Shown here piece by piece: positions 1-64,000 of a DNA stretch of 64,000 nt. Source of the stretch: Victivallaceae bacterium (GTDB lineage Bacteria; Verrucomicrobiota; Lentisphaeria; Victivallales; Victivallaceae); assembly GCA_024405735.1 (NCBI GenBank), contig JAKSOF010000003.1, positions 1 to 64,000 on the forward strand, written 5' to 3'. The notes below the pieces were generated by a model, which worked only from the letters and a program-made list of their open reading frames with translations, had not been told where the DNA came from and did not search any database. How positions within the stretch are numbered: the stretch's first letter is position 1; every line of letters starts with the position of its first letter. A program made the translations under genes and the position numbers.

Positions 1-570
1 GCTCCGCTCGTGCTCGCGCCGCCTCTCTCGCGGCTACCGTGCTCGTCTACGGTCGTTTGCGCAAACAACTGTTTGCGCATTTCCGCATTGCCGTGGGCAA
101 CGCGTAAAATCACTCCCATCCGACTGCGCGCTCGTCGGCAACCGACTCGCATCCGACGGCAATCAAAGCGTATGTGGTATTTTTCCGTTTTTTTTCGCGG
201 TAGCATCCGCGAGCCAAACATTGGCGTGAGGCATCGCACATCAGGCAGACGGGCGGGCGGCTTGTCACGGCGTAGCCTTGGCGAAGACGGAAGCGGTAAA
301 GCGGAGCTATTAGCCCGCGTGGGACGCAAGTCATTTTGCAGTAACAAATATAGACGCCCGCGGAGATTTGCGGTGACATCCATTTAGAGCGCGATAAAAA
401 CGTCCATCCGCAAATATCTGCGGCAGATACAAATCCCGCCTGTGGCGGGCGCTTGGGGAGTTAAGAGGGCGCGGCGAGAGCGCCCTCTTGCACCCATCGC
501 GTCAAAGCGGGATGATACAAAAAAAAAGGGCTGTCGCATGGTTGCAACAGCCCTTTTAAAACGGGAAGTT
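1..570. repeat. Gene-free repeat mosaic upstream of the pgk 3' end
   Basis: No convincing gene is seen here. Three segments recur elsewhere in the window: 23-175 matches 24136-24262 on the same strand; 193-222 matches 8404-8435 in inverted orientation; 261-291 matches 41146-41179 in inverted orientation. Strong hairpins include the palindrome TGCGCAAACA-AC-TGTTTGCGCA and a 10-base stem at 463-472/480-489. The open frames across it have repeat-derived, arginine-rich translations and no ribosome binding site, so I did not call them. Confidence 0.7.
522..557 (-). terminator. Rho-independent terminator of pgk
   Basis: Read on the minus strand, the stem AAAAGGGCTGTTGCA pairs with TGCGACAGCCCTTTT and is followed by a run of U. 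It lies just past the pgk stop. The apical half (GGCTGTTGCA...TGCGACAG) recurs in the terminator at 25219-25255. Confidence 0.88.
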
Positions 571-1824
571 TTATTTGTCGCTCAAGGAAGCGACGCCGGG
601 GAGTTCTTTGCCTTCGAGATATTCGAGGGAAGCGCCGCCGCCGGTGGAGATATGGCTCATTTTGGGAGCGAGACCGCTCTGATTGACCGCCGCGACCGAA
701 TCGCCGCCGCCGATGATGGAAATGCCGCCGTTGGCTTTGACTTCGGCGACCGCCGCGGCGACGCCGAAAGTGCCTTTGTTGAATTTTTCCATTTCGAAGC
801 ACCCCATCGGTCCGTTCCAGACGACGGTCTTGGCGGATTTGATGGCATTGCTGTAAAGTTGAATGGTTTCGGGACCGATGTCAAGTCCCATCCAGTTTTC
901 GGGAATATCCTGACCGACGACCTGCGTGTTGGCTTCGGGGTCGAATTTATCCGCCGCCATATTGTCAACAGGGAGGAGGAATTTGACGCCCTTGGCGGCG
1001 GCCTGATCGATCATTTCCTTGGCGTAGGCGAGCTGATCGTCTTCGCAGAGGCTTTTGCCGACGTTATGGCCCATCGCCTTGAGGAAAGTGTACGCCATAC
1101 CGCCGCCGATGATGAGCGTATCGACTTTGTTGAGCAGATTCTTGACGACGGCGAGTTTATCGGAAACTTTGGCGCCGCCGAGGATGGCGACAAAGGGGCG
1201 GATCGGATTTTCGACGGCGTTGCCGAGGTATTCGATTTCCTTTTCCATCAAAAATCCGGCGACCGAAACGGGAATGTATTTGGTGATGACGGCAGTCGAA
1301 GCGTGAGCGCGGTGCGCGGTACCGAATGCGTCATTGCAGTAAATGTCGCCGTAGGAAGCGAGTTTTTCGGCGAGTTTTTTCTGTTCGTCCTTGAGCGCGG
1401 CTTTGGCGGCCTTGAAATCGGCTTCGGATTCGCCGTCTTTCTGCTTGCGCTTGGCTTGTTCTTCCTTGTGATAGCGGGTATTTTCGAGCATCACGATGTC
1501 GCCGTCTTTCATCGCGGCGACTTCCGCGTCCGCATTGGCGCAGTCGGCGACGAAAACGATTTCCTTGCCGAGGAGTTTCGAGAGGTAATCGGCGACGATC
1601 TTCATACTGGTATCGGACGTGATGCCCTTTTCATCCGGACGGCCCATATGGCTCATCAGGATCAGTTTGCCGCCTTTTTCGAGAACGTATTTGATCGAGG
1701 GGAGCGCGCCCCGGATACGGGTGTCATCCTTGATGACGCCTTCTTTGACGGGCACGTTGAAATCGACGCGCATAATGACGCGCTTGCCTTTGAGTTCGAC
1801 GTCGCGCAAAGTTTTCTTATTCAT
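571..1824 (-). CDS. pgk: Phosphoglycerate kinase
   Basis: This 417-residue protein has the usual family length. It transfers the phosphate of 1,3-bisphosphoglycerate to ADP in cytosolic glycolysis. The N-terminus carries the substrate-binding VDFNVP segment (about 20-25) and SHMGRP (about 58-63). The C-terminal nucleotide-binding half has GGAKVSDK and the closing [10 protein letters not shown] and STGGGASLE motifs. The ATG follows AAGGAAC. It lies downstream of gap in the same direction, but an intercistronic terminator hairpin separates the two, so its expression may be attenuated relative to gap. Confidence 0.97.
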
Positions 1825-1844
1825 GATAAAGTTCCTTTTTGCTT

Positions 1845-1879
1845 AAAAAAAACGGGACGGGCGTTGAAGCCCGCCCCGT
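1845..1879 (-). terminator. Intercistronic terminator/attenuator between gap and pgk
   Basis: On the minus strand an 11-base GC-rich stem (1869-1879 with 1852-1862, one mismatch) is followed by a run of about seven U. It ends about 20 bases before the pgk start codon, so transcripts from the gap promoter must read through it to reach pgk. Confidence 0.8.
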
Positions 1880-1906
1880 ATCGGAATTTAGGGTCGTCCC
1901 GAAAAA

Positions 1907-2995
<1,089 letters not shown>

Positions 2996-3001
2996 TTATT
3001 T

Positions 3002-3030
3002 AATATAGTACAGAATGTCCCCGAAATCAA
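3002..3030 (-). promoter_or_regulatory. Promoter of gap-pgk
   Basis: On the minus strand TTGATT (3025-3030) and TATATT (3002-3007) are separated by exactly 17 bases, about 80 bases upstream of the gap start codon. TATATT recurs as the -10 hexamer of several genes in this window. Confidence 0.72.
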
Positions 3031-3152
3031 GCCTTTTCGCATCCGGTAAAAGAAAAAAAGCTCTTTTTTTCGTTATTCCGGAAAAAGGTTGACAAAACGC
3101 TTCTCTGTTGGAACCGACATGAACCGGAAATTTTCAAAAAAAGGAGAAGCGC

Positions 3153-4043
3153 GTGAATATTTTTCTCACGACAAAAGAACGGCGTGCCGTCAACGCGCGC
3201 AATCATCTTTCGCAAGCGGAACTGGTCTATCTCGTGACCGACATCCCCGAGGGGACGACGGACGAGGAGATATTGAAACAGGTTTCCTCCACAAGTCCGA
3301 AAGAGATCGGTTACGCGTCCCGCGTCGAAACGCGCATTACCGACCGCCCCGGGCAAAAAAGCTGTGAAGTTGCGGTCACTTATGCCTCCGAAAACGAAAG
3401 CGACACTGTGCCGCGCGTCGTAAAGCGGCCGGGCGACGAGATCTGGCTGATCGTCGGCAAGACCGGACGGGAAAAAATTTATCAGGGGGTTTCCACGCAG
3501 AAATACCCCATCGAAGCGACGGTCGCTCCGAATCCGGAAAACTGGATCCGCTGGAACGGCGGATTCGGCAGTGATTTCCGTGCCGAAGGCACATGGATCT
3601 ACGCGCCGAAAATGCAGGAAAAGTGCATCCGGACTTTTGATCCCGACCAGATCACCCGGAATTACCGCCGCATCATCATGGAATCCATCGGCACAGTGAA
3701 CAATGCCGCTTTTCACGGCTGGGAAAAAGGGGAAGTCCTGCTCCTGGAAGCACAGCAATCCAAGGAGTACCGCAATGAAAAGGGCAACTGGCTTGCCGAC
3801 ATCACATTCCTTTTCGGCATTTCCCCTAACAGATACCGCGACGTCGCTCAGCATCTTATTTCCGTCGGCGGATGGCAGGTCCCCTGGGGATTGACCGGGC
3901 TCAACGACTGCTGGGCGTTGGACACACCGGCTTTTTATGTTTCCACCGTTTACAACTCTTCGGATTTTTCGCGGCTCAAAGTGGGACACAATGACTCCGG
4001 AGCGGCATTACGCTGCCGGATCCGGGAACTCAAGGAGGAATAG
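3153..4043 (+). CDS. Phage-tail-module protein of unknown function
   Basis: 296 residues, GTG start preceded by AAAGGAG. No signal peptide or membrane segment is visible. The second half has a recognisable but unnamed phage-type pattern: an RRIIMESIGTVNNAAF segment (about 172-187), then GEVLLLEA, a W-x-A-D-I-T-F-F strand, and a C-terminal stretch ending FSRLKVGHND. I associate this pattern with conserved proteins placed just before tail fibres in prophages of PVC bacteria; that is from memory and unverified. It is first in a same-direction run ending at the small lipoprotein near 8.8 kb. The role may be structural or baseplate-related; confidence in the function is low. Confidence 0.6.
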   Translation: MNIFLTTKERRAVNARNHLSQAELVYLVTDIPEGTTDEEILKQVSSTSPKEIGYASRVETRITDRPGQKSCEVAVTYASENESDTVPRVVKRPGDEIWLIVGKTGREKIYQGVSTQKYPIEATVAPNPENWIRWNGGFGSDFRAEGTWIYAPKMQEKCIRTFDPDQITRNYRRIIMESIGTVNNAAFHGWEKGEVLLLEAQQSKEYRNEKGNWLADITFLFGISPNRYRDVAQHLISVGGWQVPWGLTGLNDCWALDTPAFYVSTVYNSSDFSRLKVGHNDSGAALRCRIRELKEE

Positions 4044-4045
4044 CG

Positions 4046-4753
4046 ATGGGAGACGCTGGATTTGCCTTTCCTGCCAATCACAACGACCGGATTTTCGGCT
4101 GCAACCGCAGCGGGGAGCTGATCCCGGCGCACACTCCGGTCGACATCCTCTACGCCGACCGGCCGTTGAGGCTTGCCGAAGTGCCCCGGCACGTTCCCTA
4201 TCTGATCCGTCCGGTCAAACGGGAATCTGCCGTCCTCGGCGTTACGCTGACGGATATTCCCGATGACGGCTGGGGCGAGATCCAGGTTTCCGGAGTCGCG
4301 CAGTGCAAGATCGCCGAAACCAACTTGTACGTCAAATTTGTCCTCGCCGGCGACGGAGAATTGATCCCCGCCAGTTACGGGTGGCCGGTTTTTTCCATTT
4401 CCGCTCCGAAAAAAGTGACATTCATTCTTCTCGGCGGATGTTGTCAGAATTATATCGGAACTTTTGCCGTCGTCGCGCAGGGGGACGGATATTACTGTTA
4501 TGATTCCGGGCATCCTGATTCGCCGGTTGCGGGCGTTACCGACGTCGGGGATGTCCCCGCCGGAAACATCGTTCCGCAAAACGGGCGTTTTTCGCTTTTC
4601 CTCTGGTACGACGGGGAAAACTATCACCAGTCTTTCTCCCGTCCCGACCGGAGTTTTTACGGGGAAGTAACGCTGGCGGAACTGATCAACAATGCGCCGC
4701 GGCAAACCTGGACGCAGGGGTTTATTCATTGGGCGCAGTGGTATCTCTTATGA
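4046..4753 (+). CDS. Hypothetical protein in phage-derived module
   Basis: 235 residues, not recognised. The start at 4046 follows GAGGAATAGCG, two bases after the stop of the previous gene. The sequence is rich in aromatic and proline residues and short beta-type segments (for example VKFVLAGDGELIPASYGWPVFSIS), with no transmembrane helix or signal peptide, as in virion structural proteins. Its stop overlaps the next start in an ATGA junction, so the two are translationally coupled. A tail or baseplate component is plausible from position only. Confidence 0.55.
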   Translation: MGDAGFAFPANHNDRIFGCNRSGELIPAHTPVDILYADRPLRLAEVPRHVPYLIRPVKRESAVLGVTLTDIPDDGWGEIQVSGVAQCKIAETNLYVKFVLAGDGELIPASYGWPVFSISAPKKVTFILLGGCCQNYIGTFAVVAQGDGYYCYDSGHPDSPVAGVTDVGDVPAGNIVPQNGRFSLFLWYDGENYHQSFSRPDRSFYGEVTLAELINNAPRQTWTQGFIHWAQWYLL

Positions 4754-5490
4754 TGAGCGTAAGTCAATTCCGCGAGCAGATCTATTTCAATTATCCGGCT
4801 GAACTTTACGGAATGTTAAACCGTGCGCTGGCGGAGCGCGGCGCAACGGCGGACAGCAGTGATTATTTTCATCTGGCGAAATCTTCGGACGACCGTGCCC
4901 TCCTTGAGCGGCTGTATGACAAACTGATGAAACTTTCCAGATATTTTTTGGTCGATCCCGAAGAAATCAATCTGTCAAACATTCTTTCCAACAGTATGGT
5001 TTGTTATAATTTGCCGCTTCTGGCGCAAAAGAGCGATCGTCCGTTTCTCGTCCCGATCACGGCGAATTGGCGCAATTCTTATGACTTGTCCATTCCGGAA
5101 TACCACTGGCCGTGGCGTTCGACGGCGGTTTCGACGACATTGTATCCACGACCGCATATGCAGCATCGCCGGTTCAGCGAATACTTTTTGCAAGCGGCGG
5201 AAATGATGAAACATTTGCGCTATTACGCACCGAATGCGCTCGGCAGTTTCATCGATATTCCCGCGTGCGCCGCAGGGGCAAGTTGCAGTCACATTTATCT
5301 GATCCGTGCCGATGGCTCCTATCTGGAAAACTCGAACGAATTTCAATTTCAGCAATTGTGGAACGGCTATCTCGCTCCCGGGCGCTATCGGCTTGATTTT
5401 TTTGATGAGACAACATCAAGAGAATTTCCATTGGCGGCTTTTGCCGGCTATGTCGATCTTTATGACAATCTGCAATATTTCACCCAGTAA
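4750..5490 (+). CDS. Hypothetical protein in phage-derived module
   Basis: 246 residues from the ATG that overlaps the previous stop (ATGA). An upstream in-frame TTG at 4729 is less likely because the ATGA overlap is the usual coupling geometry. The first 80 residues look helical (FREQIYFNYPAELYGMLNRAL); the rest is aromatic and beta-rich. I do not recognise a family. It lies between two other virion-type genes, directly ahead of the large tail/adhesin-like gene, which suggests a chaperone, adaptor or structural role in the same particle. Confidence 0.5.
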   Translation: MMSVSQFREQIYFNYPAELYGMLNRALAERGATADSSDYFHLAKSSDDRALLERLYDKLMKLSRYFLVDPEEINLSNILSNSMVCYNLPLLAQKSDRPFLVPITANWRNSYDLSIPEYHWPWRSTAVSTTLYPRPHMQHRRFSEYFLQAAEMMKHLRYYAPNALGSFIDIPACAAGASCSHIYLIRADGSYLENSNEFQFQQLWNGYLAPGRYRLDFFDETTSREFPLAAFAGYVDLYDNLQYFTQ

Positions 5491-5505
5491 TGCAAGGAGG
5501 TTTTT

Positions 5506-7539
5506 ATGAATGTTCTGCAGATTTCCTCATCCGGAGCCAAACTTTGCGACGAGCACGGCGACAGCGCCGGCATCGCGCTGGCGTTTTCGCTCGGACAACA
5601 CCTGACGCTCGAATTCGATCTGCGCGGCGACGAAACCGACGACGGCATCCTCGTGCCGCTCGATGCGGCAAAACTTGCCGACTGCACCGGATTCTATTTT
5701 GCGCTCAGCAATGTCTGGAATGCCGCCAGCGCTCCGCTTTTTTTGCGGACAAGCGGCATCACCGTCGAAACACGCAACGGCAAGACCATTCTTTCGGTTG
5801 AACTGCCCGATACCGGTGTCACCTCGCTGATCTCTGCGCTGGCGGGCAAGGCAAGTGCGGCATTCACCTGCGAGATCGGCGGTCTTGATGCAAATGCGCT
5901 TGCCGTTTTTGTCTGGCAATTTCAGGTGACGGTATGCAACCGGATCTATCTCGGCGGGGATCTGCCCGAAAGCATTTCCGGGGATCCCGCTTATCTTACC
6001 GCCGCCGAAGTCCGCGCGATGATTGGCGAAGGGGGCGTCTCCTCCGGCGGTCGCATCGATTTTACCGCTTTGGAAGTCATCGCCAATGAGACGACGATCC
6101 CCGCCGGAAGCACCGATGTCCCCGATCTCGTCGTGGATGGCGTCGGTCCCGCCGTGGACATTCCCGCCGGAATGACACACGCGATGAAGTTCAAAACGCT
6201 CGGCACGGATATTACCATCGACTGGGGCGACGGAAACACCGTCGTCAAACCGTCGGCGGAATTGACGCCCGACGGCAGCTGGACGGCGGAGCATACTTAC
6301 GGCGCGCCGGGGAAATATCTTGTCAAAATCTACGGCGGCTTTTCGCGCATCCAGACGGTGAGCGGGAAAAACCTCGTGCACCGCGTTTTGGATTTCGACT
6401 TGCCGATCGCCAAAACGCACACCAATTTGCAGGAATTTGCGAAAGATGCGCTCCGACTCGTTGCGGTCAATTTCAACGATCAGATGATGGCAAGCCACAT
6501 CGGCAATCTGATCCGGACTTTTTCCGGATGCAAAAATTTGCGCAAGGTCGAAAAGATGAACCGGCTCGCCGTTGTTGCGTCCTGCAACGGCTTGTTTCAG
6601 GATTGCGTCAACATGACGGCGTGCGAATTCGCCTGTCCTCCCGTCGCTGCGCTCGCCGACGACGGCGGCGACGGATACCGCAACGTCTTTCAATCGGCAA
6701 CGCAGGATGCACAGTGGGCGTTGACGTGCGACCTCAACACTCTTTTTCCGAGCGGCGGTTTTGCGCAGGAGGTCGTCGATCTTTCCAACTTTTTCTATCA
6801 CGCGGGAACGCGCGAATGTTACGGCAATATCACCCTCACGGCGGCGAACGCCGAAAAACTTGCGAAAAAATTGTGGCTGAGCGGCAAAAAATTTGTCGGT
6901 TTCAGCAATCTCTTTTTACGGCTTCCGGCGTCCGTGCGCTCCCGTATTCCCTACGCTTGGGGCGGTACGATGGCGGGCATCTACATTGACACGGCGACGG
7001 GATGCGCCGCCAAAAGCAGTTGCAAGTGCACGCGGTATATCTCTGCCGGAGGGACATCGCTTCCTTTGCCGTTCAACGCCTCCGGCGATACCGCAGAAAT
7101 ACCGCTCGGAGAATTAGACGATGCCTCTTTTTCCGTAAAAAATCTTACCGCCGTGAATTGCGCCGTTTCTTTCATCGGGTCACGGCAGGAAGGAGTTGAC
7201 AACATATCGATTTACGGTGGAACTTTTGGTTTTGCGGGGAATGTTGCTTCCGGAACGAATGTTTTTCACAACGCAGTTGCTTTTTCAGACGGAAATTGTA
7301 TTTTCGGCGGCGTTTACGATCACTGCTTTTTGGAGGGAAGTTTTGAGCGGGGCACGTTTGATATTACGGGCGGCACCGCAATCGCTGCGAATGTTTACAA
7401 CGACTCGACCTTCCGTTTGTCGGACCAAGCAAGCCTCGTTTTCCCGACGGACGTACCTGACATTACCATTGTCTACACCGCAGGATGCACCATCAACGGC
7501 GAAGTCAAAACGTCCGGCGGGACGATCGTAACGGATTAG
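5506..7539 (+). CDS. Large phage tail/adhesin-like protein with PKD-like and BspA-like segments
   Basis: 677 residues, ATG with GGAGG five bases ahead. The N-terminal 150 residues resemble a baseplate upper-protein type head domain. About residues 205-285 look like a PKD-type beta-sandwich (WGDGNTVV ... HTYGAPGKYLVKIYGG). Next come leucine- and cysteine-containing repeats of the BspA/DUF285 surface-protein style (LIRTFSGCKNLRKVEKM, CNGLFQDCVNM). The C-terminal third is glycine- and asparagine-rich and beta-helix-like. It probably binds a cell surface as a tail fibre or tip. No reverse transcriptase or template repeat was seen, so diversity generation is not supported. Confidence 0.62.
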   Translation: MNVLQISSSGAKLCDEHGDSAGIALAFSLGQHLTLEFDLRGDETDDGILVPLDAAKLADCTGFYFALSNVWNAASAPLFLRTSGITVETRNGKTILSVELPDTGVTSLISALAGKASAAFTCEIGGLDANALAVFVWQFQVTVCNRIYLGGDLPESISGDPAYLTAAEVRAMIGEGGVSSGGRIDFTALEVIANETTIPAGSTDVPDLVVDGVGPAVDIPAGMTHAMKFKTLGTDITIDWGDGNTVVKPSAELTPDGSWTAEHTYGAPGKYLVKIYGGFSRIQTVSGKNLVHRVLDFDLPIAKTHTNLQEFAKDALRLVAVNFNDQMMASHIGNLIRTFSGCKNLRKVEKMNRLAVVASCNGLFQDCVNMTACEFACPPVAALADDGGDGYRNVFQSATQDAQWALTCDLNTLFPSGGFAQEVVDLSNFFYHAGTRECYGNITLTAANAEKLAKKLWLSGKKFVGFSNLFLRLPASVRSRIPYAWGGTMAGIYIDTATGCAAKSSCKCTRYISAGGTSLPLPFNASGDTAEIPLGELDDASFSVKNLTAVNCAVSFIGSRQEGVDNISIYGGTFGFAGNVASGTNVFHNAVAFSDGNCIFGGVYDHCFLEGSFERGTFDITGGTAIAANVYNDSTFRLSDQASLVFPTDVPDITIVYTAGCTINGEVKTSGGTIVTD

Positions 7540-7548
7540 AGAATAGAG

Positions 7549-7687
7549 ATGAGAGATGAGAGATGAGAGAGCCCCGCGCGGATGTTTGTCTCGCCCTGCC
7601 GGGCGAACGGAACGAAGTGGGAATTTTGGGAATTGTGGGAAATGTGGGAGACTTGGTGATGGGAGTATCTCATCTCTCATCTCTCAT
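7549..7687. repeat. Element bounded by an 18-base perfect inverted repeat
   Basis: The sequence ATGAGAGATGAGAGATGA at 7549-7566 is exactly complementary to 7670-7687, enclosing 103 bases with no gene. The interior has a CGCGGATGTTTG motif related to 8399-8418. It lies between the tail-fibre-like and DUF1353 genes and ends just before the latter's ribosome binding site. It could be a MITE-like insertion or a long RNA stem. Confidence 0.7.
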
Positions 7688-7710
7688 AACTAAGAAAAAA
7701 GGGGGAAGAT

Positions 7711-8097
7711 ATGGAGCATAACGGCGTTAAGGTGATGGTGCATAACGAGGACAAGCGCGGCAATGTCTACACGCTTTGCGCGCAACTCGTCCTTTGGTAT
7801 GCCAATAAAAGGATCTGTGTCCCCCGTGGATTTGAGAGCGACGGGGCGAGTGTCCCGCGCTTTTTCTGGCGGTACGTTTTCCCTTCGAGCGATCCCGCCG
7901 CGCTCCGCGCGTCGATCGGGCACGACTACATTTACCGGACGCACCCGGACGGATGGAAAAAATCCGACGCCGACAAGATGTTTCTCGGCACGATGCTCGT
8001 GGACGGCGTATCTCCCAAACGGGCGTACCGCGCATATTGCGGCGTCAAGTATTTCGGGTGGTGGTCCTGGTGGAAAGGCGGGCGGCGGTCAAAGTGA
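7711..8097 (+). CDS. DUF1353 family phage protein
   Basis: 128 residues; ATG after AAGGGGGAAG. The DUF1353 signature is clear: FESDGASVPRFFWR (about 47-60) and the following SIGHDYIYRTHP. The family is common in tailed-phage late regions, usually beside tail or lysis genes, and its biochemical role is unknown. The position between a tail-fibre-like gene and a holin-like gene fits that pattern. The C-terminus is tryptophan- and lysine-rich (GWWSWWKGGRRSK). Confidence 0.8.
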   Translation: MEHNGVKVMVHNEDKRGNVYTLCAQLVLWYANKRICVPRGFESDGASVPRFFWRYVFPSSDPAALRASIGHDYIYRTHPDGWKKSDADKMFLGTMLVDGVSPKRAYRAYCGVKYFGWWSWWKGGRRSK

Positions 8098-8164
8098 AAA
8101 AGTTAAAAAGAGAAAAAGCGAAACGCTCGCTTTGCGAGTATGGTCGTGTTGAGGTCCGCGGGAA

Positions 8165-8380
8165 ATGACGACTTACGAATGGCTGTCACTCATCGGAGTG
8201 TTACTCGGCGGTTTCGGCGTCCTCGCCGACAAACTGGCGAAGCTCAACGTCAAGATCGCCCAGATCGAAGGCAAACTGTGGTCGACCGACCGCATCCAGA
8301 CGGAGATCGCCGCCGCGATCAGGGAACACGAATTGCAATGTCACAACAGGGAATTTGGAACCGCGAATAAACGCGAATAA
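8165..8380 (+). CDS. Small membrane protein, holin-like
   Basis: 71 residues: one hydrophobic helix near the N-terminus (about 7-22) followed by an amphipathic, coiled-coil-like tail (KLAKLNVKIAQIEGKLW). Small phage membrane proteins of the holin/XhlA type have this architecture, and the location after DUF1353 in a late module agrees. The last residues (GTANKRE) and the stop codon are encoded by the dispersed repeat that starts near 8357, so the original C-terminus may have been replaced. A ribosome binding site (GAGG) lies ahead of the ATG. Confidence 0.6.
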   Translation: MTTYEWLSLIGVLLGGFGVLADKLAKLNVKIAQIEGKLWSTDRIQTEIAAAIREHELQCHNREFGTANKRE

Positions 8381-8545
8381 ACACGAATAAGGGAAAAACG
8401 CGGATGTTTGGCTCGCGGACGATGCCGCGAAAAGGACGATGGATTTGCGCAAATGAGGATTAGGGAACCGCGAATAAACGCGAATAAACACGAATGAAAA
8501 AGAAAAATTATTAGTGTGAATTAGTGTTTATTAGCGGTTTCAAAA
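8357..8545. repeat. Dispersed repeat cluster, inverted copy at 41220-41305
   Basis: The unit GAACCGCGAATAAACGCG and its continuation occur twice in tandem orientation (8357-8387 and 8465-8495). The segment 8465-8545 is matched in reverse complement at about 41220-41305, including the AATTATTAGTGTG core and the terminal GCGGTTTCAAAAAA. Between the two units is a motif (8404-8435) shared in inverted orientation with 193-222. No gene is seen in it. Confidence 0.8.
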
Positions 8546-8574
8546 AAACACAAAAAAAAGGAGAAAAAGGGGAA

Positions 8575-8820
8575 ATGGGGATCGTGAAAATCCTGGGATT
8601 TTTGGGGCTGATCGCCGCGCTTGCCGGATGCACGACGGAAATCAATGTCAACGGCGATAATAACCGCGTCGATACCAGTCCGGCGAAGTATGCCGGATAC
8701 GGCAGTACCATTGATGTCCTCAAAGGGATGAGCCTGCCGGGGATCGGGTTCGGCGGACAGAGCGAAAAAACTCCCGATGAAACGAAAGTCGCGTTGCCCG
8801 CCGTCGTCGAAACGCGGTAA
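8575..8820 (+). CDS. Small lipoprotein of the phage-derived module
   Basis: 81 residues from ATG 8575, with AAGGGG just ahead. An upstream in-frame start at 8524 would place the signal peptide after a lysine-rich leader derived from repeat sequence, so it is less likely. Residues 3-18 form a signal peptide with the lipobox LAGC (cysteine at about 18). The mature part is short, polar and unlike any family I know. In a phage late module a tiny lipoprotein after a holin-like gene could be an outer-membrane spanin (Rz1-like), but there is no overlapping Rz partner. Terminal gene of the run. Confidence 0.6.
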   Translation: MGIVKILGFLGLIAALAGCTTEINVNGDNNRVDTSPAKYAGYGSTIDVLKGMSLPGIGFGGQSEKTPDETKVALPAVVETR

Positions 8821-8855
8821 GTACAAATCCTGCCCGTGACGGGTCGGGAGAACCG

Positions 8856-8878
8856 CGGGAGGCGGAACCGGCCTCCCG
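8856..8878. terminator. Hairpin between convergent phage module and icd
   Basis: CGGGAGGC (8856-8863) pairs with GCCTCCCG (8871-8878) in the gap between two convergent genes. The U-tract on either strand is weak, so it is only a possible bidirectional terminator. Confidence 0.45.
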
Positions 8879-8907
8879 TGCTCTCTTTGTGATATTACGG
8901 CAAAATT

Positions 8908-10158
8908 TTACATCCGCGCGACGACGGCGTCGGCGAATGCCGAGCAACTCAACTCGGTCGCGCCCTCGGTCAACCGCGCAAGATCATAGGTCATCTGCTT
9001 GTCGGCGATGGCGTTTTCGATGCCTTTGATGACGAGATCGGCGGCTTCATTCCAGTTGAGGTGGCGCAGCATCATTTCGCCGGAAAGCGCGAGACTGCAG
9101 GGATTGACCTTGTCCATCCCGGCATATTTGGGCGCAGTACCGTGCGTCGCTTCAAAGAGCGCGTGTCCCGTCGTGTAATTGATGTTGGCGCCGGGAGCGA
9201 TGCCGATGCCGCCGACACAGGCGGCAAGCGCATCGGAAACGTAATCGCCGTTGAGATTCATCGTCGCGATGACGTCATATTCGGCGGGGCGCGTCAAAAT
9301 CTGCTGCAAAAACGCGTCGCAGATGCAATCCTTGACGAGGACTTGTCCGGTGGGGGCGACGCCGTCGCAGTCGGCGGAAGCGACCGCACGGCCGGCATAT
9401 TCGCGCTTGACCAATTCATAGCCCCAGTTTTTGAAGCCGCCCTCGGTGAACTTCATGATGTTGCCCTTGTGAACAAGCGTGACGCTCCTGCGGTGATTGG
9501 CGATCGCGTAGTCGAGCGCGGCGCGGATGAGCCTTTCACTGCCCTCGCGCGAAACCGGTTTGATGCCGATCGCGGAAGTCTCGGGGAAACGGATCTTGGT
9601 GACATTCATCTCGTTCTGCAAAAAGCCGATGACTTTTTTCGCCTCGTCGGAAGCGGAGACCCATTCGATCCCGGCGTAGATGTCCTCGGTGTTTTCACGG
9701 AAAACGATCATATCGGTCAATTCCGGACGCTTGACGGGGCTGGGGACTCCGGTGAAGTAGCGCACGGGCCGGACGCAGGCGAAAAGATCAAGTTTCTGAC
9801 GCAACGCGACGTTGATCGAACGGATGCCGCCGCCGACGGGGGTGGTCAGCGGTCCCTTGATCGCGACGAGAAATTCGTCGATCGCGGAAACGGTCTCGTC
9901 GGGAAGCCAGACGGGAGCACCGTAAACCGCATTGGCTTTTTCTCCGGCAAACATCTCCATCCACGCGATCGCGCGTTTGCCGCCATAGGCTTTTTCAATG
10001 GCGGTATTCCAGATTTTCATCGAAGCGCGCATGATGTCGGGACCGACGCCGTCGCCCTCGATAAAGCCGATGACCGGGTGGTCTCCGGAAATGATTTTGC
10101 CGGATGCGTCGATGCGGACTTTGTCGCCCGCCGGGACCTTGATTTTGTCGTAAGCCAT
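8908..10158 (-). CDS. icd: NADP-dependent isocitrate dehydrogenase
   Basis: 416 residues from ATG 10158, which has AAAAAGGA ahead; a start at 10194 would add 12 residues without a good ribosome binding site. It decarboxylates isocitrate to 2-oxoglutarate in the TCA cycle. Family hallmarks include YIEGDGxG-type [20 protein letters not shown], and [21 protein letters not shown]-like sequence containing the serine that AceK phosphorylates in E. coli, plus [14 protein letters not shown] and the C-terminal HGTAPKYAG. It is monocistronic, divergent from typA and convergent with the phage remnant. Confidence 0.96.
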
Positions 10159-10236
10159 AATTTTTCCTTTTTTGCCGTGGTATGAGTTCGTCATAATATA
10201 TCACCGGAAACGCGCGCTTGCAATTTCGCATTTCAG

Positions 10237-10265
10237 TTGATAACGCGCTTCTTTTATGCTATATT
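10237..10265 (+). promoter_or_regulatory. Promoter of typA
   Basis: TTGATA (10237-10242) and TATATT (10260-10265) are separated by 17 bases. The start codon of typA is 44 bases downstream of the -10 hexamer. Confidence 0.75.
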
Positions 10266-10309
10266 ATATAAAACACACAAACTTCGGATCTATTGAACGG
10301 CAGAATTTT

Positions 10310-12139
10310 ATGGAAATCAGAAACATTGCGATCATCGCCCACGTCGACCACGGCAAGACGACGATGGTCGATCAGATCATGCGTCAAAGCAAACTTTTCC
10401 GCGACAACGAGGAAATGGTCGACTGCTTCCTCGACAGCAACGATTTGGAGCGCGAGCGCGGCATCACGATCCTCTCCAAAAACATCAGCGTCCAGTACAA
10501 AAACGTCAAGATCAACGTCATCGACACCCCGGGACACAGCGATTTCGGCGGACAGGTCGAGCGGGTCCTGAAACTTGCCGACGGAGTGCTTTTGCTCGTC
10601 GATTCCGCCGAGGGACCGATGCCGCAGACGCGCTTCGTGCTGGACAAGGCGCTCCGCCTCGGACTTCGCCCCGTCGTCGTCATCAACAAGATCGACAAGC
10701 CCGACGCCCGTCCCGATGCGGTGCAAAACAAGGTTTTCGACCTTTTCTGTGAACTCAATGCGAGCGACGAGCAACTTGATTTCCCGACGCTTTACGCTTC
10801 CGGCCGTGACGGCTGGGCGATCCGCAATCTCAACGATCCGCGCGAATCGATCACGCCGTTGCTCGACGCGATCCTCGAATACGTTCCCGCGCCCAAAGTG
10901 GTCGACGGCCCCGTCATCGCACAGGTCGCGACGCTGGATTATTCCAATTTCGTCGGACGCATCGGCATCGGCCGCGTCTACCGCGGCACGCTCGACCTCA
11001 AACGCCCGATGGTCATCATCAAACGCGACGGCAAGACGGAAAACGTCGCCATCAAACAGCTTTTCACCTTTGAGGGATTGGGCCGCAAGGAGGTTCAAAC
11101 CGTTCAGTGCGGCGACCTCTGCGCGATCGTCGGAGTGACCGACATCGACATTTCCGATACGATCTGCGATTTCGAGCATCCCGAGCCGATGCCGGCGATC
11201 GCGATCGACGAGCCGACGATCTCGATGACATTCCGCATCAACGATTCGCCCTTTTTCGGCAAAGAGGGCAAATACGTCGGAAGCCGTCAGTTGCGCGAGC
11301 GTCTTTACAAGGAGATCGAGCGCGACGTCGCGTTGCGGGTCGAAGATCTGCCAAGCGGCGACGCTTTCAAGGTTTCCGGGCGCGGCGTACTGCATCTTGC
11401 GATCCTGATCGAAACGATGCGCCGCGAAGGGTACGAACTTGCCGTCGCCAAGCCGCAGGTCATCTGCAAGGAGATCGACGGCGTCAAGCAGGAGCCGATC
11501 GAGCGGCTCTCCATCGACGTCCCCAACGATTACGCGGGAAAAATCATTGAACTTGTCGGTTTGCGCCGCGGCGAATTGATCCAGATGGAATCGCGCGGTT
11601 CGCGTCAGCTGGTCGAATTTTTCATTCCGACCCGCGGACTTATCGGTTTGCGGAGCCGCGCCTTGACCGCCAGTTGCGGCGAGGCGATCGTTTCGAGCAT
11701 CTACGATCACTACGAACCGATCAAAGGCACGATCCCCGCGCGTCAGAACGGCGTGATGGTCAGTATGGCGGGCGGCAAGGCGATCCCCTTCGCCGTCGAC
11801 GGCTTGCAGCAGCGCGGCGAATTTTTCATCGAGCCTGGGGTCGAATGTTATGAAGGGATGATCGTCGGCGAGCATTGCAAAGAGGGCGACCTCGTCGTCA
11901 ACGTCCAGCGCGCCAAGCAGTTGACCAATTTGCGCGCCGCGGGCAGCGACCGCAATATGAAAATCGCTCCGGCGCGGAAACTTTCGCTTGAACAGGCGCT
12001 CGAATACATCAACGACGACGAGTTGGTCGAAGTGACGCCCAAAAGCATCCGTCTGCGCAAACTTTATCTCACGGAATTGGAGCGTCGCCGCCGCCACGTC
12101 AAGGAAATGGCGGAGTTGTCCGCACAGGAAAACGCCTGA
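10310..12139 (+). CDS. typA: Translational GTPase TypA/BipA
   Basis: 609 residues from ATG 10310, the family's usual start ([18 protein letters not shown]). It is a ribosome-binding GTPase related to EF-G, involved in stress growth and 50S assembly. G1 AHVDHGKT, the switch I region [10 protein letters not shown]3 [10 protein letters not shown] and G4 NKIDKPDA are intact, and the C-terminal region ([29 protein letters not shown]) is characteristic. The ribosome binding site is weak. A small membrane-protein gene follows after one base and is probably co-transcribed, then purE. Confidence 0.97.
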
Positions 12140-12140
12140 T

Positions 12141-12371
12141 ATGTTGCTTTTGCAGTACCTCATCCTCGCTTTGAGTTTAACGCTCATCGTCAAACTGGCG
12201 ATGGCGCTCAAACGCAAACCGTGGGTCTGGTCGCTGTTGCTTGTCGCATTGGTCATCGCCGCCGAAAACGTATTGCGGGACATCATCCCCGGCGCGCTGG
12301 CGACGCTTGCCGGAGCGGCGTTGGCGTTTTTGTTGCTTTATCTGGTAAAATTCACCCCGATACGATTTTAG
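12141..12371 (+). CDS. Small hydrophobic membrane protein, unknown
   Basis: 76 residues made almost wholly of three hydrophobic stretches (about 2-19, 28-44 and 50-69) with short basic loops. It begins one base after the typA stop without its own clear ribosome binding site, so it relies on translational coupling. I do not recognise a family. An inner-membrane location is evident; the function is not. It precedes purE by 18 bases. Confidence 0.6.
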   Translation: MLLLQYLILALSLTLIVKLAMALKRKPWVWSLLLVALVIAAENVLRDIIPGALATLAGAALAFLLLYLVKFTPIRF

Positions 12372-12389
12372 AGCAAAGGAGATTCTACT

Positions 12390-12887
12390 ATGAGCGTAGC
12401 CGTCATTCTCGGCAGTAAAAGCGACCTCGACGTCGTTCGCGGCGCTTTTGACACGTTAAAGGAATTCGGCGTCCCCTACGTGGCGCGTGTACTTTCGGCG
12501 CACCGCACCCCGGAAGAAGCCGCGAAATTCGCCGCTTCGGCGCGTCAGGAGGGGATCGACGTCATCATCTGCGCCGCCGGAATGGCGGCGCATCTCGGCG
12601 GCGTGGTCGCCGCGCATACGACGCTTCCCGTCATCGGGATCCCCGTGCCGAGCGCGCCCTTCAACGCATTGGATTCGTTGCTCGCGACCGTCCAGATGCC
12701 TCCCGGGGTGCCGGTCGGCGCGGTCACTTGCGGCAAGGCGGGCGGCAAAAACGCCGCGCTTTACGCGATCGAAATGCTCGCGATCAAAGACGCGGCGCTC
12801 GCTTCCAAACTGGAAAAATTCCGCAGGGAGCAGCGCGACAAGGTGTTGCAAGCCGATGCGGAACTTGCCGCCGAACTGGAAAAATAA
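12390..12887 (+). CDS. purE: N5-carboxyaminoimidazole ribonucleotide mutase
   Basis: 165 residues, normal for bacterial PurE; ATG after AAAGGAG. It moves the carboxylate of N5-CAIR to give CAIR in purine synthesis. Hallmarks are GSKSDLD at the N-terminus, SAHRTPE (about 37-43), the [24 protein letters not shown] core and the [14 protein letters not shown] segment. The histidine in SAHRTPE is the active-site residue of the family. No purK is next to it. Downstream are marC and plsY in the same direction. Confidence 0.95.
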
Positions 12888-12911
12888 TTCCGTCAGCCGG
12901 AGAAACCTGAA

Positions 12912-13532
12912 ATGTCGTTTCCAACTCCCGTGGAATGGATCGGACTGATCGTCCGGATTACGTTGCTGTTGACGCCCTTTTTTGTTTTTTCCGTTTTTCT
13001 CTCGCTTGCCGCCGAGGAGCATCTCGATGCGAAACTTCAGCGCAAACTTGCGCACCGCACCGCGTTTGCGGTGATGATAAGTTGCATCGTGCTCTATCTT
13101 TTCGGCAACTGGATTTTTCAATATCTCGGCATCACGATCGACGCTTTCCGCATCGGGGCGGGACTGGTGCTGTTGCTCAACGGGATCGACCTCGTGCGTG
13201 CCAAAGGCATTCCTCCGGGGCGCGACATTTCCGGCTCCGGCGACCCCTCGGTCGTGCCGCTGGCGATCCCCTATACCGTAGGGCCCGGCACCATCGGCAC
13301 GCTGATCGTGATGGGCGCCGCCGATCAGGGAGCGGGGAACCGTATCGCCGCCGTCGTCGCGATCGTCTGCGCGACATTTTTCCTCGGCGTCGTCCTCCAC
13401 TTCGCCGACGCCCTGGAGCGTGTGCTGAAAGCGCGCGGGAGCAGTATTTTGAGCAAATTGACGGGGATGTACATCGTTGCACTCGCCGCACAGATCATCT
13501 TTGCCGGAGTGCGCAATTTAATTTTTGGTTAA
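12912..13532 (+). CDS. MarC family inner-membrane protein
   Basis: 206 residues with about six hydrophobic segments, as in the MarC/UPF0056 family. Family features are the N-terminal TPFFVFSVFLSL helix, the conserved loop with DPSVVPLAIPYTVGPGTIGT, and a C-terminal LTGMYIVALAAQIIFAG helix. MarC proteins are multi-pass membrane proteins of unknown transport role. The start has GGAGAAACCTGAA ahead. It lies 24 bases after purE and 10 before plsY and is probably in one operon. Confidence 0.9.
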   Translation: MSFPTPVEWIGLIVRITLLLTPFFVFSVFLSLAAEEHLDAKLQRKLAHRTAFAVMISCIVLYLFGNWIFQYLGITIDAFRIGAGLVLLLNGIDLVRAKGIPPGRDISGSGDPSVVPLAIPYTVGPGTIGTLIVMGAADQGAGNRIAAVVAIVCATFFLGVVLHFADALERVLKARGSSILSKLTGMYIVALAAQIIFAGVRNLIFG

Positions 13533-13542
13533 GGAGATTTTT

Positions 13543-14175
13543 ATGACGGTCCTGAAATATCTTTGTCCGCTGGTCATCGCCTATCTGGCGGGAGCGATCC
13601 CTTTCGGTCTTCTGATCGGTTTCTACAACGGCGTTGACATTCGCAATTTCGGCTCCGGCAACATCGGCGCGACCAACGTGACGCGCTGTTGCGGACCGTT
13701 GCTCGGAAAAGTCTGCTTCGGTTGCGATTTCCTCAAAGGATTTCTGCCGACCTGGATCACGTTGCTCTTTTTTCCCGACTGTCCGCTCGTCGTCCTCGGC
13801 GCCGCCGCCTGTACGGTACTGGGACATATGTTCCCCTGCTATCTGAAGTTCAAGGGCGGCAAAGGCGTTTCGACCGCCGGGGGCGCGATGCTTGCCGTCG
13901 CTCCGGTCGCGGTTCTGACGGCGGGGATCTTGTGGGTGATCTTTTTCCTCTGGACGCGTTACGTTTCCGTCGCCAGCATCATCGCCGCACTGGCGATCAT
14001 TGCGGTGGTCTGGGCGGGGCGGCTCGGGGATCTCAGTTATTTCAGCGCGACGGCGAAAAGTTTGCCGACGGTGATTTTCTGCACGGTGCTCGGACTCCTT
14101 GCCATCGCGCGCCACAAGGAGAATATCGTCCGGCTCATCCACGGCACGGAAAACCGTTTTGAACGCAAAAAATAA
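13543..14175 (+). CDS. plsY: Acyl-phosphate:glycerol-3-phosphate acyltransferase
   Basis: 210 residues from ATG 13543 (AAGGAG ahead). An upstream in-frame TTG at 13525 is rejected because it overlaps marC and adds non-family residues. PlsY makes lysophosphatidate from acyl-phosphate and glycerol 3-phosphate in the inner membrane. The three family loops are present: GAIPFG, then SGNIGATNVTR (about 33-43), the KGG-type FKGGKGVST, and the late ARHKENIVRLIHGTENR. Five hydrophobic helices are seen. It is followed closely by nadE. Confidence 0.95.
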   Translation: MTVLKYLCPLVIAYLAGAIPFGLLIGFYNGVDIRNFGSGNIGATNVTRCCGPLLGKVCFGCDFLKGFLPTWITLLFFPDCPLVVLGAAACTVLGHMFPCYLKFKGGKGVSTAGGAMLAVAPVAVLTAGILWVIFFLWTRYVSVASIIAALAIIAVVWAGRLGDLSYFSATAKSLPTVIFCTVLGLLAIARHKENIVRLIHGTENRFERKK

Positions 14176-14194
14176 TTCCGGAAAGAGGCGTCGT

Positions 14195-15907
14195 ATGCAT
14201 CAATTTTACCGTATTGCGGCAGTTTCTCCCGCCGCCGCGCCGGGGGATCTCGCCGGAAATCTGAAATCGCTCAAAGCGTGCTATCTCGAAGCCGCCCGCA
14301 AAGGCGCGGCGATCGTCGTTTTTCCCGGATTTGCCACGACGGGCGATGATTGCGGCAGTATGATGCGCCGCCGGGATTTCCTCGCGCGCTGCCGGGAAAC
14401 GACCGGGGAATTCGCATCTTCAACGCAGGAAACAATCGCCGTTTTCGGCACGGTCGACGAAGTGAATGGCAAAGCCGTTCCCGTTACCGCCGTCGCGCGG
14501 CGCGGTGCGCTTCTGGCGCAAATCCCGGCGGATACGGTCGCGGAATTTGCGGTCCATGACGATTTTACCTTTGCCGTCGCTTCGGGAGAAAAAATTCCCT
14601 GCGGCAGCGATGCCGATCTTTTGCTTCTTTGCGGCGCCGAGGCGTTTGCCGCCGGAGCGCGCGCCGCGCGCGAAACGCAGTTGGCGGGATTTTCCGCTTC
14701 GGCGCATCAGGCGATCGCCTTTGCCAATGCCGGAAGCGGCATTTCGACGACCGATCACGTCGGCGATGCCGACGCGGTGATCGCCGTTGACGGCAAAATA
14801 CTGAAACGCGCGACCCCCTTTGCCGAAAACGAAATGATTTTTGCCGACGTCGATTTCGGCAGGATCGGTTTCCGCCGCGAAAAAGCGGCGAAAAACATGG
14901 AACTCGTTAAACTCGATGGAGTTCCGGAATCCCCGACGCTTGAATACGCGGCGCTTTCCCGCGATCCATTTCTCGATGAAGCGGGCAAAGATCTCCCGCT
15001 TATCGTCCCCGGCGCGGCTTGCGCACTGGCGCGCCGCATCCGTCAGATCCGCGCCCGGAGCCTCGTGCTCGGCGTTTCCGGCGGGCTTGATTCGACGCTG
15101 GCGCTGATCGTCTGCGCGTATGCCTGCGACATTTTGCAGATCCCGCGCGAAAACGTGCGCGCCTTGACGTTGCCGGGATTCGGCACGACGGGACGCACCA
15201 ATGCCAACGCCAAGAAACTTTGCCGCGAACTCGGCGTAAGCCTTGATGAGATCGATATTTCCGAAGCTTGCCGGCTCCACCTTGCCGCGATCGGTCACGA
15301 CGGCAAAACGACTGATGCCGCCTATGAAAACAGTCAGGCGAGGGAGAGAACGCAGATCCTGATGGATTACGCCAATTTGACCGGAGGCATCGTCATCGGC
15401 ACCGGAGATCTCTCGGAACTCGCGCTCGGCTGGTGCACTTACAACGGCGACCAGATGTCGATGTACAGCGTCAACGCGACGCTCCCCAAAACGCTGATGC
15501 GCCACATCCTCGCCGCCGAAGCGGAAAAAGCCTCCCCCGCTCTCGCCGAAGCCATCCGGGACGTGCTCGATACGCCCGTCAGCCCCGAATTGCTGCCGCA
15601 AAAAAATGACGACGGCAATTCCTCTCAACAGACGGAAAGCATTTTGGGTCCGTACGAATTGCACGACTTTTTCCTCTATCACTATATTTCAAGCGGCGCC
15701 GATGAGAAAAAACTTCTTTTTCTCGCGCAAAATGCCTTCAAGGGAATTTTTGATGAAAGCACCGTCCGGCATACGCTTGAAAATTTCTTGCGGCGGCTTT
15801 TCAGTCAGCAATTCAAACGCAATCCCGCGCCGGACGGTCCGCAGTTGACGTCGGTGAGTCTGTCGCCGCGCGGCGGCTGGCATATTCCGAGCGATTTCGT
15901 GAAGTAA
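14195..15907 (+). CDS. nadE: NAD(+) synthetase with degenerate glutaminase domain
   Basis: 570 residues from ATG 14195, shorter than the roughly 680 of the long Mycobacterium-type NadE it resembles. It converts deamido-NAD to NAD. The C-terminal synthetase is intact: ATP pyrophosphatase loop GVSGGLDST (about 293-301), GTGDLSELALGW and the terminal QFKRNPAPDGP with LSPRGGWHIPSD. The N-terminal nitrilase-like half aligns over its first 55 residues, but the glutaminase triad is missing: FPEL has become FPGF (residues 43-46), the lysine of VPKSYLP is absent (IPADT, 110-114), and the ICED cysteine segment is gone (AVASGEKIP). It probably uses free ammonia. Confidence 0.9.
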   Translation: MHQFYRIAAVSPAAAPGDLAGNLKSLKACYLEAARKGAAIVVFPGFATTGDDCGSMMRRRDFLARCRETTGEFASSTQETIAVFGTVDEVNGKAVPVTAVARRGALLAQIPADTVAEFAVHDDFTFAVASGEKIPCGSDADLLLLCGAEAFAAGARAARETQLAGFSASAHQAIAFANAGSGISTTDHVGDADAVIAVDGKILKRATPFAENEMIFADVDFGRIGFRREKAAKNMELVKLDGVPESPTLEYAALSRDPFLDEAGKDLPLIVPGAACALARRIRQIRARSLVLGVSGGLDSTLALIVCAYACDILQIPRENVRALTLPGFGTTGRTNANAKKLCRELGVSLDEIDISEACRLHLAAIGHDGKTTDAAYENSQARERTQILMDYANLTGGIVIGTGDLSELALGWCTYNGDQMSMYSVNATLPKTLMRHILAAEAEKASPALAEAIRDVLDTPVSPELLPQKNDDGNSSQQTESILGPYELHDFFLYHYISSGADEKKLLFLAQNAFKGIFDESTVRHTLENFLRRLFSQQFKRNPAPDGPQLTSVSLSPRGGWHIPSDFVK

Positions 15908-15957
15908 CGGACGCCCCCCCTTGCCCGATGAAAGCAAGAGGAAGTGTATTCAGAAAC

Positions 15958-17109
15958 CTATTGCTTCCACATCACGGGAAACGTGCTGTGCAAAGGAGTT
16001 CCGGTCGGCACGTCAAGCGCTTCGTTATGGTCCACCAGTCCGGTGCGCCGCGAAAACGGCCAGAAGCAGAGGAATGCGCGTCCCACTAAATTCCGGCGCG
16101 GCACGGCGCCGAAAAAGCGGGAATCGCCGCTGAAGCGTGAGTTGTCGCCCAGCATGAAGTAGTGTTTTTCGGGAATGGTGTATTCATTTTTTCCGTAAAC
16201 GATCTGTCCGCCCATATCGGAATTATGTCCCTGATAACCGCCTTTGCCGGAATAAACCTTGGCAAAACGCGGATCCAGTTTCTGGACCGGTACGAATTCT
16301 TTCGCCCCTTTCGGACGCACGAAAAGCTGATCGTCCGCCAGTTTGACGGTATCTCCGGGCAGCGCGGCGAGCCGTTTGATGTAATAAGCGCCGCCGTTTT
16401 CGGAAAGGGGTCTTCCGTTGGAGTAGAGACCGTCCGTCGTGAAAACCATCACGTCGCCGCGTTGCGGTTCTCTCCAGTAAAGACTGAAACGTTCGACGAA
16501 AAGGTGGTCGCCGATGACGACGTCGCCGTCGGCAAGCGTCGTTCCGGCGGGATAGAAGCGCATCCCGTCCAAATCGGCGTAGTCCGCGACTTTGGCGACG
16601 TCGCCGGGAAGTTCATATTTTTCCCCGCCGATGGTAAAGGAAACGCGGTCGAAAAAGCCGGGATGATATTGGATTTCCGTCAGCATCCCGGGGGAGCGGG
16701 TCGTCGCTTTGGCTTCGCGCGCGCCAAAGAGCAGTGCTTTGAGAAATTTATTGCATTTGGGCAGATCGTTGCGGAAGTGAATGCCGTAAAGCGTCGGCTG
16801 CATGGAACTTGTCGGAATTCTGAAAGGCTGAAAAAAGAGTGCGCGCAAGCCGAAAGCGACCGCGCCGACGACCAGAAGAAGATCAAGCAGATTGCGCAAC
16901 GTCCCGTAATTGCCGTGCAACGGGAAATCCGCCATTTTGCGTCTGGCGACGGCGACGGCATCGCGCGGATCGGGGGAATTTTTCAATTCCGCAAGGATCG
17001 CGTCGAACTCTTGCTTTTCCTCTATGGCAAGCAAGTCGTCCTCGTCCTTGCGCAAAGCGGCAAGTTCGCGGTAGACTTTCTTTTGTTTTTTCCGGTCGAA
17101 ATAGCGCAT
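15958..17109 (-). CDS. lepB: Signal peptidase I
   Basis: 383 residues, longer than typical. It cleaves signal peptides at the periplasmic face of the inner membrane. After a charged, helical cytosolic N-terminus (about 1-75) comes one membrane helix (about 78-95), then IPTSSMQPTL with the catalytic serine, and the lysine box YYIKRLAALPGD. Box E appears as MLGDNSRFSGDSRFFGAVPRRNLVGRA. A large insertion (about 110-190) separates the serine and lysine boxes. ATG 17109 has GAAGAG nearby; a GTG at 17115 overlapping the previous stop (GTGA) is the alternative start. Confidence 0.93.
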   Translation of the reverse strand: MRYFDRKKQKKVYRELAALRKDEDDLLAIEEKQEFDAILAELKNSPDPRDAVAVARRKMADFPLHGNYGTLRNLLDLLLVVGAVAFGLRALFFQPFRIPTSSMQPTLYGIHFRNDLPKCNKFLKALLFGAREAKATTRSPGMLTEIQYHPGFFDRVSFTIGGEKYELPGDVAKVADYADLDGMRFYPAGTTLADGDVVIGDHLFVERFSLYWREPQRGDVMVFTTDGLYSNGRPLSENGGAYYIKRLAALPGDTVKLADDQLFVRPKGAKEFVPVQKLDPRFAKVYSGKGGYQGHNSDMGGQIVYGKNEYTIPEKHYFMLGDNSRFSGDSRFFGAVPRRNLVGRAFLCFWPFSRRTGLVDHNEALDVPTGTPLHSTFPVMWKQ

Positions 17110-17111
17110 TT

Positions 17112-18302
17112 TCACTCTTCGTCGTTTTGGTAGGTCTTAAGTTTTGAATGCTGAAAACGCCGGATGAGTTTAAAGGTCGGATAAGGTCCCTTGTTGACGA
17201 CGGCGGTTTTGACGTACATCGTGCGGTCGATGTCGCCGTGCGGCAGCATCGTGTAGATCGCCGCCACGCCGAAATAGTTGATGAATCGTTGCCAGTTTTC
17301 CTCGAAATCGCCGATGGTATAGGCGCCGTTGAGTGCGATCGCGAGCATTTTAGTGGCGTCAAAGGTCTGGGTTTCGCACGCGCCCGGCTCGTAATTGTAC
17401 TTCGCAAGAAAATCGTCACGGAACTTTTTCGCCTCGAAAATCGGATTGTTGCCGGAGAAAAACGAAATAAAAACGCAATCCCCCAGTTTTTCAAAATGAT
17501 CAAGTTCGTCGAGGAGATCGGCATCGTCCCAACTGTCGGGACCGCAGATGATCCCCCCGAAACCGAGATTCCGCAAAGTCTTGATGATTTTGGCGCTGCG
17601 CCGTCCGGGGGCGGGGACCATGATCGCCTGCGGATTACCGGCAAGCAGTTTCTTGATCGCATCGGCATAGTCGTCGCCGTGATATTCGACGGAATCAATC
17701 ACGCCGCCGCCGAGATCGCGGAAAGCCTCGGTGACGGCGCGCGCGGTGTTGCGTTCATACTCGGCATCCGGAGCCAGGTCGACCATCACGCTGATGCGCA
17801 AAAGCTGACGCCAGTACCAGAGGTATCCGGCGATCGCTTCCGCCTGCTGGGTGTCGGTGTAGACGTTGCGGAAAATAAAGGGATTCGCCCCCAGCTGGTC
17901 GTCGGCGGTCGAGAGCGGAATGACCGTCGGCAGTCTGGCGGCTCCTGCGGCATCGAGGAGCGAACCGACTTCACTGGTATTGTATCCGGCGATCAGACCG
18001 ACGGCGCCCCGGTTGACGGCATCCTGTACGGGATCGCTGACTTTGGTGCTGTCGATGACGAGCAATTCCACCGGGCGGCCGTTGATGCCGCGCCCGTGAT
18101 TGAATTCATCGGCCGCCATTTCCGCGCCGCGCACCATCTGCTGACCGTAAACGGCGTTGACGCCGTCAAGCGGCGTGATAATGGCGAGAGGGACCGCTCT
18201 GCGGGTTTTTTCTTCCGGATTGATCCGCAACGGCAAACCGGTATGGCAACCGGAAAAAGTCAGCGCCGTCAGTGCAATCAGCGAAAAAAGCCAATGTTTC
18301 AT
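17112..18302 (-). CDS. Periplasmic-binding lipoprotein, branched-chain amino acid type
   Basis: 396 residues from ATG 18302 (GGAGGCTCCCG ahead). Residues 1-18 are a lipoprotein signal with lipobox FSGC. The mature part follows the type I periplasmic-binding fold of LivJ/LivK-like receptors: an AIITPLDGVNAVYGQQMVRGAEMAADEFN opening split by linker residues, a RPVELLVIDST segment, then IAGYNTSEV and LPTVIPLSTADDQLG, with the second lobe around VGFGGI-type FGGIICGPDSWDD. No permease or ATPase genes are adjacent, so it may be an orphan receptor or sensory lipoprotein. It precedes lepB with an overlapping junction. Confidence 0.82.
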   Translation of the reverse strand: MKHWLFSLIALTALTFSGCHTGLPLRINPEEKTRRAVPLAIITPLDGVNAVYGQQMVRGAEMAADEFNHGRGINGRPVELLVIDSTKVSDPVQDAVNRGAVGLIAGYNTSEVGSLLDAAGAARLPTVIPLSTADDQLGANPFIFRNVYTDTQQAEAIAGYLWYWRQLLRISVMVDLAPDAEYERNTARAVTEAFRDLGGGVIDSVEYHGDDYADAIKKLLAGNPQAIMVPAPGRRSAKIIKTLRNLGFGGIICGPDSWDDADLLDELDHFEKLGDCVFISFFSGNNPIFEAKKFRDDFLAKYNYEPGACETQTFDATKMLAIALNGAYTIGDFEENWQRFINYFGVAAIYTMLPHGDIDRTMYVKTAVVNKGPYPTFKLIRRFQHSKLKTYQNDEE

Positions 18303-18321
18303 CGGGAGCCTCCGTTTTTCA

Positions 18322-19035
18322 TCAGCTGACGATCGTACCGGCTTCGGGATCGCCCGCAATGACGCGCAGGATCGCATCTTTTCCCGCGAAATCGAAAACG
18401 ACGATCGGCAGATCGTTGTCGCGGCAAAGCGAAAACGCGGCGGCATCCATCACGCGCAGTTTTTTGTCGAGTGCTTCGTCAAAGGAAAGTTGCGCATAAC
18501 GCACGGCATTGGGGTCGCGCATCGGATCGGCGGAGTAGACTCCGTCGACTTTGGTCGCCTTGAGAACGGCGTCGCAGTCGGTTTCGAGTGCGCTGATGAC
18601 GGCGGCGGTGTCGGTGGTGAAGTACGGCTTGCCGGTGCCTCCGGCGAAAATGACGATTTTTCCCGCTTCGAGCGCCCGGATGGCGTTGTCGCGGTTGAAG
18701 CGGCTGACGACACCGGCGATCTCAAAGGAGGACTGCAGAAGGACTTCCTGTCCCGCCGCGTTGAAGTATTCCTTGAGCGCGAGCGCATTCATCACGGTGG
18801 CGAGCATTCCCATCTGGTCGGCGTTGACGCGCTCCATCCCTTCATTGGCGCCGGCGACGCCGCGCCAGAGATTTCCGGCGCCGACGACGATGGCGACTTC
18901 GATGCCCTCGTCCAGCACCTGCTTGACCTTGGCAACGACGTTGCGGATCGCTTCCGCCTGATAGCCGTGCTCCTGATTTCCTTTGAGGGCTTCACCGCTG
19001 AGTTTCAGCAAGATCCGGGAAAATTTGTACTTCAT
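18322..19035 (-). CDS. pyrH: UMP kinase
   Basis: 237 residues, the standard length. It phosphorylates UMP to UDP in the cytosol. Hallmarks are the N-terminal RILLKLSGEAL, GAGNLWRG, the D-Q-M-G-M-LATVMNALAL helix, the TGKPYFTTDTAA loop, and KVDGVYSADP. The ATG has AAAGGTCGAG ahead. The usual tsf or frr neighbours are absent; upstream in the same direction lies an aminotransferase gene and downstream a binding lipoprotein. Confidence 0.96.
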   Translation of the reverse strand: MKYKFSRILLKLSGEALKGNQEHGYQAEAIRNVVAKVKQVLDEGIEVAIVVGAGNLWRGVAGANEGMERVNADQMGMLATVMNALALKEYFNAAGQEVLLQSSFEIAGVVSRFNRDNAIRALEAGKIVIFAGGTGKPYFTTDTAAVISALETDCDAVLKATKVDGVYSADPMRDPNAVRYAQLSFDEALDKKLRVMDAAAFSLCRDNDLPIVVFDFAGKDAILRVIAGDPEAGTIVS

Positions 19036-19085
19036 CGCTCGACCTTTCTATTGTAAAATCGCCGTTTCCGATTGCATTTTTGGTT

Positions 19086-20285
19086 TTATTTGAATTTTCG
19101 CGCGGCGGCGGCGAAACCCGCAGCCGAGTTGACGATCACTTTTTCATCCACGCAAAAGGCGATCCGGATATATCCCGGCACGCCGAATCCTCTCCCCGGA
19201 ACGACGAGGACGCGTTCGGCAAAAAGCGCGTCGACGAATTCACGTTCGTCCGGGACGGGACTCTTGGCGAAAAAGTAAAACGCGCCGCGCGGCATCGTGA
19301 ATCCGATCCCCGCGTCCGTCAGGACTTTTGCCATCGCCGCGCGGCGGCGGCGGTAAACGTCAAGATCCACCTGCGCGTCAAGGCATTCGAGCAGAATTTG
19401 CTGACCGAGCGCGGGCGCGTTGACGAATCCCTGAATGCGGTTGCAGAGGATCAGCGCGCTCATCACCTTGGCGGCGTCGCCGATTTTGGGCGAAAGCGCA
19501 ACGTAGCCGAGCCGCTCTCCGGCAAGCGAAAGATTTTTGCTGAAACTGCCGATCACGACGGCGTTTTGAAAGAGTTCAAAGACCGGCGCGATCTCCGCGC
19601 CGTCGAAATTCAAAAAGCGGTAGGGTTCGTCCGAAACAAGGTAGATCGTCCTGCCGAAACGCCGTTGCATTTTGTCGATCAAAGAAGCGAGTTGCGTCAA
19701 TTCCTCCCGGGTGTAGATGCGCCCCGTCGGGTTGTTGGGAGAGTTGATGATGACGGCGCGGGTCTTTGCCGTGAAAGCCTTTTCCAGCGCATCGAAATCA
19801 AGCTCAAACGTGAAATCTTTCGTCGGGACGGGCACGAGTTTGCCGCCGAAATTTGCCGCGTAAAAGTTGTATTCGACAAAGTAGGGCGCGGGCACGACGA
19901 CTTCGTCCCCGGCGGAAAGCACCGCGTGAAAGAAAACGTTGATGCCGCCCGCGGCGCCGCAGGTCAAAAGCAAATGCTCCTGAGTCAACGCCGCGCATTT
20001 CTGCTCGGCGGCGACTTTTCCGGCAAGCGCACTGCGCAACGCGGGATACCCGGCGTTGGGCATATAGCCGATCGCAAATTCCTCCCCGGCGCGCGCGGCG
20101 CATTTTTCCAACGCCTTTTTCACTTCCGGCGGCGGCGGCAGATCCGGATTGCCCAGACTGAAATCGTAGACGTTGTCGGCGCCGTAACGCTTTTTCAACT
20201 CGATCCCCGCCTCGAACATCCGGCGGATCATCGAACCGCCGCCAATGTAATTTGCGATCGTCGGATTAAGCAAATCGTCAGCCAC
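19086..20285 (-). CDS. Class I/II PLP-dependent aminotransferase
   Basis: 399 residues, GTG start with AAGGAGA ahead. It belongs to the aspartate aminotransferase fold family, subgroup unresolved. Features are the FSLGNPDLPPP segment, GYMPNAGYPALR, the PAPYFVEY strand, the INSPNNPTGRIY motif (about 190-201), and the PLP lysine in GSFSKNLSLAGERLGY, plus GFGVPGYIRIAF near the end. The substrate cannot be told from motifs. It lies 12 bases after serS, so it is probably in one operon with glyA and serS, all linked to amino acid metabolism. Confidence 0.88.
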   Translation of the reverse strand: MADDLLNPTIANYIGGGSMIRRMFEAGIELKKRYGADNVYDFSLGNPDLPPPPEVKKALEKCAARAGEEFAIGYMPNAGYPALRSALAGKVAAEQKCAALTQEHLLLTCGAAGGINVFFHAVLSAGDEVVVPAPYFVEYNFYAANFGGKLVPVPTKDFTFELDFDALEKAFTAKTRAVIINSPNNPTGRIYTREELTQLASLIDKMQRRFGRTIYLVSDEPYRFLNFDGAEIAPVFELFQNAVVIGSFSKNLSLAGERLGYVALSPKIGDAAKVMSALILCNRIQGFVNAPALGQQILLECLDAQVDLDVYRRRRAAMAKVLTDAGIGFTMPRGAFYFFAKSPVPDEREFVDALFAERVLVVPGRGFGVPGYIRIAFCVDEKVIVNSAAGFAAAARKFK

Positions 20286-20297
20286 GACTCTTTCTCC

Positions 20298-21545
20298 TTA
20301 CTTTGTCGGAGCTTCGATTTTGTCGAAACCGGTGAAAGGACGCAACACTTCGGGCACGACGATCGAGCCGTCCGGCTGCTGATAGTTTTCCATGATCGCG
20401 ATGAGCATCCGGTCGGTGGCGGCGGTCGCGCTGATCGTGTGGACGAGTTCGCGCTTGTCGCCGTCCTTGTAACGGATATTCAACCGGCGCGCCTGGAAGT
20501 CGAGCAAGTTGGTGTTGCTGGTGACTTCGCGGTAGCCGTTGAAGCAGGGGAACCACGCTTCGATGTCGTATTTCTTGTAGCCGGGCGCGCCGAGATCACC
20601 GACGCAGACGTTGACGACGTGGTAGGCAAGGCCGAGCTGCTTAAGGATCATTTCCTCGTTTTCAAGGCAGAACTCGTGATATTTGACCGACTCCTCGGGG
20701 CGGCAGAAAATGATCTGCTCGACCTTATGGAACTGGTGCACGCGGAAAATGCCGCGCGATGCCCGCCCGTAACTGCCCGATTCCGTGCGGAAACAGGGGG
20801 TGAAAGCGGTGTAGCACAACGGCAGTTTCGCCCCGTCGAGCACGTCGTCCGCGTGATAACCGACGAGCGTCTGCTCGCTGGTGCCGATCAGCGCGAGGTC
20901 TTCCTTGGCGAGATTGTAAGTCTGATCGGCGAAAAAGGGCAGATACCCGGTGCCGAAAAGAGTGCGCGCTTTGGCGGCGCACGGCGTCATAAACGGGGTG
21001 AATCCGCGCGAAACGAGAAATTTCTGCACCCAGAAAAAGAAACTCTGGGCGAGGATGGCGCCCTTGCCTTTCCAATAATAGAAACCCGCCTGCGCGACCT
21101 TGGCGCCGCGTCCGATGTCGAGGATGTCGAGCGTTTCGCCCAGATCCTGATGGTCGCGGATCTTGAAATCAAAAGTCGGGATGGTGCCGACCTTGCGCAC
21201 TTCGAGGTTGTCGGCGTCGGTTTTGCCTTCCGGCACATCGGCGCTGAGCAAGTTGGGCATCAAGGCGACGATGCCGTCGATCTTTTTCTGCAATTCCGCC
21301 TGGGCGGCTTCCTTGTCGGAGATCTCGCCGCGCATCGCCTTGACGCGTTCGCGGGCGGCGGGGTCGGCGGCACACGTTTTGCTGAGCTTGTTGCGCTCGG
21401 CGCGGAGCGTTTCGATCTCGCCCGTCACCTTGCGGCACTCGGCGTCGAGTTCGAGCAACGCCTTGACATCGACGTCGAAACCGCGTTTGGTGCAGTTGTT
21501 TTGAATCATTTCCGGATTGCTCCGGATGAGTTTCATATCGAGCAT
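20298..21545 (-). CDS. serS: Seryl-tRNA synthetase
   Basis: 415 residues, typical. It charges tRNA-Ser with serine. The N-terminal coiled-coil arm (about 25-100) is followed by the class II core: motif 2 in FRTESGSYGRASRGIFRVHQF, and motif 3 near the end with EVLRPFTGFDKI. A TSEQTLVGYH segment binds serine. The ATG is preceded by AAGGAG. It sits between the rpiB-glyA fusion (27 bases upstream) and the aminotransferase (12 bases downstream), so serine supply and serine charging are co-transcribed. Confidence 0.97.
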   Translation of the reverse strand: MLDMKLIRSNPEMIQNNCTKRGFDVDVKALLELDAECRKVTGEIETLRAERNKLSKTCAADPAARERVKAMRGEISDKEAAQAELQKKIDGIVALMPNLLSADVPEGKTDADNLEVRKVGTIPTFDFKIRDHQDLGETLDILDIGRGAKVAQAGFYYWKGKGAILAQSFFFWVQKFLVSRGFTPFMTPCAAKARTLFGTGYLPFFADQTYNLAKEDLALIGTSEQTLVGYHADDVLDGAKLPLCYTAFTPCFRTESGSYGRASRGIFRVHQFHKVEQIIFCRPEESVKYHEFCLENEEMILKQLGLAYHVVNVCVGDLGAPGYKKYDIEAWFPCFNGYREVTSNTNLLDFQARRLNIRYKDGDKRELVHTISATAATDRMLIAIMENYQQPDGSIVVPEVLRPFTGFDKIEAPTK

Positions 21546-21572
21546 TTTCTTTTTCTCCTTAATCTTTGCAGA

Positions 21573-23285
21573 TCAGAATTGCGGCATCGGATAATCCGCC
21601 ATAAAGGCCTGGACTTCTTCTCCGAGTTTGCGCAACGCCGCCTCGTCTTCGCGGAGCGCGACGCCCCGCTCGATGAAGTCCGCGATGCGCACCATTTCCG
21701 CTTCCTTGAGACCGCGGGTGGTAACCGCCGGAGTGCCGATGCGGATGCCGCTGGTGACAAAGGGCTTTTCGGGATCGAAGGGGATCATATTCTTGTTGAC
21801 GGTGATGTGCGCCAGATCGAGCGCGTTGGCGACCGCTTTGCCGGTCGCCTGCTTCGGACGCAAGTCGATCAGCATCAAGTGGTTGTCCGTTCCGCCGGAA
21901 ACGATGCGGAAACCGCGCGCGGCAAGCTCGGAGGCGAGTTTCGCGGCGTTGAGTTTCACCTGATGCTGATAGCGTTTGAAATCATCGCTCAACGCTTCCT
22001 TGAAGCAGACCGCCTTGGCGGCGATGACGTGCTCCAGCGGTCCGCCCTGCAAGCCGGGGAAAACGGCGGAATTGATCGCCTTGAGATATTGCTCGCGGCA
22101 GAGGATCAGACCGCCGCGGGGTCCGCGGAGCGTCTTGTGCGTCGTCGTCGTCACGATGTCGCAGTAGGGCACCGGACTGGGATGCTCGCCCGCCGCGACC
22201 AGACCGGCGATGTGCGCCATATCGACCCAGAGGATCGCGCCGACCTTGTCGGCGATCTCACGCAGACGCGCGAAGTCGATGATGCGCGGATACGCGCTCG
22301 CTCCGGCGAGGATCATTTTGGGCTTGTTTTCGACGGCGAGTTTTTCGACTTCGTCGTAATCGATCATCTCGGTCTCGCGGCTGACGCCGTAGGCGACCAT
22401 ATTGTAGAGTTTGCCCGAAAAATTCAGCGGATGACCGTGGGTCAAATGACCGCCGTGGTCGAGGCTCATCGCCAGCACCGTGTCGCCCGGCTGACACATC
22501 GCCGTGTAGACCGCCTGATTGGCGCCGCTGCCGCTGTGGGGCTGAACATTTGCCGCTTCCGCGCCGAAAAGTTTTTTGACGCGCTCGATCGCGAGCGTTT
22601 CGACTTCGTCGATATGGGCACAGCCGTTGTAGTAACGCTTGCCGGAGTAGCCTTCGGCGTATTTGTTGGTCATCACCGAACCCTGCGCCGCGCGCACCGC
22701 GCAACTGGCGAAGTTTTCGCTCGCGATCAATTCGATGCCGTCATTCTGACGCGCCGCTTCCCGGTCGATGATCGCCGCGACTTCGGGATCGGAAACGCGC
22801 ACGGCGGCGATGTCGTCGTAACTGGCGATCTCGATCTTGTTGAGCCGGCGTTCGTGACGGGGATCGCCGCTGAAAGGCGTCGCAAGCCACGTTTTGAGGA
22901 TCGATTTCATCTCGTCGGCGGTCGTGAAGTCCGCGGGCAGTACCAGAAGATTGGAAGCGTTGTGCTCGCGGCTCTTGGCGGCGACGGCGCTGCTGTAAGC
23001 GACACAGCCGCGCACCCCGTGGAAACGGTTACCGACGATCCCCATTCCGACGCCGGAGCGGCAGATGAGGACGGCGGCGTCCGCATTGCCGAGCGAAACC
23101 GCTTTCGCCGCTTTGGCACCGAAATCCGGATAGTCGTCCGCGGGATCGACCGCGTAGGCGCCGCAGTCGATCACGTTGTGACCGCTTTCACGCAAAATGG
23201 CGGCGATCTCCTCTTTGATCGCGAAACCGCCGTGATCGGCGGCAAGGGCGATGGCAAGTTTGCAATTGGCGATTTCTTTCAACAT
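21573..23285 (-). CDS. RpiB-GlyA fusion: ribose-5-phosphate isomerase B / serine hydroxymethyltransferase
   Basis: 570 residues, two complete enzymes in one chain; ATG preceded by AGGAG. Residues about 8-150 match RpiB: the ADHGG start, the catalytic cysteine in [16 protein letters not shown] (Cys75), and [10 protein letters not shown]. Residues about 155-570 match Gly[28 protein letters not shown], the PLP lysine in [14 protein letters not shown] (Lys384) and TVNKNMIP. The linker is only about 15 residues. The first half interconverts ribulose and ribose 5-phosphate; the second makes glycine and one-carbon units from serine. RpiB normally reads CGTG where this has CRSG. I recall similar fusions in PVC bacteria but did not check. 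Confidence 0.93.
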
Positions 23286-23350
23286 TTTCCACTTCTCCTA
23301 AATTGGTAAAATGATCGTGAGTAAGACAGTATGATATAATATATATCATA

Positions 23351-23382
23351 AGCGCGCATTTTGCCAGTACAAAATGCGCGCT
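23351..23382. terminator. Perfect 13-base hairpin between the ACT gene and rpiB-glyA
   Basis: AGCGCGCATTTTG (23351-23363) is exactly complementary to 23370-23382 with a six-base loop. It follows the stop of the minus-strand ACT gene, although no long U-tract follows. It probably ends that transcript or shields the rpiB-glyA promoter, which lies immediately beyond. Confidence 0.6.
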
Positions 23383-23411
23383 TGAAAGGAATTTCAAAAA
23401 AGTTGCCGGAG

Positions 23412-23837
23412 TCAGCCGAAAATTTCAGACGACGCAATGATCTCCACGGCTTCTCCCGCAAGGGCTTTTTCCGCCGCCGCCGCGTCGGCGAAACGGAAAA
23501 TCAATGCCGCCTGTTTCGTGTCCGCATAGGGGAAAGCATACATGTATTCGACCGACAAATTATATTTATCGATAATGCTTAATACGTCGGCAAGCCCGCC
23601 CGCGCGGTCCGGCACGCTCAACGCGAGCACATCCGTCAGTTTGACGACGAATCCCGCCTTTTCCAATGCGCTTTTCGCCGCCATTTCGTCCCGCACCAGC
23701 ATCCGCAGGATCCCGAATTGCTGCGTATCCGCCAGCGAAAGCGCACGCATATCGATCGAATTTTCCTTGAGCACCTTGCAAACCGCCGAGAGCGCACCCG
23801 GCTGATTTTCCACAAAAAGCGAAAGTTGTTTGAGCAT
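23412..23837 (-). CDS. Tandem ACT-domain protein
   Basis: 141 residues from ATG 23837 (GGAGTTTCGGGGA ahead). Two ACT domains, about 1-68 and 70-141: the first begins LSLFVENQPGALSAVCKVL, the second LALSVPDRAGGLADVLSII. Stand-alone double-ACT proteins are thought to bind amino acids as regulators; a similar type often neighbours indolepyruvate oxidoreductase or phenylacetate-CoA ligase genes, and iorAB lies 2 kb away here in the same direction. No DNA-binding domain is present. Ligand and partner are unknown. Confidence 0.88.
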   Translation of the reverse strand: MLKQLSLFVENQPGALSAVCKVLKENSIDMRALSLADTQQFGILRMLVRDEMAAKSALEKAGFVVKLTDVLALSVPDRAGGLADVLSIIDKYNLSVEYMYAFPYADTKQAALIFRFADAAAAEKALAGEAVEIIASSEIFG

Positions 23838-24010
23838 TCCCCGAAACTCCTTTTGTTGTCTTTGGTGCAATATAGTGCGAAATCCGGAAAAAAACAAGCG
23901 CATTTTTACAACTTTCGGCAAAGAAAACGAACGTGAAAGAAAACTGATGTGTAAGTTGCTTCGGAGAGAACGACGGGGAGGTTTGCGGTACGCAGATGGG
24001 ATCGGAGCAA

Positions 24011-24040
24011 GAGGGGACAACCGTGTACGGTTTTCCCCTC
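24011..24040. terminator. Strong GC-rich hairpin
   Basis: GAGGGGACAACCGT pairs with ACGGTTTTCCCCTC around a two-base loop, with one mismatch, followed on the plus strand by TTTGATC. There is no plus-strand gene upstream, so its role is unclear; it may be a terminator, part of the repeat array, or a small RNA fold. Confidence 0.45.
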
Positions 24041-24135
24041 TTTGATCTCCCCTTTTTCCGTGTGATCGCAGTCGGGACGGTTGTGGATGTTCCTTTTTTA
24101 CTCCCATACGCCTGCGTTCGCCTCATTACATTCGG

Positions 24136-24262
24136 CTCTCTCGCGGCTACCGTGCTCGTCTACGGTCACTTGCGCAAACAACTGTTTGCGCATTTCCGCA
24201 TTGCCTTGCAATGCGTAAAATCGCTCCCATCCGACTGCGCGCTCGTCGGCAATCAAAACGGA
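24136..24262 (+). repeat. Dispersed repeat, second copy of 23-175
   Basis: Nearly identical over most of its length to 23-175, including GCTACCGTGCTCGTCTACGG, the 22-base palindrome TGCGCAAACA-AC-TGTTTGCGCA, and CCATCCGACTGCGCGCTCGT. The first copy carries an extra stretch of about 20 bases before the shared end. Both copies are intergenic. Confidence 0.85.
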
Positions 24263-24545
24263 TGCGGTTTGTTTTATACAAGAGACTTATTGCTCAAAAA
24301 TCGCATATTTTCAGGAAAAGATGCACCTCAGCCGCAATACCGCCACATCGTACCTGGAGCAACTTGCCGGAGCGGGGGCTTTGGGAAAAAATTCTCCACG
24401 GGCGAAATGTTTATTTCGTCAACAAGCGGCTTTTCAATATCCTGACGGGTAAAAAAGAATCGTTTTTAGTTCTGTCTTTTGAAGTGTGCGCAAATTTCCG
24501 GACGCTATCTGTGATCTCCGGCGATGTGCGATGCTTCCGAAGACA

Positions 24546-24992
24546 TCAATGTTGCACATTCTGTTTTTTGGTTACCAAAAACAGAATGTCGTCGGCATCT
24601 TTGTCGCGGGCGACGGCTTGTTTGGAAAGAAGAAGGTCGTCAAGGCAAAGGTATTTTACCGGCACCCCGTTGAAATCGTGTGTCGTTGCACGATCTTCAA
24701 CAATAGAGAATTTTGGCAACCCCGGCGGCGCGAGATGAAACTGGATGATCCCGGCGGAGGTTTGAAAAGTTTGCACAAAACCTTCTCCGGTGGCGGCAAG
24801 CGGTTCGACCTCCATATCAAGCTCGTCGCTTAACGCCGCATTCAATTTGGAAAAATTGTCTTCGTCGAAAGGAGGAATAAAAAGGTCCCAGTCCAATGTA
24901 AAACGGGGCATCCCTTCCTGACGCATCGCCTGCCCGCCGATGACAACATAATGGACACCGGCATCGTTGAGTTTTTTCAGCAGTTTTTCCAC
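24546..24992 (-). CDS. Nucleotidyltransferase-fold protein
   Basis: 148 residues. The N-terminus VHYVVIGGQAMRQEGMPRFTLDWDLFI (about 13-39) matches the minimal nucleotidyltransferase/AbiEii-like pattern: a GG motif followed by a T-x-D-x-D/L-like strand. The second catalytic position is DWDLFI rather than the usual D-x-D-L, so activity is uncertain. A later LCLDDLLLSKQAVARDKDADDILFL segment matches the end of DUF6036-type proteins. It overlaps the small gene upstream by 16 bases and is translationally coupled to it. A toxin-antitoxin or resistance role is possible but unproven. Confidence 0.7.
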   Translation of the reverse strand: MEKLLKKLNDAGVHYVVIGGQAMRQEGMPRFTLDWDLFIPPFDEDNFSKLNAALSDELDMEVEPLAATGEGFVQTFQTSAGIIQFHLAPPGLPKFSIVEDRATTHDFNGVPVKYLCLDDLLLSKQAVARDKDADDILFLVTKKQNVQH

Positions 24993-25183
24993 TGAATTCC
25001 GCCTTGTGCCGCGATTTTTTTCAGATATTCGCGTTTCCAGTTGTTCATTTCTTCGTAATTACGGAAAGATTTTTTGGAAAACGGCGGCAGATTGACCGGC
25101 ACCGGAAAATTCATTTGCGGCGGATTCTGCAACCATAACCGTATCTTTTTTTCGCGAATATCCATACGTTCCAAATCTCCCAT
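24977..25183 (-). CDS. Small partner gene of the nucleotidyltransferase
   Basis: 68 residues, or 62 if translation begins at ATG 25165, which has GGGAG ahead. It is basic and has no membrane helix (RKSFRNYEEMNNWKREYLKKIAAQGG). It overlaps the nucleotidyltransferase gene by 16 bases, as in two-gene toxin-antitoxin operons. A TATATT hexamer at 25190-25195 lies six bases before ATG 25183, so the transcript may begin at that ATG. I do not recognise a family. It is transcribed toward the nucleotidyltransferase and is preceded by the tRNA-Asp terminator. Confidence 0.55.
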   Translation of the reverse strand: MGDLERMDIREKKIRLWLQNPPQMNFPVPVNLPPFSKKSFRNYEEMNNWKREYLKKIAAQGGIQWKNC

Positions 25184-25218
25184 ACCCCTAATATAATCGC
25201 AAAAAACAAAAAAGCAAG

Positions 25219-25255
25219 AAAAAAAGAGACTGTCGCATCATTTGCAACAGCCTCT
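25219..25255 (-). terminator. Terminator of tRNA-Asp
   Basis: On the minus strand a 13-pair stem (25243-25255 with 25225-25237, two G-U pairs) is followed by a U-rich run. It lies ten bases past the tRNA 3' end. Its sequence GGCTGTTGCA...TGCGACAG is shared with the pgk terminator. Confidence 0.85.
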
Positions 25256-25264
25256 GGAAAAGAG

Positions 25265-25341
25265 TGGCGAGAGAGACGGGACTCGAACCCGCAACACCCA
25301 CCGTGACAGGGTGGTACTCTAACCAATTGAGCTACTCCCCC
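25265..25341 (-). tRNA. tRNA-Asp (GTC)
   Basis: A 77-base cloverleaf on the minus strand with encoded CCA. The acceptor GGGGGAG pairs with CTCTCTC using G-U pairs; the D arm is AGCTCAATTGGTTAGAGT; the anticodon loop CTGTCAC gives GTC; the T arm contains GGGTTCGAGTCCC. The discriminator base is G, as expected for aspartate. A TATATT hexamer lies upstream near 25380. Confidence 0.96.
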
Positions 25342-25434
25342 GCTAAAAGTCTTTTTTACAGCCTTTCAGCGTGTTCTATAATATAACCCCGAAATGTTTG
25401 TTTTCAAGCAAGTGATATGAAAAAAGTCGATTTT

Positions 25435-25911
25435 TTATTTTCTGCCGAGATCGAACATCGCGAGATTTCCGTCGCGCAATTTTTCCGGAAAGTTTCCGGA
25501 AATCACTTCGTGCCACAAGTCGACGCCGATGTTTTCCAGATGTTTCGAGAGCGCGCCGAGGATAAGAACGTTGAGCGCCTTGGGGTTGTTCAATTCCTTG
25601 ACGGGCACGTCGTCGGGAGTGATGAGCACGCCGCCCTGACGGAGTTTGCCGAGGACGAGTTCCACCTGATCCGTTTCCAGTACCGCGAGGATGTCGCATT
25701 CCCCGTCGGGAACCATCGGGCTGGCGACGTTTTCTCCGAAGCGGACTTCGCTCGACACCGAGCCGCCGCGCTGGCTCATCCCGTGGACTTCGCTTTTTTT
25801 GACGTCGTATCCGCTGCGGAAAAGCACCTCCGCGAGAATATCGGTGACTTTGAGGACGCCCTGACCGCCGAGACCGGCGACGATGACATTTTGAACTTTT
25901 TGAGAAGCCAT
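25435..25911 (-). CDS. iorB: Indolepyruvate:ferredoxin oxidoreductase, beta subunit
   Basis: 158 residues from ATG 25911 (GAGGGAG ahead); an ATG at 25929 would overlap iorA. It carries the gamma-domain of the 2-oxoacid:ferredoxin oxidoreductases: NVIVAGLGGQGVLKVTDILAEV and the following VKKSEVHGMSQRGGSV. With IorA it decarboxylates aryl pyruvates to aryl-acetyl-CoA using ferredoxin. It is shorter than some IorB proteins but complete for the gamma domain. It lies 14 bases downstream of iorA and ends the operon. Confidence 0.94.
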   Translation of the reverse strand: MASQKVQNVIVAGLGGQGVLKVTDILAEVLFRSGYDVKKSEVHGMSQRGGSVSSEVRFGENVASPMVPDGECDILAVLETDQVELVLGKLRQGGVLITPDDVPVKELNNPKALNVLILGALSKHLENIGVDLWHEVISGNFPEKLRDGNLAMFDLGRK

Positions 25912-25925
25912 AGATAACTCCCTCA

Positions 25926-27506
25926 TCAATTTCCCATTTTCTTACTGCGGACGGCGGCGATGACGCAGGGGCGGCGCACGACGATCACGCTGGTGCGCGT
26001 CGCGGCGAGGCATTCCTCCACGAGCGATTTGAATTTTTCCGGTTCGGCGGTCGAATCGACGACGGCGACGAATTCGACGCCGATACCGCGGACGATCTCT
26101 TCGGGCATCAGCCGCGGCGCGGGATCGACGTGATTGAGTTTTTTGCCGGTGCCGGGATTTTCCTGCATCCCGGTCATCGCGGTCGTGCGGTTGTCGAGGA
26201 TGATCAAAAGATGTCCCGTTTTCGGCGTGTTGTAGACCATTTCGACGACGCCGTTGATGCCGGTGTGAAAGAACGTGCTGTCGCCGATGACGCTGACGAC
26301 GCGGCGCGCTTCCTTTTCGGGAAGCATTTTGCGCAAGCCCAGTCCGACGGTGACGCTCGCCCCCATGCAGACGCAGGCGTGGATCGCATTGAAGGGCGGC
26401 ATCACGCCGAGCGTATAGCACCCGATGTCGCCGGAAACCAGACAGCCGAGGTCGCGGAGCGTTTCAAACGTCTTGCGGTGGGGGCATCCCGGGCAAAGTT
26501 GCGGCGGATGCGGTGCAACGGCGGGCACCGGAGCGGGGCTCGGATCGTGCGCCAGAAGTTTGCGGACGCGGTCGACGTTGAGTTCGCCGAAGCGGAATTC
26601 CTCTTCGGCGGCGTCGATCTTGACACCGAGCGCGCGGACGGCGTCGGCGAGGTAAGGATCGCCCTCTTCGACGACGACGAGCCGCTTGACGTTTCCGGCG
26701 AAATCGCGGATCGTCTTTTCCGGAAGCGGATGAGTGAATCCGAGTTTGAGGATCGACGCCTCCGGCGCGGCTTCGCGGGCGTGCTGATAGGAAATGCCGC
26801 TTGTGATGATGCCGAGTTCCGGCGAATTCAGAGTGATTTTATTATATTGATTGAGTTCGTTGATCTCGCGCATTTTTGCGAGGTCGCCGCGCAGTCTGCG
26901 GTGGGCGAGCCGCGCAAAGGCGGGCACCATCACGTTGCTTTTAGGATCAACGGCGAAGGCGCCTTCGCGCTTGGCGTCGGGGGTCTCCTTGCGCCGTTCG
27001 ACGATGCACTTGCTGTGACAGACGCGCGTCGTCATGCGAAAAAGGACGGGACTGCGGAATTGATCGGCGAGCGCAAATGCCGCGCAGAGGAAATCGTAGC
27101 ACTCCTGCGAATCGGCGGGTTCAAACATCGGCACTCCGGCGGAAACCGCGTAGCGGCGGTTGTCCTGTTCATTCTGGCTCGACGCCATTCCGGGATCGTC
27201 GGCGCTGACGACGACCAGCCCGCCCGGAGTTCCGCTGTAGGCGATTGTGAAAAAGGGATCGGCGGCGACGTTGAGTCCGACGTGTTTCATCGTGACGAGC
27301 GAGCGTCCGCCCGCGAGCGCGACGCCGATGGCGGTCTCAAGCGCGCATTTTTCATTGGGTTCCCATTCGGCGGTGCCGCCGAGTTTGGAAAAGTCGTCGA
27401 GGATCTCCGACGACGGCGTGCCGGGGTAGCCGCACCCCAGATTGACGCCGCAGTCGAGCGCGGCGAGGGCGACCGCCTCGTTTCCGCTCAAAAGCTGTTT
27501 TTTCAT
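25926..27506 (-). CDS. iorA: Indolepyruvate:ferredoxin oxidoreductase, alpha subunit lacking C-terminal ferredoxin domain
   Basis: 526 residues, against about 600-650 for full IorA. The pyrimidine domain opens LLSGNEAVALAALDCGVNLGCGYPGTPSSEI; the TPP domain has LCPGCPHRKTF, then VIGDSTFFHTGINGVVEMVYN with DNRTTAMTGMQENPG. The chain ends right after VVRRPCVIAAV, where family members continue into a two-cluster ferredoxin domain with CxxCxxC motifs; none is present. Because iorB starts 14 bases later, the loss is not a frameshift. The ATG overlaps the previous stop (ATGA). Confidence 0.93.
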   Translation of the reverse strand: MKKQLLSGNEAVALAALDCGVNLGCGYPGTPSSEILDDFSKLGGTAEWEPNEKCALETAIGVALAGGRSLVTMKHVGLNVAADPFFTIAYSGTPGGLVVVSADDPGMASSQNEQDNRRYAVSAGVPMFEPADSQECYDFLCAAFALADQFRSPVLFRMTTRVCHSKCIVERRKETPDAKREGAFAVDPKSNVMVPAFARLAHRRLRGDLAKMREINELNQYNKITLNSPELGIITSGISYQHAREAAPEASILKLGFTHPLPEKTIRDFAGNVKRLVVVEEGDPYLADAVRALGVKIDAAEEEFRFGELNVDRVRKLLAHDPSPAPVPAVAPHPPQLCPGCPHRKTFETLRDLGCLVSGDIGCYTLGVMPPFNAIHACVCMGASVTVGLGLRKMLPEKEARRVVSVIGDSTFFHTGINGVVEMVYNTPKTGHLLIILDNRTTAMTGMQENPGTGKKLNHVDPAPRLMPEEIVRGIGVEFVAVVDSTAEPEKFKSLVEECLAATRTSVIVVRRPCVIAAVRSKKMGN

Positions 27507-28942
27507 TCCTTATTCCTTTCGATCTGACAATTCAGTTGATCCATAATTGCGTCAAATTTTTCCAGTTCGATGGCGACGGCGTTGGCAAGCTCCTCCAATT
27601 CCGCGGCATCCGGCGTGTAGGAGGGGTCGTCGAGCATCTTGAGCGTCTCGGCGAAACGGTGCGAAATCGCCGCGCATCCGGTCAGAAGTTTCTTTTCGAT
27701 CGCCGAGGGGGCTTTGCCGGATTCGGCGAGGAAATCGAAAAACGCCTGTCTTTCCTCAACGGCATCGAGAATGTCGCGGCGCACCGGAGCCTTGGCTTCG
27801 TCGTCGGCGCGGTTGTAGGTTTCGAGATGCTCCTCGAAGTGCTCCTCCAGCATCGTCTTGAAAATCTCTTTTTGCGCTTCGTCGGCGAAACACGCGTTGC
27901 CGAAAAAGTGCTGAAAAAACACCCCGAAATCAGCCACTCTGCCGTAGCAGGCGTCGAGGATGAAAGCCTCCATTTCAACGGGGGTGAAAGTCGAGCCGAT
28001 CGACTTCAAAATCGCGCCGACGCTTGTCGTGTCGCCGCTTGAGAGCGTCACGAAATCAGGCACGGCATCGTCGTTTTCAGATTCCTCATTGATCCGCGAA
28101 AGCGGCACCAGCACGGCGTGCCCGCCCTCGGTGTGGATGGTCAGTCCCTGCGAGTCGCGGATATATTCGTCGAGCGAGGCGGCGGCTTCGGGGAGCGTTT
28201 CTCCGGCGAGAAAAATTCCCCATGCGATTTGTTCGGGAATATCGAGATACTCCTCGAAGCGGTCAAAAACCTTGACGATCGCCGCATCGAGCGCGGCGAC
28301 CGCTTTTTCGCGTTTCGCCGCCGGACGGCTTCCCGCCGGAAGAAATTCGACGTCGAAGATCCCCTTGCTGAAATCCTCCGTCGTTAAAATCAGCGCATCG
28401 CCGAGCGCAAAATCGTGATCGCGGTAAAACTGCGCGAGATCGAAAACGGTGAGCGTCACCGGTTCGTTGCCGGAGCGCGACTTTTTCAGATGGGCATTCG
28501 CCCGGGAATCGGCGATCAGGAAATCGAAAAGCTGTTCCGAGCCGAGGAGAAGATGATAGTGAAAAATTTTGCCGAGCGGCGCGGTGACGCATTTTTGCGG
28601 GACGACCGATTGCGCGATGCGCAAAACGACTTCCGACGCAAAGACTTCCGGCGCGGCAAAGGGGACGAAACGGTGCCCCGGCACGAGGATCCCTTCGGAA
28701 ATCTCCCACTCGTCGGGGGTGATCAGGAAACGGCGGCGTTTAAAAAAGTGATCGCGCCGCACCCAGACTTCCTTTTCCGAAAAAAAGCGGTCGTCGCCGT
28801 CGAGAATGCGGTAGATGCGGTTGCGCGTCGCCGCCGAGACGTTGCCGCATTTTTTCGCGATCTCCGCGACGGAAAAAGTACCGCCGGCAACATCCACGGC
28901 CTTTTCAATGTCGTTGATCGAAATCTCTTCGCGTTTCGCCAT
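27503..28942 (-). CDS. Unknown protein coupled to truB and iorAB
   Basis: 479 residues from ATG 28942, which overlaps the truB stop (TAATG) and has GGTGG ahead. Its own stop overlaps the iorA start. The first 90 residues look like a winged-helix fold (INDIEKAVDVAGGTFSVAEIAKKCGNVSAATRNRIYRIL) resembling an unnamed HTH region; the rest is acidic and helical with no membrane segment. I do not recognise a family. It is possibly a lineage-specific protein; the overlaps show it is translated with TruB and IorA. Confidence 0.65.
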   Translation of the reverse strand: MAKREEISINDIEKAVDVAGGTFSVAEIAKKCGNVSAATRNRIYRILDGDDRFFSEKEVWVRRDHFFKRRRFLITPDEWEISEGILVPGHRFVPFAAPEVFASEVVLRIAQSVVPQKCVTAPLGKIFHYHLLLGSEQLFDFLIADSRANAHLKKSRSGNEPVTLTVFDLAQFYRDHDFALGDALILTTEDFSKGIFDVEFLPAGSRPAAKREKAVAALDAAIVKVFDRFEEYLDIPEQIAWGIFLAGETLPEAAASLDEYIRDSQGLTIHTEGGHAVLVPLSRINEESENDDAVPDFVTLSSGDTTSVGAILKSIGSTFTPVEMEAFILDACYGRVADFGVFFQHFFGNACFADEAQKEIFKTMLEEHFEEHLETYNRADDEAKAPVRRDILDAVEERQAFFDFLAESGKAPSAIEKKLLTGCAAISHRFAETLKMLDDPSYTPDAAELEELANAVAIELEKFDAIMDQLNCQIERNKE

Positions 28943-29688
28943 TATTTCCACCCTTTTGAAAATCCGACGAGCAAGGCGTTGACGTGATCCGCCAGGGCGT
29001 CTTGCTCCATATTCTTCAGCGCATCGACCGTGATCGCCTTGTCGAGCGTGAAACTTCCGCTGCGGATGCGCCGCAGTGCGGTAAGCACGCCGCCACAGCC
29101 TAATTTCGCGCCGATGTCGTGACAGAGCGTCCGCACGTAAGTGCCTTTGGAGCACGTCATCGTGAAATCGACATCGGGCAAGGCGATGCGCGAAACGTCG
29201 ATTTGAGAAATGACGACCGGGCGCGCTTCGCGCTCGACTTCCACGCCTTTGCGCGCAAGTTCATAAAGTTTTTTTCCGCCGACTTTGACGGCGGAAACCA
29301 TCGGGGGCAACTGCATTTGCTCCCCCGTGAAAGCCGCCAGCGTTTCGCGCACGAGGCTTTCCGTGATGCCGGAAAGTTCCTTTTCCGCGACGATCTCGCC
29401 ATCGAGGTCGTAACTTGTCGTTTCGACGCCGAGCCGGAGCGTCGCCTGATAACACTTGTCGTCGCCGCTCAGCTTGTCGCTGAAAGAAGTGAATTTATTC
29501 AGGACGAGGATCAGCAGCCCCGTCGCCGCCGGGTCGAGCGTGCCGCAATGACCGACCTTGGGGATATTGAAGCGGCTGCGCACGAAATTGACGACGTCGA
29601 AACTCGTCCATCCGGCGGGTTTGTCCACCGGCAGAATGCCCGACGCCTCAAAAATCGGCAGATGATGTTTTTTGGGATTGTAACGCAT
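28942..29688 (-). CDS. truB: tRNA pseudouridine-55 synthase
   Basis: 248 residues from ATG 29688. It makes pseudouridine 55 in the T loop of tRNA. Hallmarks are GILPVDKPAGWTSFDVV, the catalytic aspartate in VGHCGTLDPAATGLL, and the later CSKGTYVRTLCHDIGAKLGCGG. It is on the short side because it lacks the C-terminal PUA-like domain of some homologues. No ribosome binding site is present; a TATATT hexamer ends six bases before the ATG, suggesting a leaderless transcript. It heads the truB-unknown-iorA-iorB operon. Confidence 0.95.
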   Translation of the reverse strand: MRYNPKKHHLPIFEASGILPVDKPAGWTSFDVVNFVRSRFNIPKVGHCGTLDPAATGLLILVLNKFTSFSDKLSGDDKCYQATLRLGVETTSYDLDGEIVAEKELSGITESLVRETLAAFTGEQMQLPPMVSAVKVGGKKLYELARKGVEVEREARPVVISQIDVSRIALPDVDFTMTCSKGTYVRTLCHDIGAKLGCGGVLTALRRIRSGSFTLDKAITVDALKNMEQDALADHVNALLVGFSKGWK

Positions 29689-29694
29689 AAATAT

Positions 29695-29700
29695 AATATA
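29695..29700 (-). promoter_or_regulatory. Leaderless -10 hexamer of truB
   Basis: TATATT on the minus strand, ending six bases before the truB ATG. With the normal distance to the start site, transcription would begin at or within a base of the ATG. No Shine-Dalgarno sequence is present. Confidence 0.55.
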
Positions 29701-29776
29701 GCACCGTTGCCCCAAAGGTGCAAAACGCCTTTGCGAAATAAATGGCGGTGAAAAACGCTTCAGCGCGTCCCGTTTT

Positions 29777-30754
29777 TTACGCGCGGTCTTTCCAAGTAAG
29801 TAAAGAGGATTCAAACACTTCGTTGGCAAGTTTTCCGTCGCGCACAAAAAGTTCCACTTCCGCCGCCATACACTCCCCCATCCGGCGGAGTTCGTCGCCG
29901 AGCGAGCCTGCGATGTGCGGTGTCATAAAGACATTGGGCAACGTATAAAGTTCACTGTCCTTTTCCGGCGGTTCGGGGGATTGCACATCGAGCAACACGG
30001 TGAGATCGGGACGCTTTTTCAAGACTTCGATCATCTCCTTTTCGTTGATCTGCCGCCCGCGCCCCGTATTCAAAAAGAAAGCCCCCACAGGAAGCAGGGA
30101 AAACAATTCTCCGCCGATGCACCCCGCGTTGTCGTTGCGGTCGGGCAGATGATTGCTGACGACCTGCGAAACCGCAAAGGCTTTCTCAAAGGATATTTTG
30201 CGCTCCGAAACGACCGACGGGATACCGATGACATTGAGATCAAACGATTTCAGTTTTTCCGCGACTAATGTCGCGATCGCCCCCGTACTGCCGAGCAAAG
30301 TCACGGTCGCCCCGTTGGCGCCGCGCCCCCGGGGACGCGAAAACCAATTTTCCGGACTTCTCCCCGTGCGGACAAGCTGATAAAAATTTTTCAACCCGAG
30401 CAAGATCGCCGAAACGGTATATTCCGCGACGGGGACCGCATTCGCGCGCCACGCGCTCGACAAACGCACATTACTTGCCAGCAACTCCCGGGCAAACGCG
30501 TCCGTCGCCCCCGCACCGTAGAAAAAACAGCGCAACGCCGGAAAAAACCGCCGCCACTGATCTCTCGTCAAGGACGGCACTCCCCACGTCGCAAAAATGA
30601 ATTCGACACGCGAAAAATCCGTTTCCCCGAGATCGGCGACCGAAAAAAGTCGCTCCGGCAAATCCACGCTCTGACGGAGGCGTTGCCGCACGTCAGCGGG
30701 ATAAACGGAAAAGATCTGCGAAGGAGTTTCTCCGAAAAAGATCGCTTTTTTCAT
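29777..30754 (-). CDS. D-isomer-specific 2-hydroxyacid dehydrogenase family protein
   Basis: 325 residues from ATG 30754. The catalytic and NAD-binding halves match the family: VPVAEYTVSAILLGLKN, then GATVTLLGSTGAIATLVAEKL as a degenerate Rossmann start (GxTGAIA rather than GxGxIG), the arginine in LNTGRGRQINE and the TPHIAGS histidine motif. Substrate unknown. A TATAGT hexamer (30761-30766) lies six bases ahead of the ATG and no ribosome binding site is seen, so it is probably leaderless. The start at 30799 has no support. Confidence 0.85.
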   Translation of the reverse strand: MKKAIFFGETPSQIFSVYPADVRQRLRQSVDLPERLFSVADLGETDFSRVEFIFATWGVPSLTRDQWRRFFPALRCFFYGAGATDAFARELLASNVRLSSAWRANAVPVAEYTVSAILLGLKNFYQLVRTGRSPENWFSRPRGRGANGATVTLLGSTGAIATLVAEKLKSFDLNVIGIPSVVSERKISFEKAFAVSQVVSNHLPDRNDNAGCIGGELFSLLPVGAFFLNTGRGRQINEKEMIEVLKKRPDLTVLLDVQSPEPPEKDSELYTLPNVFMTPHIAGSLGDELRRMGECMAAEVELFVRDGKLANEVFESSLLTWKDRA

Positions 30755-30787
30755 ACTGGCACTATACCTAACATTTATGGAGAATGA

Positions 30788-30808
30788 GGGGGCGCTCATG
30801 CCGCCCCC
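30788..30808. terminator. GC hairpin between obgE and the dehydrogenase gene
   Basis: GGGGGCG (30788-30794) pairs with CGCCCCC (30802-30808). It lies in the short gap after obgE and before the dehydrogenase promoter. It lacks a clear U-tract. Confidence 0.4.
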
Positions 30809-30854
30809 CCCTCAAACTCCCCCAAGCACCCGCGAAGCGGGATTTTCACGCACT

Positions 30855-31865
30855 TTAAAAATACGCTTTTTTGGCGGCTTCCACCGCTTTGCGCAGTTGC
30901 GCCTTGAAATCGGCAAGCTCGCCGCATCCGGCGGCAATCGGGATGACGGGAATGTATTCGGAAGAAAGTTCCTCTTTCAGCAATTCGAGATTTTCCTCTG
31001 CGGCAGGCAGATCGACCTTGTTGGCGACGATGATCGCCGGCCGCTTGGAAAGCCCCTCCTGATAAAGCTCCAGCTCCGCACGCAACTGCTTCAAATCGTC
31101 GATCGGATTACGGCCGTCGACTCCGGCGGTGTCGAGCACGTAGACCAGAAGTTTCGTCCGCTCGATATGGCGCAAAAAGGCGTGGCCGAGCCCGACGTTG
31201 TCGTGCGCCCCCTCGATCAGCCCGGGGATGTCGGCGACGGTGACGCGCCCGTAATCCTCGTATTCGACGACGCCGACCATCGGATGCAGTGTCGTAAAGG
31301 GATACGGCGCGATTTTAGGACGCGCGGAACTGATCGCCGAAAGCAGCGTCGATTTCCCGGCATTGGGAAATCCGACCAGTCCGGCGTCGGCGATCGTTTT
31401 CAATTCCAGTTGAAGCCGCCGCTCCTCGCCGGGGAAACCGGGTTCCCACTGACGCGGCACGCGGTTGAAATTGGAAACGAAACGGGCGTTGCCGCGACCG
31501 CCTCTGCCGCCCTGAGCGACGAGGACGCGACTGCCCAGCGTGTCGAGATCGGCGAGCATTTCCCCCGTATCGGCATCCGTCACGACCGTACCGGCGGGTA
31601 CGGGGACGGTGATGTTTTCGGCATTGCGGCCGTGAAGATTGGAACCTTTGCCGCCGGGGCCGTTTTTCGCCTGATAGCGGGTCTGATAAACGAGCGCGGC
31701 GAGATTCTGCTCATTGGCGACGGCTTCGAGGTAAACGCTGCCGCCGTTGCCGCCGTCGCCGCCGTCGGGACCGCCCTTGGGGACATACTTTTCGCGGTGA
31801 AAACTGCAACAGCCGTTGCCGCCGTCGCCCGCTTTGACGCTGATGATGACGCGATCTGCAAACAT
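30855..31865 (-). CDS. obgE: GTPase ObgE/CgtA
   Basis: 336 residues from ATG 31865. The glycine-rich Obg fold (about 1-155) shows GDGGNGCCSFHREKYVPKGGPDGGDGGNGG; the G domain has GFPNAGKSTLL, the DIPGLIEGA Walker B region, and NKVDLP. It is a late 50S assembly and stress-linked GTPase. The C-terminal domain found in some homologues is absent, which is common. It follows rpmA across a terminator hairpin that nearly touches its start site. Confidence 0.96.
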   Translation of the reverse strand: MFADRVIISVKAGDGGNGCCSFHREKYVPKGGPDGGDGGNGGSVYLEAVANEQNLAALVYQTRYQAKNGPGGKGSNLHGRNAENITVPVPAGTVVTDADTGEMLADLDTLGSRVLVAQGGRGGRGNARFVSNFNRVPRQWEPGFPGEERRLQLELKTIADAGLVGFPNAGKSTLLSAISSARPKIAPYPFTTLHPMVGVVEYEDYGRVTVADIPGLIEGAHDNVGLGHAFLRHIERTKLLVYVLDTAGVDGRNPIDDLKQLRAELELYQEGLSKRPAIIVANKVDLPAAEENLELLKEELSSEYIPVIPIAAGCGELADFKAQLRKAVEAAKKAYF

Positions 31866-31881
31866 AAGAGCATCCTTTCCA

Positions 31882-31929
31882 CAAAAAAATCCCGGTAATT
31901 CACGCCGCAAAAGGGCTGATTGCCGGGAT
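31882..31929 (-). terminator. Terminator between rpmA and obgE
   Basis: On the minus strand ATTGCCGGGAT-type stem sequence (31919-31929) pairs with 31889-31899 through an 11-base arm with one G-U pair, then a run of seven U. It ends 16 bases before the obgE ATG, so obgE expression from the rpmA promoter needs readthrough. Confidence 0.82.
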
Positions 31930-31960
31930 CAAAACCAAAAAAGACGATCGTCCAAAAGGC

Positions 31961-32212
31961 TTATTCAGCCATCGGGACGATGTTGACTTTACGCTGGCTC
32001 TTGCAGAATTCGACGGTACCGTCACAGAGAGCGAAAAGCGTGAAGTCGCGACCGCAGCCGACGTTGAGACCGGGACGGAACCGGGTGCCGCGCTGACGGA
32101 CGATGATCGAACCGGCGGAAACAGTCTCGCCGCCGAAAGCCTTGATGCCGAGGAATTTCGGCTGACTGTCGCGACCGTTGTGACTGCTCGATTGACCTTT
32201 TTTATGAGCCAT
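31961..32212 (-). CDS. rpmA: Ribosomal protein bL27
   Basis: 83 residues, a normal length. The N-terminus [24 protein letters not shown] with [11 protein letters not shown] is diagnostic. It sits near the peptidyl-transferase centre of the 50S subunit. SD AAGGAG is ahead of the ATG. rplU (bL21) usually precedes rpmA, but here only a promoter and a divergent glycosyltransferase lie upstream, so rplU must be elsewhere. Confidence 0.97.
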
Positions 32213-32268
32213 GATGATTTCTCCTTATATCAACAAATCCAAATTGTTTTTACCATTGACGGATAAAT

Positions 32269-32297
32269 AAAATAGCACCACATCAACGATTTGTCAA
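32269..32297 (-). promoter_or_regulatory. Promoter of rpmA-obgE
   Basis: TTGACA (32292-32297) and TATTTT (32269-32274) on the minus strand are separated by 17 bases, giving a near-consensus promoter about 57 bases upstream of rpmA. Confidence 0.75.
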
Positions 32298-32335
32298 ATT
32301 TTTTCGCAAAAAAAGCGGATGTTCCGGCTCTTTTG

Positions 32336-32365
32336 TTGCTTTTTCGCCGTTTTCTGTGATATATT
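32336..32365 (+). promoter_or_regulatory. Leaderless promoter of the glycosyltransferase gene
   Basis: TTGCTT (32336-32341), an 18-base spacer, and TATATT (32360-32365). The -10 hexamer ends five bases before ATG 32371 with no ribosome binding site, so transcription would start at the start codon. Confidence 0.6.
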
Positions 32366-32370
32366 AAAGT

Positions 32371-33402
32371 ATGATGATGAAAAAGCTCACACTCTTTACG
32401 CGTTATGCGGCAAACGGCGCCTCCAGCCGCTTGCGGCACGATCGCTGGCGCGAATTTCTGGCGACGCTCGCATATTCCGTGGAAGTGACGCCTTTTTTCA
32501 GCGAAACCGCATTAAATAAATTTTATGCAGATCACCGTCATCCGGTGAAAGAGGTCGCCGCGGCTTATCGCCGCCGTCTTGCGGCATTGCGGCAAAAAAC
32601 GCCTTATGCCGTCATCGAATACGAGGCTTTACCCTTTTTCCCCGCGTGGCTTGAAAGGCTTTTTTTGCACAAGACGCGCTATATCCTTGATTTCGATGAC
32701 GACGTCTGGACGAAATATGAAAAAATACCGTTTCTTTGCGGGAAATTCGACGCATTGATCCGTCACGCCGCCGGGGTGACGGTCGCCAATCACGCATTGC
32801 GGGAAAAAGTTGCTCCGCTCAATAAGGAAGTCCTGCTGTTGCCGACGCCGATCGGAAGTTGCGCCTTGCCGCAGGAAAAAAATCCCGTTTTCACACTGGT
32901 CTGGATCGGTTCCGGCACGACGCGGAAACTTTACCTCGAACCTTTTGCCCCGGTCTTGCGTCGGCTTGCAGAAAAACTGCAATATGAATTGCTCGTCATC
33001 GCCGACGCGCCGCCCGCGTTGCCCGGGGTGCCGTACCGCTTTGAAGCGTGGAGCGAAGCAACCGAATCTCTCCTCGATCATTGCCACGTCGGCATCATGC
33101 CGCTTACCGATGATGCGTTTGCGCGCGGCAAATCCGCGTATAAACTGATCCAATATCTCGGAGCGGGGATTCCCGCCGTCGCATCGCCGGTCGGCGAAAA
33201 CCGTTTCGTCCTCCGGGAAGGGGAAACGGGATTTTTTGCCTCGACGGCGGAGGAATGGTGCGAAAAGATCATCGCGCTCGCCTCCGACAAGGCGTTGTAT
33301 GAAAAAATAAGTGCCACGGCAAGGCTTGCCGCAAAGGATTACACGCGCGATGCGCTGTGGGGAAATTACCGCGATTTTCTCTGCCGCGTCTTTGAGATAT
33401 GA
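32371..33402 (+). CDS. Glycosyltransferase, GT4-like
   Basis: 343 residues. The N-terminal part has the ASSRLRHDRW region typical of GT-B enzymes that act on surface polysaccharides, then YILDFDDDVW. The second half has VWIGSGTTRKLYLEP and the C-terminal nucleotide-sugar signature GKSAYKLIQYLGAGIPAVASPVGENRFVLREGETGFFA. Donor and acceptor cannot be told from sequence. No signal or membrane segment, so it acts in the cytosol. It stands alone, divergent from rpmA and convergent with the PPIase gene. Its 5' end looks leaderless. Confidence 0.88.
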   Translation: MMMKKLTLFTRYAANGASSRLRHDRWREFLATLAYSVEVTPFFSETALNKFYADHRHPVKEVAAAYRRRLAALRQKTPYAVIEYEALPFFPAWLERLFLHKTRYILDFDDDVWTKYEKIPFLCGKFDALIRHAAGVTVANHALREKVAPLNKEVLLLPTPIGSCALPQEKNPVFTLVWIGSGTTRKLYLEPFAPVLRRLAEKLQYELLVIADAPPALPGVPYRFEAWSEATESLLDHCHVGIMPLTDDAFARGKSAYKLIQYLGAGIPAVASPVGENRFVLREGETGFFASTAEEWCEKIIALASDKALYEKISATARLAAKDYTRDALWGNYRDFLCRVFEI

Positions 33403-33409
33403 AAGAAAA

Positions 33410-34264
33410 TCATTCTTTCAAAATCAATTTGCCTTCGTCGATCTGCTCTGCGAGATACTGCTGAAGCAACCGGGCTTCGCGGAAAGCGACCAGCTCCATG
33501 CGGAGCGCGTCTTTGATTTTGGCAAGAGGAATGAAACTCGGCGGCGTGCGCTTTTGAAGTTTCAAAATAAAATAGCGGTGATCGCGGGGAATGACGGGGC
33601 TGATGTCGTTGACCTGCATTTGGGCGGCAGTTTCGCGCAACATCTGAATATCCGAAGCGGGAAGTTCTTCCGGACGCTTTCTGCCGTCGTCGCTTTCCTT
33701 GGCGAGCCGTTCGAAATTTTCCCCTTGCATCAGCCGGGCGTGATATGTTTCCGCCGTGTCGGGATCGTCCGCGGCGATGACACCGAAAACGATGTCCCCG
33801 GCGACGCGGAAACGACCGATATTCTGACGGTAAAAGTCCTCGATTTCATCGTCGCCGACCTCAAAAGCGGCGTTTCCGTAACGGGAAACAAGGAAAAGAT
33901 GCAGGACGGCTTTGCGGATGAATTCGGGATCATCGACTTTTTTTTGCAGTTCGCAATCGGTCGCCTCGTCGAGATGCAATTCTGCGATGTAGCGGCGCGC
34001 GGAAGCGGTGCCGTCGCGGTATTCGGCCATCCGGGAAATGTCGTCGAGAATAACGCCGCAACAGAAATCCTCCAGAATTTTACGGAGCGCGGCGCGCCGT
34101 CCGGTGCGGTCGCCGGGAGAAAGATCGCCGAGGGATTTCAGTTGCTCCTCGACGGAAGCACGGGAAATCGGCTGACCGCGGAATTCCGCGATCGGGTCGG
34201 GAAACGTTTCCGCGGGGAGCGGCAGAAAACTTGCCAGAAGCGCGAAAAGGAGAAATTTTTTCAT
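33410..34264 (-). CDS. SurA/PpiC-like periplasmic protein
   Basis: 284 residues from ATG 34264, which overlaps the stop of the lipoprotein gene. Residues 1-18 are a signal peptide (FLLFALLASFLPLPAE). A helical SurA-N-like region is followed by a parvulin-type stretch (EDFYRQNIGRFRVAGDIVFGVIAA ... DDGRKRPEELPASDIQML). The parvulin core is divergent and may lack prolyl isomerase activity. Likely a periplasmic folding helper. It is coupled to the upstream lipoprotein. Confidence 0.72.
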   Translation of the reverse strand: MKKFLLFALLASFLPLPAETFPDPIAEFRGQPISRASVEEQLKSLGDLSPGDRTGRRAALRKILEDFCCGVILDDISRMAEYRDGTASARRYIAELHLDEATDCELQKKVDDPEFIRKAVLHLFLVSRYGNAAFEVGDDEIEDFYRQNIGRFRVAGDIVFGVIAADDPDTAETYHARLMQGENFERLAKESDDGRKRPEELPASDIQMLRETAAQMQVNDISPVIPRDHRYFILKLQKRTPPSFIPLAKIKDALRMELVAFREARLLQQYLAEQIDEGKLILKE

Positions 34265-34854
34265 TTTGCCGTCGCCGGAGCGGCTTGGGGAAGATTTTTT
34301 TCTTCCTGCTGGATAAGACGCTTTTCCGCTTCGCGGCGCTGGGAAATCTTTTTTTCGTAGTTGGCGAAATATTGCTCCAACGCCTTGGTCGAGTTGGAGG
34401 AAAGCCCCGCCCGCGTCGCCGTCAACGCCGAACTCATCGCTTCCGAAGTGTCGGCGTGCTCCATGGCAAGAAGCAGACTTTTGGCATGGCGCAATTGATT
34501 GACCTGGGCGTACAGTTGCGGAAGCGTGTTGTTTTCGGGATACTTTTTGCGGCATTCGCGCAGAATTTCCAGCGCGCCGTTGATGTCGCCGGCATTGATT
34601 TTCTGCTGTGCCGTCAACACCGCCTGATTGCATTCCTGAACTTCGATGATCTGGATGATGAAAGTGTTGGTCGGCTCCATCGCCAGAAGTTTGCGTCCCT
34701 GCGCGATCGCCGAATTGGCGTCATTGCTTTTCAAACTGTGAAAAAAGCGCAGGACAAGATCGTTGCGGCTCCGCGGCAATTCCGGATGCTTTTTGCATCC
34801 CGCCGCCGCGAAGATCACGCCCGAAGCGATAATAAGCAGAAAACTTTTTTTCAT
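34261..34854 (-). CDS. Helical lipoprotein, TPR-like
   Basis: 197 residues with signal peptide and lipobox AAGC (cysteine about 20); ATG after AAGGATCGGC. The mature chain is helical; the section NAGDINGALEILRECRKKYPENNTLPQL resembles a tetratricopeptide unit. The tail is glutamate-lysine-rich (KKISQRREAEKRLIQQEEK). It overlaps the downstream SurA-like gene, so the pair may act together at the outer membrane or periplasm. No specific family recognised. Confidence 0.7.
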   Translation of the reverse strand: MKKSFLLIIASGVIFAAAGCKKHPELPRSRNDLVLRFFHSLKSNDANSAIAQGRKLLAMEPTNTFIIQIIEVQECNQAVLTAQQKINAGDINGALEILRECRKKYPENNTLPQLYAQVNQLRHAKSLLLAMEHADTSEAMSSALTATRAGLSSNSTKALEQYFANYEKKISQRREAEKRLIQQEEKNLPQAAPATAK

Positions 34855-34953
34855 GCCGATCCTTTTTGTGATTTACTATAACATATCATAAAGTGGATCG
34901 TTTTTCAATTTTCCGGCGGCAAAAAAATCAGAAGTGCAAACGGGAGATCGACA

Positions 34954-34995
34954 AAATGAAGAATTTCCGGTAATGTTACCAAAAATTCTTCATTT
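34954..34995 (-). terminator. Long hairpin after the pseudopilin operon
   Basis: Thirteen bases (34983-34995 with 34954-34966) pair exactly, with an inner GGTAA/TTACC stem. It lies 23 bases past the stop of the last pseudopilin gene, followed on the minus strand by TTGTCG, a weak U-tract. Confidence 0.68.
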
Positions 34996-35017
34996 ACCTT
35001 GGTGCGTTGCGGGAAAA

Positions 35018-38000
35018 TCACTCGATATTTTCAATATCGCGGATGATGACCTGTCCCGTCACCGGATTGCGTTCGTAAGTCACCAAGATCTTCGCCTCAC
35101 CGGTGATGACGTCGTAGTGAATGTTGTCCCGGGGATTTGTTTGAGCAGGACCCATATCGAAACGACCAAGTTTTGTCTTCTGGAGATCCGCATTCGGATG
35201 ATCCGAGGAAACCGCATCAATTCCTTCAATGCTGTTATCCCCGATGTCCTTAATGCTCTGGGCAATGATCACCGCGCGGAAAACTGCCGGAGGCTCTGCC
35301 GTTGCTGTCAGCAAATTGATGGTGCGTCCGATCAATTCCTCCTGCTGCGCGTCGTTATCCTTGTTTTGCGTCCAATCAATTCCCGTCAACAAAAGTACTT
35401 CCGAACGTTGCGTCAACAAATTGCCGGAGGTAATAGTGCCATTCAATGCGGTATATAAATCACTCGCCAAAGATCGTGCGTCAGCAAGAGTAATGGGATT
35501 ATTGCTTGTGTTTGAAATGACAAAATCTTGTGCCGTACCCATTGGAACGTTGTTAAATAAAGCAGTCAGCAACTCGGTGTCAAGTGTTGCCCAATCACTT
35601 GAATCAACATCGTCAGGTAAAGTGATGATAGCGTTATCGCCGAATATCTGATAGCGGATTCTATTCTTATTTCCCGAAAGTCCTTCGGTGGTCTTTTCTT
35701 TACCGAATTGATTCAAGTTGATTTTCCCATCGGAAAAATTTGTTTCTGTCATCCGAATCCAGTCCAGAATTCCGCCATCGCCATTGGCATACGTCGTGCC
35801 CGTCGTAGTACTACCCCATACGTCGGCAGAAGTATCATTAGGAATATCATCCCCATCCGGAGAATCGTTTGCCTTTTTCAGATTGATTGTCTGAAATTGG
35901 ATCCCGCGGTGAATGAAACCGAGTTCCCACGGACTTTTCATCGGCGCATTGCGGATCACCGCCGTTGAGATCATATTGGTCGGAGTCCAGCCCGGATCGC
36001 TTACGGTCTCCTTGTCATATGAATCGTCATCGTCATTTTTTGGCGATGCGCCGCTGTTGACACGGCCGTGCATTGCCTGCAACTGATCAATCATTGCCGC
36101 CGTCGTCGCGGCAGAAATTTCTTTCGGGTCATCGGGCTCATTGGGAACATCTTTTCTATTAATTGTCGCGCCGGAATTTTCAATATTGGCAGAAGCGGAA
36201 TCATTCAGGATGATCAATCTCGGACTCCACGACCAATCCGTCGCCGCTCCCGATGCACCGGGGTTGACATTCAAATTCTGCCGGGGATCCTTTGCCTCTA
36301 TCCCGCCGATAAAGAGCCGCAATGTGTTTTGTCCGGAAACGCCCAGCTGAATTGAAACGGATGTCGAAGGAATTTCTCCGGAAGGAATTGCAATGGATGC
36401 GCCATTCATATTGGTATAATCGACATTATTCGAGCCATCATTAAGGACCATATTTTTAGGAATAATGGTAAAAGAGTCTATGGTCGGCGTCACTTCTTCG
36501 ACTTGAATTTCATCGATAACCACCGTATGGTCTACACCTTCATATTGAGTAGAAAAACCATCTCTGGCAGATATTCTTGTAGTTAGCTTTTCGCGTACGC
36601 TTTGATCATTAAAATCCCACGAAACCGGAGTGGCTTGAAAAACACTTTCTGTATCAACCGTAGCGATTTTATATGGAGTCCCGGTCGGATCGCTGTGGGC
36701 AAAATTTCCGATTGACGCAGATGCGGATCCCCAACTGACGGTTTTGGGCAAATTAAGTTCGTCTGCAGTAAATGTTTCCGTTATGGTTTGAGAAGGATCT
36801 GATGTCGGCGTACCATCGCGCGTAACATTAACGTGATAAGTACAACGTAACGTTGCCCCAAGTCTGATTTCCGCGTTGGCATTTTGAATGCCGCCGGAAA
36901 GCGTATAACCTGCCGCGCTGATGTTTGGACCGACAGTTTGATCATCATTCCCATAAATGTCGACTAATTCTCCGCCCCAAATCAAGTCGGCGGCAAAGTC
37001 AACAGAAGCACGATCGGAAGAATTAATGGAAAAAGTTCCAACCGCACCGTAAAAAATCTCGTTGATATAAAGCGTTTTTTCATTTCCGGTATACTTGGGG
37101 GCGTTGTCCGGACTCCAACTCGCACTTGGCAAATCCGAGGTCGGAATGGAATCACTATCGCAGTAGTCGTTGAAATTGGCGGCGATCTGATGGCGCAAAT
37201 CCTTGATATCGGCGAAACTGCCTTTTTCGCTGTCATCGCCGATACACCGCAAAAAGGCAAGTCCGGGACGCCGGAGAGTCTCATTGCTATCTGTAGGCGA
37301 AAGATCTGAATCTCGCTCAAAATCCATTGTGTTAAATTTCATCAATTGGGTCAGTTGATCCAGTATATCAGACGTATTTTTCTGACTGTCGCTAATCGTT
37401 ACTCCCCTGACGAAGAAGCGGCTGTACCATGGATCCGCTCCATCCACCGCCGCTAAATTGAATCTACCGTAATTACCTGGGGCAACTTCGCGAAATCCGG
37501 GATTTGTTCCTTCGGTAAAGGTCGATTCCATCCAAGCTCGTCCGATACGGCTTTTGGCGGAATTGTTTTTTTCGGAAAAGATGGCTTCTGACGCATATAA
37601 ATTCAATAGATTTGCGGGAACTTCCTCGATTTTTGTAAAATTTTTAGTTGAATTTGGGCTTGAGTCACCATCCAATTTATCAAGCTCTCCAACATCTTCA
37701 AAATTCAATTCCGCCGTCGTTTGTCCACGGCGCGCTTCGTTGGCAATATCGTTATATACCGGCACACTGTCGCTCGCATTTACAATGGCACCGGGATGTT
37801 GCTCCTGATGTTTAAAAGGACCTGTCAGTGTGTGAAATAAATTCAATCGCCCGTAACCGGGCGTCGGCAAGACCTGATAAGCGTAACGCCCGGTGATCTC
37901 TCCGTCTCGATTGCGGACATAAACCCATTGTGCGCTGCTGTCGCCGCCGTGATAAGGCAAAAGCGAATAAACGTCCAACCGGGAATAATCGCTACGACCT

Positions 38001-38389
38001 CCCCGAATATATCGACGCAAAAATTCCCCGTATTTATCGTGATCGGGACTATGCCCTCCTGGATCGCCGACCGAAAAAATCGAGCGGTAATCCAATGGAA
38101 ATTTACCGCTACTTCCATAAGCTTGATGAAATGCGTCCACCGCACCGATAACCAGATTTGCCGTGGAACGGGCAAGGATCATCGCTTCCGTTGCATTACT
38201 GCGGTTTTCTGCAATCCGGCGCGAAAAAAGGGAACTGCCCATAAAGGCAATGCCGAGCAACATCAGCGCCGAAAGAATGCCCAACGCAAAGAGCAACGCG
38301 ACTCCGCGGTCGCGTGGAGAACTGGAAAAAAAAGCAACGGATTTTTGCATATCTCGTTTAGTCATAATTTTTTGTCTGTAAAAATTCAT
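35018..38389 (-). CDS. Very large GspK/PilX-like minor pseudopilin
   Basis: 1123 residues, several times the usual GspK length. The N-terminus has a basic leader and the helix RGVALLFALGILSALMLLGIAFMGSSLF (about 28-55), then a long extracytoplasmic part rich in serine, threonine and asparagine with no recognised domains. It is last in an operon whose order matches gspH-I-J-K, which supports the GspK assignment. The start is uncertain: ATG 38389 adjoins the previous stop and ATG 38365 is an alternative; neither has a strong ribosome binding site. Confidence 0.75.
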   Translation of the reverse strand: MNFYRQKIMTKRDMQKSVAFFSSSPRDRGVALLFALGILSALMLLGIAFMGSSLFSRRIAENRSNATEAMILARSTANLVIGAVDAFHQAYGSSGKFPLDYRSIFSVGDPGGHSPDHDKYGEFLRRYIRGGRSDYSRLDVYSLLPYHGGDSSAQWVYVRNRDGEITGRYAYQVLPTPGYGRLNLFHTLTGPFKHQEQHPGAIVNASDSVPVYNDIANEARRGQTTAELNFEDVGELDKLDGDSSPNSTKNFTKIEEVPANLLNLYASEAIFSEKNNSAKSRIGRAWMESTFTEGTNPGFREVAPGNYGRFNLAAVDGADPWYSRFFVRGVTISDSQKNTSDILDQLTQLMKFNTMDFERDSDLSPTDSNETLRRPGLAFLRCIGDDSEKGSFADIKDLRHQIAANFNDYCDSDSIPTSDLPSASWSPDNAPKYTGNEKTLYINEIFYGAVGTFSINSSDRASVDFAADLIWGGELVDIYGNDDQTVGPNISAAGYTLSGGIQNANAEIRLGATLRCTYHVNVTRDGTPTSDPSQTITETFTADELNLPKTVSWGSASASIGNFAHSDPTGTPYKIATVDTESVFQATPVSWDFNDQSVREKLTTRISARDGFSTQYEGVDHTVVIDEIQVEEVTPTIDSFTIIPKNMVLNDGSNNVDYTNMNGASIAIPSGEIPSTSVSIQLGVSGQNTLRLFIGGIEAKDPRQNLNVNPGASGAATDWSWSPRLIILNDSASANIENSGATINRKDVPNEPDDPKEISAATTAAMIDQLQAMHGRVNSGASPKNDDDDSYDKETVSDPGWTPTNMISTAVIRNAPMKSPWELGFIHRGIQFQTINLKKANDSPDGDDIPNDTSADVWGSTTTGTTYANGDGGILDWIRMTETNFSDGKINLNQFGKEKTTEGLSGNKNRIRYQIFGDNAIITLPDDVDSSDWATLDTELLTALFNNVPMGTAQDFVISNTSNNPITLADARSLASDLYTALNGTITSGNLLTQRSEVLLLTGIDWTQNKDNDAQQEELIGRTINLLTATAEPPAVFRAVIIAQSIKDIGDNSIEGIDAVSSDHPNADLQKTKLGRFDMGPAQTNPRDNIHYDVITGEAKILVTYERNPVTGQVIIRDIENIE

Positions 38390-39277
38390 TTAGGGCGTTG
38401 TTGTTAAATTATAATCCGCGTAATCATCTTCGTTGCGATCGTGACCGAGCCACACCAGTTTGCGGAAAGTCCGCGCGAATTGATCGCGCAACGATTGTCT
38501 TTCACTATTGGAAGAAGCTTTGAGATACAACTCATAATGCGCTTTATCCATCAAAGACAATTCCAACTCCACTGCCGACGGATAACTGCCGGCGGTCAAA
38601 TCTCTAGTTGTATTTCCCGATGCCGGATTTTCAATATCGTCTCCGCTACTGTTGCAAAGCCGTACTTTAAAATCCACAACACACGCCGCGATACGGGATA
38701 TTTTAGGATTTCCATCGCTGAAATTCGCTTTTTGATTGTCCAGCCCAGTTTTGATGCTATTATCCGGTTGCGGGAAATAATCGGGAAAAGGAAAAGAATC
38801 GTCCGTATCCGTTTTGACTGTCATCACCAGCACATCATTGCGAGGCTCGATATAGTCCGGATCATTGGCACTGCTGATGGAAACGACCTGAACCCCGACA
38901 AAACAGGTGGAAACACTGGAATTGCTGTCCTTGATGCCGGGGTGATTTGTCTTGGTGACAAAATAAAGCTGACTGCTTCCGTTGGGGCCGTCGCTCGTCA
39001 AGCGCAAATAATCATCCCCCCCCCTGTGTACAACATCGCTTCCAGAACTCGCCTCATGGACTTTTGGGGGAGCAGAGATATTTGCAAGAAGCGAGGCGAT
39101 CAAATTCAGCGCGGTCCGTCCTTCAGCGGAGACCGCATTTTTTTGGATATTGGAAGTCCAAAGTTTCTGCGATGCGGAAAAAAGTTGTACCACCATCATA
39201 CTCAACAGCGCGAAAACCGCCATTGAAACGATCAGCTCGACCAAAGTAAAAGAATGTTTTGTAAGTTTCATTTTCAT
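38390..39277 (-). CDS. GspJ/PilW-like minor pseudopilin
   Basis: 295 residues; ATG overlaps the previous stop (ATGA). The N-terminus KHSFTLVELIVSMAVFALLSMMVVQLF is a type IV prepilin helix with Glu at the fifth mature position. The residue before the cleavage site is serine, not the canonical glycine. The rest is a periplasmic beta-rich domain. Third in the H-I-J-K order. It probably forms the pseudopilus tip with its neighbours. Confidence 0.8.
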   Translation of the reverse strand: MKMKLTKHSFTLVELIVSMAVFALLSMMVVQLFSASQKLWTSNIQKNAVSAEGRTALNLIASLLANISAPPKVHEASSGSDVVHRGGDDYLRLTSDGPNGSSQLYFVTKTNHPGIKDSNSSVSTCFVGVQVVSISSANDPDYIEPRNDVLVMTVKTDTDDSFPFPDYFPQPDNSIKTGLDNQKANFSDGNPKISRIAACVVDFKVRLCNSSGDDIENPASGNTTRDLTAGSYPSAVELELSLMDKAHYELYLKASSNSERQSLRDQFARTFRKLVWLGHDRNEDDYADYNLTTTP

Positions 39278-39948
39278 CGGCTTAATTCACTGAGAACTAC
39301 CATACGATAGGTTCGGATGACCCGCTGACTGCGGGGCACGGCGGCAGGGTAACTCAATTCAACATCAAAAGCACGGAATATTTTGGTGGGGGTGCTTGGC
39401 ACAGAGGATGGATTCGACCATGAGTTAAAGTTATAGGTTTTTCGGGGAGAATGGTCGGTTGACTCCTGAATCGAATCCGTCCCTGCCAACGAGGGGAAAT
39501 AGGCAAATGTACTGGACGGCGCGTCCGCTTTCGTTCCATCCTTGGCAGAAAAAATCTGTACTACGCAACTGAAATCTTCGGCGTATCCCGAATTCACATC
39601 GATCGTTTTGCGGTAAAGGTATACCCCGTTGGTTGATACCCATTCAAGACGAGAAAGATCACTTGGCGCTGCTTGAACCTTGTCATTAATCGGATCGCTA
39701 TTGGCAGCACGGACATGAACTCCATCTTTATCATCAGAAGGTGCTATCCCTTTATCCAGAATAGTTGCCTGCAAATAGCCGAAAACATATTCCGCCGCTT
39801 CGGCGACATCGTTCGCGGCTTCGGCTTCACGCGTTGCTTTGAGTCCGGCGGGAAAGAGCGTCAACACCGTCGACAAGCCCAATGAGATCACGAGGAGCGC
39901 CAGCGCGACCTCAACCATATTGAAAAAATGTTTTTTCTTGTGTTTCAT
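39274..39948 (-). CDS. GspI/PilV-like minor pseudopilin
   Basis: 224 residues from ATG 39948. The segment KKHFFNMVEVALALLVISLGLSTVLTLFPAGL is a class III-type signal followed by the conserved helix with Glu near position 5. A Phe precedes the probable cut site. The body (WVSTNGVYLYRKTIDVN) is beta-rich and exported. Second in the operon; five bases separate it from the GspH-like gene. Confidence 0.78.
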   Translation of the reverse strand: MKHKKKHFFNMVEVALALLVISLGLSTVLTLFPAGLKATREAEAANDVAEAAEYVFGYLQATILDKGIAPSDDKDGVHVRAANSDPINDKVQAAPSDLSRLEWVSTNGVYLYRKTIDVNSGYAEDFSCVVQIFSAKDGTKADAPSSTFAYFPSLAGTDSIQESTDHSPRKTYNFNSWSNPSSVPSTPTKIFRAFDVELSYPAAVPRSQRVIRTYRMVVLSELSR

Positions 39949-39952
39949 AAAA

Positions 39953-40681
39953 TTACTTTTTTTCAAAGTAGGTGATTTTGCCATTCATCCGGTTGATATG
40001 CAAAACTAAATAATCCGTGTCGCTGGGAAATTTAAGATCGGTCACGCTGACCGTGCAACCCGCGATAACTAAATAAAGATCCTGGGTCGCGGCAAGACCT
40101 CCGTCCGGTGAAAATACGACGGCGCAGGGACCAATATCGGAACCGGAAGGTCGTTTTACTGAATAAAACGCCCCTGTTGGGGAAAAACTGTCCGTCAAAG
40201 AAGAGATATTACCGGTTTTATCAGACAGCGGATTCCCGTAGTCCGGAATGTTGCTTTGGAAGTCGGTAATTTTCACGATTTTCGCATTTTCAATCGGTTT
40301 GCTCCAACTGGAATCGGGCGCCCATTTTTCAAAATAATAGTCGGAGCCGTCCTTGAAAAGCAATGCGGGACGGGTACTGGCAAAATAATATTGATTTTTG
40401 GTATTGCTGGAAAAATCCGGCGAGTCGTCTGACGCGAAGATTGTGCCATAATAAGCGGTATCGGTATCGTTGGGAATGATCAGTCCGACGTAACTGCGGT
40501 GGGCGATGGCGAGCGCCTGGGCTTCCTCCAGCTGGCGTTTGATCTGGTCGGCGGCGACGGGGGTCGCTTTGCCTTTCGCCAATCGCGTGAAACTCGGTAC
40601 GGCAAGCGTGACCAGCAAGCCGATCAATCCCATCACCACCAATAATTCGATCAAGGTAAAATGCCGTTTTTTCAGCGTCAT
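39953..40681 (-). CDS. GspH/FimT-like minor pseudopilin
   Basis: 242 residues from ATG 40681 (GGGAG ahead). The leader RHFTLIELLVVMGLIGLLVTLAVPSF is the classical prepilin helix with Glu at +5, although histidine replaces glycine at -1. The C-terminal domain resembles FimT. First gene of the pseudopilin operon, with a near-consensus promoter. Related operons deliver type II secretion tips; no secretion ATPase, outer-membrane ring or prepilin peptidase gene is in this window. Confidence 0.82.
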   Translation of the reverse strand: MTLKKRHFTLIELLVVMGLIGLLVTLAVPSFTRLAKGKATPVAADQIKRQLEEAQALAIAHRSYVGLIIPNDTDTAYYGTIFASDDSPDFSSNTKNQYYFASTRPALLFKDGSDYYFEKWAPDSSWSKPIENAKIVKITDFQSNIPDYGNPLSDKTGNISSLTDSFSPTGAFYSVKRPSGSDIGPCAVVFSPDGGLAATQDLYLVIAGCTVSVTDLKFPSDTDYLVLHINRMNGKITYFEKK

Positions 40682-41313
40682 ACAAAGACTCCCGAAGTGT
40701 ATATCTTTCCTATTATACCCCGTCATCACGCAAAAGTCAACTAAAAAAAAGAATTTCCCCCTTAAAATCTCCTGCGATGGCGTGAGAGCCATCGCCCCGC
40801 TTCGCGGCTTCGGTCGATTTTCGGGGGAGCCCCCGGCTCCCCTCGATCCGTTCCTCAGCTTTTTGTATTCCCTGCGATGCCTCGCATCCGCTTCGGCATC
40901 TCCGCTTCGCTACGGGGCATAGCTCTGCTATGCTCCTCCGGCAAAAAGCCTCCGGTACTCGTCGGCTCGCTGTGGTTGTTTTTATCTTTCCTCTAAAATC
41001 CCCCTTGCCCCCTTAAAATCTCCTGCGATGGCGTGATCCTCCGTCGCTCTGCGAGCTTTGGAGGACAACGAGGTGATTGGCTCGTCCTCCGTAGCCTTGG
41101 CAAAGGAGGATCGATTTTTGGGGGAGCCCCGGCGCTATCGCGCATTCCGTCTTCGCCCTGCGGGCTACGCCGTGACAAGTCGTTTTCCGCTTTGCGGTCT
41201 TTATTTTCGTTTTGTTTTTTGAAACCGCTGATGCACGCGAATACACACTAATAATTTTTTCTTCCCCATTCGTGTTGATTCGTGTTTATTCGCGGTTCAA
41301 AACCCCGTCGGTT
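40682..41313. repeat. Repeat-rich gene-free interval upstream of pseudopilin operon
   Basis: About 630 bases without a gene. A direct repeat CCCCCTTAAAATCTCCTGCG-type segment occurs at 40757-40785 and 41008-41036, and TCGATTTT(C/T)GGGGGAGCCCC at about 40814 and 41110. An inverted copy of 261-291 is at 41146-41179, and an inverted copy of 8465-8545 at 41220-41305. The pseudopilin promoter is at its low-coordinate end. Confidence 0.75.
40712..40740 (-). promoter_or_regulatory. Promoter of the pseudopilin operon
   Basis: On the minus strand TTGACT (40735-40740) and TATAAT (40712-40717) with a 17-base spacer, about 30 bases upstream of the GspH-like start codon. Confidence 0.8.
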
Positions 41314-42531
41314 TTACTCGATGACGCTCCGGCAAAATTGCCATATCTCTTTGGCGCGCAACGCGATCGAGACCGCAAAAACGATCCCGAAAAACCGCCG
41401 GTCAAAGGGGAAATAATCAAAATACGCCATCGACAGCCGGCTGCAGTCGGGACATTGCGGCGCAAAACTTCCGAGGAATGCCGCCGCGATCCAGACGATC
41501 AGCAATAAAATCGTGCGGCGCAAGGTTTTCCCATCGGGGGTGCAACACCGCACCAAAGCGATGTAAAGCCCGAAGAAAAACCAGTTTCCCAACTCCGGCA
41601 ACGCATTTTCGGGACAGGGGGAAATGAAGTAGGCGGCAAACGTCAGAAGAATACTCCACGCCCAGACGAAAATGCTCCCCGTCGCAAAAAGCGGAAAACG
41701 CCACGACCTTTTTTGCCGCGCCGTCACCTTGCCGCGTTCAAACAGCGACGCCAGCAGGAAAAATTTCGCCGCCGTCATCCATGTTTCGCTCTGGACACAC
41801 CGCCAGTTTTCCGCGCCAAAGGAAACGTAAAGCAACGGGAGCGCCAGCGTCGAAAAAAGACAGAAAACATGAAGGTCGCGCATCCGTTCTTCGCCGGGAT
41901 GTTTCATTCCGGCAAGGGCGATCAGAAATCCCGCAAATGTCAGAAAGAGCAACTGGATGATACAGCGGTAAAACAGCGCATCCGGCATATTCAGGAGAAA
42001 ACCGCCGCAACGCCCCCGGAAAACAAGATGTTCGAGCATAAAGGGAAACGCAATGAAAAAAACAAAAAATCCGCTCCAGTTAAATCCCCTGCTGCGCGCT
42101 TTGCGAAGCGATGCGAGCGCAGGCGTCACCGACGCGAGCGCGGCAAAAAAAGCGATGTCGAGCGCAAAAAGCCGAAGAGGAAGTTTGGGATGATCCACCG
42201 CCTGATCGAGGATGAGCAAAACGACGATCGGCAGATAAAGGGCGCAAAATTTTCCGCAAACGATTTGCAACTCCGGCAATGCGGTCGTCAGATTCATATC
42301 GAGCGCGGGGTCGCCGCTTTCCCGCTTCCAGCGGCGCGCCGCAAGGACGACACTTGAAACGCAAAGAAGAAAAATTCCGGCGTGACAGAGCAAGATCCAT
42401 TCTTCCAGCACCTTGCCGCAAAACCGCGCGGCGATCACCACGGCGCAGAAAAAAATCAGCAACGCGGCAAATCCCGTCAGCGTCTTACGGTGCATCGTCT
42501 GACGCCATTCCCTGAGCCATACGGAAATCAT
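41314..42531 (-). CDS. Multi-pass membrane component of an ABC transporter
   Basis: 405 residues with about ten hydrophobic helices and no recognised motif family beyond ABC-2-like topology. The ATG overlaps the ATPase stop (ATGA), which makes it the likely permease partner of that ATPase. The first 20 residues (SVWLREWRQTMHRKTLTGFA) resemble the cytoplasmic lead of ABC-2 exporters. Substrate unknown. A few cysteines near the end (FAPQCPDCSRL) are conspicuous, but I attach no function. Confidence 0.7.
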   Translation of the reverse strand: MISVWLREWRQTMHRKTLTGFAALLIFFCAVVIAARFCGKVLEEWILLCHAGIFLLCVSSVVLAARRWKRESGDPALDMNLTTALPELQIVCGKFCALYLPIVVLLILDQAVDHPKLPLRLFALDIAFFAALASVTPALASLRKARSRGFNWSGFFVFFIAFPFMLEHLVFRGRCGGFLLNMPDALFYRCIIQLLFLTFAGFLIALAGMKHPGEERMRDLHVFCLFSTLALPLLYVSFGAENWRCVQSETWMTAAKFFLLASLFERGKVTARQKRSWRFPLFATGSIFVWAWSILLTFAAYFISPCPENALPELGNWFFFGLYIALVRCCTPDGKTLRRTILLLIVWIAAAFLGSFAPQCPDCSRLSMAYFDYFPFDRRFFGIVFAVSIALRAKEIWQFCRSVIE

Positions 42532-43247
42532 CGCGCTCCCTCCTCCGCCGTCAAATGAAGATAAAGTCCCTCCAGCGTCCGCACCTCATAACGCGGCAGA
42601 AGTTCATCAAGACGCCCCCCTTCGACGACGCGCCCGGCATCGAGAATGACGACGCCGGAAACAAATTCCTGCAATTCCGCCAGGATATGCGAGGAAACAA
42701 GGACGGTATGCCCCTCTCCGGCAAGGCGGTGCAAGATGTCGCGCAACTCGCTGCGGCCGCGCGGGTCCAACCCCTCGCCCGGTTCGTCGAGGAGGAAAAC
42801 TTCCGGTTCCGCGATCAGCATCCGCGCCAGCGACACGCGCTGTTTCATCCCGCGCGACAATTCCGGGAAAAATTTTTTCTCCCATTCCGGCAAAATGCCG
42901 CATACTTCCGCCGCGCGGCGTACCGCATCGGCATCGCGGCAAAAGGCGCGGCGGTAGAAATCAAGATATTCCGCAACCGTAATGTCTCCGGCATCGGGCA
43001 AACTATCGGGCATCAACGCGACACGTCGCCGGAGTTGCCGCGTATCGTCGAGGAGATCGCGGCCATTCCATCTGACAAAGCCGGAATCGCACTCCTCCGC
43101 GCCGGAAAGGACGCGGAGCAACGTCGTCTTGCCCGCCCCGTTCGCTCCGGCAAGTCCCCAGATCGCCCCCTGCGGCACGGCAAAGGAAACCTCTTGCAAC
43201 GCCGCGACGCCGCCGAATTTTTTGCTGATTTTGCCGACTTCGAGCAT
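42528..43247 (-). CDS. ABC transporter ATP-binding protein
   Basis: 239 residues from ATG 43247, overlapping the prmA stop (TGATG). Walker A GANGAGKTTLL (about 36-46), a Q-loop around LRRRVALMPDSLP, the signature LSRGMKQRVSLARML, Walker B FLLDEPGEGLDP and switch histidine SSHIL are intact. The subfamily is the export/ABC-2 type. It pairs with the membrane gene just downstream. The likely role is export or membrane-maintenance transport. Confidence 0.9.
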   Translation of the reverse strand: MLEVGKISKKFGGVAALQEVSFAVPQGAIWGLAGANGAGKTTLLRVLSGAEECDSGFVRWNGRDLLDDTRQLRRRVALMPDSLPDAGDITVAEYLDFYRRAFCRDADAVRRAAEVCGILPEWEKKFFPELSRGMKQRVSLARMLIAEPEVFLLDEPGEGLDPRGRSELRDILHRLAGEGHTVLVSSHILAELQEFVSGVVILDAGRVVEGGRLDELLPRYEVRTLEGLYLHLTAEEGAR

Positions 43248-44140
43248 CACGCTTTCTCCATTTTCCGGAAACAGCCGCTCGTCCATTCGCGCAATGTTTT
43301 GCGCTCCATTTCAACGAAACCGAGTTCGGTGAATTTTGCCGACACTTCGTCGAATTCGCGGTTGAGGATCCCGGCGAGGACGAGAAATTTGCCGTCGCGC
43401 ACCCAGCGGACGATATTGTGCCGGAATTTGATCAGCAGATGTCCGAGGATATTGGCGCAGACAAGATCGTATTTTTCCGGACGGCCCGCGTAAACGGCGG
43501 CGTCGCCTTCGGTCGGCACGATGTTGCCGAGATGGTTCAGCGCGATGTTTTCTCTGGCGATATGCACCGCGTCGGGGTCGAGATCAAAAGCGTCGATCGT
43601 CCCGATCCCGGCGATGCCGCCCGCGATCGACAATATCCCCGAACCGCATCCGGCGTCGAGCATCGAATCGATTTTTTCCGTCGCCGCCAGACGGTCGATG
43701 CACTCCAGACAGTAAAGCGTCGTTGCGTGCTGTCCGGTGCCGAAACTCATCCCGGGGTCGATCGTCAGCACTTTTTGTCCCGGTTTCGGCGCATCGTCGA
43801 GCCACGACGGACGAATGAGAAGCCGCGGCGAAATTTCGATGGAGTGGAAATACTTTTTCCACGCTTCCGCCCAATCTTCGCGCGCAAGCGTGAATTCCTT
43901 GGTGCGTCCGAGTTCGACGCCGAGGTCGCGGCACCAGATTTCGCTTGCGGCGCGAAAGGCGGCGAATTTTTCGGCGCGTTCCGCTTCGCCGGAAGCGTAA
44001 ACGGTATGCCAGAACGTGTGATTTTCCAGATCTTCGTAGCCGCTGTAATCGAAATCAAGCGCGGCAAAAAGTTCATCGGCGGGGAGCGGCGAATAGATCA
44101 CCTCGACGCCGAAACAGTAGAGATTTTCCTGCATTTCCAT
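43247..44140 (-). CDS. prmA: Ribosomal protein L11 methyltransferase
   Basis: 297 residues; ATG overlaps the previous stop (TAATG) with GGAG ahead. SAM-dependent lysine methyltransferase acting on ribosomal protein L11. The DPGMSFGTGQHATTLYCLE motif, followed by DAGCGSGILSIAG, is diagnostic. ANILGHLLIKF is the NPPF-like active-site replacement typical of PrmA (ANILA). It follows the SGNH esterase gene and precedes an ABC transporter. Confidence 0.93.
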   Translation of the reverse strand: MEMQENLYCFGVEVIYSPLPADELFAALDFDYSGYEDLENHTFWHTVYASGEAERAEKFAAFRAASEIWCRDLGVELGRTKEFTLAREDWAEAWKKYFHSIEISPRLLIRPSWLDDAPKPGQKVLTIDPGMSFGTGQHATTLYCLECIDRLAATEKIDSMLDAGCGSGILSIAGGIAGIGTIDAFDLDPDAVHIARENIALNHLGNIVPTEGDAAVYAGRPEKYDLVCANILGHLLIKFRHNIVRWVRDGKFLVLAGILNREFDEVSAKFTELGFVEMERKTLREWTSGCFRKMEKA

Positions 44141-45282
44141 TAGGGTCGCTCCTCCAGAATTTTTTCCAGCAACGGCGCAAGATAGGCGCTTTGCCGGGCA
44201 AAGCCGTAGTCGGTCAGATGGATCCCGTCGACCGTCCCTTCGGAGAGGTCGGTTTCGCCGGAGATCCCGTTGATGAAATAAAGCGCGCGGTCGCCGGAAG
44301 CGCGGCGGCGTTCCACGGTCCGCCGCTGAAAATCACGGGCGGCATCGGTGTCGAGGGCAAGATAAAAATCCTTGCAGTGGATCGAACGGCTCAAGACGAC
44401 GATGGGGACTTCCGGATGTTTCGCGCGGAGCGTGCCGATCACGTCGTCGAGCGTTTTCTGCAGGAGCGGAAGTTTCGCATTGGCTTCATAATCAAGGATA
44501 TACATTGCAGGCGTTTGGATTCCGGCAAGCATTACGGCGACAGAATGCTCCCCTTTGCCGCTGCCGGAAAATCCGAAATTGAGGATCGGACGGTTCCATT
44601 TGCGGCTCAAAATGTTGGTCGTGCACATCCCCGGGCGGCTCGCGCATCCGCCCTGCGTGATCGAAGTGCCGTACCAGACGACCGGGTTTTCGCAACTCCA
44701 CGCCGACGGCGCTTCCACTTTTGCGTCGGGATCGAGCCCGAGTTCAAAACTTTTGACGCCGCTGTAAAGCGGGAAATTAATGAGGTATTCGCGCATTTCC
44801 TTTTTCATCCCGCCGACGATCTCCGCCGTGTAGGAGGGTTTTTCGCGCGACACGGCAAAGCGGGCGCAACCGAAGTAACGCCGCGCCCCCGGTGCGCCGC
44901 AATAAAGGTCGAAACCGCAACTTCCCGTCGATGCCATATGATCCATCTGTATCGGAGGATCGAGCGTGACGCGCACGGAAATTTTAGTCGAATCGGTTTT
45001 GAATGCGAGCTGGACTCCGGAAGTGCAAACGCCAAGTTTCATCACATCAGGCGGCAGATTTTTCTGCGGTACGCGGGCGAAACTTCCCCCTTTTTCCCGG
45101 AAAGCAAGTCCGCTCAAACGCAACGGTTCCATATCGGCGGAAACCCAACGTATGTTTTTTCCCGCTTCACGGGTCGCCATATCGGGGTCGATGCCGGCAA
45201 GAGATTTCACGTTTTTTCCTCCGGTGCAAGCCGCGGTCAAAAAAAGCAATGCCAATGCCGCAGTCGTGATTCTGATCTTCAC
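44140..45282 (-). CDS. SGNH/GDSL-type esterase lipoprotein
   Basis: 380 residues from GTG 45282, which overlaps the previous stop (GTGA). A signal peptide ends in the lipobox TAAC. The N-terminal half is a beta-sandwich-like domain; the C-terminal half is SGNH hydrolase: block I WYGTSITQGGCAS (serine), then NFGFSGSG with the block II glycine and GIHLTDYG with the catalytic histidine. It is probably a surface esterase acting on a carbohydrate or lipid ester. The substrate is unknown. Confidence 0.82.
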   Translation of the reverse strand: MKIRITTAALALLFLTAACTGGKNVKSLAGIDPDMATREAGKNIRWVSADMEPLRLSGLAFREKGGSFARVPQKNLPPDVMKLGVCTSGVQLAFKTDSTKISVRVTLDPPIQMDHMASTGSCGFDLYCGAPGARRYFGCARFAVSREKPSYTAEIVGGMKKEMREYLINFPLYSGVKSFELGLDPDAKVEAPSAWSCENPVVWYGTSITQGGCASRPGMCTTNILSRKWNRPILNFGFSGSGKGEHSVAVMLAGIQTPAMYILDYEANAKLPLLQKTLDDVIGTLRAKHPEVPIVVLSRSIHCKDFYLALDTDAARDFQRRTVERRRASGDRALYFINGISGETDLSEGTVDGIHLTDYGFARQSAYLAPLLEKILEERP

Positions 45283-45989
45283 TTTTCTTTTTCCCTTTCC
45301 AACAATTTCTCCACCGCGCACGCGGCGACGGCGGCGCCGAAAGCGGCGACGACGAAACTGAGACTTCCCGGCACTTCGCTGTCGCCCTTTTCGCGGGGCG
45401 CGGGCGTTTCCGGCGAAAAAACGGTCGCTACGCCGGAAGTGATGCCGAGTTTTTTCAGTTGATGGCGCACCGCCCGGGCAAGCGGGCAGTTGTGCGTATT
45501 GCCGATGTCCGCCTTTTCGACCCGCGTCGGATCAAATTTCCCCGCCGCGCCCATCGAGGAAACGACGGCGATACCGCGCTTGCGCGCTTCGGCAATCAGA
45601 GCGACTTTGACCGGAGTATCGTCGATGCAATCGACGACGAGATCGACTTTGCCCTCCAAAAGAGCGGGGACATCATCGGGCGTCAGAAATTTCCCGCAGG
45701 CACTAAAAACGCCGTCGGGATTGATCTCACGACTGCGCTGTGCCATCACTTCCGCCTTGAACTTGTCAAGCGTGGAAGTCAAAGCGGCGATTTGCCGGTT
45801 GCAATTGCTCAAACTTACTTTGTCGCCGTCGACAAACGTGACATCCCCGACGCCGCAACGCACGAGAAATTCGGCGGCATAACCGCCGACACCGCCGACG
45901 CCGATCAGCAAAACGCGCTTTTTTGCCAGTATTTCACAGGCGCGAACACCTAAAATTTTTTCCGTGCGGCAACGGCGGCCGATCTCCAT
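45279..45989 (-). CDS. tcdA: tRNA threonylcarbamoyladenosine dehydratase (ThiF family)
   Basis: 236 residues from ATG 45989 (GAGGTGCAAT ahead). E1-like Rossmann start VLLIGVGGVGGYAAEFLVRCGVGDVTFVDGD, then NRQIAALTSTLDKFKAEV and the DCIDDTPVKVALI segment match TcdA (CsdL). It cyclises t6A to ct6A in tRNA, using ATP. The AMP-binding and catalytic-lysine positions look intact. Coupled to neighbours on both sides by very short or overlapping junctions. Confidence 0.85.
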   Translation of the reverse strand: MEIGRRCRTEKILGVRACEILAKKRVLLIGVGGVGGYAAEFLVRCGVGDVTFVDGDKVSLSNCNRQIAALTSTLDKFKAEVMAQRSREINPDGVFSACGKFLTPDDVPALLEGKVDLVVDCIDDTPVKVALIAEARKRGIAVVSSMGAAGKFDPTRVEKADIGNTHNCPLARAVRHQLKKLGITSGVATVFSPETPAPREKGDSEVPGSLSFVVAAFGAAVAACAVEKLLEREKEK

Positions 45990-45997
45990 ATTGCACC

Positions 45998-46843
45998 TCA
46001 AATCAGTTCGATAAGCGCGATTTCGCGGGGACAGTTGAAACGGTGCGGAAACGAGAGTTCCCCCGCCCCGCGCAAGACCATCATCTCCAACGGCAATCCC
46101 CTCCGGCGGAAAAATCCCGAAGCGAAACGATTTCCGTACCAGCTCGGCAGAAAAAAGGGCGGCAGAAAGGGCATCTTGACTTGGCCGCCGTGAAAATGTC
46201 CGGTCACGGCGAGGCGGTATTTCCGCAGGGAATCGGCATCGTCGGTATAGACGACGGCATCGGCGCTGTGGGCGAGCAGAATCGCCCCGCCGCAATTTTC
46301 CGGCACGGGCACGGCGCGGGGAACTCCCAAATGCAGATCGGCGCATCCCGCGATGAAAAGTCCGCCGTAATTTTTTCCTTCGTTGACAAGATAATCAAAA
46401 CCCGCCCGGCGGTAAAGATCGCGCCACGTTTTTTGGGAGATCCACGATTTGCACTGCTCCCAGTTGCCGGGAGAGGCGGCGGCAAAGGAAACTTCGCGCG
46501 TCAATTCGGCGAAAGCCGCGGGAAAAGCGTCGAGCGACGCCGCTTCGCCGATGCCGTCTCCGGCGAGAAGGATACCGTCGCATTTTTCGGCGATGACGAG
46601 GTCGCGCAACGCCGCAATTTTCCGGTAATCGGCTTCGCGTCCGTTGAAATGAAGATCCGAGAGCGCGAGAAGTTTCTTGCCCGCAAGTTCCGGCTGAAGC
46701 GCCAGTTGCAAGCGCAAAACGCGGCAATCGCCGCTCTTTTTACGGTCAAACGGCAACTCCGGCAGACGGTCATAGCGCAACGCTCTTTCCGGATGATAGA
46801 CATCTTCCGGAAAGACGTTGTCCAATGGCCGGTGAAGTCTCAA
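45998..46843 (-). CDS. Calcineurin-like metallophosphoesterase
   Basis: 281 residues if the TTG at 46843 is used, which overlaps the greA stop (TTGA); a second in-frame TTG at about 46828 is the alternative. Metal-binding motifs are DLHFNG (first histidine), LLAGDGIGE, GNWE (family GNHE) and LAHSAD with GHFHGGQ. The GN-W-E change replaces the usual histidine of GNHE and may lower activity. The layout is like YkuE/UDP-diacylglucosamine-type phosphoesterases. Substrate unknown. Confidence 0.78.
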   Translation of the reverse strand: MRLHRPLDNVFPEDVYHPERALRYDRLPELPFDRKKSGDCRVLRLQLALQPELAGKKLLALSDLHFNGREADYRKIAALRDLVIAEKCDGILLAGDGIGEAASLDAFPAAFAELTREVSFAAASPGNWEQCKSWISQKTWRDLYRRAGFDYLVNEGKNYGGLFIAGCADLHLGVPRAVPVPENCGGAILLAHSADAVVYTDDADSLRKYRLAVTGHFHGGQVKMPFLPPFFLPSWYGNRFASGFFRRRGLPLEMMVLRGAGELSFPHRFNCPREIALIELI

Positions 46844-48927
46844 TCGTCCAGCTCCGCCGCCAGTTTTTCCGGCAATGCGCGCACGGCGGCGATCACGACC
46901 TTGCGGCCGCCGAGGTCGATGCTTTCGCCGACTTGACGGTTGAGCAACGCCTTGCCGAGACGGGTGCGGTAACTGAGCATCCGGCGGTCGGGATCGCCGT
47001 CCCACGCGCCGACGAGATAACAATTTTCCTTTTCGCCGTCGGAGTAGACAAGATCGAGTTCGCACCCGATCACCGCCTGGTCGGAAACCGCGATGCCGCT
47101 CATCACCATCGGCTGGATCTGCGCGAGATCGCGCTCCAATTCAGTGCGGCGGCGCGACAACTGGTTGCGGCGCTCCTTGGCGGCGTCGAATTCCGAATTT
47201 TCGCGGAAGTCGCCGTGCGCCCGGGCGGTTTTGAGCGCTTCGCGGTTTTCGGGGATCTGGACGTTGATGAGATCTTCCAGTTCGGCGATGAGGCGGTGAT
47301 GCGATTTCGTGCTGGTGAAAGCCGGTTCGTTGCTCGGCGGCGCCTTGACTTCATTTTGGCGGTCGCGGCCGACTCCGGCGGTGAGGATCTGCTTGGCGGC
47401 GCCGCCCTCAAGAGCGTCCTGAAGCAAGGTGGAAACGCGCGACAGTTTGACCAGGAGACTCTGCCTTTCGGCGGCGGAAAGGAAAAGCGCACCGCAAAGT
47501 GTCGCCGTAAACATTTTGGCATTGCCGTCTGCCTGCGCGATGAGTCCCTTCTGAAAATCGGCGTTGTCCATCAAAAGCGCGCGCAATTCGCGCATCGCGG
47601 GTCCCCACGCCTTGGGCACGTCGCCGATGCCGAGGAAACGCACGACATTTTCGATATTGACCATACGCACGAGATCAGCGGGGACTTTTTTGCGGTTTTT
47701 CCAGATCCAGCAGAGGATGTCGGCGCTGCAACAGTGTTGTTTTTCAATCACTTCCGCGAGTTTGGCGGCGTCGATCAGAGCGCCGAAACCGTTGAGCGCC
47801 TTGAGCGGCAAATGGGTCAACAGCGCGGTGAGATATTCATTGCCGAAAGCCGCAACCGTCGCCTTGCCGAGCGCGCCGAGCGTCTTGGCGGGCAATTCAC
47901 CCCAGATCGCGAGATCTTCAAGGTGTACATTGACCGGATCGGCGGGCCAGAAAATCGTCTTCCCGGCAAGAGGCGCCATCGCGCCGGGGAAATCCGCCGC
48001 ATCCGCGCGCTCGACCATCATCGCGACGATCGAAGCGAGCATCTTGACTTCGCGGCGGGCGGTATCGGGCTTGAGCCGGGTGAAAAAAGCGGCAAAGGCG
48101 GCATATTCGTCCGCCGTGAATTTGGCGTCGCCCTCGGCTTCGAGCAAAAGCGCCATTTCCTGCAGATTGCGGCCGTCGCAACCGCGCCGGCGGGCGGTCG
48201 CGGCAGTCGCGGCGGTCGACGCCCACCAGTTGTTGAAAACGCTCTCGGTCATCTTTTTGGCGCATCCGGCAAGCGCCATCGAACGCATTTCCTTGTCGGA
48301 AACCGCCATCTTGGCGCGCCGTTTGACGATTTCGCGGAAACGCACCGAACTGACGGGGGAAGCCGAAGCTTCCATCAGATTTTTCAAATCTTCGTCGGCG
48401 CTGAAAACGATCGCTTCACCGAGCACGATGTCCAACGGTGTCGAGAGCGAACTCCCGTTGCCGCGGAAAGGACCGAGGCCGACGCTGCCGTTGACGGCGT
48501 CGATCGCCGTCACCGCGCCCCAACGTCCCGTCGCCGGCAAAAAGACCACACTGCCGACCTGCAAAACGAGGAGACGATTCAGCCGCGTCGCGATTTCGGC
48601 GACCGGCATATGCTCGTTGCGGATGCCGAGCGATCTCATAATGGGATTGTGCGCAAGTTCGCGCGGCAGGATCATCCGCGCCGCATCGGAAAATTCCTTG
48701 CGGAAAAAGGCGCCCGGATCGGTGGTGAAACGCTCCGCCGCGAAACGGATGAAATTCACCATATCCGGATTGAGTTCCGCTTTTTCCCACGCCTCCCAGA
48801 GGACGGAAAGCGTCTCCGCCGTTTCCGCCGTGAAAGCGGTGTCTTTGAGTTGATTGGTCAACGCGGCAAGCTGCGCTTTTTCCGGCGCAGACGCCGCCGC
48901 CATTACGAAATCGTCAAGTTCAGCCAT
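46840..48927 (-). CDS. greA: Long transcript-cleavage factor, GreA-type C-terminus
   Basis: 695 residues; about 160 at the C-terminus are GreA: coiled-coil tip ARAHGDFRENSEFDAAKERR (acidic tip residues Asp and Glu kept), then a GreA/B C-terminal FKBP-like domain (GSRVLYS-type VIGCELDLVYSDGEK). The preceding 535 residues are helical and unnamed. Chlamydial GreA proteins of about 715 residues have the same plan, supporting a PVC origin. It rescues backtracked RNA polymerase. SD GAGGAAAAG precedes ATG 48927. Confidence 0.88.
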   Translation of the reverse strand: MAELDDFVMAAASAPEKAQLAALTNQLKDTAFTAETAETLSVLWEAWEKAELNPDMVNFIRFAAERFTTDPGAFFRKEFSDAARMILPRELAHNPIMRSLGIRNEHMPVAEIATRLNRLLVLQVGSVVFLPATGRWGAVTAIDAVNGSVGLGPFRGNGSSLSTPLDIVLGEAIVFSADEDLKNLMEASASPVSSVRFREIVKRRAKMAVSDKEMRSMALAGCAKKMTESVFNNWWASTAATAATARRRGCDGRNLQEMALLLEAEGDAKFTADEYAAFAAFFTRLKPDTARREVKMLASIVAMMVERADAADFPGAMAPLAGKTIFWPADPVNVHLEDLAIWGELPAKTLGALGKATVAAFGNEYLTALLTHLPLKALNGFGALIDAAKLAEVIEKQHCCSADILCWIWKNRKKVPADLVRMVNIENVVRFLGIGDVPKAWGPAMRELRALLMDNADFQKGLIAQADGNAKMFTATLCGALFLSAAERQSLLVKLSRVSTLLQDALEGGAAKQILTAGVGRDRQNEVKAPPSNEPAFTSTKSHHRLIAELEDLINVQIPENREALKTARAHGDFRENSEFDAAKERRNQLSRRRTELERDLAQIQPMVMSGIAVSDQAVIGCELDLVYSDGEKENCYLVGAWDGDPDRRMLSYRTRLGKALLNRQVGESIDLGGRKVVIAAVRALPEKLAAELDD

Positions 48928-49028
48928 TTGCTTTTCCTCATATTGTTATAGAAAAATCACGTTTTTTTCGACATTTCTATAATATAATGGGAAAAGCGCG
49001 GATTTACAAGGCGCATCCTTACCGTTTT

Positions 49029-49583
49029 TCAGCGGGGAAAACGGTTGACCGCCGCTTCGGCGAGGGCGGCAAAATCGTCGCAGAAATCCGTGACGGATGC
49101 GGCGCGCGCCGCGCTTTCCTCGCTTCGCCCGTATCCGGTGCGGATCAGTATATTCAACGCGCAACGGGCGTTGATCCCCGACTGGACATCGGAAAGTTTG
49201 TCCCCGCACATTACGGAACGCTCCAGATCGAGGTCAAGTTCGCGCGCCGCCTGCAGCAATAATCCCGGTTTCGGCTTGCGGCAAAGGCATTCTCCGTCGT
49301 ACTCCGGATGATGGGGGCAAACGTAAAAACCGTCGATCTTTTCGCCGGTTTCAGCGAGCAGTTCCTGAATTTTCGCGTGGACTTTTTCCACATCCGCCAT
49401 CGTGAAAAGTTTGCGCGCGACGCCCGACTGATTGGTGACGACGACGACGGCAAATCCCGCCGCGTGAAGTTTTTTCACGCCCTCGGCGACTCCTTTTTCG
49501 AGCCGCACGTCGGCGACATCGTGCAAGTAGGGAACTTGCTCAATGACGACACCGTCGCGGTCGAGGAAAACGGCTTTTTTCAT
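49029..49583 (-). CDS. gmhB: D-glycero-D-manno-heptose 1,7-bisphosphate phosphatase-like
   Basis: 184 residues from ATG 49583 (AAGGAG ahead). HAD family: motif I FLDRDGVV, motif II VVTNQSGVAR, a zinc loop CPHHPEYDGECLCRKPKPG (about 96-114), and motif IV MCGDKLSDVQSG. This architecture is shared by GmhB and by the histidinol-phosphatase part of HisB; the zinc loop and length favour GmhB. It makes an LPS inner-core heptose precursor in the cytosol. It overlaps ispE by four bases. Confidence 0.86.
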   Translation of the reverse strand: MKKAVFLDRDGVVIEQVPYLHDVADVRLEKGVAEGVKKLHAAGFAVVVVTNQSGVARKLFTMADVEKVHAKIQELLAETGEKIDGFYVCPHHPEYDGECLCRKPKPGLLLQAARELDLDLERSVMCGDKLSDVQSGINARCALNILIRTGYGRSEESAARAASVTDFCDDFAALAEAAVNRFPR

Positions 49584-50473
49584 CGCTTCATCTCCTTCAA
49601 ATGCCAGGCGCGGAGCCCCTCCTTGCGGTCGAAAAACGCCGCACACGTTTCCGCCTGATCGTGATCGCGCATCAATGCAAGAAGACTGCTTCCGCTCCCC
49701 GAAACGATGACGCGCAACGCCCCCTGTTGCAGAAGTTCCTCCCGCAGGACGCCGAGCAACGGGAACTTGTCAAAAAGAGCATATTCCAAATCGTTGTGAA
49801 GCAAGGGAGCCGCTTCCGGATAATTTTTTTCTTTCAGCGCCGCAACAAGGCGGGCGATCACGCCGTTTTCCGCCGGAGCGCGCCGCTCGTCGCTCAAATG
49901 CGTGTACGCCCACTTCGCGCTGACGGGAAATGCGGGATTGACCAAAACAACGGGCGGCATCGGCAGATCACCGACGACCGAGAGCCTTTCGCCCCGGCCC
50001 CTCCCGATGCAGGGTTTCCTGATGAGAAAAAACGGCACGTCGGCTCCGAGAGCCAAAGCGACTTCGGCAAGTTTTTCCCGCCCGAGCGCGCCGTATTTTT
50101 CCTCCAGCGCGGTGAGCATCGCGCCCGCGTCGGAACTGCCGCCGCCGACCCCCGCCGCCATCGGCAGATCTTTATGCAGAAAAACCGACCAGTGCGGCGT
50201 TATTTTGGCGGCATCGGCATAAGATTTCGCCGCTTTCCAGACAAGATTTTTTTCACCGCAGGGCACTTCGGGATGATCGCAATACAAGGAAATCCCCTCA
50301 TCCGCGTCAAATTCGACCTCCAGTCGGTCGGCAGGCGCATCAAAGGGCAGAAACAATGTGGCGATCGAGTGGAACCCGTCGGGATTCAGACGCTCGGTCT
50401 TGAGAAACAGATTGACCTTGCCGCCGCAGAAAAACGTGTTTTCAGCGGACACTGTGGAAACCGTAGGATTCAT
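49580..50473 (-). CDS. ispE: 4-diphosphocytidyl-2-C-methyl-D-erythritol kinase
   Basis: 297 residues. GHMP kinase in the MEP isoprenoid pathway. Hallmarks: GGKVNLFLKTERLNPDGFH, PMAAGVGGGSSDAGAML (ATP loop) and VSGSGSSLLAL. ATG 50473 overlaps the oxidoreductase gene by 32 bases; a GTG at 50452 is a plausible shorter start, since the first 13 residues are not conserved. Both lack a strong ribosome binding site. It is followed by the overlapping gmhB-like gene. Confidence 0.93.
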   Translation of the reverse strand: MNPTVSTVSAENTFFCGGKVNLFLKTERLNPDGFHSIATLFLPFDAPADRLEVEFDADEGISLYCDHPEVPCGEKNLVWKAAKSYADAAKITPHWSVFLHKDLPMAAGVGGGSSDAGAMLTALEEKYGALGREKLAEVALALGADVPFFLIRKPCIGRGRGERLSVVGDLPMPPVVLVNPAFPVSAKWAYTHLSDERRAPAENGVIARLVAALKEKNYPEAAPLLHNDLEYALFDKFPLLGVLREELLQQGALRVIVSGSGSSLLALMRDHDQAETCAAFFDRKEGLRAWHLKEMKR

Positions 50474-51437
50474 TGTAGCGGCGCGCTTCTTTCTCGATCG
50501 CGATCGCAAGTTCCAAAGCCTTGAGCCCCTGCTCGCCGGGGACGCGCGGCAAACATATTTCGCCGCTTTCTTTCGTCCGGCGCACCGCCGTCAGGAAATC
50601 GTCCAGCTCCTCGGCGAGCGCATTTTTTTCGTCGAGCACGACGTCCTTGCGGGCACAGCCGATTTTGTTGCGCTTGATCACCATCGCAAAACGCTTGCTG
50701 TAATCCATGGAGATGTAACTGTCTTCGAGGAAAACGCGGAAACGGCGCAAGGGCTCCTGACTCACGCGGCTTGCCGTCAACTGGGCGACCGTGCCGTTTT
50801 TGAATTTGATGCGGGCGTTGACGATGTCCTCGGTCGAACTCAAAACGGGGATCCCGACGACGTCGAGATGTTCGACTTCGGAATCGACCATCGTCAACAT
50901 CAAGTCGATGTCGTGGATCATCAGATCGACGATGACGCTCACTTCGGTGCCGCGGCGCGGCAACCCGGGACGCGCGGGGGGATAAGTCGCCAGCCGGTGC
51001 GCCTCGATGAAACGCGGGATGCCCTTGTACTTTTGGATGAAATCCATCGCCGGATTGAATCGCTCGACGTGACCGACGCCGAGGATCACGTGATTTTTCC
51101 GGGCGGCTTCGACCATCTTTTCGGCATCTTCGATAGCGGAAGCGATCGGCTTTTCAACGAGGACGTGCTTGCCCATTTCAAGCAGCGGCAACACCGTTTG
51201 CGCGTGAAAATTCGCCGGTACCGCAACGCTCAAAGCATCGCACTTTTCGGCGAGCGCGCGCCAATCGGTGAATACGGGTAGATTATATTCTTTGCCCACC
51301 GCTTCCGCCGTCGCCGCCGAAACGTCGAAAATACCGACGACTTCCGCCTGCGGGTCCTGCGCGTAAAGCCGGGCGTGATGATGCCCCAACGCGCCGACGC
51401 CGATCACACCGATTTTGACTTTTTCCACCGCTTCCAT
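50442..51437 (-). CDS. Gfo/Idh/MocA family oxidoreductase
   Basis: 331 residues; ATG after GGAGGCGGTTT. Rossmann GVIGVGALGHHHARLYAQ (about 10-27), then EKPIA and the GVGHVERFNPA motif, seen in UDP-sugar dehydrogenases of this family. The rest, including PRRGTEVSVIVDLMIHDIDLMLTM, matches members that act on UDP-N-acetyl sugars or phospho-sugars, sometimes next to lipid A genes. Substrate not resolved. It heads the oxidoreductase-ispE-gmhB operon. Confidence 0.85.
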   Translation of the reverse strand: MEAVEKVKIGVIGVGALGHHHARLYAQDPQAEVVGIFDVSAATAEAVGKEYNLPVFTDWRALAEKCDALSVAVPANFHAQTVLPLLEMGKHVLVEKPIASAIEDAEKMVEAARKNHVILGVGHVERFNPAMDFIQKYKGIPRFIEAHRLATYPPARPGLPRRGTEVSVIVDLMIHDIDLMLTMVDSEVEHLDVVGIPVLSSTEDIVNARIKFKNGTVAQLTASRVSQEPLRRFRVFLEDSYISMDYSKRFAMVIKRNKIGCARKDVVLDEKNALAEELDDFLTAVRRTKESGEICLPRVPGEQGLKALELAIAIEKEARRYNESYGFHSVR

Positions 51438-51530
51438 AAACCGCCTCCCGCCGGAATTAAGATTTTTATATCAATATAATATACACCGCTCCGGTGAAAA
51501 AGCAACCATATCCGTCAGACATATTTCCCG

Positions 51531-53027
51531 TCAGTTCCGGGGGGTGGAAATTTCCGGGCTCCATGCGCTCCAGAAACCGCGGCGATCGAGGAGTTTACGC
51601 CCGGCAGGGATGCCGTATTTTTTAAGTTCTTTTTGATTGACAAGCAAAATACATTCCCGGCTGTTTGCCGCGGAAATCTTTTGCGATTCATTGGCGTGAT
51701 GGCGGACACGCGAACCCATATAAAATTCCGCAGAATAAGGCGTTTTGCGTAAAAAGTAAAAGGAGGAGCCGGCATATTTTTCCGATCGCGCCAAATCCCG
51801 GAAAAAGTGCCCGCCATTGTCGCGCAAAGTCGGCAAACACCCGATGCTTGCGACAGTAACAAGCATCAGCAATGCTCCCCATATCACCACCGTTTTTTTC
51901 ATTTTTCGGCAAAAAACGGGATCTTGCAATCGTCCGCTTTTCTCCAGAAGATCGGCGATGACGATCGCCGCCGCAGGGATCGTCGGCAATAAATAAGTGA
52001 TCAGAACGCGGCTCGTAAGACACCAGAAAAGCGTCCCGCAGATCACCCAGAGCAACGCCATCCCCGCAAGCGGCTCCCGCAGATAATTCCGCAATGCCGC
52101 AAATTTGAAATTTTTGCGGTTTTTGAACGGGAAAGCAAGGAGCAGAAGTCCCGGCAGATTGCACAGCAACATAAAGAGCAACGCCATTCCGCGGAAACTC
52201 TCGCGCCCCGCGCCATAACGGTCGCCGTAATCCTTAAAAAGGAAACGCTTGAAATTCTCGTTGATGAAAAAATATTCGAGGAAGTCGGGATTTTTCGCCT
52301 GCATCAGCCAGAACCACGGCGCGGAAATCAATAAAAAGAGCAATATTCCGGCAAACCACGCATGATCTTTCAAATCGCGCCAGCGGCAGTTGATCGCGGT
52401 GAAAAAAAAGATCGGCATCCCCGCCAATACCAGGGCAACGGGCCCCTTGACGATCATCCCGACGCCCATCGCGGCAAAGAAGCCGCAACTGAAAAGTTTT
52501 TTGCGCTTTCTATCCGCTTCCGATAAAAAAAGGAGATAAAAACAAACGGCGCCGCAAATCGCCGCCGCCAGGAGCAGATCCGTCATACAGAATCCGCTGA
52601 AAGCAAGAAAGACGGGCGAAAGCGCAACGATGAGCGTCGTTTGGACGGCGGAGATTTCCCCCTTGAACTTTTTCACCGTGAAAAAAACGAGTAAAAGAAT
52701 AATGATCGCGCTCAACATCGCGGGGAAACGCACGGCAAATTCATTTCTGCCGAACAATTTACAGGAGAGCGCCCCCATTTGGAAATAAAGCGGCGGCTTG
52801 CCCTCAAAAATCTGCATTTCGCCGTCGTGGATAAATTTCGGCTCCAAAAAGTTGCCGCTTGCCGCCATGTTGGCGCAGATATTGGCATAGCGTGCTTCCG
52901 ACGGGTCGAAAACGGGCAAAAAGCAGTTGGAAAAAAGCCGCACCAAAAGCAACAGCGACACAAAACAAAAGAGCTTTTTCGCCGCGCTTGCCGTTTCAAA
53001 AAAATTCCGCATACGATAGAACGTCAT
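51531..53027 (-). CDS. GT39/ArnT-like membrane glycosyltransferase
   Basis: 498 residues from ATG 53027 (AGAGGAAAC ahead, somewhat distant); the ATG at 53057 is an alternative. Around eleven membrane helices. The first periplasmic loop has FDPSEARYANICANMAASGNF with the DE/DP-type catalytic acid and the later KPPLYF motif of the GT39/GT83 family. These enzymes transfer a sugar from an undecaprenyl carrier to lipid A or protein. The product is not determined. It stands alone, next to the island boundary. Confidence 0.85.
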   Translation of the reverse strand: MTFYRMRNFFETASAAKKLFCFVSLLLLVRLFSNCFLPVFDPSEARYANICANMAASGNFLEPKFIHDGEMQIFEGKPPLYFQMGALSCKLFGRNEFAVRFPAMLSAIIILLLVFFTVKKFKGEISAVQTTLIVALSPVFLAFSGFCMTDLLLAAAICGAVCFYLLFLSEADRKRKKLFSCGFFAAMGVGMIVKGPVALVLAGMPIFFFTAINCRWRDLKDHAWFAGILLFLLISAPWFWLMQAKNPDFLEYFFINENFKRFLFKDYGDRYGAGRESFRGMALLFMLLCNLPGLLLLAFPFKNRKNFKFAALRNYLREPLAGMALLWVICGTLFWCLTSRVLITYLLPTIPAAAIVIADLLEKSGRLQDPVFCRKMKKTVVIWGALLMLVTVASIGCLPTLRDNGGHFFRDLARSEKYAGSSFYFLRKTPYSAEFYMGSRVRHHANESQKISAANSRECILLVNQKELKKYGIPAGRKLLDRRGFWSAWSPEISTPRN

Positions 53028-53213
53028 AAAATTCAAGTTTCCTCTATGCCATAACATAGCATTGGATCACCAAAAAGCAAGGTCCCGCCCTTCGAAAATT
53101 CCGATCCAGGCACGATCAATCTATGTCCCTAAACATTATATTCCTGCGCAACAAAATCACAAGCTATATCATTTAGGCTCCACGACCGATTTCCAAACGA
53201 TTCCCGTAGGATT

Positions 53214-53531
53214 TCAGAAAAATTTTTTCCTCGCTCTCTGCCGGGGAATTGGTTCCTGCGTGTGGTACAGTGAAAACGGGGCGTCCGGCATCTTGAAAAG
53301 ATCGATGAAATCTTCCAAGCGATTCAAAACGAGAGCGATCTCAAGCAACACCCGGAACTGGATCTCACCGGTATGCTCAAATCGCTTGATCGTGCCGACC
53401 GCTACGCCGACTCGCTCCGCCAGTTCCGTCTGCGGGATCCGATGCCGTATCCGCAACGCGCGGACCCGCTGGGCGCATTCCCTCATCACGTCCTGCGGAG
53501 CAAAAAAAGAATAAGTTTCATTATCAGCCAT
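53214..53531 (-). CDS. HipB-like XRE regulator without a HipA partner
   Basis: 105 residues from ATG 53531 (CGAGGTAAT ahead). Helix-turn-helix at about 21-65 (RHRIPQTELAERVGVAVGTIKRFEHTGEIQFRVLLEIALVL). The tail PIPRQRARKKFF is like the C-terminus of HipB-type antitoxins that precede hipA. No hipA or remnant lies in the 180 bases before the GT39 gene. A palindrome (53568-53581) upstream may be its operator. It probably represses itself. Confidence 0.85.
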   Translation of the reverse strand: MADNETYSFFAPQDVMRECAQRVRALRIRHRIPQTELAERVGVAVGTIKRFEHTGEIQFRVLLEIALVLNRLEDFIDLFKMPDAPFSLYHTQEPIPRQRARKKFF

Positions 53532-53567
53532 TATATTACCTCGTAAATGCAATTTCAACACACATAA

Positions 53568-53581
53568 GATAGCACACTATC
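53568..53581 (-). promoter_or_regulatory. Candidate operator of the HipB-like gene
   Basis: GATAGCACACTATC has 5-base complementary arms around a four-base centre, 37-50 bases upstream of the start codon. XRE antitoxins commonly bind such palindromes; binding here is inferred. Confidence 0.4.
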
Positions 53582-53928
53582 CACAAAATTCAAATCACAA
53601 ACAACGCCGTCAAAACTTTCCTTATGGCATAACAAACACAAAGAGGATAACGACATTATTTTTTCAACGGGAGAATTTTTCGGTTTGCGTTTTCAGTGTA
53701 ATCTCCGAGGCATCATCCGTCCACAAGCAAATCATATGCTTCCGGCTTTTATGATAATTTACCGATTTAATCCGTATTTTGCCAAGCAATCCTGAAAGAT
53801 ACGAATTCCCGCAAATGCCTCATTTACCCTGGGTTCCTGCGGAGAAAAACTTTCCCGCCGATCCAATGCCGGAACCGGTATCCGGAGAACAAAACTCTTT
53901 CCGGTTTACGCAATCGTCATGCGTTCAG
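53582..53928. other. Gap between HipB-like and DUF2075 genes
   Basis: About 350 bases with no supported gene. The high-coordinate end carries the 25-base segment 53908-53932, which resembles the 3' end of the DUF3427 helicase gene at 61655-61679 and encodes MTERMTIA before a stop out of frame with the DUF2075 gene. Otherwise nothing is seen. Confidence 0.6.
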
Positions 53929-55971
53929 TCATATTTCCGGGACGCCGATTTGTTTTAAATACTGATAGGTTCCGTCGTAAAATTCAGGCAGACGGGTGGC
54001 GTCGGCGGGGTTGCCTTCGGGAACGCAGAGAACCATTCCCTGACGCGCCCGCGTCAGGAGAACTCGATAGGCGTTGATCTGATAGGCCTTGCGCTCCGGA
54101 GAATTGATGTTTTCCCATGCGTTGCCCTTGAAGGAATAGTTTTTCCAACTATTTGCAACGCGACGCAGGTCTCCGTCCCAAACAATGCACGTCCAATCGA
54201 GCTCCAGCCCTTGAACATCAAATTCAGATGCGGCATCTTCCAAAAAAACCGATGACCGGATATCGGAAATATCGTCGAGGAACCAATGCACCGTGTCCGG
54301 CTTGCACCGAACATCAATTGCCAACGGTCGCAACCGCTGCGCTTGCGAGGATACGACCATACCGTAACGTTCACTGCCACGCGCTTGCTTGCGTAACCAC
54401 GCTTTGGCTTTGTCGAGATCACGCGTCAGGACGATCGGGTACTTGTCGCGCAAAGTTTCATAAATCGGTTTGGCCTGCGAGATATTTCCTTCCAGCAGGT
54501 GATGCACAAAAGTCGAAAGCTGTTCCGCACGGAAGGAACGCATCGAAACGGCAAGATGCAAATTTTTACTGCGTGTAACGTTCGGAATCTGTTGTAGCAA
54601 TGGCTCTAATTCGCCTTCCGCATACTCCTTGCCGGTCAATTGGTCGGAAATATAGACGTTCCACGACGGAAAGTTGGCTTGGATCGCACGCAACCACTCT
54701 CCGATGCCGGCCTCGCCAGTGTTGATTTCTTGACCGCCGCCAACCAAACAGACGATTACCGCCCAGTCCTCGCGCAAGTTCAACGACCAAATCAAAAATT
54801 CCGGTTCCGACATCGGGAAATCGGGAAGATTTTGTTTCCGATGTAACCAGTTCGCCAACTGATTTTTCGTCCAAGCGCGCTGAGCTTCATCAAAAATTGC
54901 GACATGTTCGACTTCGGAATAGCCGTCATCATCGTGGCGTGCGACCTTGGTCGGATCAATTTCAAGCGTTCCGTTTTGAATAGGACGTTTGAGTTTTGCC
55001 AACGAAGCACTACGATAATGGTGGACAATCTGAATAAATGACTTCACATCACGCCGCGCGGTGGTGAGATTGTAACGTGTTTCAGGATGAAGCTTTTCCT
55101 CTTGGCGCTTTTTGTCGCGAGCGAGCGCTTCGCTCAGTACCGAGACCAACGGCTGATTTCCGGAAAGATAAACCGCGAGATCTTTTTTCTCGAACTGGCG
55201 AACCGCGATATTGAGGCCGACCAACGTCTTCCCCGCTCCGGGGACACCGGTAACAAAGCAAATCGATTTTTCGTGACGCGTGCGCGAACGTTCGATAACG
55301 TCAATCACGAAATCGCTAGTCGCCTTTAAGCTTTCTCCGGAAGCCTCGGTGCGTGTGATGTCTTCCACGGAATGATTCAAATAAAGAGAACTTGCCGCCT
55401 GAATGATTGTCGGCGTCGGCATATAGCGGCTGAGCGTCCAAGATCGAAGATCCTGAGTACTCGCGTATTTTTTGCTGATATTTTCGATGATTTGTCCGAG
55501 CTGACTGGCATTGCTCATCATGGGTTCAAAGACGAGATCGTCATATACGCTGAAATCCTGCGTCGTCGACGATTCCGGGGCATCGGTCGCAACGAGGATC
55601 GGAACGATGACAGCATTTTTGCTTGCTTCGTGAAAGTTTTTCAGATCAAGGGCATAATCCCAAACCTGCTCCACATCGGCGCGATAATAATCATCGGCGC
55701 CCACCTTAAATTCCAATACAAAAACGATGCCGTGGAGCAATAAAACGACGTCGATGCGCTTGCCCAAACGTGGGATGGAATACTCAAAAACGATTTCGCC
55801 GTCGCTTTCGTGCGCAAGCAAACGTTTCAGCAGTTCGATCTCATAAACCCAGGAGTTCCGCTGTTGATCGACAAGATCAAACGAATTTTCAGACGCAAGT
55901 TTTCCCAAGATGCTGTTCGCATCTTTCTCCACAAACGCAGCAACACTATTCCGATAAAAGAACCGAGTCAT
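53929..55971 (-). CDS. PD-(D/E)XK nuclease fused to DUF2075 helicase
   Basis: 680 residues. The N-terminal 150 residues hold a nuclease core: Glu44, Asp74 in KRIDVVLLL and the ExK in VLEFKVG (Glu87, Lys89). The rest is a DUF2075/Schlafen-like SF1 helicase: Walker A GVPGAGKT (242-249), Walker B IFDEAQ (360-364), and the later SMRSFRAEQL and NAYRVLLTRARQGMVL motifs. Such proteins occur in defence islands. It is 23 bases downstream of the PIN/Mrr-like gene, with a TATAAT in between. No ribosome binding site is obvious. Confidence 0.85.
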   Translation of the reverse strand: MTRFFYRNSVAAFVEKDANSILGKLASENSFDLVDQQRNSWVYEIELLKRLLAHESDGEIVFEYSIPRLGKRIDVVLLLHGIVFVLEFKVGADDYYRADVEQVWDYALDLKNFHEASKNAVIVPILVATDAPESSTTQDFSVYDDLVFEPMMSNASQLGQIIENISKKYASTQDLRSWTLSRYMPTPTIIQAASSLYLNHSVEDITRTEASGESLKATSDFVIDVIERSRTRHEKSICFVTGVPGAGKTLVGLNIAVRQFEKKDLAVYLSGNQPLVSVLSEALARDKKRQEEKLHPETRYNLTTARRDVKSFIQIVHHYRSASLAKLKRPIQNGTLEIDPTKVARHDDDGYSEVEHVAIFDEAQRAWTKNQLANWLHRKQNLPDFPMSEPEFLIWSLNLREDWAVIVCLVGGGQEINTGEAGIGEWLRAIQANFPSWNVYISDQLTGKEYAEGELEPLLQQIPNVTRSKNLHLAVSMRSFRAEQLSTFVHHLLEGNISQAKPIYETLRDKYPIVLTRDLDKAKAWLRKQARGSERYGMVVSSQAQRLRPLAIDVRCKPDTVHWFLDDISDIRSSVFLEDAASEFDVQGLELDWTCIVWDGDLRRVANSWKNYSFKGNAWENINSPERKAYQINAYRVLLTRARQGMVLCVPEGNPADATRLPEFYDGTYQYLKQIGVPEI

Positions 55972-55994
55972 AATTAGCCAAATAGGGTATTATA

Positions 55995-58208
55995 TCATGG
56001 AATAACATCTTCATTTGCACTAAATAAATTATCCATATAATGCTTTAGCCCTCTAGAACCTCGTTGTTGAAATTCTGCTTTTAATTGGTCGATTTTGCGA
56101 TGAATTATCGTTCTAATTCGAGACAGTTTATATTCATCATACTGTTTGATGCACTGACCGATTGCCTTGGTAAAACCATTGTCAATATGGCGAGACAAAC
56201 TAATCCCCAAGGTATTGGGAAAAATATTATCATATGCATTTTCAATCTCTCTTTTCTGTGGTGATAGCGTGATGAAATTCAACAAGAAATCCGGTCTTAT
56301 ATAACAACTGGTCCCATAGTTATGCCCCAAGCATTTTTCTACAGCTGCAAATGTTGTGGTGTCTGTAGACAACCACCAAGAACGATATCCCAACACGCCA
56401 CAATCGCTGTCTTCTCCATCAACATTTCGTTTAGTATAAATCATCAAAATTGTTTTTGCATCATTTAAAGCTTGTTGTCTAGTCGGTTTAAGTTTCTCAA
56501 GATTGTCTGTTAGCAATTTTAATTCGCCTTCGTCAATCTTGGTCAGCAAATCTTGTTCTCTGCTAGAAAAATCAATACCAAATTCATTTTTTAAAAATTC
56601 CTTTAGTTCTTGTTTCTTCATCGACCATTTAGCATTCGGATCTACAAATTCGTCGACGTATCTGTAAAACGATAACTGCGGATTGGATAATCTGTGGTAA
56701 AAAAATCCACGGATAATAATACTATCTATATGGGATATTATCTCTCTGTCAGTGTACAACGACTCGTTTCCGGCGTAATAAGTTTCATATTCTCTTATTT
56801 TATTCTCAATATGCTGAACAATTTCCTCTAAAATCGAAGTGTTTATGTAAAACTTCACACCAGCAGTACGAGCCATTCTTAACAAATTCCACAAGCGACG
56901 ATTCTTTTCTGGCGCTCGTATTTCTGCCAACGCAGGAATAAGGATAGAGCTACAAACATATACTTCTAATTTATTGGCAACAGTTTGTAAATATTGCGCA
57001 ACCTTTGGTTCTGCTTGCAACATAAACAACGTCATATATGTTTTGGACAATGCAGACAAATAATTTTTTTCTTCATCTTTCGGCGAATAAATAATTGTTC
57101 GTATTATGCGAAATAATAACTCGCATAATAATTCTTGCTTTTGTTTTGTTTGTGTTTTGAGTTTCTCTGCTACTACACTAGTAATAATTGATGGCAAATC
57201 CTGTGTAATTCTTTGAGATGGACGATTGTTTAATACGAAACTAGAAAATTCGTAGCCGCTGTTTTTAAATATATTGTTGAAAACAAAGATAATATTTTCT
57301 GTGATTTCATCTGCTGTGAAACAGTCCCCCATTTGATATTCAGGTAAACGTTCTTTTATACATTTGCGAAAACACATCAGCATTGCTTCGTCATGCAAAT
57401 TGCATTCTTGAATTGTTTTTCTTGTTTGATACGGCAAGCAATATGCATCTTCTTTGGCGTGATGATTTATTTTTCTTGGCTTTGTTGATAAAAAATCAAG
57501 CCGTTTTGTAAATAACTCTTCATCAATGCGAACAGGAACGATTCCTTTTATTTTGTCAAAAATTTTTTGTTTTGTCAGAAAAATGTTTTTATCAGGGTCG
57601 GTTCCCTCTAGAGCAAAAATAATTATACTGTCTAACACGAAATCTTGTAATTTGTCAATTGAATCTGCATTATCCAGTTGTTGACGTAAAAATATAAAAA
57701 TGCGGGGATCGCCGTCAAAATCTTGGATAATACGAGTTTTCCCTATCTGTTCAAATTCATAATAGTAACGATCTAAGAATGAATTAAATACACGGGCGCA
57801 TCTTTCATCGCTAATCTGTCCACATAACCATTTTAAGTCATAAGTTTGTAACATGACATGATATTTTTTAAACGCTTCTGTTCGGAGTTTATCATGTTGC
57901 GTTATAATACCATTTGTTACAAAGCGCAATTCGTCAAAAATTATATTGTTTTTTTGTAATTTATCAAGCGTATTGTAAATTTTAGATGCACTTTCATCTA
58001 TTGAGATTTGATATATAATTCTATAATCTTCATTTTTATTAGCTTCCCATAGCATTGCATCTATACCAAGGTCATGAATACCACCGACAGGGATCAAATC
58101 TGATCCTAAAACGGCGCAAAGAAATTCTTGCGCAAAAGATTCGAATATTTTTCCATCATTAATAATACTGACAACATGTTCAAAATATTTAGGATTGATT
58201 TGTTCCAT
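55995..58208 (-). CDS. Large AT-rich protein with Mrr-like N-terminus and PIN-like domain
   Basis: 737 residues; ATG after GGGAGTCAGCC. Residues about 20-130 resemble a restriction endonuclease-like fold of the Mrr kind: FESFAQEFL, GGIHDLGIDAML (Asp50), YQIS (Gln67, with Ser69 in place of the lysine). Residues about 413-620 resemble a PIN-type nuclease: VYVCSSILIPALAEI, where the first acid is Cys419, then TSILEEIVQHIE, NDAKTILMI and WWLSTDTTTF. The rest is helical. Base composition is markedly AT-rich. Its neighbours suggest an anti-phage role. I know no named family with this pairing. Confidence 0.65.
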   Translation of the reverse strand: MEQINPKYFEHVVSIINDGKIFESFAQEFLCAVLGSDLIPVGGIHDLGIDAMLWEANKNEDYRIIYQISIDESASKIYNTLDKLQKNNIIFDELRFVTNGIITQHDKLRTEAFKKYHVMLQTYDLKWLCGQISDERCARVFNSFLDRYYYEFEQIGKTRIIQDFDGDPRIFIFLRQQLDNADSIDKLQDFVLDSIIIFALEGTDPDKNIFLTKQKIFDKIKGIVPVRIDEELFTKRLDFLSTKPRKINHHAKEDAYCLPYQTRKTIQECNLHDEAMLMCFRKCIKERLPEYQMGDCFTADEITENIIFVFNNIFKNSGYEFSSFVLNNRPSQRITQDLPSIITSVVAEKLKTQTKQKQELLCELLFRIIRTIIYSPKDEEKNYLSALSKTYMTLFMLQAEPKVAQYLQTVANKLEVYVCSSILIPALAEIRAPEKNRRLWNLLRMARTAGVKFYINTSILEEIVQHIENKIREYETYYAGNESLYTDREIISHIDSIIIRGFFYHRLSNPQLSFYRYVDEFVDPNAKWSMKKQELKEFLKNEFGIDFSSREQDLLTKIDEGELKLLTDNLEKLKPTRQQALNDAKTILMIYTKRNVDGEDSDCGVLGYRSWWLSTDTTTFAAVEKCLGHNYGTSCYIRPDFLLNFITLSPQKREIENAYDNIFPNTLGISLSRHIDNGFTKAIGQCIKQYDEYKLSRIRTIIHRKIDQLKAEFQQRGSRGLKHYMDNLFSANEDVIP

Positions 58209-58253
58209 GGCTGACTCCCTCTCTTATAGACTGCAAACGTTGATAGTTGTTTT

Positions 58254-58379
58254 TTAATCTTTTGATTGTTTATACACGATAATGCTTGCGCAGAATGATG
58301 TTAAGATATATCCTAGTACCCTAACCGTTTCCCATAATTTTTTTCGCTCTTCATCCAAATAATTATATTGATCAGACAT
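58254..58379 (-). CDS. 41-residue single-pass membrane peptide, first gene of the putative defence operon
   Basis: ATG 58379 follows AAAAGGAG with a seven-base spacing, the best ribosome binding site nearby. The sequence is MSDQYNYLDEERKKLW, then one hydrophobic helix (VLGYILTSFCASIIVY), then KQSKD. It ends 45 bases before the start of the 737-residue gene, same strand and similar AT-rich composition. A consensus-spaced promoter lies upstream. Small membrane effectors accompany many phage-defence operons; that role is inferred. Confidence 0.75.
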   Translation of the reverse strand: MSDQYNYLDEERKKLWETVRVLGYILTSFCASIIVYKQSKD

Positions 58380-58417
58380 AGCATTCTCCTTTTTTGGCTA
58401 CTTTGTCCATTTGCAGT

Positions 58418-58446
58418 AATATAATTGAGTTTTTCAGATGATGCAA
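58418..58446 (-). promoter_or_regulatory. Promoter of the three-gene defence-type operon
   Basis: On the minus strand TTGCAT (58441-58446), a 17-base spacer, and TATATT (58418-58423). The start site would be about 30 bases upstream of the small peptide's ATG. Confidence 0.7.
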
Positions 58447-58932
58447 ATAACTTTGGATGAATTTGCAAAAATTAATTATTTTATAAATATAATTAAATCG
58501 CTCCGACCTCCGAGAGTGGAGACCGGAGCGGGGGTTAGATCGTTAAAAACCAATGGTGGTTGCAGGTGCGGCAGCGGTCGCACTTTGTTTTTCTGAACCA
58601 ATCATCCATTTGCAGTCAGTTTTACTCTTGTGCTGAAAATCTGTTTCGCTGATTAGACTGACGGAGCCCGAGATGGTTCGTGGCAAGCACGATGGGACGT
58701 CGCACGATAATGGTTGCTCATTCCCGGCAGTGCCGATTATGAAGAGAAGAAAGCCGAATGCTTCTATTGGAGCTCCTATTCAGGAAAAGAAAAACGCCGA
58801 ATCCTTAACGGATCCGGCGCGGAATTTTTGGTAGCGCAAGATCGAAAAATCTAAAACAGGGGGTGAGAGAACGGTAATTTTTTGCCGATTTCTCCATGTT
58901 TTTATCTCCGTCGTCCTTCACTTTTCGGCATG
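58447..58932. other. Gap between abiEi and the defence-type operon
   Basis: About 490 bases with no confident gene. It holds a hairpin at 58499-58530 (CGCTCCG/CGGAGCG with an inner paired segment), a terminator at 58786-58819, and a 30-codon frame (58805-58897, minus) with CGGAG ahead of its ATG. It has no AbiEii-like coding sequence. A plus-strand frame of about 50 codons near 58674 lacks support. Confidence 0.55.
58786..58819 (-). terminator. Terminator downstream of abiEi
   Basis: On the minus strand CGCCGGATCC pairs with GGATTCGGCG (one G-U or mismatch) and is followed by TTTTTCTTTT. It ends the abiEi transcript about 110 bases after its stop. Confidence 0.8.
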
Positions 58933-59568
58933 TCAGCGACGAACGATGTCACGACCATCCAGTAAGGTGTTGACGAGTTTCCGCATCCGGCCGATTGATG
59001 AATCCCGAAGTTTGTGGAGCACTTCGACATTGAGCTGCGAAAGAGACTCTTCGTCCAAGCGCAGATCTGCCAGCAGATATTCCTTTATATTGATCCCGTC
59101 GAAACGGGGATCGGTCAGCGCCTTGTCGTAAATCGCCTTCTCCCGTGATGCGATCAGAAAATTGCCGGATGGAGTTTCCACGGAGTCGATCCCGATGGAG
59201 TAATCCTCTGCCTTCCGCTGGCGGTAGGAGAAGCAGCCGATCGGTGTGGAAAACTCCCTCGTGCGGCCGATCGTCATGGAAGTTATCAGCTCGACTCGTT
59301 CCGGGATCATACCGTAATAAGAGAGCGCATAATCGCAGCTGACATAACTCGGACCATAAATCATATTGGCGACGATACACGGATTCAAGGGCGAACGACG
59401 CAGGTATTCGGGGAAGGTGTAAAGTCCCTTCTTGATCCGAATGATCTCCCCGGATGCCAGCAGACGTCCGATCTTTGTCCGGATATTGCTGAAATTGGAC
59501 AACACATCGGAAAGCTGAACGTAATCGAAGATGTCGTTCTGAATTTTTAGGCGCAGATTGTTTGCCAT
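58933..59568 (-). CDS. AbiEi-type antitoxin/regulator, partner missing
   Basis: 211 residues, close to the family's length. AbiEi antitoxins of type IV systems have a winged-helix N-terminus, seen here in the region ending IIRIKKGLYTFPEYLRRSPLNPCIVANMIYGPSYVSCDYALSYYGMIPERVELITSMT (motifs at about 41-98; the LYTFP and SYVSxxxALSYYGMIPE signatures are clear). Normally the abiEii nucleotidyltransferase follows and overlaps; here only a terminator follows. The promoter is overlapped by a strong palindrome, consistent with autorepression. Confidence 0.88.
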   Translation of the reverse strand: MANNLRLKIQNDIFDYVQLSDVLSNFSNIRTKIGRLLASGEIIRIKKGLYTFPEYLRRSPLNPCIVANMIYGPSYVSCDYALSYYGMIPERVELITSMTIGRTREFSTPIGCFSYRQRKAEDYSIGIDSVETPSGNFLIASREKAIYDKALTDPRFDGINIKEYLLADLRLDEESLSQLNVEVLHKLRDSSIGRMRKLVNTLLDGRDIVRR

Positions 59569-59576
59569 AGATCACC

Positions 59577-59603
59577 AGTATGTATCGTTTTTCGATACTT
59601 ACT
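59577..59603 (-). promoter_or_regulatory. Operator palindrome at the abiEi promoter
   Basis: Arms AGTATGTATCG and CGATACTTACT are complementary over 11 bases with one mismatch around TTTTT. The palindrome overlaps the minus-strand -10 TATAGT (59601-59606); TTGATT (59623-59628) lies 16 bases further. AbiEi proteins bind inverted repeats at their own promoter, so this is a likely autoregulatory site. Confidence 0.7.
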
Positions 59604-59896
59604 ATACATTCATCTCCCGAAGAATCAAGCCATCGTGAGGTTGTTTTGTGTAAATTCGGAAGTTGTGGTTCGGAAATTACACACATGGCTGGGGGCTAAC
59701 TCTCGGAACAACGAAGGATATTTCAATCGAAAAATGCAATCTACGCTGGCGACCTGAAGCGATCCGGCGATCCTGCAGCCATAAACTTCCGAGATACCGC
59801 AGGGATCATCCCGAAATAACTTTTGCCTCCGCCTCTCCGCGTGTGGTCATCGCCAGTATGAATCGAATGTTAATGTTGCTCCCCATGATGGGGGGA
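59604..59896. other. Gap between abiEi and the TOPRIM-like gene
   Basis: Apart from the abiEi promoter I see no gene or strong structure in this stretch of about 290 bases. It separates two same-direction minus-strand genes. Confidence 0.5.
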
Positions 59897-61573
59897 TCAG
59901 GCGGGGGATAAGATTGATTCGATAACATCAAATATTAGAGAAAAATTTGAAATATCAAATTTGTCAAACCCGGGTTCTCCGTCATAAATTTTTTTGGCAA
60001 AAGTATATTTTGAATGTGCTACTTTGTTGCCGTGATCATCTTCAATAAGATCACAGCAATCATCATAAATATATTTCATATATTCATCGGCAATATTAGG
60101 ATTGCAAAGACGGACAAAAGATTGATGCCTATTCGTTGTTTTGTTTTTTTCAATAGTTTCTTTAACTTGATTGGAAAATAAAAGGCGGCGCTTGCTGATT
60201 GGATCAGGTGTCCCGATTTCCTCATCCGTATAATAGAATTCTATGGATAACCTTTTGTACTTTTTTCGGTGAGGAGGCGATGGTAAGCAAAATGAGAAAA
60301 CGTTGTTTCCCCAACACTTAAAGTTCTTTCCATGTTCGCTCATTTCTCGTATTATTCTGGCATTATCTGCATCTGCAATAAAAATAACAGGCCGTTCCTG
60401 GGGAACCTTTGCGTATTCTTTGCACATTCGCAGCATGGCTTCATCGCCAAGATTTTCTGTGTTTTCCCAAAAAGAAAGAAGCATATTCGGATAGCGTCCC
60501 ATCCTTTTGAAATGACGGTAGGCGTTTTTTATATGCATCCAGTCAGTCTTGCCTTCTGTTACTATTAGAGGTTTGCGTTTTTCGAATCGCGCCTTCAGCG
60601 AGGCTATTTCTGCATTATTCAAGGGCAAATGATTTCTATATTTTGAATATATTTCTCCCAAGCGAAGTGCAGCAGCGGCATACGCGTTCCAGACCTTAAA
60701 TGACTCTTGAAGCCAGTTTTTTTCGGGGTTGTGGTGCCTGTTAGAGAACAATCTATCTTGTATAATTGCTGCATAATCTAAAATGAAGGTCATATTTTGA
60801 GCATAATCTGGCCAGGTTTCTGAGACTTCAATAATTTGCTCTCTTATGGTTTGACTTTTTTCTGTCTCGGGATCGTCAACGATGGTTGACGCAAACCACA
60901 TGTCACAAAAGAACCCGCCGCATTGCCACATTTCTGCCAAAACGTCACAGGCTATCTCGTGCTCCTGAAGCAATCTTTCTGTAATTAAAATAGTGGCATA
61001 AATTATTGCTTCAACATTTTCTTCAAGCGTAGGATATTTGAAGTCATGCTCCAATTCTACTTCGGCTTTCATGCGGCGATACGTCGCCAGAATCTGCTTC
61101 AAAACAAAAGCCGCCTTCAACCCGTCTTTGTTTTGCTCCTTTTCATTATCAGACATCGCGGAAAACGGTTCGGATGAATAAATGGAATCAATGATGGTTT
61201 GCTGCGCAAGATATTCAGGTTTATGTTCTTTTATGAATCCATTGAAAAGCAACGTGCCCTGACGTAAAATTTCTTCCTGGTTTTCATTTTCACATGCCGT
61301 GAAAAAACTCTTGACAACCCGAAGGGCTGCTTTATAGCTTATGTCGTCTTCCGCGTCCATGTCAGACGGCAACAATTTGTCTTTAAAAAAACTATAATAG
61401 TTTGCTTCGGTGCCATCCATACGGCTGTACGGCCAATCGCCGTGAATGTCTTTGTCTTCAAACGGCAAGTCCCCAATGACCAAATGTTCCACCAGTTTTC
61501 TGACAGCATGTCCGGCCGCCAACGACATAAGAAGAGCTTTAATAGCCTCGGGGGATAAAATCTGATCACTCAT
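59897..61573 (-). CDS. Helical protein with C-terminal TOPRIM-like domain
   Basis: 558 residues, not a family I can name. Residues 1-320 are helical. From about 334: KPLIVTEGKTDWMHIKNAYRHF (Glu340, Asp344), then RPVIFIADADN (Asp401, Asp403). This E ... D-x-D pattern is the TOPRIM signature shared by OLD nucleases, DnaG and topoisomerases. It lacks the ATPase domain of OLD proteins. It lies 78 bases downstream of the DUF3427 helicase on the same strand, so the two may work together. Composition is more AT-rich than that of housekeeping genes here. Confidence 0.68.
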   Translation of the reverse strand: MSDQILSPEAIKALLMSLAAGHAVRKLVEHLVIGDLPFEDKDIHGDWPYSRMDGTEANYYSFFKDKLLPSDMDAEDDISYKAALRVVKSFFTACENENQEEILRQGTLLFNGFIKEHKPEYLAQQTIIDSIYSSEPFSAMSDNEKEQNKDGLKAAFVLKQILATYRRMKAEVELEHDFKYPTLEENVEAIIYATILITERLLQEHEIACDVLAEMWQCGGFFCDMWFASTIVDDPETEKSQTIREQIIEVSETWPDYAQNMTFILDYAAIIQDRLFSNRHHNPEKNWLQESFKVWNAYAAAALRLGEIYSKYRNHLPLNNAEIASLKARFEKRKPLIVTEGKTDWMHIKNAYRHFKRMGRYPNMLLSFWENTENLGDEAMLRMCKEYAKVPQERPVIFIADADNARIIREMSEHGKNFKCWGNNVFSFCLPSPPHRKKYKRLSIEFYYTDEEIGTPDPISKRRLLFSNQVKETIEKNKTTNRHQSFVRLCNPNIADEYMKYIYDDCCDLIEDDHGNKVAHSKYTFAKKIYDGEPGFDKFDISNFSLIFDVIESILSPA

Positions 61574-61651
61574 AAATATTGTCCATATTCAACATGAATA
61601 TATCCACAACTCCGTATCATTCTTCAATAAACTCAAAAAACGATTTATTCA

Positions 61652-64000
61652 TCACGCAATTGCCATGCGTTCTGTCATCCGGCAGAGTCGCGCGGGCATC
61701 TTGTAGCGCAGTCGCCATTCCACGTTGATCGGGCGGGAGCCGCTATGTGAAACATAATCCGCCGGGCCGAGGAAGCAATAGCTGGAACTGACGCCGTCGC
61801 CATTTTTGTTTTCGCGGACAAAAAGCAGGATCGTTCCCGTTCCGCTAATATAGCGCTGTCCAGTCGGGGATTCTGCACTCGTCGTGCTCTGGGACTGCCA
61901 GTGAAACAACTCGTCGCTGATGGCGTAATCCAAATACATGGTCGTCGGGGAATACTGCTTTTCGGACTTGTTCAGCGTCACCATGAAAACATCGGTCTCG
62001 ATCTCCGGCAGATATTTCACGCCTTCACGCATTTCTGGAGTATTACCAAGCGTCCAGTTCCCGAGCGCCGTCAGAATCTCGTCTCGCGTATAATTGGCAT
62101 GAAGTTCCAGCGGGCAATCAAATGGCAGATTCGGCTTTACGGTGACGAGGTCGGTGTTTTCGTACAGATAATCCACCAGTTCTAACAGTTCATCATAAAA
62201 AGGCCCATTCGCTTTCAGGCGCGCGATGCTCTCCGGCAGAGATTGGATCTCCGAATTTCGCGTCCAGAGACTGAAGTGGAGCATGGTCAGCAATCTTGCC
62301 TCATCTTCAGAGAGGTGATGTAATCTCTCGGCCGGAGCTCTCAGCAGTTCCTGCAGCGTTTTGAGCTGGTATGCGGAGTTCATGTGACAGATGCGCAACA
62401 GCCCCTTTCTCAGTCGATCTTCATCAGGGATCGTGAAATCCTCACGCAGATTTGCCTTCTGGCAGAGTCGGGTAAACAGAGCCTTTTGATAGATTACGCT
62501 CGGCCGCAGATGATGATAATCGAGGAAATTTGACAGCGTCAAATCTCTGCCGGACTCGCTTGGGAAGGTGGCGATACGGCTGACGATCATGCTCTGACGG
62601 CCGTTGCTGATGCTGCCCTGAATATTGGCCAGAATCCGCCGTTGCGCTTCTTTTTCCAGTTCGATATGGCAGCCAGCCGGGAGATGCGGGAACCCATGCT
62701 CCAATTCATCCGCCACATTTTGCCCAGACGCCCCCAACATTGCCCGGAACCGGTATTCGAAATTGAAGTTTCTGTGCGCATTGCCGACAAAGTCCAGCAC
62801 CGTCAGGCACTCTTTATCGTCACTCAAGCGCAGACCACGTCCGAGCTGTTGCAGAAACACGGTCAGGCTTTCGGTCGGCCGCAGGAACAGCACCGTGTCG
62901 ATCTCCGGAATGTCCACGCCTTCGTTATAGAGATCCACAACGCAGATCACGTTGATCTCCCGCTGGCGCAGCCGCTGCTGAACCGTGTTACGCTCTGACG
63001 CGGGGGAATGGGCCGTAAGCACCGCCGAATGAACCCCACGATCGTTGAAAAATTTGTTCATGAACTCCGCGTGGTCCTGGCTTACGCAAAAGCACAGCGC
63101 CCGGCACTTCGAGATGTCGAGCAAAATCTCCTGCATCTTCTGCAGGACGAGGTTGGCGCGCATAAGGTTGCCGCTGAAAACATTGTTCAGCTGCGTCTTA
63201 TCGTAACCGCCATTGGTCCAACGGAGCGTGCTCAAATCCACACAATCGCTGATCCCGAAATACTGGAACGGCGACAGCAGTTTTTTGTTGATCGCATCCG
63301 GAAGGCGAATTTCCGCCGCGATGTGATAGTCAAAATACTTCAACACGTCCAGCCCATCGTGGCGCTCCGGGGTGGCGGTCAACGCTAACAGGTATTTCGG
63401 AGTGAAGTGCTCCAGCAGTTCCTGATAACCGTTCGCCGCTGCGTGGTGGAACTCGTCGATGATAATGTAGTCATAGTAATCGGCGGGCAGCTTTCGACAG
63501 AGGTCGTTGGAGTTGAGGCTTTGGATCGAACAGAAGAGTTGATCCAAACTTTCCGGGCGGTACGTGCCGACCAGCAATTCCCCGAAGTTCTGATCCCGCA
63601 GAATTTGCCGGAAGGTGATTCGGCTTTTGGTCAGAATTTCCTCCCGGTGGACGACGAATAGGAACTTGGCGTGCGGATGTTTTTTTAACACCCGCTTGAA
63701 GTCGAAAGCCGCGATGACCGTTTTCCCTGTTCCGGTGGCGGCGACGACGAGATTCTTGTTGCGTCCGTGTATTTCACGTTCGGCGCGAATCTTGTCGAGG
63801 ATTTCCTCCTGATACGGGTATGGCGTCACGTCCATGAACACCATCGTGCTGTTATCCTCCCGGTCACCTCCGGCCTCGTGCGTCAGAGCTTTCGCCAGTT
63901 TATCGCGGGAAGAATCGTCGTAGCGGGAAAACTCCGGCGTGTTTTGATAGGTCTCAAAGGTGGCACAGACCTTGTCCCAAAGGTACGGGGATTCAAACTG
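61652..64000 (-). CDS. SF2 helicase with DUF3427 C-terminus, 5'-partial at window edge
   Basis: The frame stays open to 64000, giving 782 codons; ATG 63844 is internal. The visible start (QFESPYLWDKVCATFETY ... EFSRYDD) fits the region between an N-terminal phospholipase D-like nuclease and the helicase in this family, so about 200 residues should lie outside. Helicase motifs, numbered from 63844: TGTGKT (37-42), DEFHH (130-134), TATP, and motif VI GRGLR. The C-terminal 230 residues match DUF3427. Often found in defence islands and near restriction genes. Confidence 0.9.
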   Translation of the reverse strand, partial: QFESPYLWDKVCATFETYQNTPEFSRYDDSSRDKLAKALTHEAGGDREDNSTMVFMDVTPYPYQEEILDKIRAEREIHGRNKNLVVAATGTGKTVIAAFDFKRVLKKHPHAKFLFVVHREEILTKSRITFRQILRDQNFGELLVGTYRPESLDQLFCSIQSLNSNDLCRKLPADYYDYIIIDEFHHAAANGYQELLEHFTPKYLLALTATPERHDGLDVLKYFDYHIAAEIRLPDAINKKLLSPFQYFGISDCVDLSTLRWTNGGYDKTQLNNVFSGNLMRANLVLQKMQEILLDISKCRALCFCVSQDHAEFMNKFFNDRGVHSAVLTAHSPASERNTVQQRLRQREINVICVVDLYNEGVDIPEIDTVLFLRPTESLTVFLQQLGRGLRLSDDKECLTVLDFVGNAHRNFNFEYRFRAMLGASGQNVADELEHGFPHLPAGCHIELEKEAQRRILANIQGSISNGRQSMIVSRIATFPSESGRDLTLSNFLDYHHLRPSVIYQKALFTRLCQKANLREDFTIPDEDRLRKGLLRICHMNSAYQLKTLQELLRAPAERLHHLSEDEARLLTMLHFSLWTRNSEIQSLPESIARLKANGPFYDELLELVDYLYENTDLVTVKPNLPFDCPLELHANYTRDEILTALGNWTLGNTPEMREGVKYLPEIETDVFMVTLNKSEKQYSPTTMYLDYAISDELFHWQSQSTTSAESPTGQRYISGTGTILLFVRENKNGDGVSSSYCFLGPADYVSHSGSRPINVEWRLRYKMPARLCRMTERMAIA

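Follow-up and report, generated by a model that had tools for sequence, protein, structure and literature searches.

A 737-residue Victivallaceae protein joining an Mrr/SMEK-like N-terminal domain to a PIN-like domain with cysteine at its first aspartate position

A minus-strand gene of the 64,000-nucleotide stretch analysed here (the window) encodes a 737 aa protein in which a first-pass annotation had read an Mrr-like and a PIN-like domain, both with altered catalytic residues, and this raises the question of whether such a chain still acts as a nuclease, in one half or in both, or has been reduced to binding. The residues on which that reading was built are all present in the frame, codon by codon (D50 GAT, Q67 CAA, S69 TCA, C419 TGT, E461 GAG, E462 GAA, D583 GAT and D616 GAC). 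Cys419, being encoded by TGT, lies at least two substitutions from either aspartate codon and is thus not a one-base error. The gene occurs once in the source assembly (1.89 Mb) and its features are collected in Table 1. The reading that we favour, with a probability of roughly 0.6, is that the protein belongs to a family of self-contained defence nucleases, held inactive, in which the N-terminal domain would act on DNA and the PIN domain on RNA, RNA cleavage by the PIN half having probably been lost in the window copy.

Table 1. Features of the 737 aa gene and of the small frame upstream of it, in window coordinates
Feature	Position	Strand	Basis
Gene for the 737 aa Mrr/SMEK-like and PIN-like protein	55995..58208	minus	ORF with ATG start and no internal stop
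Mrr/SMEK-like PD-(D/E)XK domain, aa 1–150 (E23, D46, D50, Q67-x-S69, K76)	57759..58208	minus	SMEK_N and invariant columns
Ser69 codon (TCA), serine family-wide	58002..58004	minus	codon and alignment
Lys76 codon (AAA), invariant at Q+9, candidate relocated active-site lysine	57981..57983	minus	alignment
Helical middle region, aa 151–400, possible winged helix (lead only)	57009..57758	minus	helices in low-confidence model
PIN-like domain with helical insertion, aa 401–650	56259..57008	minus	weak profile and structure matches
Cys419 codon (TGT), at first PIN aspartate	56952..56954	minus	alignment
Glu462 codon, conserved PIN acid	56823..56825	minus	alignment
Asp583 codon, conserved PIN acid	56460..56462	minus	alignment
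Asp616 codon, conserved PIN acid (one-residue indel vs L002 and L003)	56361..56363	minus	alignment
C-terminal tail, aa 651–737	55995..56258	minus	weakly conserved
41 aa ORF, 45 bp upstream of the 737 aa gene and with a strong Shine-Dalgarno	58254..58379	minus	possibly co-transcribed

A rare family with a common domain order

Five full-length homologues were found, about 20% identical to the window protein, in two genomes of the same phylum, in two further genomes and on enterobacterial plasmids. The same-phylum copies (L002 in genome G211 and L003 in G078) bring the positive genomes to 3 of 388 when the window's own is included. L013, the one homologue recovered by a scan of genome contigs limited to two peptide patterns, lies in a gammaproteobacterial MAG, and L015 lies in G564 (2 of 398 genomes positive, that of L013 included). 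The fifth, P0001, comes from Klebsiella, Escherichia and Citrobacter, in eight plasmid records, and in E. coli 5 of 5,426 genomes carry it, always on plasmids; these plasmid copies were found with the homologues as query and none with the window protein itself. A profile built from the five homologues without the window protein scores the latter at 183.6 bits over residues 17–720, against at most 3.4 bits in 200 shuffles of its sequence, which places the domain claims above chance. All six proteins share the same order, with an Mrr/SMEK-like PD-(D/E)XK domain at the N terminus, a helical middle (for which a sub-threshold linker-histone match was seen in P0001) and a PIN-like domain at the C terminus.

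The window protein matches no family above cut-off in Pfam, PADLOC, NCBIfam or PHROGs, and neither it nor its homologues were convincingly recognised by any defence library. PDB sequence searches gave no credible relative, the Tako8 matches being rejected as repeat artefacts. No relatives were found in the viral contigs, scanned with several family alignments, or in the phage collection; no near relative of the window copy was found, and the accession numbers that we tried led to no paper in the literature. The family is uncharacterised, rare and horizontally spread. If the favoured reading is true, it would add an architecture not catalogued until now, PD-(D/E)XK and PIN in one chain, which is also carried on enterobacterial plasmids and could easily be tested there. 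A C-terminal remnant of a family member, and nothing more of it, was seen on a Gordonia amicalis plasmid (L037:6031-6594), next to a DUF262 gene and an EcoRI-type methyltransferase.

Serine and lysine in the Mrr/SMEK-like domain

At the N terminus, SMEK_N (PF21941) matches aa 60–116 of the window protein at E=1.8e-4 and 21.8 bits, short of its 27-bit cut-off, and Mrr_cat (PF04471) matches four of eight related N-domains (best 3.4e-6), the window protein itself having no Mrr_cat match. The eight N-domains aligned, two of which belong to TPR proteins (L006 and L007), have F22, E23, L30, D46, D50, Q67, S69, K76, D106 and L120 as invariant residues. As in Mrr_cat restriction endonucleases, the order is alpha-beta and the D...Q positions are occupied, with Asp50 at the strand 2 aspartate and Gln67 in the (E/Q)xK of strand 3. 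Unlike in those enzymes, the QxK lysine is missing and Ser69 stands in its place, as the first-pass annotation had it and the codons confirm; the Q67/S69 register requires a one-residue gap, on whose placement the alignments differ.

The conclusion that had been drawn from this serine, namely that the Mrr-like domain may be inactive, is not supported. All eight N-domains have Q-x-S without exception, followed by an invariant lysine 9–10 residues past the glutamine, and the two proteins examined above the SMEK_N cut-off read QVSATGTKQKI and QVTSTMTPKKI, with lysine at Q+9 in each, so that Q-x-(S/T) with a downstream helix lysine is found in two PF21941 members as well as in the window protein. 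Since Ser69 is invariant family-wide and the SMEK pattern is alike, Ser69 alone is no argument for an inactive domain. More generally, within the SMEK-like clade serine is the ordinary residue of the QxK motif, and it should not be taken for the mark of a dead nuclease. The window protein shares with SMEK, which serves as an effector in short-Argonaute defence (SMEK-APAZ), the pattern D...Q-x-(S/T)...K(+9)I, while differing from SMEK-APAZ in its score below the PF21941 cut-off, in having no APAZ and in its fusion to a PIN-like domain. SMEK-APAZ with short Argonaute has been reported to act weakly as a collateral nuclease, on dsDNA as well as ssDNA (PMC12205087).

These observations also bear on the proposal that both domains serve as non-catalytic binding modules in the window copy, which draws on the loss of the first PIN aspartate and on the QxK position without lysine. 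We consider it rather unlikely, given that Ser69 together with Lys76 is the family norm, that D46, D50, Q67 and K76 are all kept, and that the N-domain is similar to SMEK, for which nuclease activity has been reported. The DNase-like half of the window copy may still be working, and a catalytic role of K76 is plausible. A simple account in which the active-site lysine has migrated is weakened by more distant SxK relatives (L043–L045), which have both the SxK lysine and the K76 equivalent; since both are kept there, K76 may have its own role and need not replace the QxK lysine.

Cys419 in the PIN-like domain

In PIN domains the first aspartate is a core metal ligand, and its loss abolishes catalysis. 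The profiles PIN_12, PIN_3, PIN and PIN_4 match family members weakly (best 0.0088), concordantly and in no case above the curated cut-off. All four D-E-D-D acids of the PIN domain are present in each of the five homologues, whose first motif reads for instance LLDTNILIP, LIVDASIIVP or WLDTTI, whereas the window protein has VYVCSSILIP and is the only one of the six with cysteine at this position. The other three acids, E462, D583 and D616, are kept. The first-pass annotation had thus placed Cys419 correctly, and also the later acids, except that of the pair Glu461/Glu462 it is the second residue that the homologue alignment picks out as conserved. Variation at these positions is not free among the homologues; of the 48 columns invariant in the five, the window protein keeps 25. 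Because Cys419 replaces the first metal-binding aspartate, RNA cleavage is probably abolished in the window copy, and the suggestion that its PIN-like part may be inactive gains weight from the loss of the key aspartate in this copy only. That Cys419 instead forms a chemically altered PIN site that is still active, for example with another metal, would fit the retention of the other three acids; we found no precedent for it, and with a core metal ligand replaced we regard it as hardly credible.

The structural matches of the PIN region are weak but concordant. A full-length AlphaFold model of the window protein and the L013 sequence (pLDDT 40) gave no meaningful PDB matches, and a model of the PIN region, made for L013 with the window sequence, reached pLDDT 48, with better values over the first 150 residues. 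For the PIN-region model VapC-type PIN domains take the first five places among the VIA matches, with Z from 4.8 to 3.9 (absence of a family from the VIA list being no evidence against it), and by title 29 of the top 50 Foldseek matches belong to the PIN/FEN superfamily, none of them at E<=0.001; no PDB match of either low-confidence model is significant alone. In the VIA alignments the first VapC residue falls on model residue 13 to 15, which brings model D19 (D423 of L013 and C419 of the window protein) close to D7 of VapC, at which the listed D7A and D7N structures carry their mutation, and on this model Cys419 would map to the first catalytic aspartate of VapC. The family resembles VapC-type ribonucleases in its best structural matches and in the D-E-D-D acids of the homologues; the window protein departs from VapC by its large helical insertion, its long N-terminal part, the lack of an antitoxin and cysteine for the first aspartate.

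Loss of its catalytic residues need not make a PIN domain useless. The precedent is SMG5, whose PIN domain lacks them and still functions by completing the active site of its partner SMG6 (PMC12923823). SMG5, however, is eukaryotic, and no partner of the SMG6 kind is known for the window protein. In the window copy the PIN half, if still acting, would bind or regulate, and if the favoured reading is true the copy offers a natural experiment on whether the PIN half must cut RNA.

Composition, neighbours and proposed action

The 737 aa gene has a GC content of 33.5% and GC3 of 28%, against about 55–60% and 0.55–0.75 for most of the backbone. Among the 29 window genes compared none deviates as far in GC3 and codon usage; the codon adaptation of the 737 aa gene, 0.557, is the lowest (others 0.635–0.854) and its codon-usage JSD of 0.126 the highest (next 0.106). 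The AT-richness against its surroundings that had been noticed is therefore real, and the AT-rich block, from about 55990 to 58510, also includes the 41 aa ORF. Given this foreign composition, and with no homologue found in the genus, family and order as sampled, the gene was likely acquired from elsewhere. Transfer had been proposed to be recent as well, and this part finds no backing: three of the five homologues also have GC clearly below that of their flanks, so that AT-richness may in part belong to the gene itself. The 41 aa ORF occurs in the window copy only and not upstream of the homologues; its product, MSDQYNYLDEERKKLWETVRVLGYILTSFCASIIVYKQSKD, has no Pfam match and a hydrophobic stretch that could be a membrane segment.

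Within a defence island, the gene is flanked by AbiEi and by a PDC-S41 helicase, in a same-strand series of an mREase_IV-type PLD/helicase, a Toprim-containing gene, AbiEi, the 737 aa gene and the helicase, with mREase_IV, PDC-S14 and HindIII-type R-M genes near. Plasmid copies of the family adjoin a TrlF ATPase and L002 adjoins an Mrr-type gene; L013 and L015 lie outside obvious defence islands. From this genomic context we infer a role in defence. In the stretches read no neighbour is common to the six family loci, and the protein thus most likely acts alone. The helicase (53929-55971) is encoded on the same strand and starts 23 bp downstream, a spacing that suggests co-transcription; this, and the standing of the helicase as a defence candidate (PDC-S41), would speak for a system of two genes. 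Such a system is nevertheless highly improbable. Over the stretches read, copies of the helicase, 77% identical, in three related genomes (G135, G016 and G092) have no 737 aa gene nearby, and none of the five homologues adjoins this helicase; the GC content is 50% against 33.5%. We rejected the helicase as a conserved partner. The helicase itself is of Schlafen group 3 (PDC-S41, E=1.3e-269), and its N terminus reads like a PD-(D/E)XK stretch, RIDVVLLLHGIVFVLEFK.

A solo chain with two nuclease-type domains must be quiet in a healthy cell. For DS-3, a PIN defence system made of a single protein (DefensePredictor), auto-inhibition until infection has been proposed (PMC13092281), and we propose the same here. 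Compared by description only, the window protein is like DS-3 a single gene with a PIN domain and no antitoxin, and unlike it in that the PIN domain of DS-3 is split between the N and C termini and no REase-like domain is mentioned. In the self-contained reading, uninfected cells would contain the protein in an inactive state, from which phage or plasmid invasion would release it; the N-domain would then attack DNA through Asp50, Gln67 and probably Lys76, which would stand in for the absent QxK lysine, while RNA would be the target of the family's PIN domain. A narrower version, which we put forward only tentatively, is a single-gene defence family of a SMEK-kind DNase with its lysine on the next helix and a PIN RNase, the PIN domain of the window copy being a non-catalytic regulator of the DNase half.

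The surroundings show decay. The AbiEi gene (58933-59568, minus strand; region 58828-59630) has lost its AbiEii toxin partner: in the same-genus genome G923 (L061) an AbiEii gene (PF08843, E=3.2e-33) comes after an AbiEi that is 90% identical, and by blastn about 845 bp, nearly all of that AbiEii gene, are missing from the window, where the flanks meet near 58960. The 737 aa gene could be decaying likewise, with Asp-to-Cys an early loss-of-function step after acquisition and a protein that now does nothing; the deletion of the adjoining toxin, the single copy and the lack of a relative in the sampled order would agree with this. We judge it unlikely, however, in view of the full-length frame, the good ribosome-binding site and the retention of all other catalytic-type residues.

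Finally, the AT-rich gene at 59897-61573 encodes a 558 aa protein with no Pfam match, whose N-terminal half matches nothing, reverse transcriptase included, and whose aa 322–556 match RT-Toprim_I-C defence models (best 2.7e-29). Past the window end (L019:2769-8244) lie PDC-S14 (DUF4357), a 719 aa protein that may be a GHKL ATPase, and a HindIII-family endonuclease paired with an N6/N4 methyltransferase.
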